The translations under genes were made by a program, and so were the position numbers. A stretch of DNA of 43,533 bases, from the IMG/VR virus record IMGVR_UViG_3300037504_000146, positions 1-43,533 of that record; one strand, written 5' to 3'. Position 1 is the stretch's first letter. Each line of letters begins with the position of its first letter. The DNA comes from a virus. This document shows, piece by piece, positions 1 to 43,533 of the stretch. The notes under the pieces were generated by a model, which had not been told where the DNA came from, made no database searches, and saw only the letters and a list, made by a program, of their open reading frames with translations.

Positions 1-127
1 ACCGGCGCCGCGGTCTGCATGCTGCGGGACCAACTGGCTTTGCGGAAGCCAGCCCAGTACGTGTACGTACCGGACTGGCTGGACGCACTGCGCGACGCGG
101 AGCGCGAGGGGAACCCACGGATGGTGT
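1..127. repeat. Terminal 127-bp direct repeat, left copy
   Basis: Identical to 43407-43533. The repeat lies wholly inside the helicase-loader gene and the reading frame continues unbroken across the join. This shows the molecule was assembled as a circle, giving a unique length of 43,406 bp. A length of exactly 127 matches a common assembler k-mer overlap, so it is more likely an assembly signature of a circular or permuted genome than a biological terminal repeat. Confidence 0.95.
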
Positions 128-426
128 TTGACGCGGTGGCGAGCTTCCGGGGCCTACTGGCCCTGGACGAGCTGATCGCGGATCGACACACCACGTACGG
201 TCTCGATCGGCTGCTGCAGCTGGTGGACCGCCGCAGCCGAGAAAAGCTGATGACGGTGGCAACAGCCAACCTGAAGCCGATGCCGACGCGGGATGGCGCG
301 GACTGTATCCACGACATGAGCCCACGGCTGGCCTCCAGGCTGGCCGAGTGGTGGGTGTACTCATGGTCGGGACGAGATCGCAGGATGCGGCCGAACAGAT
401 CGGGGCAAAGCGGGCAAAGTGCATGA
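1..426 (+). CDS. DnaC/IstB-like helicase loader ATPase, 3' part (gene begins at 43026)
   Basis: This is the C-terminal 141 residues of a 268-residue protein whose first 127 codons are at 43026-43406. In the joined protein the P-loop GSTGTGKT is at residues 121-128 and the Walker B segment LLALDE at 179-184, the layout of DnaC/IstB-type AAA+ ATPases. Such proteins load the replicative helicase onto the origin, working with an initiator; here the initiator is the gene directly upstream (42169-43026). The short basic tail (RRMRPNRSGQSGQSA) is of unknown role. The stop overlaps the next gene as ATGA. The ATPase identity is secure; the loader role is inferred from family and neighbour. Confidence 0.85.
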   Translation, partial: TGAAVCMLRDQLALRKPAQYVYVPDWLDALRDAEREGNPRMVFDAVASFRGLLALDELIADRHTTYGLDRLLQLVDRRSREKLMTVATANLKPMPTRDGADCIHDMSPRLASRLAEWWVYSWSGRDRRMRPNRSGQSGQSA

Positions 427-899
427 GCAAAAACAAGAACATCATCACTCGCGAGGAGGCGATCCGCCTCGGTGTCATTCAGCCGCAGCCGGGCGAGGCG
501 AAGCATGCGCGGTCGAAAAGCTCATGGCAGAAGCGGCACGAGGCGTTCATCCGATTCCTGGCCGGCCTGCGGGACTGCTGGCTCGTGCTCGAGTACCGGT
601 TCCACCCGACGCGGAAGTGGCGGTTTGACGTCGCGATTCGTGGGCGGTGGTCGGATGAAGCTAGAGACCGGACGCTCGAGGGCGGTTACGTCCTCCGCCC
701 GCTTCAGATCGCCATCGAGATCGACGGCGGCGGATGGGTCCATGGACGACACCACAGGCCGGAGGGCCGCCGAAGCGACAACGAAAAACAGAACGCGGCG
801 CACGAGCTCGGCTGGCAGGTCTACCGCTTCGACTGGGAGCAGGTCCAGGACGGCCGAGCGCTGGCGACGATCCGCGGTGTCCTTGAGCGGGAGGCTTAA
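423..899 (+). CDS. PD-(D/E)XK-type endonuclease-like protein
   Basis: A 158-residue protein. The start is ATG 423, overlapping the upstream stop as ATGA; a longer frame from 348 would lie inside the upstream gene. The core reads RFDVAI (D69), then IAIEIDGGGW (E99, D101), then a basic stretch with H107 and K122, then GWQVYRFDW. The order D ... E-x-D ... K followed by a strand resembles Vsr/DUF559-like PD-(D/E)XK nucleases used in recombination, Holliday junction resolution or DNA repair. It sits just after the replication genes, where phages often encode a resolvase or repair nuclease. The fold is inferred from the motif pattern and the substrate is unknown. Confidence 0.6.
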   Translation: MSKNKNIITREEAIRLGVIQPQPGEAKHARSKSSWQKRHEAFIRFLAGLRDCWLVLEYRFHPTRKWRFDVAIRGRWSDEARDRTLEGGYVLRPLQIAIEIDGGGWVHGRHHRPEGRRSDNEKQNAAHELGWQVYRFDWEQVQDGRALATIRGVLEREA

Positions 900-1585
900 T
901 GGCGGGCGATACCAGTCTGTGGCTTTGCACCTTTCGCGACGGGCCGTCAGTCTACGCCCCGGTCCGGTCCCGAGAGGCCGCCACGAACTGGTGTGAGGCT
1001 CGAGGTCACGGCCAGCCGGAGCATGTGCGTCTGGCCGGCTACGTTGGAGCTCCAGAGCCCACGGAGCCCACGGCGTCCGGCACAGCTCCGGACGCACGCC
1101 CTCACCGTCGATCATTCCGGACAGCTGACCCATTCTTGCACCTGTACACCGAGACGCAGCTGTGTTGGCCGACTCGCATCGTTGGCCTCGAGCGCAGCGG
1201 TGGTGGTGACAATCCGGGCGGCTCGTGCCGTCTACTGGACTTGGTCTGTGATGTAGGGGCGTTCCTCGAGCGCCTACCCCGCGACGAGCGCAAAGCCGTG
1301 CTGCGGGTCTGGGCGGCGCGAGTGGAGGACTGGTGGAGCACGGCGCGAGGCCACAAGCTCGACGGCGACGAGCCGCCACGGAGCACGCACCGGCGCCTGA
1401 GCAAGAGCCCCGCCTACATCCGAGGCATGGCGTGGCTCGACATGGCGCTGCAGGGGCTGCTGCCACGGCAGCTCACGATCCGCCGGCACTTCGAGCAGCT
1501 GCTGGTGGCGGCTGGTCACGATCCCGAGGACGCAGCCGAGATGGCCAAGCGGGCGGCGAAGGCCGGGAAATCCGGCACGTCGTAA
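899..1585 (+). CDS. Protein of unknown function in a Q-like position
   Basis: A 228-residue protein, start ATG 899 overlapping the upstream TAA. I do not recognise the family. The N-terminus (to about residue 45) looks like a small folded domain, followed by a Pro/Ala-rich linker. The C-terminal half is helical and basic, with W-rich helices (AARVEDWWSTARG) and a Lys/Ala tail (AKRAAKAGKSGTS). It is the last gene of the early operon and ends 14 bp before a strong promoter that is followed by a terminator. In lambda-like phages that slot holds the late antiterminator Q, so this is a candidate by position only; no sequence similarity to Q was seen. A DNA- or RNA-binding regulator fits the basic C-terminus. 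Confidence 0.6.
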   Translation: MAGDTSLWLCTFRDGPSVYAPVRSREAATNWCEARGHGQPEHVRLAGYVGAPEPTEPTASGTAPDARPHRRSFRTADPFLHLYTETQLCWPTRIVGLERSGGGDNPGGSCRLLDLVCDVGAFLERLPRDERKAVLRVWAARVEDWWSTARGHKLDGDEPPRSTHRRLSKSPAYIRGMAWLDMALQGLLPRQLTIRRHFEQLLVAAGHDPEDAAEMAKRAAKAGKSGTS

Positions 1586-1598
1586 GTCACTGAAGCCC

Positions 1599-1627
1599 TT
1601 GACAGAGGGTCCAAAAGGTGGTACATT
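1599..1627 (+). promoter_or_regulatory. Strong sigma-70-like late promoter
   Basis: A perfect -35 box TTGACA (1599-1604), 17-nt spacer, and -10 box TACATT (1622-1627), preceded by CC to give CCTTGACA. It lies in the only sizeable gap between the early genes and the terminase genes, so it should drive the virion and lysis operon. Transcription should begin near 1634. Its boxes and spacing match the leftward promoter at 30118-30146 exactly. Confidence 0.85.
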
Positions 1628-1657
1628 CTCATCATTCGTCGAACTGCGAGCAGAGAC

Positions 1658-1680
1658 AAGCCCCGCGCGAGCGGGGTTTT
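1658..1680 (+). terminator. Promoter-proximal intrinsic terminator or attenuator
   Basis: Stem CCCCGC (1661-1666), GCGA tetraloop, GCGGGG (1671-1676), then TTTT; the stem can extend by a G-U and two A-U pairs using AAG at 1658-1660. It lies only about 30-45 nt after the expected start of the late transcript and 14 bp before the terS ATG, so unmodified polymerase could stop here. The T-run is short (four), so efficiency may be partial. Confidence 0.65.
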
Positions 1681-1693
1681 GGCGTTCAAGGCC

Positions 1694-2173
1694 ATGCCAC
1701 GATCCAACACACGGAAGGGCGCGACAGACCGCGCGATCGCTGCCGAGCGCAGAGTACAGGCGCTCGAGCTGCGCAAGGCCGGTCTGACCTACGACCAGAT
1801 TGCCGAGCGCATTGGCATCAGTAGATCGCAGGCGCACGGCTACGTGACCAAGGCGCTGAACGCGCTTGACGCCAAAGCCGCCGAAACCGCGGAACAGCTT
1901 CGGCGGCTCGAGGTGGAGCGGATTGACAAAATGCTGTCCGGTCTGTGGCTCCGGGCTGTCGGTACGCGGGATGTGCCATCCGATCCGCTGGTGGTGGATC
2001 GAGTCGTCAAGCTCATGGAGCGGCGGGCTCGCCTGCTCGGGCTGGACGCTCCAGCCAAGGCGCAGGTGGAGCTGGCCCTCGAAAGCGAGGTCAATGACAT
2101 CGCCCGCCGGCTGGCGCAGGTGCTGACACCGGAGCAGCTCGAGGCGGTGTTCCCCGTGCTGGAGGGTGACTGA
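1694..2173 (+). CDS. terS: Terminase small subunit (TerS-like)
   Basis: A 159-residue protein. ATG 1694 was chosen because an upstream TTG (1679) lies inside the terminator's T-run. Residues about 10-50 form a helix-turn-helix (AAERRVQALELRKAGLTYDQIAERIG / SRSQAHGYVTKAL, split here only for length). A long alpha-helical segment follows (AETAEQLRRLEVERIDKML), and the acidic C-terminus (LTPEQLEAVFPVLEGD) ends next to terL. DNA-binding HTH plus helical oligomerisation region, directly upstream of the large subunit, is typical of small terminases, which recognise the packaging site. The call rests mainly on synteny and the HTH. Confidence 0.8.
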   Translation: MPRSNTRKGATDRAIAAERRVQALELRKAGLTYDQIAERIGISRSQAHGYVTKALNALDAKAAETAEQLRRLEVERIDKMLSGLWLRAVGTRDVPSDPLVVDRVVKLMERRARLLGLDAPAKAQVELALESEVNDIARRLAQVLTPEQLEAVFPVLEGD

Positions 2174-2193
2174 GTGTGTCGAGAGGAGCTGCG

Positions 2194-3678
2194 ATGCTGC
2201 GCGAGATGCTCGGGAGCCAGACGGCGGCTCCGATCTGGACGCCGCACCCTGGCCCGCAGACCGAGGCGATGCGCAGTGAGGCCGACGAGCTCTTCTACGG
2301 CGGCGCGGCTGGCGGCGGCAAGTCCGACTTGCTGCTCGGTCTGGCTCTCACCCAGCATCGACGCAGCCTCATCCTCCGGCGCGAGTACACGCAGCTGGTC
2401 GGCGTCGGCGGTCTCATCGAGCGCAGCCGGGAGCTCCTCGGTGGCACCAGCGCACGCTACAACGGATCTGAGCATGTCTGGTGGCACATCCCCGGCGGTC
2501 GCGCTTTGGGCTTCGGCGGTATCGAGCAACAGTCGGATGTCTGGAAGTACGCAGGCAAGCCGCGCGACCTCCTTTGCTTCGACGAGGTGTCGCACTTCAC
2601 ACGCGACCAGTACCGCACGATGCGTGGATGGGTCCGGACTACCGTACCCTGGCAGCGAACCCGAGTGGTGGCCACCGGCAACCCGCCGACCACACCTGAG
2701 GGCGAGTGGGTGGTGGAGCACTGGGCGCCATGGTTGGACCCGACACACCCGCGACCGGCGGAGCCTGGCGAGCTGCGATGGTTCGCAACAATCGACGGGG
2801 CGGAGCGCGAGCTGCCCGGTCCGGAGCCCATCGAGCACGCTGGCGAGACCATCCAGCCCAAGAGCCGCACCTTCATTCCGGCCAGGCTCGAGGACAACCC
2901 ATCACTCGGTGTCGCCTACCGCTCCGAGCTCCAGGCGATGCCGGAGCCGCTTCGAACCCAGCTGCTCTACGGAGATTTCGGGCTCACCCTCGAGGATCAC
3001 CCGTGGCAGGTCATCCCGACCGAGTGGATACGGCTGGCTCTGGAGCGATGGACCGGCGACCGCTCCAGCGAGCAAGGCGCGGTCGGTATCGACTGCGCTC
3101 GAGGCGGAGCGGACCAGCAGGTGCTCGCGTCGCTTCGCGGCGTGTGCTTCGACAAGCTGCAGACATGGCGAGGCAAGGACGTGCCGGACGGTCCGGCGGC
3201 TGCCGGGCTGCTCGCACCACACATCGAGCCCAGCGCCACAGCGTACGTGGATGTCATCGGCGTCGGGTCCTCGGTCTACGACCAACTCCGACAGCAGGGG
3301 GTCCGATGTATCGCGGTCAACAGCGCGGAGTCGGCACCAGAACACGCTCGAGACCGTACCGGCCGACTGCGACCGCGGAACATGCGCTCGTGGGCCTGGT
3401 GGTCGCTCCGGGAGGCGCTTGACCCAGAGACTGGAATGGACGTGGCACTACCTCCTGACCGAGCCCTTGCGGCAGACCTCGCCACGCCTCGCTACCGCAT
3501 CATCGGGACGGACATGATCGCCGTCGAGCCGAAGGAGGACATCATCAAGCGCCTGGGCAGGTCCCCGGACCGCGGCGACGCGGTGTGCTACGCATGGCTC
3601 GGCGTGAGCTGCGCGACGCCGGTCGGGTACCACTCGGTGCAGGGCCGGCGGATTGTGCGGCGGCGGGGTGCGCTGTGA
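2194..3678 (+). CDS. terL: Terminase large subunit (ATPase and nuclease)
   Basis: A 494-residue DNA-packaging motor and head-filling nuclease. ATG 2194 has an AGGAG site 5 bases upstream; a GTG at 2176 is less likely. The ATPase domain carries Walker A GGAAGGGKS (36-44) and Walker B LLCFDE (126-131), then the coupling motif VATGNP. The C-terminal RNase H-like nuclease has candidate metal ligands D300 (AVGIDCARGG), D353 (AYVDVIG) and D462 (DRGDAVCYAW). All expected motifs are present and the length is normal. It would dock on the portal encoded at 5921. The stop overlaps the next small gene by GTGA. Confidence 0.97.
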   Translation: MLREMLGSQTAAPIWTPHPGPQTEAMRSEADELFYGGAAGGGKSDLLLGLALTQHRRSLILRREYTQLVGVGGLIERSRELLGGTSARYNGSEHVWWHIPGGRALGFGGIEQQSDVWKYAGKPRDLLCFDEVSHFTRDQYRTMRGWVRTTVPWQRTRVVATGNPPTTPEGEWVVEHWAPWLDPTHPRPAEPGELRWFATIDGAERELPGPEPIEHAGETIQPKSRTFIPARLEDNPSLGVAYRSELQAMPEPLRTQLLYGDFGLTLEDHPWQVIPTEWIRLALERWTGDRSSEQGAVGIDCARGGADQQVLASLRGVCFDKLQTWRGKDVPDGPAAAGLLAPHIEPSATAYVDVIGVGSSVYDQLRQQGVRCIAVNSAESAPEHARDRTGRLRPRNMRSWAWWSLREALDPETGMDVALPPDRALAADLATPRYRIIGTDMIAVEPKEDIIKRLGRSPDRGDAVCYAWLGVSCATPVGYHSVQGRRIVRRRGAL

Positions 3679-3812
3679 ACGATGAGCTGCTGATGCTGCT
3701 GTGCGACGATCCCGAGAATGAGGACTTTGAGCACTTCCGAGATCGCACATGGGCGGAGCTTGATATGCCGTGGGAGCTGATCCGGGAACCGTACTCGGAG
3801 ATCGGAGAGTGA
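3675..3812 (+). CDS. Small acidic protein of unknown function (45 aa)
   Basis: The start is GTG 3675, overlapping the terL stop as GTGA, which implies translational coupling. The product is very acidic, with a run such as CDDPENEDFEHFRD, and ends PYSEIGE. No family was recognised. It sits between terL and an exported protein gene, and its last codons contain the GGAGAG ribosome-binding site for that gene. Its coupling to terL and compositional bias support a real gene. Confidence 0.6.
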   Translation: MNDELLMLLCDDPENEDFEHFRDRTWAELDMPWELIREPYSEIGE

Positions 3813-3814
3813 CG

Positions 3815-5113
3815 ATGCGACGCGTGATTTACGTAGTGGTCGGAGCGCTGCTCCTGCACCTGGCGGCCTCGCTGTGGGCGGGCAACGCGCTGACGAATCC
3901 GGCGGCAACCTACAAAGATCTCCTTCACCTCGACAACTCCAACGCCGGCGTCACCAGCTCGCTGCAGACGCTCGTGGATGGTGCCGGGAATGACACCGGC
4001 CTCTCGATCAGCACCACCGGGATCGGGGTACCGGCGGGGGGCGCTGGGACGCCGGGGGTTCTGTTTGGTCCTGCCACGGGTGACGGCGTGGGCCTGCATG
4101 CTTCTGGAGGTGGCGACCTACAGGTGTACAGTGGTGCAGGCGGGGCAGCGAATGTGGCTGCGAGCATTTTCACCATCTACGGTTCGTTCCCACACATGGG
4201 GGGAAATGGTTTTATTCTCGGAGACACGGACTACATACGATATTACTCTGGTGATGGTGCTGTGTACGACCTCAGCCTCAGACGCTACAACGACGGCACT
4301 GACACTTGGCTCGCCCTCTCCGCCGAAAACGACACCGACGGCGACGGCAAGCTCTCGCTGGGCGAACTACAGGTAGGCGGTACGGCGAGCGGTGGGCGGA
4401 TTCAGTATTCATCGCCATATATCGACTTCCGCAATAGCGCCGATGACGATTACAATAACATCCGAGGTCGGGTGGTGGCTGCGAGTTTCGGGGTGTTTGC
4501 GCCAAAAGTGTACGAAAACGTCACTATAGATCTGTACAACGGAAGTATAGATGACGCAGATACGAGTGTTAGCGTGTCAGGCGATCACGATGTGGACGAC
4601 GAAGACACGTCTGGCGAGTCTGTGGGCCTGAGCGTAGAGCAAACCTACGACATTGAGGACGCGGGCGATGACCATCCAACGGTGGATCTGCTGATTGACC
4701 GCACTGAGACCGCAGTGGATTCCGACGTAGACAACGAGCTGATCGCAGCCCGGGTGGGCGGTGCGGACGTCTGGACGCTGTCCACGGCAGGTGGGCAGGT
4801 GACTACACCAGACACCCTCACGGTAGCGGACAGTGGTGACGGCAACCCCGCCACCGGCACCTGGACCCCAGCAAGCTCCTACTGTGAGGCGACCTGCAAC
4901 GACTCTGACGGCTGCACTGTGACGGTCTCAGAGACCGGGGCCACAGAGGGCCACCAGGTCGAGATCATCAACGTGAGTGCCAACGCCATCACAATCTCTG
5001 ACTCGAGTGGTGTGACTGAATTGGATGGCAACTGGGCCGGCGGGCAGTACGACTCGCTGACCTTGCGATACATCGGTGACCGGTGGGTTGAGTCCGGCCG
5101 GTCGGATAACTAG
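3815..5113 (+). CDS. Fibre-like protein with an N-terminal signal peptide
   Basis: A 432-residue protein, ATG 3815 with GGAGAG 5 bases upstream. It opens with an apparent Sec signal peptide (MRRVIYVVVGALLLHLAASL, cleavage probably near residue 22). The rest is beta-rich and low-complexity, full of Gly/Asp/Thr/Ser: an early LDNSNAGVTSSLQTL segment, Gly-rich spacers, an Asp-rich middle (DGDHDVDDEDTSGE-like), and a C-terminal domain with cysteines (CEATCNDSDGC) ending in RYIGDRWVESG. The composition looks like a tail-fibre or adhesin-type repeat protein, yet it lies between terL and the portal rather than near the tail tip. The stretch near 4190-4560 is visibly less GC-rich, suggesting mosaic acquisition. 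Function unknown. Confidence 0.75.
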   Translation: MRRVIYVVVGALLLHLAASLWAGNALTNPAATYKDLLHLDNSNAGVTSSLQTLVDGAGNDTGLSISTTGIGVPAGGAGTPGVLFGPATGDGVGLHASGGGDLQVYSGAGGAANVAASIFTIYGSFPHMGGNGFILGDTDYIRYYSGDGAVYDLSLRRYNDGTDTWLALSAENDTDGDGKLSLGELQVGGTASGGRIQYSSPYIDFRNSADDDYNNIRGRVVAASFGVFAPKVYENVTIDLYNGSIDDADTSVSVSGDHDVDDEDTSGESVGLSVEQTYDIEDAGDDHPTVDLLIDRTETAVDSDVDNELIAARVGGADVWTLSTAGGQVTTPDTLTVADSGDGNPATGTWTPASSYCEATCNDSDGCTVTVSETGATEGHQVEIINVSANAITISDSSGVTELDGNWAGGQYDSLTLRYIGDRWVESGRSDN

Positions 5114-5121
5114 GAGGACAC

Positions 5122-5523
5122 ATGCGACGAATCACCCTGATCCTGTTGACCCTGAGCTTGCTGGCGCTGCCGGCGATGGCCGATGATCCCGTCTCGGGGA
5201 TGCGCGTGCTCGACGAGTACGACCGTGCGTGGTGCAGCTCCGCGGCTCGCTCCATCGCCACCGACATCATCAACGAGGACCCCGGCACAGCGAACCACGC
5301 AGAGCGGGTGCAGCTGGCCGAGCGCGTGATCCGCGGCGAGACCGGCGCGCTGATCCAGATCCGCGAGCTGGTGCTGGCGACTCGGCGAGCGGCGGGTGAT
5401 AGTCCGGTCTACTTCGCACCGCGTGATCCGAGCGGCGGATTCAATTTCACGCAGATGAAAAATCAAGTGTCGGCGGCATGGAACATCATCGCGCTGATCC
5501 GGTACGAGGCCCCGGCGGAGTAG
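5122..5523 (+). CDS. Small exported protein of unknown function (133 aa)
   Basis: A clear signal peptide, MRRITLILLTLSLLALPAMA, cleaved probably before DDPVSG. The mature part (about 113 residues) is mostly helical, with one lone Cys (RAWCSSAAR) and a C-terminus ending RYEAPAE. A strong AGGAGG site lies 4 bases before ATG 5122, overlapping the upstream stop. Together with the preceding gene it forms a pair of exported products embedded in the head operon. No family was recognised. A periplasmic role during infection, or addition to the virion, are both possible. Confidence 0.75.
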   Translation: MRRITLILLTLSLLALPAMADDPVSGMRVLDEYDRAWCSSAARSIATDIINEDPGTANHAERVQLAERVIRGETGALIQIRELVLATRRAAGDSPVYFAPRDPSGGFNFTQMKNQVSAAWNIIALIRYEAPAE

Positions 5524-5526
5524 GTC

Positions 5527-5919
5527 ATGGACAGAACCACGCTCGAGGATCAGCAGTCCAAGACGCGCAAGCGGCACACCGTGACGTTCGACGGCACCGA
5601 CGGCAACATCGTGGACGCCGGCGCTGGGCGGTGCTTCTGCGCGTACCACATCACCACGGCGCTTGACGCCTCCGACGTCACGATGACATTCAAGGGCTCG
5701 CCGCCGACCGATGACGATCGATCCGGAGAGACCGACGCCGCAGCAGCGGCGATGGAGAGCGTGTACAACACCGTCCAGTCGGAGGTATCGCACACGGTCC
5801 CGGGTGTGGGGTACTACCCGCTCTCACCCGTCGTTTTTCACGGCATACGCTACCTGCAGTGCATCTCCGACACGGACATCGACGGCAAGACCATGATCCT
5901 CATCAGCAAGCCGGTGTGA
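5527..5919 (+). CDS. Hypothetical structural-type protein (130 aa)
   Basis: The start ATG 5527 is 4 bp after the previous stop. The protein is beta-rich and acidic, with an Ala run (TDAAAAAMESVYNT) and a C-terminal strand pair ending TDIDGKTMILISKPV. It is small, with no signal peptide, and immediately precedes the portal gene. The composition resembles small head-associated or fibre-tip proteins but no family was recognised. One base separates its stop from the portal start codon, so the two are co-translated. Confidence 0.7.
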   Translation: MDRTTLEDQQSKTRKRHTVTFDGTDGNIVDAGAGRCFCAYHITTALDASDVTMTFKGSPPTDDDRSGETDAAAAAMESVYNTVQSEVSHTVPGVGYYPLSPVVFHGIRYLQCISDTDIDGKTMILISKPV

Positions 5920-5920
5920 C

Positions 5921-7501
5921 GTGGCGAGACTCGTCGATCAGTTCGGGCGCCCACTCGCGCCGACAGCCAGGCCGCCGAGGGGCCGGTTACTGTCCACTGT
6001 CCGCCGCACGGCGCAGTACGGCTCGACGACGCTCACGCTCGAGACCATTATCAGTTACCTGACCTCGGCAGAGCGCGGGATGCTCCGCTACCAGATGGAG
6101 ATGTTCGCCCGCATGGTCGAGCGCGACGCCCATCTGCAGGGCGTGCTGCAGACCAGGCGGCTGGCAATCACGCAGGCTGACTGGTCCGCGATGCCGGACG
6201 ACGAGACGGACACCCGCGCAGTCGATGCCGCCGAGATGATCTACCAGGAGTTGGCCGAGCGCGACAGCTGGGAGGACACCGTCGATGGGCTGCTCGACGC
6301 GGTGCCGCAGGGGCTGGCGGGTGTGGAGATCGTCTGGGGCTCCGACTGGACGATCGATGATCTGGTCGAGGTGCCGGCGCGGCTGTTCGACTGGACAGAC
6401 CCCGAGCGGCTTCGGGTGCAGGTCGATGAGGACCGCGCGACATTCGAGGATCTGGTGCCGCACAAGTGGATCATCCACACGCCTCGGCTCCGTGCCGGGA
6501 CGCCGCTCCGGCGCGGGCTGATGCGGACGCTGTCCATCCTCTGGTGCATCTCCCATTACGCGCTGCAGGACTGGGCCGGGTTTGCCGAGGTGTTTGGCAT
6601 GCCGGTGCGGATCGGCAAGTACGACCCGAACAGTCGCGCGAGCGACATCGATGCGCTCGAGGAGGCGCTCAAGGGCATCGGCTCCGACGCGATGGGCCTC
6701 ATCCCCCACGGCATGGACATCGAGTTCATGCAGGCGCAAGGAAACAAGACGTCGGGCAACATCACGCCGATGGAGCAGATTATCCGGTACGCCGAACGTA
6801 AAATGTCGATCTGCGTGCTCGGCCAGCACTTAACCACCGAGGCCGAGAGCGGGACCGGGACATTGGCGGGTAGCGCGCACGAGAACGTGCGCCGCGACAT
6901 CCAGCGAGCCGACGCGCGGCAGCTGGCGGCGACGCTGCGGCGGGACCTGATCCGCCCACTGGTGGCGCTGCGGCTGGGTCCGGATGTGCCGCTGCCCCAC
7001 ATGCGCTGGGACCTCAGCGACCCAGTGGACGAGAAGGCGCGCGCCCAGGTGTTTACGATCGCGCAGGATTTCGGCTGGCAGCTAAGCCGATCACAAGTTG
7101 CTGAGGAACTGAACCTCCGTGAGCCGGCGGATGACGAGGACGTGGTGCAGCCACCGCAGACGATCGACGCCGAGCTGAGCACGAGGCTGGCCAGCGCGCC
7201 ACCATCGCAGCCGCTGTCGAGCATGCAGCGAGCCAACCGGCAGGTGGCACAGTCAGCCGCCGACGCGCAGTCTGAAGCGCTTTCGGCAGTGCTCGACCTG
7301 GTCGAGTCGCTGGCCGATCAGCCGACGGTGGAGACGCCTGAGCACCTGCTCACACGGGTTAGGCTCGCCGCGCCGGATCTTGAGGCGCTGCTCGAGCAGG
7401 CCGGGCTGACCATGGAGGAGCTCGACGACGCCATCGGCCGCGCGATGATCACCACCGACTACAACGGGCGCGCGGCGGTGCGGCGAGAGGCCGATGCCTG
7501 A
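5921..7501 (+). CDS. Portal protein, Mu gp29-like (DUF935)
   Basis: A 526-residue protein starting at GTG 5921. The N-terminus LVDQFGRPL is typical of the Mu gp29/DUF935 portal family, followed by a helical region with HLQGVLQTRRLAI, then LFDWTDPERLRV, PHKWIIHTPR, and a stem region WAGFAEVFGMPVRIGKYD. The C-terminal 130 residues are helical and charged. Portals form the dodecameric ring at one capsid vertex, through which TerL pumps DNA. Its place after terL and before a gpF-like gene is the Mu order. It overlaps the next gene by 8 bp. Confidence 0.92.
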   Translation: MARLVDQFGRPLAPTARPPRGRLLSTVRRTAQYGSTTLTLETIISYLTSAERGMLRYQMEMFARMVERDAHLQGVLQTRRLAITQADWSAMPDDETDTRAVDAAEMIYQELAERDSWEDTVDGLLDAVPQGLAGVEIVWGSDWTIDDLVEVPARLFDWTDPERLRVQVDEDRATFEDLVPHKWIIHTPRLRAGTPLRRGLMRTLSILWCISHYALQDWAGFAEVFGMPVRIGKYDPNSRASDIDALEEALKGIGSDAMGLIPHGMDIEFMQAQGNKTSGNITPMEQIIRYAERKMSICVLGQHLTTEAESGTGTLAGSAHENVRRDIQRADARQLAATLRRDLIRPLVALRLGPDVPLPHMRWDLSDPVDEKARAQVFTIAQDFGWQLSRSQVAEELNLREPADDEDVVQPPQTIDAELSTRLASAPPSQPLSSMQRANRQVAQSAADAQSEALSAVLDLVESLADQPTVETPEHLLTRVRLAAPDLEALLEQAGLTMEELDDAIGRAMITTDYNGRAAVRREADA

Positions 7502-8156
7502 GCTGACCTTTGAGGACCGCCCGCTTGACTGGCCGGAGGCTGAGGCCGCGTTCGTGCAGCGGCTGCAGCTCCCGGCGGACGTCTACTACGAGCTCGCCGA
7601 AGAGTACAGAGGTCTCGCGTTCACGGTCCGCCGGATCGCCACGCTGCAGGCGCTGGCCCGGATCAAGCGGCGGCTCGAGCAGGCGATCGCCAACGGCGAG
7701 ACGCTGCAGGCGTTCCAGGCGTGGGCAGACCGGCTGTTCCCCGGCTGGAGCAAGGCGTACACCGAGCTGGTGTTCCGGCAGGCGACGCTGAGCTCGTCGG
7801 CCGCCGGTAGGTGGACGGAGTTGACTGACCCAGATACCGCCGAGGAGTTCCCGTACTGGATGTATGATGCTGTGGACGACGATCGTACACGAGAGACGCA
7901 CGCGAAAATGGACGGCAAGGCGTGGCCGAGAGACGAGTTCCCCGACGAGTGGGTCCCGCCGAATGGGTTCCAGTGCCGGTGCGACATCCGACAGCTCAAT
8001 GAGGACCTCCTGCGCCGCTCTGGCGCGAAGCTCCAGGAGCAGCGACCAGACGACGAGCCCGACGAGGGGTTCCGCGCCAACCAAAACCGGACCGGCGAGC
8101 TGCGACAGACGCTCGAGCAGGAGCTGGAGCGCGTGCGGGCGAAGGTGCAGCAATGA
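7494..8156 (+). CDS. Mu gpF-like minor head protein
   Basis: A 220-residue protein. The C-terminal half carries the family hallmark: DDDRTRETHAKMDGKAWPRD, then PPNGFQCRCDIRQLNE, with conserved Thr-x-x-x-His and Cys-x-Cys. Proteins of the phage Mu F / SPP1 gp7 family are minor capsid components near the portal involved in head assembly or DNA delivery. It is shorter than Mu gpF (about 425 aa), representing a compact version with the N-terminal part reduced. Start ATG 7494 overlaps the portal stop. Confidence 0.88.
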   Translation: MPELTFEDRPLDWPEAEAAFVQRLQLPADVYYELAEEYRGLAFTVRRIATLQALARIKRRLEQAIANGETLQAFQAWADRLFPGWSKAYTELVFRQATLSSSAAGRWTELTDPDTAEEFPYWMYDAVDDDRTRETHAKMDGKAWPRDEFPDEWVPPNGFQCRCDIRQLNEDLLRRSGAKLQEQRPDDEPDEGFRANQNRTGELRQTLEQELERVRAKVQQ

Positions 8157-8755
8157 GCGTGCTCCGCCAGCCCCGCGGCGAGTACCCCGACACGTACCCG
8201 TGCCGGCGTGGTGACGAGGAGCATCGCGTCGCCGTGGTGGTGGGCAGTGCGCCATGCGTCGATGATGACCTGATCCAGGTGGACGTGCTCGCCGACGCGT
8301 CCGGGGTGCAGTCTGATGCTGTCGCGGTCAACCGGGCGGCGATCGACACTGTACGGCACGTCGAGCACTGGGTGGCCATTGAGGGAGTGAAGCTCAGCGC
8401 GTGGCTGGATGAGCGCCGAGCCAAGGGCTGGCCCGATCCTCCCCACGTGGTCGGCGTTTTCATCGGAGCGCAGCAGGACCCGCGGATTACTTGGTGGCAG
8501 GTCCACCCGTACCCCGGCAAGAGCGGCTCGTCGAGCCTCTTCGCCGTACGTTGGGCACTCTACTGCGGCTATCGTCGCATCGTGCTGTGCGGCGTGCCGC
8601 TCACCGGCGTTGGTCCGTGTGGTGACTATGCTCGCTTCCGCGCTGGCTGGGAAACGAACCTCGACACCTGGCCGCTTCGCGAGTGTGTGCGGTCGATGTC
8701 CGGGTGGACGCGCGAGCTGCTCGGCGCACCGGACGATGAGTTCCTGAGAGGATAG
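8153..8755 (+). CDS. Rossmann-like protein, MptE/DUF115-like pattern
   Basis: A 200-residue protein overlapping the previous stop by 4 bp (ATGA). Visible pattern: a strand with a Gly/Ser loop (VAVVVGSAPCVDDDL), VNRAAIDTVRHVEHWVAIE, and a conserved-looking C-terminal motif SGSSSLFAVRWALYCGYRRI followed by VLCGVPL. This order resembles the 6-hydroxymethylpterin pyrophosphokinase MptE-like / DUF115 fold, also seen in nucleotide-sugar enzymes of bacterial motility loci. That is a pattern-based inference. Its place between minor head protein and protease genes is unusual for an enzyme, so it may be an accessory (moron-like) gene or a virion component. Confidence 0.55.
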   Translation: MSVLRQPRGEYPDTYPCRRGDEEHRVAVVVGSAPCVDDDLIQVDVLADASGVQSDAVAVNRAAIDTVRHVEHWVAIEGVKLSAWLDERRAKGWPDPPHVVGVFIGAQQDPRITWWQVHPYPGKSGSSSLFAVRWALYCGYRRIVLCGVPLTGVGPCGDYARFRAGWETNLDTWPLRECVRSMSGWTRELLGAPDDEFLRG

Positions 8756-8758
8756 ACG

Positions 8759-9916
8759 ATGTCACAGAACAGACCTGACGAGCTGCCAGCTGGCGGTGAG
8801 CAGAGGTATGTCCGGGCCACGCTGGCGGTCACCGAGCTGGAGCTGCCGGAGGACGGCGCGGCCCCGGCCGAGCTGGTGGTGATGCCGTGGGGCGTGGTGG
8901 ATCTCCGAGACGCCGCCATCCGCGAGGCATTCGACGAGCCTGGCCAGCTCCTGGTGAACGAGCGCAGCGCCGAGGAGATCCCGGCCAACTACGCCAACCG
9001 CGATGTGGATGCGTTTGTGAACCTGGAGCACAACAGGTGGGGCGGCGCGGTCGGCTGGATCACCAGCGCGACAGCGGAGCCCGACCGCGGCGTGGTGGTC
9101 GGCGTCGATTGGACGCCGCGCGGCGAGCAGCTGATCCAGGATCGCGAGTACCGGTACACGTCGCTGGAGTGCATCCTCGACGCCTCGCCGTGGCTCGCCA
9201 ACGGAGACCCGGCGCCAGTCGTCGCCGTGACAGGTCTCGGCCTGGTCAATTATCCGGCGGTGATCTCACAGCCGCCGGTCCTGTACGACTCACTCACAGC
9301 CGCACTCTCCGCCGCGGGTGGTCCGCGCGTGGATGGTGACGGCTCCATGCCCCCGGTCGAGCCGGGGAGAAGGGGAGAAGCCGCTATGGACGGCAACTTC
9401 TGGCAGAAGCTCGTCTCCCGGATGACCGGGAGAGAGAGCATCGACGAGGCGGAGGCCGCATTGAGCGTGGCCGAGGTGCAGACCAAGCTCCGCCAGATCG
9501 ACACACTGACGACCCAGGTGGAGGAGCTGAGCACCCAGCTGACCACCGTGACCGCGGATCGGGATGCCGCTCGCGCCGAGCTGGCCGAGATGCAGGCCGG
9601 CGCCGTGCGCTCCGAGGCCGAGCGCGCCGTCGAGGCCGCGCTCAGCGAGGGCCGGATCTCGCCGGCGATGCGCGAGCAGGCGCTCGAGCAGGCCGAGGTG
9701 AATCTCGAGGCGTTCACCGCGCTGACCGCGCTGACCCCGGAGGGCACGTTCTCGGCGCCCACGGGCCGGCAGGTCTCGGACGCGGCCATCGCCTCGGCAG
9801 ATGCCACCGGGGACCGGACCGCAGAGGATGCGGAGATCCGCGCCTACGCGGCGCAGCACAACGTCCCGTACCACACAGCCGCGCTGGCCATCCGCAAGCA
9901 GCGGAAGGGGGTGTGA
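8759..9916 (+). CDS. Mu gpI-like prohead protease with C-terminal scaffold
   Basis: A 385-residue protein. The N-terminal protease domain (about 1-185) shows the Mu I-protein pattern: VNLEHNRWGGAVGWI (H91), a strand GVVVGVDWT, EYRYTSLECIL (S135) and VTGLGLVNYPAV. The C-terminal part (about 210-385) is a long, charged coiled coil (VEELSTQLTTVTADRDAARAE, shortened), typical of scaffold. In Mu the scaffold is also made alone from an internal start, and such a start is visible here (next entry). The protease removes scaffold and itself during head maturation. Catalytic residues are inferred by pattern. Confidence 0.88.
   Translation: MSQNRPDELPAGGEQRYVRATLAVTELELPEDGAAPAELVVMPWGVVDLRDAAIREAFDEPGQLLVNERSAEEIPANYANRDVDAFVNLEHNRWGGAVGWITSATAEPDRGVVVGVDWTPRGEQLIQDREYRYTSLECILDASPWLANGDPAPVVAVTGLGLVNYPAVISQPPVLYDSLTAALSAAGGPRVDGDGSMPPVEPGRRGEAAMDGNFWQKLVSRMTGRESIDEAEAALSVAEVQTKLRQIDTLTTQVEELSTQLTTVTADRDAARAELAEMQAGAVRSEAERAVEAALSEGRISPAMREQALEQAEVNLEAFTALTALTPEGTFSAPTGRQVSDAAIASADATGDRTAEDAEIRAYAAQHNVPYHTAALAIRKQRKGV
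9386..9916 (+). CDS. Internal-start scaffold protein (Mu gpZ-like)
   Basis: An in-frame ATG at 9386 (residue 210 of the protease protein) is preceded by a purine-rich GGGGAGAAGGGGAGAAG stretch ending 5 bases before it, a good ribosome-binding region in the middle of a gene. Translation from here gives a 176-residue protein comprising the coiled-coil scaffold alone, equivalent to Mu gene Z nested in gene I. The codons before it encode a Gly/Pro/Arg linker that separates the domains. Supported by sequence and by analogy with Mu. Confidence 0.65.
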   Translation: MDGNFWQKLVSRMTGRESIDEAEAALSVAEVQTKLRQIDTLTTQVEELSTQLTTVTADRDAARAELAEMQAGAVRSEAERAVEAALSEGRISPAMREQALEQAEVNLEAFTALTALTPEGTFSAPTGRQVSDAAIASADATGDRTAEDAEIRAYAAQHNVPYHTAALAIRKQRKGV

Positions 9917-9917
9917 G

Positions 9918-10784
9918 GTGACCACACTGAAGAACTTCACCGACGCGCTCGGCCGCCTCACGCTGGAGGCGTCCGAGGACATCGACAACGCGTACACTTT
10001 CGTCAAGCAGGGGTCGAGCAACACCGACACCTGCGACATCTGCGACACCGCCGGCGAGCGGCCGATCGGCGTCGTGGACCGGAACTACGACGATGGCGAT
10101 TTCTGCTCGATCATCTACGCAGGCATCGTCACTGTCCGCGCGGGCGCGGCGGTCTCAAGCGGCGCCAAGATCGCCACGGACGCGAGCGGCCGCGCCATCA
10201 CAGCGACCTACGCGCACGAGTGGCAGGCGGGCATCGCGCTCACCGCGGCATCGGCCGCCGGTGACGAGATCTCGGCGTTCCTGGACATCCGGCCCATCGA
10301 CACGGCGTCGATGCTGGGCTACGGGCTGAAGGTGGCCAAGCTGGACATCGCCCACGGCGACGGCACCAGTGAGACCGACACCGAATTCGACCTGCCAGCG
10401 ACGTGCATGGTCGTGGATGTGCTGACGGCCGTGGATGTCGCCGAGGCAACCGGCGCCACCAAGACGATCGACATCGGGACCCTGTCCACCGACTCCGGGG
10501 ACGCCGACGGGTTCGCGGATGCGCTTTCGGTGGCCGCAACCGGCCTGGTCCGTCCGCAGGCGACCGTCACCGCGGGCAACAACGAGACCTACTACTCCGC
10601 CAACACGCGCGGCGTCCTGCTGTCGGACTACCTGGTCGGCACCGATGCCGATGGGGACTTCGGGCTGTACCGCGAGAAGCCGTGCACCGCGCCGGGGTCG
10701 GTCAGCGTGACGTGGACGCCGGGGTCCGCGGACTTCGCCGAGCTCGACGCCACGATCTACATCATCTACGTCGAGCTGGTGTGA
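9918..10784 (+). CDS. Capsid cement/decoration protein, DUF2190-like
   Basis: A 288-residue protein starting at GTG 9918. The N-terminal about 110 residues match the DUF2190 pattern: GRLTLEASEDIDNAYTFVKQ, IGVVDRNYDDGDFCSIIYAG, and VTVRAGAAVSSGAKIATDA followed by GRAITAT. This family stabilises capsids from outside. The C-terminal half (about 125-288) is an added beta-rich domain with EATGATKTIDIGTLSTDSGD, and SVTWTPGSADFAELDATIYI before the end, so the protein is longer than a bare cement protein. It lies directly before the major capsid gene, as expected. Confidence 0.8.
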   Translation: MTTLKNFTDALGRLTLEASEDIDNAYTFVKQGSSNTDTCDICDTAGERPIGVVDRNYDDGDFCSIIYAGIVTVRAGAAVSSGAKIATDASGRAITATYAHEWQAGIALTAASAAGDEISAFLDIRPIDTASMLGYGLKVAKLDIAHGDGTSETDTEFDLPATCMVVDVLTAVDVAEATGATKTIDIGTLSTDSGDADGFADALSVAATGLVRPQATVTAGNNETYYSANTRGVLLSDYLVGTDADGDFGLYREKPCTAPGSVSVTWTPGSADFAELDATIYIIYVELV

Positions 10785-10801
10785 CGGGAAGGAGCTGAAA
10801 G

Positions 10802-11761
10802 ATGGCTGTGTCATACACCGATGTGAATCCGGATCCCGTCGCAACCGGGATCGTGCAGAGCTTTGGCGTCGGCGGGCCGTTCGCTTACGGCCAGGTCGTG
10901 CCGGAGCGCATGGTAGCGGGCAAAAAGTTCCGCTACGCCAAGTGGACGTTCGCCGACATGGTGAGCGCTCATCACGAGACCAAGATGCCGGACAACGGTC
11001 CGGCGAACGTGCGCGAGCACCGTGCCATCACGTGGACGACTGGTCTCTGCGAGGCCCACGGCCTGAAGGAACAGTGGGGCGACCCCGAGGCCCGCGAGTC
11101 CGCGCTGATGGGCATGGCCGCGGACCACGAGATGGCGATCTGGGAGGACCTGCGCAACGAGATAGGCCTCGGCATCGAGGCTGAGCTGAAAACGCAGCTC
11201 GAGGCCGCCAGCAACGCGACCACCTGCACGACCACGCAGCAGTGGGACGACAGCTCGGCGGACATCCTCGGGACGTTCCGGCTGGCAATCCGCAAGATGC
11301 GCCACAACAGCGGTCTGAACCCGAACGTCGTCATCATCCCCGAGGACTGCTGGGATGTCCTTCTGGCGGACACCACCGTACAGGGCAGGCTTCCCGATGA
11401 CGCTGACGACCGTCTGACAATGAACGAAGGCGTGCCGCTCATCCTCAAGGGCTGCCGCGTCATCGTGCCGACCCGCCTCATCAACTCGGCCAACCCCGGC
11501 GCCACGGCTTCCATCGCGGAGCAGTGGAGTTCGGACAAGGTCTACTTCATGCACGTGAACATGGCCGCGGCGAACGACCCGCGAGTCCCGACCGCTGCGT
11601 TCCTGGCCTCGTCCATGACGCTGCCGGGCGCCACGTGGGCCGCCAACTCCTGGCGACCGAACGATCTCGACTGCCACTGGACCAACTACGCCGTCGAGAA
11701 GAACTACAAGCTCATCCTGCAGGACGAGCTGATCTACCGTCTGGACGACGTCCTCGAGTAG
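10802..11761 (+). CDS. Major capsid protein
   Basis: A 319-residue protein with a strong GGAAGGAG site before ATG 10802. Identified by position (after protease/scaffold and cement genes), size, absence of enzyme motifs, and typical capsid-like segments: NPNVVIIPEDCWDVLLAD, GVPLILKGCRVIVPTRLI, SSDKVYFMHV and the C-terminal WTNYAVEKNYKLILQDELIY. An HK97-type fold is expected for phages with a Mu-like gpI protease. A stable hairpin directly after the gene may help raise its mRNA level. Confidence 0.85.
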   Translation: MAVSYTDVNPDPVATGIVQSFGVGGPFAYGQVVPERMVAGKKFRYAKWTFADMVSAHHETKMPDNGPANVREHRAITWTTGLCEAHGLKEQWGDPEARESALMGMAADHEMAIWEDLRNEIGLGIEAELKTQLEAASNATTCTTTQQWDDSSADILGTFRLAIRKMRHNSGLNPNVVIIPEDCWDVLLADTTVQGRLPDDADDRLTMNEGVPLILKGCRVIVPTRLINSANPGATASIAEQWSSDKVYFMHVNMAAANDPRVPTAAFLASSMTLPGATWAANSWRPNDLDCHWTNYAVEKNYKLILQDELIYRLDDVLE

Positions 11762-11780
11762 ATCACGAGCAGCAACCCCG

Positions 11781-11808
11781 CCCCGGCCGGGCCAACACCC
11801 GGCCGGGG
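11781..11808 (+). terminator. Very stable hairpin after the major capsid gene
   Basis: A perfect 11-bp GC stem, CCCCGGCCGGG (11781-11791), with loop CCAACA and CCCGGCCGGGG (11798-11808). No T-run follows, so it is probably a partial terminator or an mRNA 3'-end stabiliser rather than a full terminator. This would allow high capsid expression with reduced downstream transcription. Confidence 0.7.
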
Positions 11809-11827
11809 CTGACTCGGAGGACAGACC

Positions 11828-12124
11828 ATGCCTTGGATCAGAGACCCGGCCCAGCAACGGTCATTCAGCGGGAAGCGCCCGTCCGAGTGGGTCCAGGTGC
11901 CTGACGATGACGTGCCGTACCTGGTCGAGACGTATAACGTGGAGGTGCGGCAAGACGATGGCGAGGCGACCGCTCCGGCTTTGAAGCCGGTGGAGGAACC
12001 AGCCGTTGAGCCCGCCGTCATCGAGCGCCCGTACCACAAGGGCTCTGGCTGGTGGGTTTGGCGCGGCGGCACATACCGCCGGAGCCAGCTACCGCCAGAG
12101 GCTGAGGAGCTGATCGGTGGGTGA
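11828..12124 (+). CDS. Hypothetical protein after capsid gene (98 aa)
   Basis: A 98-residue protein with a GGAGGA site before ATG 11828. The middle is Pro/Glu/Val-rich (KPVEEPAVEPAVIERP) and the C-terminus has a Trp/Tyr-rich segment (HKGSGWWVWRGGTYRRSQLP). The head region is followed by connector genes, so a capsid-accessory or adaptor role is possible. No family was recognised. It overlaps the next gene by 8 bp. Confidence 0.65.
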   Translation: MPWIRDPAQQRSFSGKRPSEWVQVPDDDVPYLVETYNVEVRQDDGEATAPALKPVEEPAVEPAVIERPYHKGSGWWVWRGGTYRRSQLPPEAEELIGG

Positions 12125-12530
12125 CTACATCTCACAGTCGGACCTCGGCGACACTGACGACCTCGTTCAGCTGACCGACGACGACCAGACCGGGTCCGTG
12201 GTGGGCTCACAGGTGACGCTCGCCATCAGCAAGGCCGAGGGCGAGGTCAACGGCTACGCCGCCAGTCAGTACAGCATCCCGATCTCGCCGGTCTCGGACC
12301 TGGTTAAATCCTGGTGCGTCACGCTGGCGGTCTATCACCTGCACCTGCGGCGCAAGCGCGTCCCGGAGTCGGTAATGTCGGAGGTCGAGATGGTGCGCCG
12401 GCAGCTGCGGGACCTCGCCGCCGGCAAGCTCACGCTCGACGACGGCGCGGGGGATGCCACTACGGCCAGCGATGTCACGTGCGAGTACAACGCGCGCGTG
12501 CTGTCTCGGACCAAGTTTGCGGGCTGGTGA
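12117..12530 (+). CDS. Head-tail adaptor, Mu gp36-like (DUF1320)
   Basis: A 137-residue protein starting at GTG 12117 inside the previous gene. It matches the DUF1320 pattern: an N-terminal YISQSDLGD segment, ALISK-type helix (TLAISKAEGEVNGYAASQY) and a Pro-rich turn, SDLVKSWCVTLAVYHLHLRR with basic RKRVPESV, then RDLAAGKLTL. In Mu and relatives this gene follows the capsid gene and codes for a protein at the head-tail joint. The stop overlaps the next start as TGATG. Confidence 0.8.
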   Translation: MGDYISQSDLGDTDDLVQLTDDDQTGSVVGSQVTLAISKAEGEVNGYAASQYSIPISPVSDLVKSWCVTLAVYHLHLRRKRVPESVMSEVEMVRRQLRDLAAGKLTLDDGAGDATTASDVTCEYNARVLSRTKFAGW

Positions 12531-12982
12531 TGCGATTCACGGTTAGGGTCACGGGCGCGGATGACGTCTCGCGGACGTTGGAGCTCACCGCCGACAATAT
12601 CCAGGACATGCGCCCGGCGATGAAGAATGTTGGCGCATACCTGGAGGGCATCACCCATCAGGCATTCAAGGATCAGGAAAACCCAGCGACGCACAGGTCG
12701 TGGAAACGGTTGGCAGATGCAACCATCGCGGCGCGCCGCAACCGCAACCCCGGCGGCAAAATCAGAATCCTACGCGATACGGGTACTCTGTTCCAGTCAA
12801 TCCACTACCGTCCGAAGGCGCGGTCCGTGAGCGTTGGTACCAAGCTCGAGTACGGGCGAAAGCATCAGCTGGGCATTGGCGTGCCTGTCCGCAAGTTCCT
12901 CGGCATTGATGCCGCCGGTACCGACGAGGTGGTGAGCATCATTGAGCGGTGGATCATGCGGCGGGCGAGGGGTCGCTCATGA
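12530..12982 (+). CDS. Virion morphogenesis / tail completion protein, Mu gpG-like
   Basis: A 150-residue protein. Family features: HRSWKRLADATIAARRNRN (the 'Trp...Leu...Thr...' helix), ILRDTGTLFQSIHY, SVGTKLEYGRKHQLG, and VRKFLGIDAAGTDEV. This is the pattern of P2 gpS / Mu gpG proteins (Phage_tail_S family), which act at head-tail joining or tail completion. ATG 12530 overlaps the upstream TGA. Long upstream extension of the frame is a shadow of the previous gene. Confidence 0.85.
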   Translation: MRFTVRVTGADDVSRTLELTADNIQDMRPAMKNVGAYLEGITHQAFKDQENPATHRSWKRLADATIAARRNRNPGGKIRILRDTGTLFQSIHYRPKARSVSVGTKLEYGRKHQLGIGVPVRKFLGIDAAGTDEVVSIIERWIMRRARGRS

Positions 12983-13434
12983 CCGCCACGCGCGAGACCA
13001 TCCGCGACTGGATCGTGTCAGCCATCGAGACCCAATGCACGTACGCGGCGCGGGTCGTCGGAATTGACGATCTCGCCGAGGATCTCGACGCGATGGCAGT
13101 CAACCCGCCCTCGATAGGCGTAATCTACGCCGGGGGCAGCGCGGCTTACGATCGCACCGCTGGGAGCGGAACCATGCGCGGCTTCCAGCGGCTGACATTC
13201 GAGGTGATCATCTTGGCACGCAAGCTCGGCAGCGGGCTCGGCCACGGCGTCGACGGCAGTACGGGCCTCTACCAGATGCTCGACGATGTGGACGCCGCGC
13301 TATTCGGCAAGCTGCCGACCGGGGCATTCGAGGAGCTGGACTATCTGGACGACGACACACGGGACGTCGGCGACGATGCGCTGATTGTCCACGCCGCGCG
13401 GTACGCCTGCGTGGTGCAACTCACGGAGAGCTGA
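12979..13434 (+). CDS. Tail terminator-like protein (Mu gp37-like)
   Basis: A 151-residue protein, ATG 12979 overlapping the preceding stop as ATGA. Pattern: N-terminal helix RETIRDWIVSAIE, central RGFQRLTFEVIILARKLG, then QMLDDVDAALFGKLPTGAFE and a C-terminal VHAARYACVVQLTES strand. This helix/strand arrangement and position after the gpG-like gene fit Mu gp37 / tail-terminator proteins, which cap the tail tube. Family assignment is moderate. Confidence 0.65.
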   Translation: MTATRETIRDWIVSAIETQCTYAARVVGIDDLAEDLDAMAVNPPSIGVIYAGGSAAYDRTAGSGTMRGFQRLTFEVIILARKLGSGLGHGVDGSTGLYQMLDDVDAALFGKLPTGAFEELDYLDDDTRDVGDDALIVHAARYACVVQLTES

Positions 13435-13435
13435 C

Positions 13436-13690
13436 ATGGCACACATCATCTACGACGGGTCCGGCAAGGGCCAGGCCCGACGCATCCGTGTTCTGGGCTA
13501 CCGGTTCGAGCGTGGAGCTTCGGCTGTGTACGTCCCGGACGACAAGACGATCATGGTCGGCGGGCGGCCGCAGTCCGTGGCGAAGCTCATTCTCGCCAAG
13601 GAAGGCTTCCGGCCAATGAAGCCGAGCAAGCCGGCATCGGCGGCAGCAGCTGCCAAGCCGAAGATTGCGAAGGAGGGAAACGATGGCTGA
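13436..13690 (+). CDS. Small protein before the tail tube gene (84 aa)
   Basis: An 84-residue protein, ATG 13436, with GGAGAG upstream. It begins AHIIYDGSGKGQARRIRVLG, contains YRFERGASAVYVPDDKT and a Lys/Pro/Ala-rich C-terminal tail (KPSKPASAAAAAKPKIAKE). In Mu a small protein (gp38) occupies the same slot before the sheath gene, but no clear similarity is visible. Overlaps the next gene by 8 bp. Function unknown. Confidence 0.65.
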   Translation: MAHIIYDGSGKGQARRIRVLGYRFERGASAVYVPDDKTIMVGGRPQSVAKLILAKEGFRPMKPSKPASAAAAAKPKIAKEGNDG

Positions 13691-14939
13691 CAAGGGACGC
13701 GCTGACGCTGTCGGCTTGTACTTTGGCGAGGAGTCAAGCTACGGCGGGGGCTGCTCCGCGCTGTACCGTCTCTCGCAGAACGGTGACCTCGGCGAGCTGG
13801 GGTCGCGCGAGAACTTGATCGACAATCCGAGCGTGTTTTCGGACGGATTCGGGCGTGAGCCCGTGCGGGGCAATGTGACAGTGCAGTACTCGCTGCCGCT
13901 GCTGCTGCAGCTGTCTGAGGCCACCATCATCCTCAAGCATCTGCTCGACGACCCGACCACCACCAATCCACAGGGGACGACGGCCACCATCCAGACAGCA
14001 GGGACGGGGCTGTCCGACATCACCACCGGCGGCACGTACTCCGGCGATGACCCGTCGCTGTTCGAGATCCAGATCGATGGTACCGGGACGCCGGACACGT
14101 TCAAGTGGCGGCAAGATCGTGGCAGCTGGACAGAGACGGTGAACATCACCGGTGCGGCGCAGACGCTGGCCGATGATGTGACCGCGACATTCGATGAGAC
14201 AACCGGCCATACCTCTGGCGACTCATGGATGTTCTGGGCGACGCCATCCGGCACGTACGCGCACATGTACTCACCGATGGACAGGTCGGACGCGCCGCTG
14301 CCGAACGACGGCACCAACGTCGCGGCCTGCATCGAGGTGCAGCACACCGACCTCAGCGACATCTACCACCAGTGCACCGGTGTGAAGCTTAACAGCCTCG
14401 AGCTGCCGATCGACCAGGAGGGGCCGCTTGGTATCACACTGGGGATCATGGGCGAGGACTCGTCCATCGAGTCGAGCTCGTGGGACGCGACGCCAACTGA
14501 GTACGATGACGATGTGATCTCGCATCGGATGCTCGGGACGATCTACGTGGCCGGCACTGCCGTCGCCGCAGTCAGCAACGGCTCGTTGTCGCTGATGAAC
14601 AACATGACGGCCGGCCGGGTTGCGGCCAACAGCGGGCTTGTGGCGGACATCATCGAGGGCCGGTTCAGCCTTGGCTACAACCTCAACACCTGGTTCGCGA
14701 ACACGACGTTCTACGACTACGCGGCGAACTTCACGACGGTGTCGGCCGAGATGCGCTGGACCAACAGCCAGAACGCCGACGAGCTGCTGTGGGCGTTCAT
14801 TCCGGAGATCAAGTTCCCGCGCACCCCGCCGAACATTCGACAGGGTGGCGTGGAGCTGAACCTGCAGGGGCAGGGCTTCGTCAAGGACCTCACCAAGCCG
14901 ATCTACATGGTGCTTTTCAACACCGTCTCGTCAATCTGA
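13683..14939 (+). CDS. Major tail tube protein with inserted Ig-like module
   Basis: A 418-residue protein, ATG 13683 with AAGGAGG upstream. Identified by position (after terminator-like gene, before G/GT chaperones) and by tube-like segments: GLYFGEESSYGGGCSALYRL near the N-terminus and a C-terminal TVSAEMRWTNSQNADELLWA. Residues about 112-186 form a separate beta module with IDGTGTPDTFKW and GHTSGDSWMFW, also present in the tail protein at 18856. The split layout resembles siphovirus tail proteins that display immunoglobulin-like domains on the tube surface. The protein is not sheath-like, supporting a non-contractile tail. Confidence 0.8.
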   Translation: MADKGRADAVGLYFGEESSYGGGCSALYRLSQNGDLGELGSRENLIDNPSVFSDGFGREPVRGNVTVQYSLPLLLQLSEATIILKHLLDDPTTTNPQGTTATIQTAGTGLSDITTGGTYSGDDPSLFEIQIDGTGTPDTFKWRQDRGSWTETVNITGAAQTLADDVTATFDETTGHTSGDSWMFWATPSGTYAHMYSPMDRSDAPLPNDGTNVAACIEVQHTDLSDIYHQCTGVKLNSLELPIDQEGPLGITLGIMGEDSSIESSSWDATPTEYDDDVISHRMLGTIYVAGTAVAAVSNGSLSLMNNMTAGRVAANSGLVADIIEGRFSLGYNLNTWFANTTFYDYAANFTTVSAEMRWTNSQNADELLWAFIPEIKFPRTPPNIRQGGVELNLQGQGFVKDLTKPIYMVLFNTVSSI

Positions 14940-14960
14940 CCGACTGCCAGCGGAGGACAC

Positions 14961-15488
14961 ATGGCAGATGTAGAGCTGAACATTGGATTCGGTGCGGCGT
15001 CGTTCGCCGACGAGGGCATCGAGCACACGCTCCGCCTCGTCGTCGACCACGACGCCGACGGAAACGCCATCCGCAAACCCATGCGCGTCAAGGTCGCAGC
15101 CCTCGACGGCTGTGCCATCGCCGGCATGCTCGAGGATGGATTCGACGTGCTCGCCGAGATGCGCCGATTCGCCGAGATGGCCAAGCGCGCCAAGGCGGCG
15201 AAGGATGCGGAGATTGAGGAGAATGCGGACGATCCGCAGGTGGACTGGTCGGAGCTGGCGCGGCAGAACATCCAGCATGGTCGCGCCGTCATCAAGTACC
15301 TTTTCCGCGGCTGTGACCAGCTGGTGGTGCCTGGACGCGAGCCGATCCCCTACGATCCGGAGCGGCACGATGCGCAGCTGGCTGGGTATCAGTGGTTCAT
15401 CACCGTGTTACTCCAGCTCGCCGCGGACGGCGCCGCCATCGTCGCGGGAAACTCCGCGAGCTCGTCGAGCACCGGCTCGGCGGGCTGA
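14961..15488 (+). CDS. Tail assembly chaperone G
   Basis: A 175-residue protein with a GGAGGA site before ATG 14961. It lies between the tail tube and tape-measure genes, the fixed position of lambda G-type chaperones. It is helical and charged in the middle (AEMRRFAEMAKRAKAAKDAE), and near its C-terminus codons G163-N164 lie on a GGGAAAC slip site. Most ribosomes should stop at 15488, while a minority shift -1 into the T-like frame to make a G-T fusion. The proteins guard the tape measure during tail assembly and are absent from the virion. Confidence 0.85.
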   Translation: MADVELNIGFGAASFADEGIEHTLRLVVDHDADGNAIRKPMRVKVAALDGCAIAGMLEDGFDVLAEMRRFAEMAKRAKAAKDAEIEENADDPQVDWSELARQNIQHGRAVIKYLFRGCDQLVVPGREPIPYDPERHDAQLAGYQWFITVLLQLAADGAAIVAGNSASSSSTGSAG

Positions 15489-15835
15489 AAACGCCGGAGC
15501 GCGCAGTCCGTGAGCAGTACCGCCACCATCCCGAGCTCGCCGCACAGCTGGGTATTGACCTGGACGCCCAGGACGCCGCACCGAGTGTACCGAGCGTGCA
15601 TCCGGCGGCGCGGGCGATCTGGACAGCGTGGACAGTCGTTGACCAGGCCATTCTCCCAGGGTTCGGCGCTGTCGCGACCGACTGGGGAGCCGTGGCCCGG
15701 ATACTGCACGACCTCTACCCCCAGCTGTGGACACCGCGCGTGTACCACGGGCTGCAGCTGTGCGCGGCCATCCGATCTCAGATCTACGCCGAGCACGCCA
15801 AACGCGAGCAGCAGCAGCGGAGAGCCGGAGTGTAA
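14961..15835 (+). CDS. Frameshift product G-T tail assembly chaperone
   Basis: A -1 shift at GGGAAAC (15446-15452) joins residues 1-164 of G to 127 residues read from 15452 to 15835 (LRELVEHRLGGLKTPERAV onward), giving about 291 residues. The T-like portion has Trp-rich and helical segments (IWTAWTVVDQAILPGFGAV) and a basic C-terminus. It has no good start codon or ribosome-binding site of its own near the slip site. In lambda, gpGT bridges tape measure and tail tube; the same role is inferred here. The next gene begins 3 bp after its stop. Confidence 0.85.
15446..15452 (+). promoter_or_regulatory. -1 programmed frameshift site (GGGAAAC)
   Basis: In the G frame the heptamer reads G GGA AAC, the X XXY YYZ form that allows tandem -1 slippage; lambda uses GGGAAAG at the same place. 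The -1 frame downstream is open to 15835. A possible stimulatory stem CGAGC (15457-15461) with GCTCG (15475-15479), extendable with CCG/CGG, begins a few bases later. Confidence 0.85.
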
Positions 15836-15838
15836 CTG

Positions 15839-18800
15839 ATGGGCCGCCAGCGCATCTCAATTGACGTCGATGTCGATGCATCCGGCGAGGTGACAGAGCT
15901 GCGCCGCGTCTCTGGCGCAGTGCGGGACATCGACGATGCGTCGAAGACTGCCACGACCGGAGGCGTGTCCAGCTTCCGGGCTGGGCTGGCGAGCCTCGGC
16001 GGCGTCATCGCCGCGCTCGGGCTGGTGGAGCTGGGGCGCAATGTCGTGGCCGTCGGCGGGAACATCATCGACACCGCATCGAAGTTCGAAACGCTGCAGA
16101 TGCAGCTCGAGGCGGTGGTTGGATCTGCCACCGGTGCGCAGGCCGCCATGGATTTCGTGGACGAGAAGGTCCGCGAGATGCCGTACTCTGCCGAGGACCT
16201 CGTCCGGGCGTATGTGCGTCTGGAGCAGGTCGGGCTGCGGCCGTCCGAGGGCGCGCTGCAGGACGTGGCCGACGCAGCGTCGAGAGTCGGCGGCGGGAGC
16301 GAGGCGCTGTCGTCAATCGTGATGCAGCTCGGCCAGGCGTACACCGTCGGCAAGTTGCAGATGGAGGACGCCCGCGTCATCATGGAGCGCGGCGTGGACG
16401 TCATGGGCCTGCTCGCTGAGGTCACCGGCAAGACCACAGCGGAGATCAGCGAGATGATGACGAAGGGCGAGCTCACGCGCCCAGTCATCGAGCAGCTCAT
16501 CGAGGCGATGGGCGATCAGGCGATTGGTGCATCGGCAAAGCTAATGGACACCTACGGCGGTAGCCTGTCCAATCTGCAGGTGGCGTGGGAGGAGCTAGCC
16601 CGTACAATCGGCGAGGCTGGGGCGCTGGATGCGGCGCAGATGTCGGTGGAGGCGCTGACAGCGGCCATACCGCCCATGACCTACGTGCTGCTCGAGAGCG
16701 CTCAAGCGTTCCTGATCGCGCAAGCCACGATGCAGAAATGGTATCAGCAGTTTCTCCGCGCCATCGCACTGATGCCGGGATTCTCTGGTACGGACCTGCA
16801 GGAGATGGCCGTCGGCCAGCTGGCAAACTCGGTGGACACGCTGGAGACGTTCGACAGCTGGTTAACCAAAATCAACGGCACGCTCTCCGAGCTGGATGTG
16901 CGCGCTGGCGACGTTGGCGAGGTGATGCGCACGGGATTCAATCCCGGGATGGACGGCGGCACACAGGCCATAGCCGGCACTGGCGGGCTCAACGAGGCTG
17001 TCGAGGAGTCCGAGCGCGTCCTTTACCGCGCCGAGGGCCAGATTGAGGTCGTCGCGGAGGCGATTGGGGGCAGTGCGCCCAAGTCGCTTTCAAGCAGCGT
17101 GTTCGACGCCGATGGAAAGCTCGCAAAGCTTGGCGGGACCCTCGACGATGTGGGCGGGGTGGTCAAGACCAGCATCGAACAGTGGACCGCGCTCCAGACC
17201 ACCATGCAGGGTCTCATCGGCCAGAGCTGGGGTGACATCCTGTACGACCTGATGACGGGTCGATTCGATGACATTCTGGACGCGTTCGAGGCGCTGGGGC
17301 AAAACGTGGCCTCCATCATGGCCGACGCCATGAGCAGCGCTGCAGGCGTGGCCGCCGGCGGTGGCGACTTCATGCAGGCGTTGCGCGACCAGGGCGTGAC
17401 CCCATGGGCCGCCGTCGGTAGCGTGGGCCTCGGCATGGCCGGGTCCGGCATCGGCGGCGACCTCGGTGCCATCCTCTCGGGTGGTAGCACAGCTCTCGGC
17501 ATCGGGTCGCTGCTCGGCGCCTCCTCGATGCTCGGCCCGGCAGGCTGGATCATCGGCGGTGTCGCAGGCGCACTGCAGGCGATCGGCTCGCTGTTCGGTG
17601 GCGGCGAGGAGACTCCGGAAACGAAGTTTTGGCTCGGTCCAGACTCGGGCAGCGTGGGCACCCGTGGTCACCAAGGGCTGTCAGATGCCGACTGGGAGGC
17701 GTGGGTTGTCAACTCGCTGTCGATGTACCGTTCCACGCAGGGCGCGTGGCGTGGCGCGATGGAGCAGTTTCGCGACCCGTCCATCATGGGCATGTACGGC
17801 GGCGATCCGATCTTCCGGCAGGACTGGACGGAGGGCTCGGCGCGCAGCTGGTCGCAGTGGCTGGCGGATGTCGGACTGCCGGAGGGATTCCGCGGCGCAT
17901 GGGGCGAGGCGGGGTCCGCGGGGCTAGCAGGCCTTGGCGTCACCGAGGGCCGGCTCACGCAGTTCTGGGAGGAGATGGAGCAGCTTACCGGTGACGAGCA
18001 GGTCCAGTACCTGAGCCGGTTCATCTCGGTGCTGCAGGGGCTGAACACGCATCTCCCACGGCTACAGGACTTTAGCCTCGTTCTTGAGGACGTGAGCCGC
18101 GACAGCTTCGAGCAGTTCGGCATGGCGATCGAGGATTTCAACGAGCAGATCCTGACGGCGCGTGCGGGCCTCGAGGACATGTCCGGGCACGAGCGGGTCC
18201 AGCAGTTCTCGAAAATCAACGACCTGCTCGACCAGCGCTACCGGATCGAACAGCAGATGGTGCAGTCCATCATGGCGCAGATGGACGCTGTGACCCAGAT
18301 GGGCGCCAGCTTCCGCGAGCGTGCGCTACTGTCGACGATGACCGAGGCGCAACAGGAGCAGTATTACCTCGACATGATCCAGCAGATTGAGAGCCAGCTG
18401 AGCACTGGCGACCTCGGGTATGACCAGCTGGGCATGCTCCAATCCCAGTACTACGAGGCCCTCCAGGCGCTGCTCGGGCTCGGCTACGACGCGAACGACC
18501 TTATCGACATGTCGCAAGGGTTCGAGGACGAAATCACGGATCTGTACGAGGGCTTTCTCGACCAAATTGAAAGCGGGAATCAAAGCCTTCTGGACGAGCT
18601 CGGCCAGGGATTCATGGACCTCCTCACCGGACCGCTGGCCGATGGCGTGGGCGGGCTCGGTGACACGATCGGCGGCTCCATCGGCGAGATCGACCAGTTT
18701 GGCGACGCGCTCAACCGCTCCCGCGACGCGCTGTCCGAGTTCACTTCCTCGCTGATGTCGGCTGCCGCCAGCATGGGCGGCGGCGGGACACGGTCCGCCA

Positions 18801-18856
18801 CGATCATGCCAGACCGCGCCATGCGCATGGCCGGCATGATGGCGCCGGGGTTCTGA
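15839..18856 (+). CDS. Tape measure protein
   Basis: A 1005-residue protein, the longest in the genome. Residues about 60-260 contain the conserved tape-measure domain (ASKFETLQMQLEAVVGSATG, EDLVRAYVRLEQVGL, QLGQAYTVGKLQMED, NLQVAWEELARTIGE). A Gly/Ala-rich hydrophobic stretch lies around 500-590 (IGSLLGASSMLGPAGWIIGG), suited to membrane passage during DNA entry. The C-terminal half is helical with many Gln/Glu. At roughly 1.5 angstroms per residue the tail would be about 150 nm long (family rule). The stop overlaps the next start as TGATG. Confidence 0.95.
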   Translation: MGRQRISIDVDVDASGEVTELRRVSGAVRDIDDASKTATTGGVSSFRAGLASLGGVIAALGLVELGRNVVAVGGNIIDTASKFETLQMQLEAVVGSATGAQAAMDFVDEKVREMPYSAEDLVRAYVRLEQVGLRPSEGALQDVADAASRVGGGSEALSSIVMQLGQAYTVGKLQMEDARVIMERGVDVMGLLAEVTGKTTAEISEMMTKGELTRPVIEQLIEAMGDQAIGASAKLMDTYGGSLSNLQVAWEELARTIGEAGALDAAQMSVEALTAAIPPMTYVLLESAQAFLIAQATMQKWYQQFLRAIALMPGFSGTDLQEMAVGQLANSVDTLETFDSWLTKINGTLSELDVRAGDVGEVMRTGFNPGMDGGTQAIAGTGGLNEAVEESERVLYRAEGQIEVVAEAIGGSAPKSLSSSVFDADGKLAKLGGTLDDVGGVVKTSIEQWTALQTTMQGLIGQSWGDILYDLMTGRFDDILDAFEALGQNVASIMADAMSSAAGVAAGGGDFMQALRDQGVTPWAAVGSVGLGMAGSGIGGDLGAILSGGSTALGIGSLLGASSMLGPAGWIIGGVAGALQAIGSLFGGGEETPETKFWLGPDSGSVGTRGHQGLSDADWEAWVVNSLSMYRSTQGAWRGAMEQFRDPSIMGMYGGDPIFRQDWTEGSARSWSQWLADVGLPEGFRGAWGEAGSAGLAGLGVTEGRLTQFWEEMEQLTGDEQVQYLSRFISVLQGLNTHLPRLQDFSLVLEDVSRDSFEQFGMAIEDFNEQILTARAGLEDMSGHERVQQFSKINDLLDQRYRIEQQMVQSIMAQMDAVTQMGASFRERALLSTMTEAQQEQYYLDMIQQIESQLSTGDLGYDQLGMLQSQYYEALQALLGLGYDANDLIDMSQGFEDEITDLYEGFLDQIESGNQSLLDELGQGFMDLLTGPLADGVGGLGDTIGGSIGEIDQFGDALNRSRDALSEFTSSLMSAAASMGGGGTRSATIMPDRAMRMAGMMAPGF

Positions 18857-19800
18857 TGGCACTCGACGCCAACTACAGCGCGCACAAGGACGACAACCCG
18901 ATTGTCGGGTGTCACCTGATCGAGCTGGGCACCTCGACGACCAAGCGCTACAACGACACGCAGTACACTGTGCAGTACGACACCGGCGACGGTAGCGAGG
19001 AGTGGACCGCTCGCGCGTTCATTCCGGGCGGCATCGAGTACAGCATGCGCGGGCTTGCGTCCATTGAGATCGAGATCGACGATGTGGACGGCGAGGTCCG
19101 AGACGCCCTCATCGCCACAAGCGGAGATGTGACGGTCGATATCTGGGAGGTGCTCTGCGACGGCCAGGGCAAGCTGGTGGGCGACCGCAAGCTGTGGACC
19201 GGCTACGTTGGCCAGGCACAGTACACCGTCGAGACCACACAGCTGGCGATCGAGCCGGGCCCGACGCCGATCGATGTCGTGGTGCCATCGTGGCGGCTCG
19301 GACGTACGTGCGGAGTGCCTGTGAACGGCGATGTGTGCGGTCTGACGGGTGCCACCTGCGATCGAAGGTGGTCGACGTGCCTGGCGCAGGTCGGCGCGGC
19401 GAGCTTCACCGGCAGCGGTACAGATGACCTGACAGCCAGCGGCTCCCATGATGGCGACACGCGCAAGCTGCTGTGGGTGGAGATCGACGGTACCGGCAGT
19501 CCAGACACATTCAAGTGGGGCGTCAAGGACGGCGTGGACGGTGCATACCCGCCGTCGTCCTGGACGGCCACCACCGTGGCCATCACCGGGTCGACGCAGG
19601 AGCTGAGCAGTGGAGGCGTGGTGTACTGCGACATTGAGTTCGGCGACGTCACCGGGCACACCAGCGGCGACTACTGGGAGATCCGCATTGGGAACACCGA
19701 TCGGTTCGGCGGGTGTCCGATGATCCCGGAGGACAAGATCTACACGGTGTCGTCCGGACAGATCCACATTCGCCGGCTACAGTCTCACGAGGTGGAGTGA
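18856..19800 (+). CDS. Distal tail protein, gpL/DUF2163-like, with inserted Ig-like module
   Basis: A 314-residue protein. Residues 1-150 hold the N-terminal domain (LIELGTSTTKRYNDTQYTV, and LWTGYVGQAQYTVETTQLAI). The C-terminal domain is Cys-rich: C152, C161, C168, C175, and C287 in TDRFGGCPMIPED. This resembles lambda gpL / BR0599-type tail proteins, where four Cys hold an iron-sulphur cluster. Between C175 and the RFGGCP motif, residues about 182-278 are an inserted beta module (EIDGTGSPDTFKW, GHTSGDYWEIR) matching that in the tail tube protein. It should join the tube to the tip. Confidence 0.8.
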   Translation: MALDANYSAHKDDNPIVGCHLIELGTSTTKRYNDTQYTVQYDTGDGSEEWTARAFIPGGIEYSMRGLASIEIEIDDVDGEVRDALIATSGDVTVDIWEVLCDGQGKLVGDRKLWTGYVGQAQYTVETTQLAIEPGPTPIDVVVPSWRLGRTCGVPVNGDVCGLTGATCDRRWSTCLAQVGAASFTGSGTDDLTASGSHDGDTRKLLWVEIDGTGSPDTFKWGVKDGVDGAYPPSSWTATTVAITGSTQELSSGGVVYCDIEFGDVTGHTSGDYWEIRIGNTDRFGGCPMIPEDKIYTVSSGQIHIRRLQSHEVE

Positions 19801-20855
19801 TGCAGGGCTGGAGACCACCGTTTCCCGTCGCCGACTACCCGCCCATGGAGGGCTACGACGCAGGCCCGGACCTCGGCGGCACGCACTACCGGACGCGGGT
19901 CCGCGGGGCTGGGGTGGAGTCGATCCGGCAGGCGCCGGGTATGCCGCCGTGGCAGTTCTCGGCCAGCTGGCAGGCGGGTCGAGGCGCGACTTTCAACGCG
20001 CTCGAGTTCTTCCTTGCTCGCCACGCAGCCGCCGAGCACTTCATATGGTACGACCTGCTGGACCGCACGTTCCGCGATGTGCTGATCGGGTACGGTGACG
20101 GATCGACCAAGGTGTTCCCGATCTGGTGCAGGGACTCGAGCTCGCACCGGGTCACTGTGGCTGGCGAACCACAGCTCGGAAGCGGGTACAGCGTCGAGGC
20201 TACCAATGTTCTTGCGTCGGACAACGATGCATCGATTGAGACGGATACAAGCGGGTGGGGCGCACGCAATTCGGCGACGTTGTCGCAGGAGACTGCATGC
20301 AGCGTCGATGGTGACGCGGCGCTGAAAGTCGTCACGCCGGGAAGTGTGGCGGAGGAGGGTGCATATCCCCAACAAGTGGAGGCATCCGCAGGCGATGTGC
20401 TGTGTTTTTCGTGCTGGATTTGGGCGCCGGCGACAGTTAGCCTGGAACTGGTGCTGTGGTGGGAGGACGCGAGCAGTAGCACGTTGAGCTATGATACCGG
20501 TACCGCATTCGATGCCACCACATCCTGGACGCGACACGAGTTTTCCGCCACGGCGCCAGCGAGCACAGCCTATGTGTACGGCGCAGTGTGGACCGAGAGC
20601 AGCGTAGCAAAAACGTTCTACGTCGACGCTGCACAGCTCGAGTACGGGGCCGCCGCCACGGACTGGCACCTTCCGACCGAGGCACCTGACGCGCTGGTGT
20701 TCGACTCGGCGCCGGCGAGCGGGGACCCGATCCGCGTGACAGCCACCGGCAAATGGGGCTGGCCGTGTCGACTGACGAGCCTGAGCAAGGCGGAGCGATC
20801 CATCTCAGGCTTCCGCGCCTCCTGGCGCAGCGTGGGGTATCAGAGTGGGTCGTAG
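19800..20855 (+). CDS. Tail tip protein with jelly-roll (CBM-like) insertion
   Basis: A 351-residue protein, ATG 19800 overlapping the previous TGA. The N- and C-terminal parts (about 1-135 and 292-351) look like one tail-hub fold: ATFNALEFFLARHAAAEHF, FRDVLIGYGDGSTKVFPIW, and GWPCRLTSLSKAERSISGF. Between them, residues about 138-290 carry a carbohydrate-binding-module-like jelly roll: DTSGWGARNSATLSQETACS, DVLCFSCWIWAPATVSLELV, FYVDAAQLEYGAAATDWH. Such modules bind glycans or simply add surface. Base composition drops in the inserted part, supporting domain acquisition. Homologous genes of gene transfer agents sit in the same position. Confidence 0.65.
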   Translation: MQGWRPPFPVADYPPMEGYDAGPDLGGTHYRTRVRGAGVESIRQAPGMPPWQFSASWQAGRGATFNALEFFLARHAAAEHFIWYDLLDRTFRDVLIGYGDGSTKVFPIWCRDSSSHRVTVAGEPQLGSGYSVEATNVLASDNDASIETDTSGWGARNSATLSQETACSVDGDAALKVVTPGSVAEEGAYPQQVEASAGDVLCFSCWIWAPATVSLELVLWWEDASSSTLSYDTGTAFDATTSWTRHEFSATAPASTAYVYGAVWTESSVAKTFYVDAAQLEYGAAATDWHLPTEAPDALVFDSAPASGDPIRVTATGKWGWPCRLTSLSKAERSISGFRASWRSVGYQSGS

Positions 20856-23772
20856 CTGGATTCCGCGCTGGAACCCGTCCATCCTGACGCGACGGGATCA
20901 GGCCCGGCTGCCCGATCCCGGCGGCGGAGGCGGCGCAGCTGCCAACCGCTGGGCCGAGATCGGCGGAGCCACCACCAACCGCTCCGGCGGGCCGTACGAG
21001 GTGCCGGGCTGGACGTTTCCGCGTGGCCTTGGCAATCGTATGATGGACGATGTCCGTTTGCCTCCAGGGTGGGGCGGATGGACCCGCACCGCCATGGGCG
21101 GCGTCTCGTTCGATCAGCCGCGAGAGCTGACCTTTAGCGCTGCGGATGCGTGGATACCGATCGTCTACGGCGAGATGCGCGTCGGCGGCGTGATAGAGCT
21201 TCTGCATCAGGAGTCCTCCGGCGACGTCTACGCCGTGGTTACCTGGTCGATCGGCGAGGTCAACGCGATCAGCTCCACGCCGTTCGGCGCCGACGCGCAG
21301 ATCAACCCGCACGGGCAGGGCGCCTACTCATCACCCGCCGTGGTCGCCAGCTACACCGGGACACTGACGCAGTCGGTTGATAGTACGCTCGCCGGGCTGT
21401 CGGGCGTGACCTGGGACCAGGCGCTTACCGGCCGGGCGTACTCCGTGCTGCGGGTGGACGAGGATCGCGACGCCTCCATGCTGGAGCGTGCTCAGGCGGT
21501 GGTACAGGGGCTCAAGGTCTACGACCACCGAACTGATACCACAGCCTACAGCCGGAATCCTGTATTGTTGGCCGCCGCGCTTCTGCATGCGTGGTGGGGC
21601 GCTGACCTCGGAACCGATGCGCTCGACTGGGACCGCATCGACGATGCCGCAGACTACGCCGAGGTGGATGTGTCCGGCGAGGATCGGTTCGCCGTCGACG
21701 TCTACATCCGGCAGGGCATGCGGCTGTCGGAGGCGCTGGACCGAGTGCTGCGTCACTGCCGCGGTTACTGGGATTGGGACCCGCGGTCGGGGCTGTGGTA
21801 CGTGGACATCGAGCGCACCGGCTCGAGCGTGTTCACGTTCACGGACACCGGCTCAACACCCAACATCGACCCAAGATCTGTGGTTGTTGAGCCTCCGGAT
21901 CGGACGCGCCTACCGTCGCTGGTCCGCGTCAACTGGACCGACAAAGCCAACGACTACCAACCCGGCGGGCCGGTGGTCAAGGACTACGCGACCGCGGTCA
22001 CCGGCGCGCGTGAGGCGTATGTGGATCTGCCGTGGTGCACGAGCCGCGACGTGGCCGCCCGCATTCTCAACTACGAGTATTACTCGAGACTGCGCGATCC
22101 CATGCGCGTGCAGTGGCAATCGACCGAGACTGCAGCGGTGGTGGAGGTGGGCGACCGTGTAACGCTGACCGCCGGGGAGATCCTGGACGCTCAGAACCTG
22201 ATCGTTACCGGCATCACCCGAGTTCCCGACGGGTCGCTGGCGTTCTCAGGCACCGAGCACGAGACCGCGGCCTACAGCGACAGCACCGAGGCGCAGGACA
22301 CGCCACCGAGCTACACGAGCCCGAGCCTGGACGATCCAGCAACGCCGACAACTGTCGCGCGGGTGCTGGGATACGGCGGCAAGTGGGACCTGGTCGAGGA
22401 TGCACAAGGGTTCGACGCTGACGACCTCAGTGGGTGGACCAATAGCAACACCTTCGATTCATGGGACGCTGGCAACAGTCTGACCAAGCTGTACCCCGTG
22501 AGCGCTGGGACTGGTGGCACCATCTACACCAGCTTGACGCTGACCGCAAATGCGACACACCTCGTCACTGTCTGTTTCAAGGATGGCGGGGTTGTGTCTG
22601 CGGGTACTTCGTTCGGCTACTGGTTTGTTAAGCTGGGCACATCCGGAGGCAACGACCAGGCAAATCTGATTTTGCCGTACAGCACGATACCCGCGTACGC
22701 CAGCGAATGGCAGCGCGTGCAGTTTCTGTTGACGGTCGGGTCCGGCACTGCCGGCGAAATCAAGTTCCAATACGAGCCAAATGGAGCGGACGGTGTCCGC
22801 TATTTCTGTGTGCGCCAGGTGTATGTGACACCGTGGTCGCCTCAACTCGGTGTGTCCCTCTATGAGCGGTGGAGCTGGGACGAGGCGTCAGACCAGGATT
22901 TGATCAGGCGGTATGAGGTGACCCGAAATCGGGGCGGTGCCGACTCCACCAGCAGCACAGCGGACCCCTACGCTGCAGCAGAGCTTGGTCCATCCGCGAA
23001 CCAAGTCGTAATCGGGTGGACTCCTGATGCACAGGTTGGCTACGCTCGCCACCCAGATGATGACGACTGGCTCCGTGTGATTGGGAAATCTGGCAGCCGC
23101 GAGGACTTCCCGGAGCCGACCACGACATTCGAGGCGGTCGATAGTGAGATAAAGCTGGAGTATCTGGCGAACGTGGCTGACGGTGACAAGGCGGCTGGCC
23201 GTCTATTGCGTGTAGACTCGAGCAACGATGAGATCGGGTTTACCGACCCGGCTGACGGTGGCACGCCGGAGAGCTATGTCGCGGTCACCGAGTACGGTGT
23301 CGGGCCGTTGCAAAAATCGGTGATGAACATCACGCTGGCTGGCGCCAACATCCTCAACGTCGATGATGGCGGCGACGGTGACGGCAAGAAGCTCTACACC
23401 TTCCCGCAGGGGCGCATCTGGATTCCGAGCGCGCACATCGTCGGAAGCGCTACGGTTTCTGGCGACATCAGCGGAGACATCAAGTTCGCGGTCGGCTTCG
23501 CCCAAAACAGCGACGGCACGCACGGCGCGACGGAGAAGAACGTCGTTGACGAGATGACGGCATCGGGACCAACGTACACGTTCAGCGGCGACGGTCCGCC
23601 ATCATGGGCCGACTCCGCCGAGGGCACATCGACATCCAATCTGGCGGTCTATCTCAATGTGGTCGCGCCGGATGCGTCGGTTGACGCCGACGGAGAAACG
23701 GTCGAGGTCAATGCAACGTTGACGGTTCTCTGGGCACGAGCGACCGGCACGGAATCGGGATGGTCAAGCTGA
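20845..23772 (+). CDS. Tail tip / host-specificity hub protein (gpJ-like)
   Basis: A 975-residue protein starting at GTG 20845, overlapping the previous gene by 11 bp. Residues about 80-430 resemble the gpJ-like central hub (AWIPIVYGEMRVGGVIELL, RFAVDVYIRQGMRLSEALDR, then GYWDWDPRSGLWYVDIERTG). A second region (430-510) has hub-type strands (VEVGDRVTLTAGEILDAQNL). Residues about 518-665 form another jelly-roll-like domain (DDLSGWTNSNTFDSWDAGNS ... RYFCVRQVYVTP), and 680-975 contain fibronectin-like and beta-sandwich parts. The C-terminus should contact the host receptor. It is the last clear virion gene before lysis. Confidence 0.8.
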   Translation: MGRSWIPRWNPSILTRRDQARLPDPGGGGGAAANRWAEIGGATTNRSGGPYEVPGWTFPRGLGNRMMDDVRLPPGWGGWTRTAMGGVSFDQPRELTFSAADAWIPIVYGEMRVGGVIELLHQESSGDVYAVVTWSIGEVNAISSTPFGADAQINPHGQGAYSSPAVVASYTGTLTQSVDSTLAGLSGVTWDQALTGRAYSVLRVDEDRDASMLERAQAVVQGLKVYDHRTDTTAYSRNPVLLAAALLHAWWGADLGTDALDWDRIDDAADYAEVDVSGEDRFAVDVYIRQGMRLSEALDRVLRHCRGYWDWDPRSGLWYVDIERTGSSVFTFTDTGSTPNIDPRSVVVEPPDRTRLPSLVRVNWTDKANDYQPGGPVVKDYATAVTGAREAYVDLPWCTSRDVAARILNYEYYSRLRDPMRVQWQSTETAAVVEVGDRVTLTAGEILDAQNLIVTGITRVPDGSLAFSGTEHETAAYSDSTEAQDTPPSYTSPSLDDPATPTTVARVLGYGGKWDLVEDAQGFDADDLSGWTNSNTFDSWDAGNSLTKLYPVSAGTGGTIYTSLTLTANATHLVTVCFKDGGVVSAGTSFGYWFVKLGTSGGNDQANLILPYSTIPAYASEWQRVQFLLTVGSGTAGEIKFQYEPNGADGVRYFCVRQVYVTPWSPQLGVSLYERWSWDEASDQDLIRRYEVTRNRGGADSTSSTADPYAAAELGPSANQVVIGWTPDAQVGYARHPDDDDWLRVIGKSGSREDFPEPTTTFEAVDSEIKLEYLANVADGDKAAGRLLRVDSSNDEIGFTDPADGGTPESYVAVTEYGVGPLQKSVMNITLAGANILNVDDGGDGDGKKLYTFPQGRIWIPSAHIVGSATVSGDISGDIKFAVGFAQNSDGTHGATEKNVVDEMTASGPTYTFSGDGPPSWADSAEGTSTSNLAVYLNVVAPDASVDADGETVEVNATLTVLWARATGTESGWSS

Positions 23773-23797
23773 TGGCACACCCAAAGAGTAGACTATC

Positions 23798-24760
23798 GTG
23801 ACAAACGGACCCGCCCTCGACGCATCATGCACACCTGGGTTACGCTCGGAGTGCGCCCGGCTTTTCGAGCAACTCCAGGCGCAGCGGCGGGAGGACATGG
23901 ACCGATGGCAGCAGCAGCGGCAGGAGGACCTGGAGCGCCGGGAACGCGACCGGCGGAAAGACGCCGCGGATCGCCAGGAGGCACGAGACGCCCTGGCGTC
24001 GCAGCTGGCCGCCATCCACGACAGTCAATCCGAAATGAACAAGTTACTCCGCCGGCAGAACAGCCGCATTGATAGCCTCGAGCAGTGGCGAGAGCACGAG
24101 GTCGGGCGGCGCGAGGGCGAGGAGCGAGCCAGCGGCTCACACCTTGCGGCTCGAGAGTACGGCGTGTCATGGGCGAAGATCATCGTAATCCTCGTAGGGT
24201 GTTTGGTCGCGCTCCTGTCCGCGGTCGTCGCCACCATCGGCTCCACCGCTGAGATCGTCACCGACGCCGCCGTCTACCGGTGTGGAGATCCGCTGCAGGT
24301 GCAGACCGCGCGCGACAACGGCGCGACGCTACCACTCGAGGTCTACGCCGGCTCCGGATGGCGGGTCGATGTGACCGCGCAGTACCAGCACGAGTACCCG
24401 CCGGGACAGCTGTATCGAGCACACGACGCCGTCGAGATCGGTGGCGGGGTGCCATCTCCGTTCTACCAGCTCGCGCCGGTGCGGGTGTCGCCAGCTTCTG
24501 GCCTCTCGCTGACTGCCGGCGACTGGCTCTGCTCCGGCTCCGCCTGCATGCGTGCCACCGGCTGGATCAGCGTGCGCAACTCCGACTGCATCGACGTCAC
24601 ATGCCCGCTCGGCGGCCTGCTCGCCGAGATCTATCACGACGCTCCGGCTGACGCCGGTACACTGATCCGCTGTCTGAGATGGCAGCAGAGACCACAGGAG
24701 GACACTGATGGGATTCTGGACGCGCAACCAGGTCGCCCCGGTCGATCACACACGCGCTGA
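23798..24760 (+). CDS. Coiled-coil membrane protein of unknown function
   Basis: A 320-residue protein starting at GTG 23798. Residues about 17-120 form a charged coiled coil (LEQWREHEVGRREGEERAS; RQEDLERRERDRRKDAADRQ). A transmembrane helix lies at 127-148 (AKIIVILVGCLVALLSAVVA). The C-terminal 170 residues are beta-rich with six cysteines and would be outside the cytoplasm (RCGDPLQVQTARDNGATLPL; SDCIDVTCPLGG). It lies between receptor-binding and lysis genes, so it could be a virion, entry or membrane-exclusion protein. The C-terminus overlaps the next gene by 53 bp, unusually long for this genome. Confidence 0.7.
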   Translation: MTNGPALDASCTPGLRSECARLFEQLQAQRREDMDRWQQQRQEDLERRERDRRKDAADRQEARDALASQLAAIHDSQSEMNKLLRRQNSRIDSLEQWREHEVGRREGEERASGSHLAAREYGVSWAKIIVILVGCLVALLSAVVATIGSTAEIVTDAAVYRCGDPLQVQTARDNGATLPLEVYAGSGWRVDVTAQYQHEYPPGQLYRAHDAVEIGGGVPSPFYQLAPVRVSPASGLSLTAGDWLCSGSACMRATGWISVRNSDCIDVTCPLGGLLAEIYHDAPADAGTLIRCLRWQQRPQEDTDGILDAQPGRPGRSHTR

Positions 24761-25262
24761 GCTCGAGGGGGTCCGAAACGAGCTCCGAGAGCTGGGCCGC
24801 TACCAGCGGCAGCAGGCGGATCGCATCGCCGAGCTGCAGCATCAGATGGACAGCATGGAAGCGGCGTACGCGCTGCTACTGGACGCCACCGCACCGCTCG
24901 AGGAGGCCAGCGAGTCCGGCTTCGGCTGGAGCGGCGGCGAGGGGCCGGCTGCCGACCACGATGCGATTCGTGCACATCTTCGTGGCAGGATTGAGGACAT
25001 GCAGCTCTCCGACCCGGGCGCCGCCGTCACGGAGGAGATCGTCCGCAAAAGCCTCGGGCGGCACGTCAATCAGGGATGGTGCCCGCCTACGCTGGCGCGC
25101 TACTGGCCACACAGTCCAGCACAGCCCTGGGGCTCCTCGGCGGCGGCGATGTTCTTCGCCGAGGACCTGTCGGTTGTCTGGATTCCGACGCTGCAGGGCG
25201 GTGGTCCGTGGGCGCGGCTTGACGGCGAGGCGGCAGCGACCATCCTCAGCCCGCAAGTCTGA
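24708..25262 (+). CDS. Hypothetical protein with N-terminal coiled coil (184 aa)
   Basis: A 184-residue protein. A strong AGGAGGA site precedes ATG 24708, inside the end of the previous gene. Residues about 12-60 form a coiled coil (ELEGVRNELRELGRYQRQQA). The C-terminal half has Trp-rich segments (HVNQGWCPPTLARYWPHSP, AEDLSVVWIPTLQGGGPWAR), suggesting a small globular domain. No family was recognised. It ends 4 bp before the endolysin gene. Confidence 0.7.
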   Translation: MGFWTRNQVAPVDHTRAELEGVRNELRELGRYQRQQADRIAELQHQMDSMEAAYALLLDATAPLEEASESGFGWSGGEGPAADHDAIRAHLRGRIEDMQLSDPGAAVTEEIVRKSLGRHVNQGWCPPTLARYWPHSPAQPWGSSAAAMFFAEDLSVVWIPTLQGGGPWARLDGEAAATILSPQV

Positions 25263-25266
25263 CACC

Positions 25267-25788
25267 ATGGACTCGCAGCACGCAGCGCACCTGGTGCGCA
25301 CGACTCTCGAGGAGCTGGAGCGCTGGATCAGACCGGAGCCGCAGGACCCGCCGTGGTGCTCGGAAGCAGCCGTCCGCCTGATCCTCGGCACAGCCGCCGC
25401 CGAGTCCGGCCTTGGCCGGTACTGGTGGCAAGTGGGATCGGACGGATCGCCAGCGGGTCCGGCTGTCGGCTGGCTGCAGATCGAGCCCGGTACACACCGG
25501 GATCTGTGGCGCTCCTACCTCGCCTACAGGCCGCAGCTGCGCATCGCGATCGGCGCCATGGGCTACGCCGTTGAGGACGATGTGCGACACGAGCTCCTGG
25601 TCGAGCCGCGGTACTCCGTCGTGGTGGCACGGATGCTGTACCGTCGCGCACCACGCAGACTCCCGCACGCGCGAGACCTCAGCGGTCTCGCGACCTACTG
25701 GAAGGACTTCTATAACACACACCTCGGTGCCGGCAGCATCGACGGCTGGCTCGAGGCGTGGCGTCGCCATATCGGCGACCTGGACTGA
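25267..25788 (+). CDS. Endolysin, lysozyme/transglycosylase-like
   Basis: A 173-residue protein, ATG 25267. The catalytic pattern LILGTAAAESGLGRYWWQ gives E46 as the likely general acid, followed by PAVGWLQIEPGTHRDLW, the Gln-Ile-Glu segment common to muramidase or transglycosylase folds of this size. The C-terminal half is helical (LSGLATYWKDFYNTHLG). No signal peptide is visible, so release should need a holin. It is followed by two small membrane proteins and a spanin pair, a complete lysis cassette for a Gram-negative host. Confidence 0.8.
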   Translation: MDSQHAAHLVRTTLEELERWIRPEPQDPPWCSEAAVRLILGTAAAESGLGRYWWQVGSDGSPAGPAVGWLQIEPGTHRDLWRSYLAYRPQLRIAIGAMGYAVEDDVRHELLVEPRYSVVVARMLYRRAPRRLPHARDLSGLATYWKDFYNTHLGAGSIDGWLEAWRRHIGDLD

Positions 25789-25800
25789 TCGGAGGACATC

Positions 25801-25956
25801 ATGAGCTGGATCATTTTCGCCGCCGGCGTGCTCGTCGGCATGCCAATCGGAGCCATCCTCTGGGACGGGTGGCTCGAGGATCGCTACGAGCCGATGATCG
25901 ACCCGACGCTGCGGAGCTGGAGAGCGAAGCTCGTTGGGTGGCTGCGGAGGCTGTGA
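25801..25956 (+). CDS. Small membrane protein in the lysis cassette (51 aa)
   Basis: ATG 25801 has a GGAGGA site 5 bases upstream. The 51 residues start with one hydrophobic helix (SWIIFAAGVLVGMPIGAILW) followed by a charged tail with WRAKLVGWLRRL. One transmembrane helix and a basic amphipathic end resemble pinholin- or antiholin-like small proteins, or an accessory to the endolysin. It is too short to be found by simple length filters but the site, codon pattern and exact packing between neighbours support it. Confidence 0.7.
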   Translation: MSWIIFAAGVLVGMPIGAILWDGWLEDRYEPMIDPTLRSWRAKLVGWLRRL

Positions 25957-25958
25957 CC

Positions 25959-26159
25959 ATGCACGGCTGGAGGACGTGGAGCTTGTGCCTGGCGTCGCTG
26001 GTGGTCGTGCTGGTGCTCGGAGTGCTGGCCTACTGTGCCGGTGATCCGTGGGACCCGTCCGGGCTGGCGATCGCAATCGGTGCGGCGCTGGCGGGCGTCG
26101 TCGGCAACAAGGTCGCCAACGCGAAGGTCGAGGCGGCGAAGAAGGGCGGTGCGTCGTGA
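25959..26159 (+). CDS. Holin-like protein (66 aa)
   Basis: ATG 25959 is 2 bp after the previous stop. Two hydrophobic helices are predicted: about residues 8-26 (SLCLASLVVVLVLGVLAYCA) and 34-49 (SGLAIAIGAALAGVVGNK), separated by a short acidic turn (GDPWDP). The C-terminus is Lys-rich (ANAKVEAAKKGGAS). This is the topology of class II holins, which permeabilise the inner membrane at a set time. The assignment is from topology and position. The stop overlaps the next GTG as GTGA. Confidence 0.7.
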   Translation: MHGWRTWSLCLASLVVVLVLGVLAYCAGDPWDPSGLAIAIGAALAGVVGNKVANAKVEAAKKGGAS

Positions 26160-26587
26160 CACGGATCAAGCTTCTGCTCGCGCTGGGAGGCGTTGCCGCC
26201 ATCATCGGCGCGGGCCTATGGTCGGGGCTGTACATCGGCGACCTGCGCACCGACCTCGCCACCGCAGAGGGCCGGGTCACCACACTGACCGAGCAGCGCG
26301 ATCGCGCAACCGCCAGCGCCAACCAGTGGCGCACGGTGGCCGAGACCTGCCGCGCCTCAGTCGAGGACATGCGGCGGACGGCACAAGACCGCACCGCCGA
26401 GCTGGTGTCGCTGACAGCCGAACGTGACCGGCTGCGGATCGCCAACCGGGAGACGCGGCGCGCCACTGCGCAGACCCTCGAGGCTGAGCGGTCCGAGCGC
26501 TACGCTGCCATGACCCGCGCCGAGGCGTGCGAGGCTGCGTGGCTGGATCTGTACACGCTACTGGAGAATCACAATGAACAGCCGTAG
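26156..26587 (+). CDS. Rz: Inner-membrane spanin (Rz-like)
   Basis: A 143-residue protein starting at GTG 26156. A single N-terminal membrane helix (LLLALGGVAAIIGAGLWSGL, residues about 6-25) is followed by a long periplasmic coiled coil to about residue 130 (TTLTEQRDRATASANQW; LVSLTAERDRLRIANRE). This is the i-spanin layout. Its 3' end overlaps the o-spanin gene by 14 bp in another frame. The pair bridges the periplasm and fuses inner and outer membranes at the end of lysis. Confidence 0.85.
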   Translation: MTRIKLLLALGGVAAIIGAGLWSGLYIGDLRTDLATAEGRVTTLTEQRDRATASANQWRTVAETCRASVEDMRRTAQDRTAELVSLTAERDRLRIANRETRRATAQTLEAERSERYAAMTRAEACEAAWLDLYTLLENHNEQP

Positions 26588-26927
26588 GGTACAGCTCCGT
26601 GACGAGTCGCCACCCGGCCGCATCCTATGGTGCGGCCTGTTCCTGGCTATCGGTCTGCTGCTGGCGCTCGCCATGTGCGGGTGCACAAGCACGGACCCAT
26701 GCCCGCCGTGCGAACCGATCGTCACCGAGGTACCGGTGCCGGTCTATCCCGATGTGCCGGAGCTGCCGCCGCTCGATCTGGAGCCATTGCCGGAGCCGCC
26801 TGAGGATGCTGGTCCAGGGTGGTGGATCGAGCTACAGTTTGCCATCGCCGAGCGCGAGGCGCAGCTGCTGGAGCGTATTGACGAGCTGATGGCGGTGTTG
26901 CGGAAGCTGGGCGGCGGCGATGACTGA
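26574..26927 (+). CDS. Rz1: Outer-membrane spanin lipoprotein (Rz1-like)
   Basis: A 117-residue protein, ATG 26574, in a different frame overlapping the Rz-like gene. A hydrophobic signal (GLFLAIGLLLALAMCGC) contains C35 and C37; Gly36 before C37 fits a lipobox. The mature part is very Pro-rich (VPVPVYPDVPELPPL), the mark of Rz1 proteins, then a C-terminal helix (AIAEREAQLLERIDELMAVL). It is longer than lambda Rz1 (60 aa). Requires an outer membrane, so it points to a Gram-negative host. Confidence 0.85.
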   Translation: MNSRRVQLRDESPPGRILWCGLFLAIGLLLALAMCGCTSTDPCPPCEPIVTEVPVPVYPDVPELPPLDLEPLPEPPEDAGPGWWIELQFAIAEREAQLLERIDELMAVLRKLGGGDD

Positions 26928-28176
26928 GCCAATCCGCAACCGCATCATCGGCACCGGCGAGGAGGCGCCCGACCAGCTGCTGGCGAATCCGCGGAACTGG
27001 CGCGTTCACCCGAAGCAGCAACAGCGCGCCCTTGAGGGTGTGCTCAATGAAGTCGGCTGGGTGCAGCAGGTCATCGTAAACCAGCGCACCGGGCATCTGG
27101 TGGACGGACACCTGCGGGTATCGCTGGCCGAGCGACGCGGAGAGCCCACAGTGCCGGTGGTCTATGTGGACCTCAGCGAGACCGAGGAGGCCGAGATCCT
27201 GGCGACGCTGGATCCGCTCGCGGGGCTCGCCGTGCCAGACAACGAGAAGCTCAGTGAGCTGCTGGAGGATGTCAGCACGGCGGACGCGGCGGTGATGGAG
27301 ATGCTCGGCGAGCTGGCGAACGATGCCGGTATCGAGTGGGGCAAGCCGGAACCGCCGGAGGACCCGGGACCGGAGATTGACCGTGCCGAGGAGCTGCGCG
27401 AGGAGTGGGGCGTCGAGCGCGGTCAGGTGTGGGAGATTGCGAGCGCAGACGGCGAGCGTACGCACCGGGTGATGTGCGGGGACTCGACGAGCGCGGAGGA
27501 TGTGGCGCGGTTGATGGGTGGTGCAGTCGCACAGCTTGTCTACACCGATCCCCCTTACGGGGTTGACTACGATGGCGGGACTACCGCCAGGGAAAAACTG
27601 CAGGGAGACAACTCCACGGAGCTGTACACCCCAGCATGTCAAATGGCCGCAAAGTTTTCGGACCATGAATCCGCACTGTACCTGTGGCACGCAGGGGTAA
27701 ATGGTATTGCGGCTGCGGCTGCGGCTGCGGCTGCGGCTGCGGCTGCGGCTGCGGGATACGAGATTCGGAGCGAACTCGTGTGGAATAAAAACCAGGTTCA
27801 GTTCGGAGCCCTGTCGGCTCAGTATAAGCAGAAACATGAACCGTGTTATTACTGCTTCCGGCGCGGGTCTGCCCCCCGCTGGCTTGGGCCAACGAATGAG
27901 GTAACGGTGTGGGACTGTGATCGGTCACCCGTAAACGAGTGGCACCCGACGCAGAAACCGACAGAGCTGGCGTGCAGGGCGATGAAAAATAGCAGCGAAG
28001 GTGGCCATAATGTGCTGGATTTGTTTCTCGGCTCCGGCACCACCGCAGTAGCAGCCGAACAGCTCCACCGCACTTGCTACGGCATGGAGATCGAGCCGAA
28101 GTACGTAGCGGTGACGCTGGAAAGGCTGTCCGGCATGGGCATGGAGCCGCGGCTTGTGGAGAATCACGATGACTGA
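26920..28176 (+). CDS. ParB-domain / DNA methyltransferase fusion
   Basis: A 418-residue protein. Residues about 15-95 form a ParB/sulfiredoxin-like domain (NPRNWRVHPKQQQRALEGVL; LVDGHLRV). The methyltransferase follows: DPPY at 210-213 (motif IV) precedes FLGSGTT at 369-375 (SAM-binding motif I), the beta-class order of N6-adenine or N4-cytosine enzymes. Such ParB-MTase fusions are common in phages and protect DNA from host restriction. A run of 15 alanines (residues 264-278) encoded by GCGGCT repeats replaces part of a helix before RSELVWNKNQ. No partner restriction gene is present. Confidence 0.9.
   Translation: MTEPIRNRIIGTGEEAPDQLLANPRNWRVHPKQQQRALEGVLNEVGWVQQVIVNQRTGHLVDGHLRVSLAERRGEPTVPVVYVDLSETEEAEILATLDPLAGLAVPDNEKLSELLEDVSTADAAVMEMLGELANDAGIEWGKPEPPEDPGPEIDRAEELREEWGVERGQVWEIASADGERTHRVMCGDSTSAEDVARLMGGAVAQLVYTDPPYGVDYDGGTTAREKLQGDNSTELYTPACQMAAKFSDHESALYLWHAGVNGIAAAAAAAAAAAAAAAGYEIRSELVWNKNQVQFGALSAQYKQKHEPCYYCFRRGSAPRWLGPTNEVTVWDCDRSPVNEWHPTQKPTELACRAMKNSSEGGHNVLDLFLGSGTTAVAAEQLHRTCYGMEIEPKYVAVTLERLSGMGMEPRLVENHDD
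27709..27753 (+). repeat. Hexanucleotide microsatellite (GCGGCT)7.5 inside methyltransferase
   Basis: Seven and a half perfect copies of GCGGCT encode 15 consecutive alanines inside the catalytic domain. Six-base units keep the frame whatever the copy number, so gains and losses would change only helix length. Confidence 0.97.
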
Positions 28177-28360
28177 CTCCACCGCACCGCGAGGCCCATG
28201 CGCCGTTTGCGCGAGCCACGGCGATCTCGTCCCGCTAGTCTGCGACCGGCGGGTGATGGTCTGCCGGGAGTGCGATCGCGCCTGGCGAGACTGGATCGAC
28301 ACGCACTCCGGCCGGAGGGACCCCGACATCCGCCGCCGGCGGTACGAGCCCCGCGCGTAG
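28169..28360 (+). CDS. Small zinc-ribbon-like protein (63 aa)
   Basis: ATG 28169 overlaps the methyltransferase stop by 8 bp. The 63 residues contain two CxxC pairs (CAVC and CREC, 18 residues apart) consistent with one zinc ribbon, and a basic C-terminus (RRDPDIRRRRYEPRA). It could bind nucleic acid. It is the last gene of the late operon, ending 46 bp before a strong terminator. No family was recognised. Confidence 0.65.
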   Translation: MTDSTAPRGPCAVCASHGDLVPLVCDRRVMVCRECDRAWRDWIDTHSGRRDPDIRRRRYEPRA

Positions 28361-28406
28361 CAGCCGCGCACCGCTCCCCGCTGGGTCGTCCTCCGCCCAG
28401 CACCAA

Positions 28407-28433
28407 GCCCCCGGCTTCGGCCGGGGGCGTTTT
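28407..28433 (+). terminator. Intrinsic terminator of the late operon
   Basis: Stem GCCCCCGGC (28407-28415), a UUCG tetraloop (28416-28419), stem GCCGGGGGC (28420-28428), then GTTTTC. A 9-bp GC stem with the extra-stable UUCG loop and a T-run is a textbook intrinsic terminator. It lies between convergent genes; the leftward strand lacks a T-run, so it mainly stops rightward transcription. Confidence 0.92.
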
Positions 28434-28471
28434 CGTGTGCGCAAAGGGGCGTGGATGACGGTGGTGGTGGG

Positions 28472-29065
28472 CTACAGCGCCGGCCCCATGCCGTCACGCC
28501 AACCCCGCTCAAACGCCTCAATCTCCTCATGGGACGCCTCTCGGTCGTCTCCGATCAACCAACGTTGGAACGCATCCCAGTCGCCATCGAGCGGCTCTTC
28601 GGGGAGCAGTCGGTTGCCATCGGCATCATACGGGTCAGGGCCGCCAGCCATGCGAGCATCGTACCCGCACGACTCGCCGAGCTGTCGCGCGATCTCCGGG
28701 CAGCACTGATGGACCCGTGCCAGCCTCTGCCAGTGTTCATCGAGGCTGGCGTTTCTCTCCAGCTCGATGTCTGATGCGGTCAGCGGCGCGCCACAGTAGG
28801 CGCAATGGTCGATGATCTGATTCATGGTTTCCTCCCACCATGTTGCAGAGGGCGTGGCGTTCATGCGCTCCACCATGTTGCAAAGGGCCTCGTACCCGCG
28901 TCGGTTCGTTTTCCCTGTAATGGCGTCTCCATCGATGAACACGCTGTACGGAGCGGCGCGCTTGATCGTGGCCTTCATCTCGACAACGTCTGGACCGGTG
29001 ATACGGAAACGAATTAGCGCGCCGTCGCGGCCGGTGTTGCTGATTGAGTAGGTTCGCTGTGTCAT
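28472..29065 (-). CDS. Leftward operon gene 3, Zn-binding-type protein (197 aa)
   Basis: The start is ATG at 29065 (reading left), with GGAGG 6 bases upstream. The N-terminus MTQRTYSISN is shared in its first five residues with the first gene of this operon. Residues about 83-140 contain Cys pairs (CAYCGAP, then CCPEIARQLGESC), which may bind zinc; the C-terminal part is acidic with DDREASHEEIEAFERGWRDG. No family was recognised. It is the distal gene of the leftward operon, 35 bp beyond the previous gene, and ends facing the late operon terminator. Confidence 0.7.
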   Translation of the reverse strand: MTQRTYSISNTGRDGALIRFRITGPDVVEMKATIKRAAPYSVFIDGDAITGKTNRRGYEALCNMVERMNATPSATWWEETMNQIIDHCAYCGAPLTASDIELERNASLDEHWQRLARVHQCCPEIARQLGESCGYDARMAGGPDPYDADGNRLLPEEPLDGDWDAFQRWLIGDDREASHEEIEAFERGWRDGMGPAL

Positions 29066-29100
29066 GGTTGCCTCCATTCGTCCGTTCCCACAATCCCTGG

Positions 29101-29574
29101 TCACTCGACTTCGTCAGCGTACGCCGACATGGTGGCGACAATGTTGCCCCCAATGGCAACGCCGAACGCGTCAGCCCAGCGGTCGACGTCGGGCACAAAG
29201 GACCTCGATCCGAGGTCCTTTCCTTCGCCTAAGGCATGGTCTGAGGTCCATACCTCGACGACCAGGGTCCCCCCGCCGTAGCGGGCGACCCTGTACCTGT
29301 AGCCCGAGGACGTGATGCCTTCGAGCCGGATGCTGCCGTCGGCGTGCGACGTCGCCGTCGCACGGCAGCTGTAGTACGGTGATGCCGCTGTAACGGCGAC
29401 ATCACCGTTGGCGTGGTACTCGATCTTCTCGAGTTCCACGCCAGTGTGGATTCCGGTCTGACGGACGCTACGCGGGCAGCGTCCGTTCTCGACGTTGCGC
29501 AACCAGCCGGCTGCTACTTCCGCAGCAGCAGCCGGAAAGGTTGCTAGGTCCGTAAGTTGCAGTGTATCAGTCAT
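29101..29574 (-). CDS. Leftward operon gene 2, unknown protein (157 aa)
   Basis: The start ATG 29574 follows a GGAGGACAGGAAC region. The 157 residues include an Ala-rich helix (LATFPAAAAEVAAGWLRNV) and a beta-rich centre (GDVAVTAASPYYSCRATATS; YRYRVARYGGGTLVVEVWT). The C-terminal helix is ANG-like DRWADAFGVAIGGNIVATM. No family was recognised. It sits between two unrecognised genes in the only leftward operon of the genome, where lambda-like phages keep regulators, recombination or host-takeover genes. Confidence 0.7.
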   Translation of the reverse strand: MTDTLQLTDLATFPAAAAEVAAGWLRNVENGRCPRSVRQTGIHTGVELEKIEYHANGDVAVTAASPYYSCRATATSHADGSIRLEGITSSGYRYRVARYGGGTLVVEVWTSDHALGEGKDLGSRSFVPDVDRWADAFGVAIGGNIVATMSAYADEVE

Positions 29575-29600
29575 GTTCCTGTCCTCCATTATCCCGGCAG

Positions 29601-29617
29601 ACGCCCCGTGGGGGCGT
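29601..29617 (+). terminator. Short GC hairpin between leftward genes
   Basis: Stem ACGCCCC (29601-29607), loop GTG, stem GGGGCGT (29611-29617), followed on the plus strand by TTC. The T-run is on the plus strand, so it might stop rightward antisense transcripts; on the minus strand it would be an intergenic mRNA hairpin. Confidence 0.4.
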
Positions 29618-29625
29618 TTCGACTA

Positions 29626-30096
29626 TCACCAGCGCTCCGGCTCGGGGACGGTTGGGGCCGCGTCGGCGAGTGCGTCACTCAACCTATCCGCGACATGCTC
29701 AACCTCGCCCTCGGTGCACCCGAGGTCCGACCACCGGATCTCGAGCACGCCGCCCAGGTTGTCGCCACTGACAACCGTGAGCGTTTCCCCGACCCAATCG
29801 ACGCGACAGCGCGGGAGTCCGCAGAACTCGCCGTCGCTGTCCAAGACGCGCCAGCCGCCTGGCTGGCTGTCGCCCCACAGGGCGATGCCAGAGCCGTCGA
29901 TATCGGCGTGTGCTCCGGGCTTCAAATGCCCGCAAAACCTCCATCCACGAACGGAACCCAGATATAGCCCATCCACGGTGATGTGCGCCTCATACATCGG
30001 CCAGTGATCATCAACGCTCAGGCTGTAGTCGTCGTCGAGCGGCCGCAGCTCGACTACCGGCTGAGTGGTTTCGATCTCGATGGTTCGCTGTGTCAT
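29626..30096 (-). CDS. Leftward operon gene 1, unknown protein (156 aa)
   Basis: The start ATG 30096 follows a GGAGGACAGGGAC region, nearly the same leader as the next gene. It begins MTQRTIEIETTQPVVELRPL and has a beta-rich middle (WRFCGHLKPGAHADIDGSG; GIALWGDSQPGGWRVLDSDG) and a C-terminal acidic helix (GCTEGEVEHVADRLSDALAD). The Cys/Trp/Gly pattern suggests a small globular domain. No family was recognised. First gene behind the leftward promoter at 30118-30146. Confidence 0.7.
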   Translation of the reverse strand: MTQRTIEIETTQPVVELRPLDDDYSLSVDDHWPMYEAHITVDGLYLGSVRGWRFCGHLKPGAHADIDGSGIALWGDSQPGGWRVLDSDGEFCGLPRCRVDWVGETLTVVSGDNLGGVLEIRWSDLGCTEGEVEHVADRLSDALADAAPTVPEPERW

Positions 30097-30117
30097 GTCC
30101 CTGTCCTCCATACCTCT

Positions 30118-30146
30118 AATGTAATACCATGGCGGTAACTTGTCAA
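30118..30146 (-). promoter_or_regulatory. Leftward sigma-70-like promoter
   Basis: On the minus strand: TTGACA (complement of 30141-30146), 17-nt spacer, TACATT (complement of 30118-30123). Boxes and spacing match the late promoter at 1599 exactly, and the -35 is again preceded by CC. It drives the three leftward genes, with about 15 nt of leader. Confidence 0.85.
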
Positions 30147-30205
30147 GGGGTCAAGGCAAGAAATTTCCCAATCCGGCAAACACACCTTGACACCGCGGCA
30201 CAAGG
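30144..30205. promoter_or_regulatory. Candidate operator region with CAAGG half-sites
   Basis: Four CAAGG/CCTTG pentamers occur between and across the divergent -35 regions: CAAGG at 30144-30148 and 30152-30156, CCTTG at 30185-30189 and CAAGG at 30201-30205. The last two form an inverted pair 11 bp apart over the rightward -35 and spacer. They could be binding sites for the adjacent small HTH protein. Short motifs like this can also arise from the -35 boxes themselves. Confidence 0.4.
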
Positions 30206-30215
30206 GCGCTATATT
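30187..30215 (+). promoter_or_regulatory. Rightward early sigma-70-like promoter
   Basis: TTGACA (30187-30192), 17-nt spacer, TATATT (30210-30215). It lies 23 bp before the ATG of the HTH gene, so the leader is short. It is divergent from the leftward promoter, with about 40 bp between the two -35 boxes, like the PL/PR control regions of temperate phages. It should drive the Cas12, recombination and replication genes. Confidence 0.87.
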
Positions 30216-30238
30216 GCCACCATGGAACGGAGGCTGCG

Positions 30239-30442
30239 ATGTTGGCGAAGGAACTGAAAACGGCGGGAATCACACAGCGCGAACTCGCCGACCTGCTCGG
30301 CGTGACATGCGCGTCGGTGTCCCGGAAGCTCTCCGGGCACCGACGATGGACGGTTGAAGAGGCCGTCCGGCTGATGCCGTACTTGCGGGGCCGCGGGCTG
30401 GACGTCCAGCTCGAGGACCTGCTCCCAAGGGAGGCGGCGTGA
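30239..30442 (+). CDS. Small HTH regulator (Cro-like, 67 aa)
   Basis: ATG 30239 is preceded by CGGAGG. Residues about 10-33 form a helix-turn-helix (GITQRELADLLGVTCASVSR), followed by KLSGHRRWTVEEAVRLMPYL, the standard Cro/C1-type DNA-binding fold; the C-terminus is a short acidic-basic tail. Being first in the rightward operon and facing a second promoter, it fits a Cro-type autoregulator of the early genes. No larger CI-type repressor with a protease domain is visible. Its stop overlaps the next GTG as GTGA. Confidence 0.85.
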   Translation: MLAKELKTAGITQRELADLLGVTCASVSRKLSGHRRWTVEEAVRLMPYLRGRGLDVQLEDLLPREAA

Positions 30443-30723
30443 TCCGCCTCGACGAAACCACCCGGATGGAGAACACGTGGTCGAGCGATCCTCGCCGGGG
30501 TCCGGAGTCTACCGGGGGCTCCGACCCGGCATCCTTGAAGTCTCCTCACTCCTCCTTCATTAGCCCCGGCGGCGTCGGTGTCGCCGGGGCGCCTTTGTTG
30601 GAGGCGGCGCTCCGTGAGGCGAACGTCGCCTATCACGAGCATGGCTCTGCCAGCTCCGAGTATCGCGTCGCGCTGGCGGAGCTGGAGATCGTCATCCATC
30701 GAGCACAGTGGGCGGAGGTTTGA
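30439..30723 (+). CDS. Unknown protein upstream of Cas12 (94 aa)
   Basis: GTG 30439 overlaps the HTH stop; ATG 30466 is an alternative. The N-terminal half is low-complexity Ser/Pro/Gly, while residues about 53-94 form an amphipathic helical pair (PLLEAALREANVAYHEHGSA; LAELEIVIHRAQWAEV). A strong hairpin (30563-30590) lies in its middle, so a shorter product from a later start is possible. The stop is 1 bp before the cas12 ATG, with the GGAGG site inside the last codons, so it is coupled to cas12. No family was recognised. Confidence 0.55.
   Translation: MIRLDETTRMENTWSSDPRRGPESTGGSDPASLKSPHSSFISPGGVGVAGAPLLEAALREANVAYHEHGSASSEYRVALAELEIVIHRAQWAEV
30563..30590 (+). terminator. GC hairpin upstream of cas12
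   Basis: Stem GCCCCGGCG (30563-30571) with CGCCGGGGC (30582-30590) and a 10-nt loop, followed by GCCTTTG. It resembles an intrinsic terminator with a weak T-run and lies between the HTH gene and cas12, inside the 94-residue reading frame. It might limit cas12 expression. Confidence 0.45.
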
Positions 30724-30724
30724 A

Positions 30725-32482
30725 ATGGCATACGGAAACATGAGTCAGCGGACCCGCGTCTACGAGTACGGTTGCGGCGAGCCGACTACCAACGCCGACC
30801 GGCTGGATGAGCAGCTATTGCTCGCCCACAGGTACAAGAACAAGCTCACGGAGATTGAGCGGGCGCGCCGCGAGAAGGTGCGCGCCATCATCTCTGAGCA
30901 CGGCGACGTGGCGCCGCTTGAAGACGAGGTGGCGGCCCAGGCCTCCACGCTGAAGGAGCTACGCGAGACGATCAAGCGAGCACGGGTGGCGGCTCGCTCG
31001 CGCGGTGCCGATACTGGCCTGCTCGAGCGCCAGGCGAAGGAGCTGGCGTCGCAGCTCAAGGAGCGCCGCGCTGAGCTGAGGGCGATCCGTAAGGCCATCG
31101 CCAACGATCCGCAAACGAAGGCGCGGCTCCATGAAACGGACCAGCAGGCGCGTGATGCCGTAAAGGCGACTCGGGCCGAGTCTGGCCTGTACTGGGGGAC
31201 CTACCTCAGCGTGGAGCAGGACATGGATCGGGCACGGAAGGGCCGCATGGACCCGCGCTTCCGCCGCTGGACTGGCGACGGTCGTGTGTCCGTGCAGATG
31301 CAGGGCGGTGCGACGGTGGCAGCGGTGCTGGGCGGCGACGACACCCGGCTGCAGATCGACCCGCCAGATCCAGCGGCGTGGTCATCTCCGGTGCGCGGTG
31401 AGCGCCGACGTGCGGCGCGTACGACGTGTCGTATCCGTGTCGGCTCGATGGGGCGCGCGCCGCTGTGGTGCGAGCTCCCCGTCACGATGCACCGACCGCT
31501 ACCGGCGAACGGCCGGATCAAGTGGGCGCACGTCCACCGCAGTCGCGTCGGCCGCAAGCACCGGTACAAGCTGCTGGTGGTGGTGAGCTTCGAGGAGCAC
31601 GAACCGACGCCATCAGGCTCGGACGTTGTGGCTATTGATCTCGGATGGCGCGCCGTAGACGTGCCACAGGACGGCGAGGCGCGCCGCGCGCTGCGTGTCG
31701 GGTACTGGCAGGACACCAGCGGAGACCATGGCCAGGTGCTGTTGGAGCCCGGGATTCTCGAACGGCTGAAGACCTGCGAACGTCTTCGGTCGATCCGTGA
31801 CCAACACCTAGATGAGATGCGACCGCGGCTCGTAGAGTGGGCAAGGGACGCCGACCTGCCGGAGTGGTGGGCGGAACGGGCCGAGACTCTGGCTCAGTGG
31901 AGATCTGCAGCGAGGCTGGCCGCACTAATGATGCACTGGCGCGAGAATCGGTTCGACGGAGACGAGGAGATGTTCGCCGCGGCTGAGGCATGGCGCAAGC
32001 AGGATGCCCACCTGTACGACTGGGAGTCGAATCTCCGGGACAAGGTGACCCGTCGTCGTCGCGAGGCGTACCGCGTGTTCGCAGCGCAGGTGGCGAGGCG
32101 GTACAAAGCGGTAATCCTGGAACACTTTGATCTACGGCGTGTGGCTCGGAAAGCTGCGCCGGAAGGTGAGGCGGACGCGAACCAGGCCGCCCGGCATCAT
32201 CGGACGTGGGCGGCTGTGAGCACCCTGCGACAGGCCATCATCGACGCGTGCGAGCGCGAGGGGCTGGATGTGATCACGATGCCGAGCGCGTACACGACTC
32301 GGACGTGTCACCAGTGCGGCTCGGTGGAGTCGTGGGACCAAGCGGAGCAGATCCTGCACCGCTGCTCGCAGTGTGGTGATGTGTGGGACCAGGATCGTAA
32401 CGCGGCAATCAACCTACTGGCTGCCGGTCTTGGCGAGCGGTGCAGTGACGACGAAAAGGCGGGGAGCGCTCGCGCTTTCTAG
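30725..32482 (+). CDS. cas12m: Compact Cas12 effector, Cas12m-like (type V)
   Basis: A 585-residue protein, ATG 30725 with GGAGG 7 bases upstream. The N-terminal half is helical and basic (residues about 24-150, QLLLAHRYKNKLTEIERARR), followed by beta-rich wedge-like segments (GLYWGTYLSVEQDM; APLWCELPVTMHRPLPANGR). The RuvC domain has VVAIDLGWR (D305), AVILEHFDLRR (E466) and WDQDRNAAINLL (D557); the zinc ribbon has CHQC (528-531) and CSQC (547-550). From memory the segment order matches Cas12m (formerly V-U1/c2c4), an RNA-guided DNA-binding effector whose studied members bind without cutting. Here the D-E-D triad looks intact. A CRISPR array begins 126 bp after the stop. A free-standing TnpB is unlikely given the size and array. 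Confidence 0.88.
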   Translation: MAYGNMSQRTRVYEYGCGEPTTNADRLDEQLLLAHRYKNKLTEIERARREKVRAIISEHGDVAPLEDEVAAQASTLKELRETIKRARVAARSRGADTGLLERQAKELASQLKERRAELRAIRKAIANDPQTKARLHETDQQARDAVKATRAESGLYWGTYLSVEQDMDRARKGRMDPRFRRWTGDGRVSVQMQGGATVAAVLGGDDTRLQIDPPDPAAWSSPVRGERRRAARTTCRIRVGSMGRAPLWCELPVTMHRPLPANGRIKWAHVHRSRVGRKHRYKLLVVVSFEEHEPTPSGSDVVAIDLGWRAVDVPQDGEARRALRVGYWQDTSGDHGQVLLEPGILERLKTCERLRSIRDQHLDEMRPRLVEWARDADLPEWWAERAETLAQWRSAARLAALMMHWRENRFDGDEEMFAAAEAWRKQDAHLYDWESNLRDKVTRRRREAYRVFAAQVARRYKAVILEHFDLRRVARKAAPEGEADANQAARHHRTWAAVSTLRQAIIDACEREGLDVITMPSAYTTRTCHQCGSVESWDQAEQILHRCSQCGDVWDQDRNAAINLLAAGLGERCSDDEKAGSARAF

Positions 32483-32608
32483 GTTATTGGATTCAGGCAG
32501 GTTACAGCCGGCCAGTGTGCTCTTTGAAAACTTGAAACCGTCGCTGAATGACAGCTCTCGAAAAGAGAGATGTAACCCTTTAGCGGCCGGCAGTTTGCGC
32601 CGGCCGCC
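32483..32608 (+). promoter_or_regulatory. CRISPR leader with candidate promoter and hairpins
   Basis: The 126-bp gap between cas12 and the first repeat is less GC-rich than its surroundings in its middle. It holds ATGACA (32548-32553), 17 nt, TGTAAC (32571-32576), a weak promoter-like pair that would start RNA near 32583. A CTCTC-GAAAA-GAGAG hairpin lies at 32555-32569. A perfect 9-bp hairpin GCGGCCGGC/GCCGGCCGC (32583-32591 with 32599-32607) ends one base before the first repeat. No sequence complementary to the repeat was seen, so no tracrRNA is apparent. Confidence 0.6.
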
Positions 32609-32838
32609 GTCGCAACGCCTGCTCATGGGCTTCATGCATGAGACTACGCCGAACGCGTCTTGGACGACTACCGCCAGCGGGTCGCAACGCCTGCTCATGG
32701 GCTTTGTCTGTGAGACCCGCGGCCCGGGCGGATGTACGGGGGACCGTCGCCAGGTCGCAACGCCTGCTCGTGGGCTTCATGCATGAGACCTCGGCGATCG
32801 CCAGGGCGACGTGCGTCGCAACGCCTGCTCATGGGCTT
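32609..32838 (+). CRISPR. Mini CRISPR array: three full repeats, one degenerate, three spacers
   Basis: Repeats of 36 nt at 32609-32644, 32681-32716 and 32754-32789; a fourth (32815-32838) keeps only its first 24 nt. All begin GTCGCAACGCCTGCTC and full ones end GAGAC. Spacers: 32645-32680 (36), 32717-32753 (37) and 32790-32814 (25), all different. Within the repeat, positions 14-19 (CTCATG) pair with 29-34 (CATGAG); repeat 2 has T29/G30 and repeat 3 has G17, both keeping the stem through G-U pairs. The degenerate repeat is distal to cas12, so the leader is on the cas12 side and transcription is rightward. No cas1, cas2 or cas4 is present. Confidence 0.95.
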
Positions 32839-32863
32839 GACACAATGAATAAGGAGGACACCA

Positions 32864-33085
32864 ATGACCATCGCAACGATAGCAATCGCAATCATCGTAG
32901 CCGGCGCGCTGGCATGGATCGCCATCTCGGGCGTGTGGCTGATGCGCCACGGCTGCATGTGGCAGGACCTGCGGTGTCCGCTGTGCGGTAAGCCGATCCA
33001 CTACCCGGAGGACGAGGTTCGCCTCATCGGGGCGCAACTGGCGCACACAAGCTGCGTCATCAGGAAGGAGGCTGAGCGGGCATGA
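32864..33085 (+). CDS. Small membrane protein with Cys motif (73 aa)
   Basis: ATG 32864 is preceded by AAGGAGG. Residues about 3-26 are a transmembrane helix (TIATIAIAIIVAGALAWIAI). The remainder has CMWQDLRCPLCGKPIHYPE and a later HTSC, a possible small zinc site on the cytoplasmic side. It begins 25 bp after the degenerate last repeat, so it was probably joined to the array by a recombination event. No family was recognised. The stop overlaps the next start as ATGA. Confidence 0.7.
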   Translation: MTIATIAIAIIVAGALAWIAISGVWLMRHGCMWQDLRCPLCGKPIHYPEDEVRLIGAQLAHTSCVIRKEAERA

Positions 33086-33396
33086 GCGGCACACACTCGT
33101 ACTACGACCCAGCGTTGGTGGCTGACGACGTGATCCGCGCGGTGGAGCTGCACGTGGAGGACCCGGAGATCCGTCGCCGGGTATTCGTCAGCGCGATGCA
33201 GCGGCGACGAATGGCGTGTGAGTACCGCGCCGAGATCACCAAGAACGAGCAGGAGTGGCGCTTTTACATTGAAGATGCGGAGCGGCTGCGTCGGCAGATC
33301 AGGCTGCTTGACCCACCAAAAACGACAACCGCCGCGACGGAACGCGACGGTCGACACCAAGGTGCCTCACACACAGTGTCGGTCACGGACGCGTAG
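33082..33396 (+). CDS. Hypothetical protein (104 aa)
   Basis: ATG 33082 overlaps the previous stop. The product is largely helical and charged (PALVADDVIRAVELHVEDPE; RRRMACEYRAEITKNEQEWR; IEDAERLRRQIRLL) with a disordered Thr/Asp C-terminus. Coupled to its neighbours in the early operon. No family was recognised. Confidence 0.65.
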   Translation: MSGTHSYYDPALVADDVIRAVELHVEDPEIRRRVFVSAMQRRRMACEYRAEITKNEQEWRFYIEDAERLRRQIRLLDPPKTTTAATERDGRHQGASHTVSVTDA

Positions 33397-33425
33397 CTGT
33401 CAAGGCACAACCGAAGGAGGACCAC

Positions 33426-33593
33426 ATGTCTGAGACCGTCTACCACATCCACCAAGGAGCGAACCAGGAAAGTGTCAAGATTGAGAAAAACTCGCGCGGC
33501 TTTAACTACGAGGTGAAGGCTGCCAGCGTCGAGCGTGCGTTGGAGCTGTCCGACCACCTCGCCGAGGAGCTGAAGAAGCGGGAGGACTCGTGA
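33426..33593 (+). CDS. Small protein (55 aa)
   Basis: ATG 33426 follows a strong GAAGGAGG site. The 55 residues read as two short strands (VYHIHQGANQESVKIEKNS; RGFNYEVKAA) and an amphipathic helix (VERALELSDHLAEELKKRE). Its stop overlaps the next GTG as GTGA, so it is translationally coupled to the candidate annealing protein. No family was recognised. Confidence 0.7.
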   Translation: MSETVYHIHQGANQESVKIEKNSRGFNYEVKAASVERALELSDHLAEELKKREDS

Positions 33594-34684
33594 TCTCAGA
33601 GAGCACAGCACTCGCAAAAGTTGAGCTACCGGACGGGCCGGTCGGCTCCATCCAGGAGGTCCGTACCGCACTGGCGCGGATCTCCGACCAGTGCAACCTC
33701 GTCACGGCGATCGCATCGCCGGACTTCATCCCGCCGCTACACCGCGTGAGCTTCCGTGTGGTCGCGCTCGATCCGACAGTGGACGAGCGCGGCAACGGCG
33801 GCGACTGCTACCGGTCCGGGCTGTTCTGCCAGAAAAACGAGCGCGCCCTCACCAAGATCGGCCTGCTCCGCATCCTTGATGCGGCCGGTGGCTCGCTGGT
33901 GGACACCCACCGCACCGACGACCGCAGCGATCCGCACTACTGCGAGTGGACCGTGACCATCGCCATCCCGATGCTGGACGGTAAGGTCAGGCGTTTCGCC
34001 GCCACCAAGGAGGTGGATTTGCGCGACGGGTCGGATCAAGCGAGCAGCATGAAGCCTGCGCAGCTCGCCGGATCTCGAAGCCACATCGCTGCGCTCGCCG
34101 AGAGCAAGGCGATGAACCGCGCGATCCGCGGCGGACTGTCGCTGAAGCAGAAGTACACCACCGGCGAGCTCGACAAGCCGTTTGTCGTGCCGGCGCTGGT
34201 GCCCCACCTCCCGATGGATGACCCAGAGGTGCGACGGCAGGTGGTCGCCTCCATGATGGCCTCGCAGACCGCACTCTACGGCGGCGGCGGGGCCGCAGCC
34301 AGCCAGCCACAGGGACCGGCGCTTGAGCCGGGCGAGGTCGAGGTATTGGACCACGAGCCCGAGACTGTCGATGCGGAGCCGTGGGAGGAGCCGCAGACGG
34401 CGGCCGACTCCACGGACCCATGGGACGCCGCACCAGCGGAGGCCGTGAGCTGTGTCCTCCCCGTCGACGTCGACCAGATCCCACGCGACGACGAGACGCG
34501 GTTCAGGTACGTGGACAAGCTGAATGACTACCACCGCAAGCTCACCGAGGCGTGCGGCGAGGACCAGGCGGCGGCGATCGTCGCCAAGCACAGCCCAGCA
34601 GAGGGCTCGCCGCTGTCGTGGTCGCTCGAGGACATCGCGTCTCTCGGCAAGGCGCTCGCGGCGGCGTTGGAGCGTGCATCATGA
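33590..34684 (+). CDS. Candidate single-strand annealing / recombination protein
   Basis: A 364-residue protein starting at GTG 33590. The N-terminal half has RLAL-type strands and VRTALARISDQCNLVTAIA, then AATKEVDLRDGSDQASSMKP, and an Ala/Arg-rich helix AESKAMNRAIRGGLSLKQKY. That 'A-x-T/S-K-A-x-N-R-A-x-R' helix recurs in phage Rad52/RecT-like annealing proteins. The second half is an acidic, disordered linker followed by a small helical domain (CGEDQAAAIVAKHSPAEGS). It is coupled to the SbcD gene, supporting a role in recombination. The family call is tentative. Confidence 0.5.
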   Translation: MISESTALAKVELPDGPVGSIQEVRTALARISDQCNLVTAIASPDFIPPLHRVSFRVVALDPTVDERGNGGDCYRSGLFCQKNERALTKIGLLRILDAAGGSLVDTHRTDDRSDPHYCEWTVTIAIPMLDGKVRRFAATKEVDLRDGSDQASSMKPAQLAGSRSHIAALAESKAMNRAIRGGLSLKQKYTTGELDKPFVVPALVPHLPMDDPEVRRQVVASMMASQTALYGGGGAAASQPQGPALEPGEVEVLDHEPETVDAEPWEEPQTAADSTDPWDAAPAEAVSCVLPVDVDQIPRDDETRFRYVDKLNDYHRKLTEACGEDQAAAIVAKHSPAEGSPLSWSLEDIASLGKALAAALERAS

Positions 34685-35895
34685 AGCTGCTACACGTCGG
34701 TGACATCCATCTGCGCGACGGCGCCCACATGGACGACGTCGTCAACAGTCTCGAGTTCGTGGCCGAGACCGCCGTCGACGAGCAGGTTCACGCCATCCTG
34801 ATCCCCGGCGACGTGTTTGAGCGGAAGAGCAGCCCAACGGAGCGCGCGGCGTTCCTCGCGTGGCTGCAGCGATTGCGTGAGCATTACGTTTGGCTCGGAC
34901 CGGTGCTGATCTGCCGCGGCAACCACGACTACCCCGGCGACCTGCCAGTGTGGGAGCTGGACGAGAACGTTCACGTCCACGAGCGGCCGACTGTGGTCAC
35001 ACTGGTCACAGGCTCGCACCCGTCCCACACGTTGGTCTACGGATGGCCCGTGCCGACGAACCATCACATCGAAGGAGCCACCGACTCCATCGACCTGATG
35101 GTGATCCCATGGCCAGAGAAGGCACATCTCGCCGCGCGCGGATACGCCGGCGAGGAGGGCGATCAGGCAGGGAGCCATGCCCTCGCCAACATGCTCCAGA
35201 CGATGGCGGCGACCCGGCCCGCGCCGGAGCGACCGCTCGTCATCATGGGCCACCTATCGGTGGTAGGCGCGACCGTCTCAAGCGGACAGCCGCTGATCGG
35301 GCGCGAGATCCAGATCGGCACGGCACAGCTGCTCGAGACAAACGCGCGGCATGTGGCGCTGAATCACATCCACAAGCACCAGATCATGGACGAGGGCGTC
35401 GTGTACGCTGGCTCGCTTACTTGCCACGACTTCGGCGAGGAGGGGGAGCGGAAGGGTATCGTCCTAATCGACACCGACGCCGGCGAGCGGTTCATCCCGA
35501 CGCCAGCGCGGCGGTGGGTCACGGTCGAGGCCCGTGTAGCGGACAGTGGCGAAAGTGCGGCCGAAAGTCTGGACGGAGTGAAATGGATTTCTCCACCGTC
35601 GCTGCCGAGCGGAGCCAACTGGATGCGGGGCGCCAACATCCGCTACCGCTACCGCTGCACGGCCGAGGAGCAGCATCTGTTCGACCATGCGGAGATCGAG
35701 CGGCGGTTCGCCGAGTCGCACGCGCTGAAGATCGTGCCGCTGGTCGAGCGCTTGGAGCGTGTGCGAGCCGCCGCGGTGGCGGAGGCCAGGGGGCCGATCG
35801 ACAAGCTCCGCTCCTGGGGCGAGGCCACCAACACCGAGATCACCGAGACGCTCGTCGAGAAGGTCGAGCGGTTGTGCGCTGAGCTGGAGAACTAA
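34681..35895 (+). CDS. sbcD: SbcD/Mre11-like nuclease
   Basis: A 404-residue metallophosphatase-type nuclease. Motifs: LLHVGDIHLRD (D8, H10), IPGDVFERKS (D44), ICRGNHDYPG (80-83), MGHLSV, and LNHIHKHQ in place of the common GHxH. ATG 34681 overlaps the previous stop as ATGA. The C-terminal 130 residues are a helical domain that would dock on SbcC. SbcCD cuts hairpins and processes DNA ends, and phages use it in recombination-dependent replication. It abuts the SbcC gene. Confidence 0.92.
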   Translation: MKLLHVGDIHLRDGAHMDDVVNSLEFVAETAVDEQVHAILIPGDVFERKSSPTERAAFLAWLQRLREHYVWLGPVLICRGNHDYPGDLPVWELDENVHVHERPTVVTLVTGSHPSHTLVYGWPVPTNHHIEGATDSIDLMVIPWPEKAHLAARGYAGEEGDQAGSHALANMLQTMAATRPAPERPLVIMGHLSVVGATVSSGQPLIGREIQIGTAQLLETNARHVALNHIHKHQIMDEGVVYAGSLTCHDFGEEGERKGIVLIDTDAGERFIPTPARRWVTVEARVADSGESAAESLDGVKWISPPSLPSGANWMRGANIRYRYRCTAEEQHLFDHAEIERRFAESHALKIVPLVERLERVRAAAVAEARGPIDKLRSWGEATNTEITETLVEKVERLCAELEN

Positions 35896-35896
35896 G

Positions 35897-38146
35897 ATGC
35901 GCTACAGCAGGATCACACTACGCGGTATCACCAGGTACGAGGACGAGGTCTCGCTGGACCTCGACGCCATCGGACCGGGTCTCATCGCTCTCGCTGGACC
36001 AAACGGCGCGGGCAAGACCACCATACTCGAGGCTCCGGTGGCGGGTCTGCAGCTCGAGTATCCAAGCCGGCCGGGGCCGCTCCATCAAGTGGCCCACGGA
36101 AAGGACGCCATGATCGGCCTGGGGCTCGCCGACGGCACCCGGACATCCGTCCACATTGACGCCGTCTTGAAGCAGCCGAAGACCGAGGCGTACCTGTTTG
36201 ACGGCGACGTGCCAGTGGTCTCCGGCAAGGTGCGCGAGTACCAGGCCGAGATCGAGCGGCGCTACGGCTCGCGCCGGCTGATGCTGTCCGCCATGCTCTC
36301 GGCGCAGGGAGGGCTCGGGCGGTTCCTCGACCTCGGGAAAGCCGAGCGCAAGGAGCTGTTGTCCGAGATCCTCGACACCGCGGGACTGCAGGAGATCGCC
36401 GAGGCCGCACGGGGCCGCGCCCGATCAGGCGACACCCAAGCAGAGCGGCTGCGTGGGCAGCTCGAGAGCGCTCAAAGCAGCCTCTCTCAGCTCGCCGAGG
36501 AGCCGGACGATCTCGAGGACCTCTTGGAGCAGCGCGAGCAGCTGGAGGCGAAATCCGCGCAGCTGGCGGCCAATCTCGAGGAGGCGCGCGAGGCGTACTC
36601 GAATTTGCAGCGGCAACAAGCCGAGGCGGAGAGCATGCGCAAGGAGGTGGAGCGGTTGGCGGGCGAGCTGGACCGTGTGAAGCGCCAGCTCGACACCAAC
36701 GCGCAGGAGCAGAGCCGCGTCAGCCGTGACAACGATCACCGCCAAGCGACGCTCGAGCACGAGATCCAGCTGGCGCAGCAAGAGGCCGATCGGCTGTCCG
36801 AGTACGAGAACGCCGAGCGGCAGCTGACGGCGCTGCGCGAGGAGCTGGCTGGGCAGCGCACCGCACTCGAGGCCGTGGAGGCCGAGCTGGAGCGCCGACA
36901 AGCCACGCTGCGAGAGGCCGATGCGCAAAACGTGCGGATCGACCAGCAGCGCACCCGCATCCAGGCGACGCTCGACGCCGCTCAGCGCTCTGTTGAGGTC
37001 ATGGACGACGTGCCGTGCGCGGAGTACACCGAGCCCATCGACCTGCCCGGCACGTGCCCGTTGCTGGCGGATGCGCGCACCAACAGACAGCGGATGCAGG
37101 AGGCGCAGCAGGAGCTCGCCGAGCTGGCGCCGTTGGTCGACACTGAGAGGCTGCACACCGCATGTGACGAGGCCCGCGCAAACCAGGTGCTCGCGCAGAC
37201 CAGCATCCGAGATCTTGAGCTGCGGATCTCTGATCTGGAGGAGCTGGCGCTGCTGGCTCCCACCGCCAGGGCTGCCGACCAGACGATCCAGCGCGCACGC
37301 CGCGATCTCGCCGATGCGCTGGCGGAGCGCGACAGACGGAGTACGGAGCTGCAAAGACAGGCCGATGAGCTGGTCGCTCGACGCGACGAGCTGACAGCCG
37401 ATCTGGAGGCTGCGAACGCCACCATCCCCGAGGACCTCGGCCCGCAGCTCGAGGAAGCCGCGCAGCGCGGGCGGTCGATCCGTAAGGAGCACGAGGAGAC
37501 CGCCGGCAAGCTCCGCGGGCTGGACCGCATGATCGCCCGCGCCGAGGCCAACGCAGAGCGGCGGCGTGAGCTGGAGACCACCGTCGACGACCTCACCGAG
37601 CAGATCACCACGCTTGAGGCCGACACCGCAGAGTGGCGGACCATCGAGCAGGCGTTTGGCCGCGACGGCATCCAGGCACTCGAGATCGACGCCGCCGGCC
37701 CGGAGCTGTCGGAGCTGACCACCGACCTCTTGCGCACGTGCTTCGGCCCGAGGTTCGAGGTGCAATTCGTAACACAAGCGCCGCGCAAAAGCGGCGGGAT
37801 GAAGGAGGTGTTTGACGTCACAGTCCTCGACTATGAGCGAGGCAGAGAGGGCGACGTCGGGACGCTATCCGGCGGCGAGAAGACCATCATCTCCGAGGCA
37901 ATATCGCTCGCCCTTGCGATCTACGTCGGGCGCACATCCGAACACCGCTTCGAGACGCTATTTAGGGACGAAACGGCAGGCGCATTGGACCCGGACAACG
38001 CCGCGCGATACGTCCAGATGTTGCGGCGTGCACTCCTGATCTCTAGCGCGTACCAGATCGTCTACATTGCACAGCAGCGCGAGGTCTGGGAGGCGGCGGA
38101 CGCGGTGGTGTGGGTCGATGACGGACGGCTGGAGGTCCTGCCATGA
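35897..38146 (+). CDS. sbcC: SbcC/Rad50-like ATPase
   Basis: A 749-residue SMC-type protein, ATG 35897, one base after the sbcD stop. Walker A is GPNGAGKT (34-41), then a long coiled coil (about 175-600) and signature LSGGEK (657-662), then Walker B-type FRDETAGALD (D691, E692). At the coil tip C374 and C387 (VPCAEYT ... GTCPLL) may form a zinc hook, spaced wider than the usual CxxC. It partners SbcD. It is shorter than E. coli SbcC (1048 aa), as phage forms tend to be. It overlaps the next gene by ATGA. Confidence 0.93.
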   Translation: MRYSRITLRGITRYEDEVSLDLDAIGPGLIALAGPNGAGKTTILEAPVAGLQLEYPSRPGPLHQVAHGKDAMIGLGLADGTRTSVHIDAVLKQPKTEAYLFDGDVPVVSGKVREYQAEIERRYGSRRLMLSAMLSAQGGLGRFLDLGKAERKELLSEILDTAGLQEIAEAARGRARSGDTQAERLRGQLESAQSSLSQLAEEPDDLEDLLEQREQLEAKSAQLAANLEEAREAYSNLQRQQAEAESMRKEVERLAGELDRVKRQLDTNAQEQSRVSRDNDHRQATLEHEIQLAQQEADRLSEYENAERQLTALREELAGQRTALEAVEAELERRQATLREADAQNVRIDQQRTRIQATLDAAQRSVEVMDDVPCAEYTEPIDLPGTCPLLADARTNRQRMQEAQQELAELAPLVDTERLHTACDEARANQVLAQTSIRDLELRISDLEELALLAPTARAADQTIQRARRDLADALAERDRRSTELQRQADELVARRDELTADLEAANATIPEDLGPQLEEAAQRGRSIRKEHEETAGKLRGLDRMIARAEANAERRRELETTVDDLTEQITTLEADTAEWRTIEQAFGRDGIQALEIDAAGPELSELTTDLLRTCFGPRFEVQFVTQAPRKSGGMKEVFDVTVLDYERGREGDVGTLSGGEKTIISEAISLALAIYVGRTSEHRFETLFRDETAGALDPDNAARYVQMLRRALLISSAYQIVYIAQQREVWEAADAVVWVDDGRLEVLP

Positions 38147-38457
38147 CAACCCACACAATATACCTGACACTTTGGCAGCTACGAGCCCTCAAGGAAGGTC
38201 GCCTGTCGCTGCTGTTGGTGCCGATGGAGCATCAGCCTACGGCGGAGACCGGGCCGGCGATCCAGCCGTACTTGGTAGGCGACAAACTCGTGACGGTCGT
38301 CACCGAGCCGATCGGCCGCGTGGTGTCGTGTACCCCGTTCTGGCTCCCGGATATCACCGAAAAGCAGGTGTTGAGGTGCGGGTGTCAGTACGATCTACTT
38401 AGTGACTGGTCCTCCTGGGTCTGGGCCGTGGAGGTGGAGGATGGTAGAGATGAGTGA
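38143..38457 (+). CDS. ASCH/PUA-like small protein (104 aa)
   Basis: ATG 38143 overlaps the sbcC stop. Layout: LTLWQLRALKEGRLSLLLVP, then VGDKLVTVVTEPIGRVVSCT, ending WVWAVEVEDG. The order 'RAL..G....L...P ... GD.L.V.E ... WVW.VE' resembles small ASCH-like RNA-binding-fold proteins common in phages. The evidence is a pattern match only. It has two cysteines (LRCGCQYD). Confidence 0.5.
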   Translation: MTTHTIYLTLWQLRALKEGRLSLLLVPMEHQPTAETGPAIQPYLVGDKLVTVVTEPIGRVVSCTPFWLPDITEKQVLRCGCQYDLLSDWSSWVWAVEVEDGRDE

Positions 38458-38707
38458 CCCGTCTATGCTGCGAGACTTGCCAGCACGTGTACACCTCCAG
38501 CGTGACGCCATTAAGATGGCGCATGTCGGGCCTGGCGAGCTGCTAGAGGCGGGGAAAGCTGGTGTTACCCGCATTACGGTGTACTACGAGAACGGGGAAA
38601 TGGCACCTGTTCCCTGGGTCAGAATCGAGTACGAGAACGGACACACCCAACACATGGCGGCCCGATCCTGCACGATCTGGTTCGGAGAGGACGAGGACGG
38701 TGAGTGA
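38450..38707 (+). CDS. Hypothetical protein (85 aa)
   Basis: ATG 38450 is preferred over ATG 38441 because the GGAGG site is at a usable distance. Sequence: PARVHLQRDAIKMAHVGPGE, TRITVYYENGEMAPVPWVRI, then MAARSCTIWFGEDEDGE. Mostly beta-strands with an acidic end. Its stop overlaps the next start within a GAGGACGGTGAGTGATG junction, a sequence repeated at three other gene joins. No family was recognised. Confidence 0.65.
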   Translation: MSDPSMLRDLPARVHLQRDAIKMAHVGPGELLEAGKAGVTRITVYYENGEMAPVPWVRIEYENGHTQHMAARSCTIWFGEDEDGE

Positions 38708-39243
38708 TGAGCAAGTGCGAGGCACTATGGCCAGAGGATGGCGGGTGGATATGCGGGAGCTACGCAATCAACCCGCACAAGCATGGCCGAGACGGGACAT
38801 TCCCAGACCTTTGCGATGTGTGCTACTGGAGAGCGCGGAATGCGATCACATCTGAAAGACTACAGGACACACGACGGGAACTCCGCGAGCGCGCCGAGGC
38901 ACTGGATCAGTTGGTAGGCGCAACTGAAAATGCGATCACCGCTGAAATCTGCCAGATTGGTGTAGCTGTGACCGTCGAGCAGCTGCGCACCGCACTCCGT
39001 GAGCGTGTTGAAGCACACGAGGAGCTGATGGAGTGGGTGCAGCAAGGCCAAAGCCTGGAGCTGTGGCTGGCGGGTGACTACTCGGTGGAGCGAACACCCC
39101 TTGGTGGTCACCGCGGTTGGGTTGCGTATCAGGGCATCCGTAGCGTGGATGGGTGGGGCTTCAAGGATGACTGCCCAACGGCATGGCCAACCTTGGCAGA
39201 CGCCATTCAGCACGCCAGGGAGCACCGAGAGGACGGTGAATAA
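38707..39243 (+). CDS. Hypothetical helical protein with Zn-type cysteines (178 aa)
   Basis: ATG 38707. Cysteines near the N-terminus (CEALWPEDGGWICGSYAINP; LCDVCYWRAR) may hold a zinc ion. A central coiled coil (RRELRERAEALDQLVGA; LRERVEAHEELMEWVQ) resembles that of the next gene, so they are probably paralogues. The C-terminus (LAGDYSVERTPLGGHRGWVA; GFKDDCPTAWPTLADAIQHA) is a separate domain. Lower GC than neighbours. No family was recognised. Confidence 0.65.
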   Translation: MSKCEALWPEDGGWICGSYAINPHKHGRDGTFPDLCDVCYWRARNAITSERLQDTRRELRERAEALDQLVGATENAITAEICQIGVAVTVEQLRTALRERVEAHEELMEWVQQGQSLELWLAGDYSVERTPLGGHRGWVAYQGIRSVDGWGFKDDCPTAWPTLADAIQHAREHREDGE

Positions 39244-39665
39244 TGAGTGACAAGATCCAACCAGGGTTAGACGACAACGGGCGCGCGTGGTGCTCCACTG
39301 AGTGCCCATCATACCGGGAGCCTGCGGATGCCTGCTCGCCATCGTGGTGCGTGGCTGACGACTTACCGGCACGCGAGTGCTGCGAGCCCTACTACTTAGA
39401 GAAGGTCGCGGAGCTAGATTCGGAAGCCGAGGATCTCGTAGAGAGTTGGTGGGACACACGACGGGAACTCCACGAACGTGTTGAGGCGCACGAGGAGGCA
39501 GAGCACCTGCTCCGGCAGACAACACAGGCGCTTGATCAGCTCGTGGAGGCCGTCGAAGGCTTCCCCTGGGGCGTACTGCACGAGCACGAGATCGCAGCAT
39601 TGCGAAAGGCGAACAGCCATGCGGTTGGGTGGCTTGAGGCGCTGCACCGAGAGGAAGGTGAGTGA
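39243..39665 (+). CDS. Hypothetical helical protein, paralogue of the upstream gene (140 aa)
   Basis: ATG 39243 overlaps the previous TAA. The N-terminus is Cys-rich (WCSTECPSYREPADACSPSW; ARECCEPYY), a possible zinc site. The coiled coil RRELHERVEAHEEAEHLLRQ and TTQALDQLVEAVEG repeat phrases found in the upstream protein. Joined to its neighbours by the repeated GAGGACGGTGA junction. No family was recognised. Confidence 0.65.
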   Translation: MSDKIQPGLDDNGRAWCSTECPSYREPADACSPSWCVADDLPARECCEPYYLEKVAELDSEAEDLVESWWDTRRELHERVEAHEEAEHLLRQTTQALDQLVEAVEGFPWGVLHEHEIAALRKANSHAVGWLEALHREEGE

Positions 39666-39931
39666 TGTCAGAGTTTCACGTACACACAAGGCGGCGAGCA
39701 CGCAAGCCGCACACCTGCGTTGAATGTGACCGGGAAATCCCACCAGGTGCAATCTATTGGGAGTATCGGGCCGTCTACGAAGGGAGATGGTCGACCCACA
39801 AGACCTGCCTTGATTGTGAGGAGCTGATACGTGAACACTGGAGTTGGAGCGATGAGGTAATCCCATTTGGGGAGCTGTACGACTACCTCGACATGGAAAT
39901 CCCAACCGACTTTATTACGAGAGGACGGTGA
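39665..39931 (+). CDS. Small zinc-finger-like protein (88 aa)
   Basis: ATG 39665 in a GAGGAAGGTGAGTGATG junction. Two CxxC pairs (HTCVECDREI and KTCLDCEELI), about 30 residues apart, form a likely zinc site, flanked by a basic N-terminus (TRRRARKPH) and an acidic C-terminal helix. This layout suits a small nucleic-acid or protein adaptor and is seen in many phages. It precedes the SNF2 helicase gene. Confidence 0.7.
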   Translation: MSEFHVHTRRRARKPHTCVECDREIPPGAIYWEYRAVYEGRWSTHKTCLDCEELIREHWSWSDEVIPFGELYDYLDMEIPTDFITRGR

Positions 39932-39934
39932 GTG

Positions 39935-41305
39935 ATGAGACTCAGACACTACCAACAGCAGGGTCGCGACTGGCTCGCTCCGCGTCGGCAGGCACTTCTC
40001 CTCGATGACATGGGCCTCGGGAAGACCTGCCAGGCGCTCACCGCGCTACCACCTGGATCGCCGGTGCTCGTGGTCTGCCCAGCGATCGTAAAGCACGAGT
40101 GGGCCGCACAGGCACGCTCGTGGCGCCCAGACTACTCCGTCGAGATCTTGCAGGGTCTCAGCTCGTTCCGGTGGCCGGAACCCGGCGAGATCGTCATCAC
40201 CAACTACGAGATCCTCCCGCGGTGCTCGCTCGAGGCGACTCGCGCGCGGCAGAAGGGCAAGATCACCAGGGCATGCGAGGCCGAGCTGAAGCGAGAAGCG
40301 CGACGCGTGCCGCAGCCCCACAATCACACCATCATCATCGCCGACGAGGCGCACCGGCTTGGACGAAACAAGACGCTCCAAACCATGCGATTCCGCTCCC
40401 TGCGCACCAAGGCAATCCGCCGCGACGGTCGTGTCTGGGGCCTCACCGGAACGCCGCTGGAAAACCGTCCACCAGAGCTGTGGAATTTGCTCACCAGCTT
40501 CCAACTGCATGAGCGGGCGTTCGGCTCGTGGCCGCGATTCCGGTACGCGTTCAACGCAATCGAGGGCGACTACGGCATCGAGTGGGGCGAGTCCAACCGC
40601 GCCGAGGTGGTGCCCGCCATGCGGCGGGTGGCGCTGCGGCGGCTCAAGACCCAAGTACTCCCCGAGCTACCGCCAAAACAGTACAGGACCATCCCTGTCA
40701 CGCTGAACCACCAGGACCGGGAGCTGTGCGACGCGGCGGCGGCCGAGCTGTCAGAAGCCGGTATTGACCTCGACAATGCCACGGCGGAGATCCTGGCATC
40801 GGCCGCGGAGCGGCTGGAGTTCACCACGCTCGCGAAGGCCCGGAAGGCTCTCGCCACCGTAAAGCTCGCCTTGGCGGAGCAGCTTGTCCAGGAGTACGAG
40901 GACCAGGAGGTGCCGCTCGTGGTCATGAGCGACCACAAACACCCGGTCGAGGTGATCGGTCGGCGGCGCAACTGGGGCATGATCCACGGCGGCGCATCCG
41001 CCACAGACCGCAGCCTCGCCGTGGAGCGATTTCAGGACCGAAAGCTGCGCGGAATAGCCATCACGATCCGTGCCGGCGGAGTCGGAATTACGCTCACTCG
41101 GGCGTCCGATATCCTGCGAATTGACCGCAACTGGACGCCCGCAATCAACATGCAAGCCGAGGACCGTTGCCACCGATTCGGGCAGGCGAAATGCGTTACG
41201 ATTGTGGACATGGTAGCGGACCACCCGCTCGATGCTCGAGTGGCGAAAATCTGCGTTGAAAAGAGTGGGCTAATGGACACCATCGACGCGATGGCTGTAC
41301 GATAG
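39935..41305 (+). CDS. SNF2-family DEAH helicase
   Basis: A 456-residue protein, ATG 39935. Motif I DDMGLGKT (24-31), motif Ia VLVVCPA, motif II DEAH (136-139), motif III LTGTPLENR, then a second RecA domain with GASATDRSLAVERFQ, AGGVGITLTRA (motif V) and EDRCHRFGQ (motif VI). This is the full Swi2/Snf2 set without large insertions. Phage versions act in replication or in clearing proteins from DNA. It follows the small zinc genes and precedes the AlpA and replication block. Confidence 0.95.
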   Translation: MRLRHYQQQGRDWLAPRRQALLLDDMGLGKTCQALTALPPGSPVLVVCPAIVKHEWAAQARSWRPDYSVEILQGLSSFRWPEPGEIVITNYEILPRCSLEATRARQKGKITRACEAELKREARRVPQPHNHTIIIADEAHRLGRNKTLQTMRFRSLRTKAIRRDGRVWGLTGTPLENRPPELWNLLTSFQLHERAFGSWPRFRYAFNAIEGDYGIEWGESNRAEVVPAMRRVALRRLKTQVLPELPPKQYRTIPVTLNHQDRELCDAAAAELSEAGIDLDNATAEILASAAERLEFTTLAKARKALATVKLALAEQLVQEYEDQEVPLVVMSDHKHPVEVIGRRRNWGMIHGGASATDRSLAVERFQDRKLRGIAITIRAGGVGITLTRASDILRIDRNWTPAINMQAEDRCHRFGQAKCVTIVDMVADHPLDARVAKICVEKSGLMDTIDAMAVR

Positions 41306-41319
41306 GATAGGAGGATAGA

Positions 41320-41733
41320 ATGAGCTGGGAGAAAGTGCCATACATACCCGCGACGCGGGGTCGCCAGTGCGGACCCGATGACGTCACCGTGATGACGAGC
41401 CGCGGCAGGAAGCAGCTGCTCCGGATCGCGTTCGGGCCGGAAGCACTGAAGCGACTTAACCTCGAAGTTAACACCAAGATCCTCATGCTGCGGGGTACTG
41501 ACGGCGACGACGGGCTCGTGAAGCTGCGGCGTGCCGACGCCGGTCGCAAGCTCTGCGCATGGCAGCCGCCATCGCCGCAGCGCGCCGGCTGGGCCACACT
41601 GAGCTGCGCCTCTCGCTGCTACGCACCGGAGCTTGAGCGCCTGCCCGACGTCGACGAGACCGAAGCGGAAGCTCGCGCTTGCGAGAACGGCGACGTCATC
41701 GTGAAGCTGCCCTCCGCGCTGCGGAGGATCTGA
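41320..41733 (+). CDS. Hypothetical protein (137 aa)
   Basis: ATG 41320 with a TAGGAGGA site upstream. Segments: GRKQLLRIAFGPEALKRLNL, LEVNTKILMLRGTDGDDGLV, then a C-terminal acidic helix (DVDETEAEARACENGD). The strand/turn order suggests a small beta-barrel of the AbrB-like type seen near phage replication genes, but no clear family was recognised. The stop overlaps the next start as TGATG. Confidence 0.65.
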   Translation: MSWEKVPYIPATRGRQCGPDDVTVMTSRGRKQLLRIAFGPEALKRLNLEVNTKILMLRGTDGDDGLVKLRRADAGRKLCAWQPPSPQRAGWATLSCASRCYAPELERLPDVDETEAEARACENGDVIVKLPSALRRI

Positions 41734-41942
41734 TGATTGCCCACTGCGCGCGGATCGGTCACGGCATCGACGCAGAGGGTCGGACCTCCATTGTCCTTTA
41801 CTGGTGGGAGGACGGTCAGCTGCACTCGCAGGTGGCGTTTGCGCGCCCATCTGACGTCGAGAGCAAGTGTGATGGCGAGGTGCGATGGCACAAGACTCGC
41901 CGCCAGGCTGTCGATGCGGCGCGGGGCGACGGGGAACTGTGA
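41733..41942 (+). CDS. Small hypothetical protein (69 aa)
   Basis: ATG 41733 with GGAGG upstream inside the previous gene's end. It begins IAHCARIGHGIDAEGRTSIV and has LYWWEDGQLHSQVAFARPSD, a beta-hairpin-like start, and a basic end. No family was recognised. It ends 16 bp before a promoter-like extended -10. Confidence 0.6.
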   Translation: MIAHCARIGHGIDAEGRTSIVLYWWEDGQLHSQVAFARPSDVESKCDGEVRWHKTRRQAVDAARGDGEL

Positions 41943-41957
41943 TGGCTCGACCCAGCC

Positions 41958-41966
41958 TGTTACAAT
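41958..41966 (+). promoter_or_regulatory. Extended -10 promoter candidate
   Basis: TGTTACAAT: the TACAAT hexamer (41961-41966) with a TG one base upstream matches the extended -10 form, which can work without a good -35. It is 17 bp before the AlpA-like ATG. Confidence 0.45.
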
Positions 41967-41983
41967 GACCATTGGAGGCTGCT

Positions 41984-42169
41984 ATGGACACGGAGAGATT
42001 ACTACGGCGACAACAGGTCGAGGAGATGTGCGCGATTGGCCGGGCGTATCTGTACCGGCTGATTGCAAATGGCGAGTTCCCAGCGCCGGTCAAGGTGGGG
42101 GTGCGCGCTGTCAGATGGCGCGAGTCTGACGTGTTGCGCTGGATCTCAGAGCGAAAACGGGCCTCGTGA
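41984..42169 (+). CDS. AlpA-like DNA-binding regulator (61 aa)
   Basis: ATG 41984 with GGAGG upstream. The sequence DTERLLRRQQVEEMCAIGRA, YLYRLIANGEFPAPVKVGVR and AVRWRESDVLRWISERKRAS matches the AlpA/winged helix-turn-helix family, which regulates phage and satellite genes and can act as an excisionase. With no integrase here, a transcriptional role is more likely. It sits directly before the replication initiator. Confidence 0.88.
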   Translation: MDTERLLRRQQVEEMCAIGRAYLYRLIANGEFPAPVKVGVRAVRWRESDVLRWISERKRAS

Positions 42170-43026
42170 TGGCTGAACGCAAATGGTGCAAGGTGTGGCG
42201 GTCACTGCCACGTGGGCGCCGTATCCGGCGGCTGTCGGTCGAGGGGCGGTGGCTGTACGTGGTGTTGCTGACGATCCCCGAGACCATGGCCGGCCGGATC
42301 GAGTCTGACGGGCTACCGTACTCGGTGGAGGACCTCGCCGACCTGGCGGGGCTCCCCGAGTCGGGCGTCTCCTCCGCACTGGATCACCTGGACGAGCTGC
42401 GGCTGATTCACCGCGAGGGGGACTGCTGGGCGATCACCGACTACCAGGACCGGCAGGAGACGCCAGAGGCCCGTAGGCAAAGGCGTTATCGCGAGGCGCG
42501 TGACGACGACCGTGACAATTACGTTACTGTAACGCGACAGTCACAAAACAATAACGCCGCGAGTAACGGTGGCGTAACGACAGAGGCAGAGGCAGAGGCA
42601 GAGGCAGAGGCAGAGGCAGAGGCAGAGGCAGAGGGAGAGAGGGGGACACTCCCCCAAACCCCCTCTCACGGTGCTGCGGATGAGGAGCAGAAGAACACCA
42701 CCTCGCTGTACCCGGATGCTTTCGACCGCTTCTGGGCCGCCTACCCGAAGAAGGTCGGCAAGCGCGAGGCGCTGAAGGCCTGGAAGCAGACACGGAAGGA
42801 GCGACCGCAGACTGACGAGCTCGTGGATAGGGTGGAGCGGCTGGCCGCGACCGACGACTGGCGAGAGCAGGGCGGCAAGTTCGTACCGAACCCCGCTACC
42901 TGGCTCCGGCGTGGCGGGTGGGATGACCAAATCCCGGTCAGGCGGAAGCAGCGGTCGAGCCTGTCCGAGGACTGGCACCGCCAGAACCCGGACGTCGACG
43001 CCGACGCAGTGAATGGGGTAATCTGA
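42169..43026 (+). CDS. Replication initiator, DnaD/O-like
   Basis: A 285-residue protein, ATG 42169. The N-terminal winged-helix (about 1-95: CKVWRSLPRGRRIRRLSVEG; GLPESGVSSALDHLDELRLI) matches phage replisome organisers. A linker of (Glu-Ala)8 at about 139-154 is encoded by GAGGCA repeats. The C-terminal domain (DAFDRFWAAYPKKVGKREAL; KFVPNPATWLRRGGWDD) is a known partner-binding region of phage replication proteins. It would bind the origin and recruit the loader encoded next. The stop overlaps the DnaC-like start. Confidence 0.88.
   Translation: MAERKWCKVWRSLPRGRRIRRLSVEGRWLYVVLLTIPETMAGRIESDGLPYSVEDLADLAGLPESGVSSALDHLDELRLIHREGDCWAITDYQDRQETPEARRQRRYREARDDDRDNYVTVTRQSQNNNAASNGGVTTEAEAEAEAEAEAEAEAEGERGTLPQTPSHGAADEEQKNTTSLYPDAFDRFWAAYPKKVGKREALKAWKQTRKERPQTDELVDRVERLAATDDWREQGGKFVPNPATWLRRGGWDDQIPVRRKQRSSLSEDWHRQNPDVDADAVNGVI
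42583..42630 (+). repeat. Hexanucleotide microsatellite (GAGGCA)8 in initiator gene
   Basis: Eight perfect copies encode (Glu-Ala)8 between the winged helix and the C-terminal domain, forming a helical acidic linker. Copy number changes would not shift the frame. Confidence 0.97.
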
Positions 43027-43533
43027 TGGACAGCAACCTGTATCACCGGATGCGGACCGGTCCACTAGCCGAGCCGGGTGAGGCGCCAGACAGCTACTGC
43101 CGGCGACTGTTTGGCGGCCAGGAGTGGTTGTGTCGTCGCTGCGAGGTGGTGCGGCTGCCACATCCTGGTATCTGTGACCGGTGCATGGAGCTGTGCGAGG
43201 CAGAGGATCGAGAGCGCAGTGGGCAACCGGACGACCCGGACGTCGCGATGAAGGCGGCCGGTGTGCCGGAGCGATGTCGGAGCTACACATGGGCGGCGAG
43301 CGGTCTCGATGAGCAGCGCGTGGTGGGTCCGCTGCGCTCGTGGGTGTGGGATGGCGGTGGAGACAGCCCCGGAGTGTTGCTGTGGGGCTCCACGGGCACG
43401 GGCAAAACCGGCGCCGCGGTCTGCATGCTGCGGGACCAACTGGCTTTGCGGAAGCCAGCCCAGTACGTGTACGTACCGGACTGGCTGGACGCACTGCGCG
43501 ACGCGGAGCGCGAGGGGAACCCACGGATGGTGT
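43026..43533 (+). CDS. DnaC/IstB-like helicase loader ATPase, 5' part
   Basis: The first 127 codons of the 268-residue loader (continued at 1-426), plus 127 bases duplicated at the join. ATG 43026 overlaps the initiator stop as TGATG. The N-terminus has paired Cys (CRRCEVV and CDRCMELC, residues 36-57), a likely zinc-binding element, followed by a linker and the P-loop GSTGTGKT at 121-128. Zn-binding N-terminus plus AAA+ core fits phage helicase loaders, which bind helicase with the N-terminal part. Confidence 0.88.
   Translation, partial: MDSNLYHRMRTGPLAEPGEAPDSYCRRLFGGQEWLCRRCEVVRLPHPGICDRCMELCEAEDRERSGQPDDPDVAMKAAGVPERCRSYTWAASGLDEQRVVGPLRSWVWDGGGDSPGVLLWGSTGTGKTGAAVCMLRDQLALRKPAQYVYVPDWLDALRDAEREGNPRMV
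43407..43533. repeat. Terminal 127-bp direct repeat, right copy
   Basis: Exact copy of 1-127. Removing it gives one circle with an unbroken reading frame across the join. Confidence 0.95.

Follow-up and report, generated by a model that had tools for sequence, protein, structure and literature searches.

In phage lambda, the lysis genes are the first that late transcription comes to, and the terminator tR′ has a long loop. In phage 21, the binding element located between the −35 and −10 elements consists of direct repeats. The known Q-type families have a common job and a common position and no common sequence, a case of convergence. Q, AlpA and GafZ perform one and the same function at equivalent positions or promoters and show no mutual sequence similarity (PMC7171158; PMC9371919; PMC11150451). 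Q-type proteins depend on two DNA elements: a binding element in the interval from −35 to −10, and a −10-like pause element just past the transcription start (PMC9371919). The known binding elements vary between systems (PMC6606751; PMC7969949). Phage 21 is a published system with the same plan as the locus described here (PMC6606751). At PA0807, a target of AlpA, a terminator is predicted to begin 26 bp downstream of the start (PMC7969949).

The window, that is, the whole stretch of DNA analysed, is the 43,533-bp virus record IMGVR_UViG_3300037504_000146. Positions 1–127 and 43407–43533 are identical. This exact 127-bp terminal direct repeat gives the record the appearance of a complete genome in circularised form, though it is classed as "linear"; joined at the repeat, the genome measures 43,406 bp, and the gene order continues over the record ends. 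On the closed circle, the order is early promoter, replication initiator, helicase loader, endonuclease-like gene, the gene at 899–1585, promoter, terminator, terS, terL, head and tail. The features at and around the junction between early and late genes are:

42169–43026, + strand: replication initiator (profile annotation, gene order)
43026 through the join to 426, + strand: DnaC-like helicase loader (profile annotation, gene order)
423–899, + strand: endonuclease-like gene, upstream neighbour of the candidate (phrog_503, PHROG_503, E 1.1e-24)
899–1585, + strand: candidate late antiterminator, 228 aa, orphan, pI 8.9 (position; coding evidence)
1599–1604, + strand: −35 element TTGACA of the late promoter (direct sequence reading, motif scan)
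1605–1621, + strand: 17-nt spacer GAGGGTCCAAAAGGTGG, where a Q-type binding element would be expected
1622–1627, + strand: −10 element TACATT, preceded by TGG (extended −10; direct reading, motif scan)
1634–1680, + strand: predicted short leader RNA, about 46–48 nt if terminated (from promoter and hairpin positions)
1658–1680, + strand: intrinsic-terminator-like hairpin with GCGA loop and TTTT, tR′-like (sequence, fold, genome-wide scan)
1694–2173, + strand: terS, helix-turn-helix protein (relatives annotated as terminase small subunit)
2176–3678, + strand: terL (phrog_979, E 8.8e-38; related loci)
1694–28176, + strand: late block, with terminase, portal, protease, major head protein, connectors, tape measure, tail genes, spanin-like gene and methyltransferase

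Within the late block, a head morphogenesis protein gene (+ strand) lies between portal and protease, and the spanin-like gene is at 26.0–26.6 kb, near the block end. The product of terS also matches PHROG_645, labelled "Rnase E"; this label looks wrong, because the relatives of terS are annotated as terminase small subunits or helix-turn-helix proteins beside terL. The endonuclease-like gene has a further weak match to the MTES_1575/DUF559 restriction-endonuclease-like family (PF18741, E 0.007, below cut-off). Inside the replication initiator gene, a (GAGGCA)n run at 42580–42640 encodes an acidic Glu-Ala-rich linker that is likely length-variable. No integrase was recognised among the genes scanned.

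Promoter and leader hairpin upstream of terS

The initial annotation described TTGACA-N17-TACATT followed by a GC hairpin with TTTT and then terS, and direct reading of 1599–1694 confirms this arrangement. The promoter scored 10/12 in a promoter scan, and the position of its −10 element places the expected start at about 1633–1635. Counted from there, the A-U-extended stem of the hairpin (AAG-CCCCGC-GCGA-GCGGGG-TTT(T)) begins about 24 nt and the GC stem about 27 nt downstream. The GC stem occupies 1661–1666/1671–1676, the A-U/G-U extension 1658–1660/1677–1679 and the T-tract 1677–1680. The six core pairs have pairing probabilities above 0.99; the fold of the whole leader is only moderately unusual for its composition (z = −1.9).

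Both elements are nearly unique in the genome. The rule TTGAC[AT]-N16-18-TANNNT, applied to both strands of the whole 43.4-kb genome and to shuffled genomes, gave three sites (1599 on +, 30187 on + and 30146 on −) vs 0.15 expected in shuffles. Stems with 6 or more GC pairs and a trailing TTTT, sought over the same whole genome and its shuffles, occur at two places on the + strand (1661 and 28407) and at none on the − strand, vs 0 per shuffle on +. By a d'Aubenton-Carafa-type score, these two hairpins tie for best + strand terminator (34.1 for the leader hairpin, 33.9 for that at 28407). The promoters mark the early divergent pair and the late start, and the hairpins mark the leader and the late-block end; all matches thus lie at borders expected of transcription units. 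The leader has one of each, about 30 bp apart. In the same motif scan, 1599–1627 was the only strong promoter upstream of the late block, and the block itself (1694–28176) contained no further strong promoter of the sigma-70 type. The remaining transcription signals are:

28407–28434, + strand: terminator-like hairpin ending the late block, facing the − strand genes (genome-wide scan, terminator score)
30118–30146, − strand: early leftward promoter TTGACA-N17-TACATT (motif scan)
30187–30215, + strand: early rightward promoter TTGACA-N17-TATATT (motif scan)
30239–30442, + strand: small HTH repressor-type gene, first after the rightward promoter (phrog_4583, E 2.5e-8)
30563–30590, + strand: long, strong GC hairpin with weak T-tract, 3′ of the HTH gene, tR1-like in position (hairpin scan)

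Three genes are on the − strand (28472–30096), diverging from the + strand early genes at about 30.15 kb. In the early divergent pair (30118–30215), the −35 elements are only about 40 bp apart, with a AAGAAATTTCCC-type palindromic sequence between them; this region is likely the operator for the HTH protein of 30239–30442. Lambda has tR1 at a position like that of the hairpin at 30563–30590.

These results bear out the initial reading of a late promoter with leader terminator in a lambda-type plan, which is well supported by genome-wide uniqueness and by closed-circle gene order. A lambda-type late-switch architecture at 1599–1680 is considered probable. The elements through which a Q-type protein would act were sought as well. 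Within the spacer, imperfect direct repeats 9–10 bp apart are no better than in shuffles (P 0.77). The sequence CATCAT at 1630–1635 (+ strand) is a 4/6 candidate for a −10-like pause element, with a chance of 0.21, which is not significant. Neither a binding element nor a pause element can be claimed at this promoter. In the neighbourhood, a perfect inverted repeat, GCCGG-GAAAT-CCGGC, is present at 1562–1576, at the end of the gene at 899–1585, with 22 bp between it and the late −35. The 9-mer AATCCGGCA occurs again ahead of the early rightward promoter; as an element common to the late and early promoters it was rejected, since the distances differ and the recurrence may be chance.

Comparison of terL loci covered the best 80 relatives in IMG/VR and ten in genomes (Nitrospirillum, Azospirillum, Neorhizobium, a deltaproteobacterium and others). 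No conserved promoter-terminator module was found upstream of the 89 related terL genes scanned. The best relatives mostly have neither module nor candidate gene, and most of their upstream genes differ, so the comparison speaks neither for nor against the proposal. A DNA pattern of the promoter plus the identical hairpin had no match in IMG/VR. As a positive control, the DNA downstream of known Q21-type Q genes was scanned, and in several cases moron genes separated Q from the late promoter; this control is uninformative because of these intervening genes and because the long loop of lambda tR′ would be missed.

The orphan gene at 899–1585

The open reading frame at 899–1585 is credible as a real gene. 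It has a GGGAGG Shine-Dalgarno sequence, its start overlaps the upstream stop, and it is the best coding frame among the six; its codon bias is weaker than that of its neighbours. It is the last gene of the early/replication block, immediately before the late promoter. The protein has no match in Pfam, PHROGs, NCBIfam or PADLOC and none by sequence in the PDB. Relatives were sought in IMG/VR (with the whole protein and with C-terminal and N-terminal fragments), in GTDB genomes, phages and plasmids, and in the terminase-kin genomes and records together with about 790 genomes of two phyla; no match in any of these was credible. Searches by pattern could miss distant kin, because exact 8-residue words were required. 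A single match at E 7e-4 was rejected as chance, being antisense in a tig-clpP-clpX-lon region.

For the Q21 family (PF06530), Pfam has no match to the protein and none in the 43,533-bp record, and a ten-member family profile run with hmmsearch --max (filters off) scored the protein below 0 bits. For the lambda Q family (PF03589), Pfam likewise has no match to the protein and none in the record, and hhalign with lambda Q returned a probability of 0.04%. The 82 Q family (PF06323) has no Pfam match to the protein, and the genome search for this family had no control that rang. The PDB sequence search gave no match to AlpA. Because Q21, lambda Q, 82 Q, AlpA and GafZ are mutually dissimilar, the failed profile tests lower the case for membership in a Q family and not that for a Q-like function.

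Two single-sequence AlphaFold models have a mean pLDDT of about 50, too poor to use. Only the first 50 residues are fairly confident (blocks at 66–89); they form a β-β-α-β arrangement; the C-terminal half is helical in the model at low confidence. Fold searches with these poor models returned generic helical and ribosomal-protein-like matches and listed neither Q nor AlpA, a result that excludes nothing. The modelled successive C-terminal helices are compatible with a helix-turn-helix unit, short of showing one. Read by eye, the segment LLDLVCDVGAFLERLPRDERKAVLRVWAARVEDWW...HRRLSKSPAYIRGMAWLDMALQGLL could form helices that finish with a helix-turn-helix, an arrangement found in sigma region 4 and Q21.

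The initial annotation had proposed this 228-residue protein as a Q-like antiterminator. Its position agrees with that proposal, whereas sequence, profile and structure comparisons produced no evidence for it. By virtue of its position, it is the best candidate for the role.

Proposed switch and alternative explanations

The early rightward operon, from the promoter at 30187 through the replication genes, would be transcribed first, with 899–1585 as its last gene. Host sigma-70 RNA polymerase would start constitutively at 1599–1627 and halt at the hairpin at 1658–1680, releasing an RNA of about 46–48 nt. The hairpin may also shield the late genes against early read-through. The protein of 899–1585 would then load on polymerase at or just past the late promoter and allow read-through into terS and the 26-kb late block, working like Q, AlpA or GafZ, yet being no recognisable member of those families. 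Since the 26-kb late block has no other strong promoter, a terminator within the first 50 nt of the one in front of it would be hard to account for unless polymerase is let past. That the locus is a late switch of the Q/PR′/tR′ kind with this protein as its antiterminator is judged an even bet. The further claim is tentative, at slightly worse than even chances: that the protein founds a new family of processive late antiterminators, with an N-terminal β-β-α-β part and a helical C-terminal part, unrelated to Q21, lambda Q, 82 Q, AlpA and GafZ and acting at a promoter whose leader is very short.

The strongest alternative retains the Q-type leader switch and assigns read-through to another early gene, a host factor or the RNA itself. 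The candidate has no detectable antiterminator features, and several early genes are equally uncharacterised, such as those for Cys-rich and unknown proteins at 38.1–42.2 kb; against this, no other early gene adjoins the late promoter, and a leader of about 46 nt offers little room for an RNA-based antiterminator. This explanation is unlikely, at something over one chance in five. Somewhat less probable still is that the hairpin serves chiefly to terminate the early operon at its 3′ end and is leaky, the late promoter reading through partly and constitutively with no antiterminator. Leakage is conceivable because the U-tract has only four U, and the hairpin does come after the last early gene. 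However, a terminator serving as insulation should lie upstream of the late promoter and not 30 bp downstream of its −10 element, and since the terminator at the late-block end is much like this one in the shortness of its T-tract, such a design seems sufficient in this phage.

It is improbable that the hairpin acts on the terS message, through 5′ stability or translation control, and not on transcription. The hairpin does lie 14 nt upstream of the terS ATG (1694), where the Shine-Dalgarno sequence is poor, but its form of stem, GNRA-type loop, stem and TTTT is that of the other terminator in the genome, and no obvious alternative pairing with the terS start dominates the fold. Chance can be set aside almost entirely: a hairpin scan under looser rules does yield many chance matches, but the strict genome-wide counts against shuffles, with all matches placed at transcription-unit borders, show that the pairing at 1599–1680 is not a chance one. 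Should the protein of 899–1585 act as the antiterminator, it would represent one more independent way of preventing hairpin formation at the RNA exit channel, and the signature of promoter plus leader terminator could be used to find such proteins where homology fails. If it is inactive, the locus would be an ordinary lambda-like late promoter in an unusual phage.

The early operon carries other features of note. An SbcD-like and SbcC/Rad50-like pair at 34681–38146, in the early block, adjoins an SNF2-type helicase at 39935–41305. The gene at 30725–32482, in the early operon, encodes a 585-aa Cas12m-like effector, closest to Cas12m by PDB sequence match (E 7e-111), with PADLOC matches to Cas12u1/Cas12f at E about 1e-132 (Cas12u1, E 2e-132). 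It is followed at 32609–32838 by a CRISPR array of four GTCGCAACGCCTGCTCATGGGCTTCATGCATGAGAC-type repeats, the last one truncated, with three spacers (36, 37 and 25 nt). To judge from its sequence, 30725–32838 is a phage-borne compact type V CRISPR locus. The intervening 32483–32608, about 125 bp between the gene and the first repeat, has short inverted stretches (for example GCCGGC...GCCGGC) and could hold a leader or accessory RNA. No spacer matched the phage's own genome better than shuffles, and the two longer ones had no phage match in the collection searched. Cas12m effectors silence transcription by binding DNA and not by cutting it (PMC10442227, PMC11013384). That a phage carries a Cas12m-like gene in its early operon suggests a role directed at rival elements or host genes.

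Comparison with described late switches

Among the closest counterparts are the Q/PR′/tR′ switches of lambda (PF03589) and phage 21 (PF06530). As here, a post-replication gene is followed by a constitutive-looking sigma-70 promoter, a leader terminator and the late genes, and early divergent promoters lie elsewhere in the genome. In contrast to these phages, the leader of about 46 nt opens directly onto terS and terL rather than onto lysis genes, and a QBE and pause element are not recognisable; by profile, the protein of 899–1585 is unrelated to lambda Q and to phage 21 Q. With AlpA of Pseudomonas aeruginosa, the locus shares a promoter with a terminator about 26 bp past the start and a candidate regulator of more than 100 aa. 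The spacer holds GGGTCC and GGTA, vaguely like GGGACG-N5-GGTA; its reading as an AlpA-binding element was rejected, as the boxes are 7 nt apart and not 5 (register) and only 4/6 positions match. The Phage_AlpA protein encoded at 41984–42169 (PF05930) has only its name in common with AlpA. In the Caulobacter gene transfer agent (GafZ/GafY), as proposed here, a capsid-gene cluster is subject to antitermination by a protein unlike other antiterminators. Unlike in the present locus, the first gene there precedes the terminator, and the promoter has GafY and IHF as activators. Given that Q, AlpA and GafZ do not resemble one another, an orphan at the position of Q is unsurprising.

Follow-up and report, generated by a model that had tools for sequence, protein, structure and literature searches.

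Is a short and variable CRISPR array in a virus still in use, and do the differences between its repeats point to selection on the structure of the CRISPR RNA (crRNA)? The question is raised by the virus entry IMGVR_UViG_3300037504_000146, a caudovirus with a bacterial host; its 43,533 bases are the whole stretch of DNA analysed here and are called the window. According to the original prediction, positions 14-19 of each repeat pair with positions 29-34, all changes falling in this stem stay pairable, and the array is likely to be used. Two features had been missed: the effector gene cas12m next to the array, and a truncated fourth repeat. The array starts 126 nt past the stop codon of cas12m on the same strand and consists of three full 36-nt repeats and the truncated copy (Table 1). 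We consider it very likely that this is a type V-M system of a phage, made up of cas12m and an array whose three repeat-spacer units are followed by a truncated repeat, and that helix changes in it are kept mainly when they are pairable.

Table 1. Features of the cas12m locus (positions in the window).
Feature	Position	Strand	Description
cas12m	30725..32482	+	585 aa, ATG start; open frame from GTG at 30578
Leader	32483..32608	+	Assigned by position, from cas12m to the first repeat; arrays of relatives likewise begin shortly after cas12m
9-bp GC-rich perfect hairpin	32583..32607	+	Directly before repeat 1; from sequence and fold
Repeat 1 (R1)	32609..32644	+	Stem I 9-11:20-22, pseudoknot helix 14-19:29-34, G13, A35
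Spacer 1 (S1)	32645..32680	+	36 nt
Repeat 2 (R2)	32681..32716	+	C29T and A30G (two G-U pairs); loop changes at 25, 26 and 28
Spacer 2 (S2)	32717..32753	+	37 nt
Repeat 3 (R3)	32754..32789	+	A17G is the sole difference (one G-U pair)
Spacer 3 (S3)	32790..32814	+	25 nt
Repeat 4, truncated	32815..32838	+	24 nt, identical to the first 24 nt of R1; leader-distal

Genes for terminase, portal, head protease, major head protein, minor tail and tape measure proteins lie on one side of cas12m and the array, and genes for a methyltransferase, an SbcCD-like protein, a helicase and replication proteins lie around and after them. One open reading frame of the window (26920-28176) is a phage fusion whose N-terminal part resembles ParB-like partition proteins and whose C-terminal part resembles DNA methyltransferases. 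The integrase family PF00589 was absent from the 43,533-base record, and Cas1 (PF01867) was found neither in the window nor in 19 other records (20 in total; controls positive). The window shows two traits of V-M systems, a CRISPR array beside the effector gene and the lack of an adaptation module.

The cas12m product carries the RuvC motifs AIDLGWR (D), ILEHFDL (E) and DQDRNAA (D), which form a D-E-D triad, and a C-terminal zinc ribbon (CxxC..CxxC). Among the PADLOC models, Cas12u1 (3e-132) and a model labelled Cas12f (1.9e-132) scored equally, whereas among solved structures Cas12m surpassed Cas12f by more than 300 bits (374 vs. 33), with matches to Cas12m 23vw_A (7e-111) and MmCas12m2 8hhl (9e-52) in the PDB. 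Type V-F Cas12f and TnpB share the RuvC domain and the zinc-ribbon C-terminus with the window protein, but their similarity to it is far weaker. In an alignment with nine plasmid and phage relatives, a His-Arg dipeptide that aligns with His269-Arg270 of MmCas12m2 was invariant in all ten Cas12m proteins. Judged by its sequence, the effector belongs to the Cas12m family (CRISPR-Cas subtype V-M). Cas12m proteins with a D-E-D triad have been reported not to cut double-stranded DNA (PMC11013384), and by analogy, DNA binding without double-strand cleavage is predicted for the window protein, which has the same triad.

The crRNA of MmCas12m2 forms a six-pair pseudoknot, C(-22)-C(-17):G(-8)-G(-3), with a stem stacked on it, and next to the pseudoknot a non-canonical G(-23):A(-2) pair is recognised by the WED domain, with His269/Arg270 among the residues involved (PMC10442227); a triplex and a pseudoknot are also present in the crRNA of GoCas12m (PMC11013384). 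The window repeat has the layout of the MmCas12m2 scaffold, with G13 and A35, helix 14-19:29-34 and stem I (9-11:20-22), and the elements of this repeat-derived pseudoknot scaffold with a G:A pair, a trait of V-M systems, lie at homologous places and covary over 23 systems. The predicted stem is therefore the pseudoknot helix seen in solved complexes of Cas12m with its crRNA and not a plain stem, and positions 20-22 are the second strand of stem I. The pairing itself had been read correctly: positions 14-19 (CTCATG) and 29-34 (CATGAG) of repeat 1 form six Watson-Crick pairs, the changes in repeat 2 give the wobbles G19-U29 and U18-G30, and the change in repeat 3 gives G17-U31. The changes in the helix are indeed pairable and the others do fall between its strands, but this region is not a plain loop, since it contains the 3' strand of stem I.

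Repeat 2 calls for caution. Its two wobbles weaken the helix (-3.1 instead of -6.9 kcal/mol), and the changes in its loop enable positions 20-22 to pair with 26-28, which creates a nested 9-bp hairpin (-9.7 kcal/mol) in competition with stem I. As modelled, repeat 2 is not neutral, and to regard its loop changes as neutral appears too simple. The same hairpin extension is present in the main repeats of two relatives (L019 and L038), so that the RNA of repeat 2 need not be disabled. A hairpin at the leader-repeat junction that limits extraneous crRNA is described in a report on Cas13 arrays (PMC13187072); a structured leader RNA was rejected for the window because the stability of the region is not unusual (z = -0.96). 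An Rfam search of the window gave no match. In a sequence-only check for a tracrRNA, which V-M systems do without, complementarity to repeat 3 was confined to a 16-nt stretch (88%) at 33245-33260, inside a downstream coding frame.

The pairing pattern of the window array is real, yet within chance if this array is taken alone. The probability that its three changes all stay paired is 0.13 under the substitution spectrum of the unpaired repeat positions of relatives and 0.16 if the observed number of changes is placed at random. Selection on crRNA structure, which had been deduced from these three changes, is supported by sequence comparison across the V-M family and not by the changes themselves.

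Relatives were collected by protein alignment, which yielded 24 IMG/VR loci (including some near-identical pairs and one marginal hit with E = 1e-5) and one bacterial metagenome-assembled genome (MAG), and were supplemented from plasmid and phage records; their repeats were gathered by direct repetition, ignoring structure. Close relatives of the window were found neither by single-protein search nor by megablast in phages nor with a repeat-derived pattern in IMG/VR. For a comparison between systems, each of 23 systems contributed a single repeat to an alignment made without regard to structure, and the nine pairs of the helix and stem I were scored. Paired bases occupied 96.6% of the cells, compared to 64.8% after shuffling (reached by none of 500 shuffles) and 28-44% with slid partners, and the covariation score was 0.793 vs. 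0.174. Two-sided changes occurred in some system for each of the nine pairs, including all three pairs of stem I, where 94.2% of the cells were paired. The covariation check on repeats of relatives that the original prediction had proposed thus came out in its favour, with strong covariation of the helix across the 23 V-M systems.

The same tendency is found inside arrays. Among 24 arrays, the pseudoknot helix had 0.066 substitutions per site and stem I 0.078, compared to 0.147 for the 5' tail and 0.228 for other unpaired positions. Each distinct change was counted once per array, and the P values that follow are approximate because the copies of one array share ancestry. With the window included, 23 of 31 one-sided helix changes were still paired (11.6 expected); in the 23 arrays other than that of the window, which are mostly phage-borne, the ratio was 20 of 28 (10.1 expected; P = 5e-6), and together with the two-sided changes (11 of 13 paired, 6.1 expected; P = 0.006), 31 of their 41 distinct helix changes preserved a pair. 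Unpaired changes in related arrays, which had been named as counter-evidence, do exist: pairing was retained in 34 of 44 distinct events and lost in 10, with half of these losses at the terminal pair on the loop side or the pair adjacent to it, so that pair retention is a tendency and not a rule. The non-Watson-Crick helix pairs, window included, comprised 20 G-U and 3 A-C pairs, although the transition spectrum predicts only 56% G-U (P = 0.0016; 0.006 without the window), which points to a constraint on the crRNA-sense strand. All helix pairs were intact in 68 of the 76 internal copies that carried at least three changes, compared to 18.7 ± 3.6 under random placement. Stem I showed no pairing excess among one-sided changes (9 of 28 vs. 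7.4 expected) and a weak excess among two-sided changes (8 of 10 vs. 4.6 expected; P = 0.03).

In the mechanism that we propose, the array would be transcribed in the sense of cas12m, together with or after this gene, and each repeat would fold into an H-type pseudoknot (stem I and helix 14-19:29-34, with G13/A35 alongside) that is bound by Cas12m, with the spacer as guide. V-M effectors are characterised by self-processing of pre-crRNA and by PAM-dependent targeting. The pre-crRNA would be cut within the repeat, as has been shown for other Cas12m proteins (PMC11013384), and the complex, by analogy with characterised Cas12m, would bind matching DNA and block transcription without cutting. Its most likely opponents, judging from the kind of system, would be competing phages or plasmids. 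While the repeats drift, helix changes would be retained chiefly if the pair survives through G-U pairing or compensation, and old crRNAs would stay loadable. It is fair to infer that the window array is in use.

The spacers gave little indication of what is targeted. Spacers 1 and 2 had no match in the phage collection, and spacer 1 had no exact seed match (18-20 nt) in IMG/VR. Five exact seed matches of 18-20 nt to spacer 2 were present in IMG/VR, none of which extended past the seed (23-25 of 37), and among ten seed matches to spacer 3, the best (24 of 25, in a viral contig) was not accepted because the stretch is GC-rich and codon-like. A plasmid search returned only matches with E > 0.1, to parts of the array. 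The array spacers of two relatives (L018 and L029) likewise had no useful phage target.

Several other explanations have to be weighed against a functional V-M system. The array might be a decaying, unused remnant whose stem changes happened to be transitions that leave G-U pairs, as could be suspected from the mere three changes and their chance probabilities (0.13-0.16), the small size of the array, its truncated last repeat and 25-nt last spacer, and the lack of cas1 and of convincing targets. We regard this as unlikely: the open frame of cas12m is intact over 585 aa, with the RuvC and zinc-ribbon motifs in place, G13, A35, C36 and stem I are kept in all three full repeats, and equally diverged copies in relatives strongly retain the structure. 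An action of the array on the phage's or the host's own genes, as a regulatory crRNA of the CreA/CreR kind, would suit the nature of Cas12m as a natural DNA-binding silencer (PMC11013384), the small number of spacers, and the isolated repeats that precede cas12m in four relatives (L024, L027, L031 and L038); degenerate repeats are moreover documented for CreTA modules (PMC9458426). The window itself, however, has no isolated repeat upstream of cas12m, and its spacers have no seed matches longer than 11 nt within the window and none at the cas12m promoter, so that an autoregulatory guide on this promoter was rejected and self-regulation is very improbable.

It is also conceivable that what is conserved in the repeats is their DNA or a plain hairpin, e.g., an integration site for a host Cas1-Cas2 or a terminator, and not a pseudoknot bound by Cas12m. 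Single-strand folding of repeats 1 and 2 does produce a hairpin, and divergence tends to grow with distance from cas12m (18 of 21 arrays), which suggests that addition at the leader end probably happens. The hairpins obtained with RNAfold were nevertheless set aside as crRNA structure because a nested fold is unable to contain both helices; stem I, which is incompatible with the helix in such a fold, also covaries between systems, and the known structure of Cas12m crRNA agrees with the pseudoknot. Neither a constraint at the DNA level nor one on the opposite strand predicts the large excess of G-U over A-C pairs, and we give this explanation hardly any credence.

A functional V-M system has well-known counterparts. 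V-M systems (formerly V-U1) of Mycolicibacterium mucogenicum, Gordonia otitidis and Allomeiothermus silvanus share with the window an effector of approximately 600 aa with RuvC and TNB zinc ribbon, 36-nt repeats, the same pseudoknot, an array downstream on the same strand and the absence of adaptation genes, and V-M has been noted on plasmids and some prophages (PMC11656645). The window differs from these systems by its location in a 43.5-kb caudovirus record, its only three units and the repeat variants inside the array, and its Cas12m is 37% identical to the Allomeiothermus silvanus protein in an alignment. Virus Rctr197k (KX853510.1) is likewise a phage record that contains a relative of cas12m (37%) and a downstream array with the same pseudoknot; its array, which is annotated as CRISPR and lies beside a feature 'similar to transposase', differs in having 22 repeat copies that vary mostly in the loop and the 5' tail and keep the helix in all 22. 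Viral CRISPR mini-arrays, which have one or two spacers and borrow the effector of the host (PMC11656645), are also virus-borne and poor in spacers, whereas the array in the window adjoins its own effector gene.

The system is therefore of a known kind, and what is more interesting is that the crRNA pseudoknot persists in many repeats of phage V-M arrays despite divergence within the array. We tentatively suggest, as a possibility somewhat short of an even chance, that in phage V-M systems lacking cas1 the leader-distal repeats diverge freely in the loop and the 5' tail and keep the helix by G-U pairs and compensation, so that each archived crRNA would be subject to selection over long periods. 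Such an array would be a stock of guides that changes slowly and stays in use, and not a quickly overwritten memory. Pair retention amid repeat variation within an array is a sign, from DNA sequence alone, that old spacers are still used, and also gives the transcribed strand. A set of viruses carries guides of its own together with a CRISPR effector of the DNA-binding type, and their arrays supply many natural scaffold variants for testing which pairs Cas12m needs.

In L024 (3698-3967), L027 (3897-3966), L031 (3811-3908) and L038 (3818-3854), isolated repeats precede cas12m by up to approximately 300 nt. The pseudoknot helix is fully paired in most of them, and the sequence 3' of these repeats has no seed match elsewhere in its own locus; they could be an element of the 5' UTR or belong to a split array. 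In one repeat (4991-5026) of the array of a Methylomonas plasmid (L008), a full compensatory change in stem I (C9G and G22C) is accompanied by the same A17G wobble as in repeat 3 of the window. In another array (L022, 5870-9025), approximately 3 kb of other sequence separates a repeat that breaks off near 5900 from the continuation of the array near 8973, a pattern that resembles the insertion of an element.
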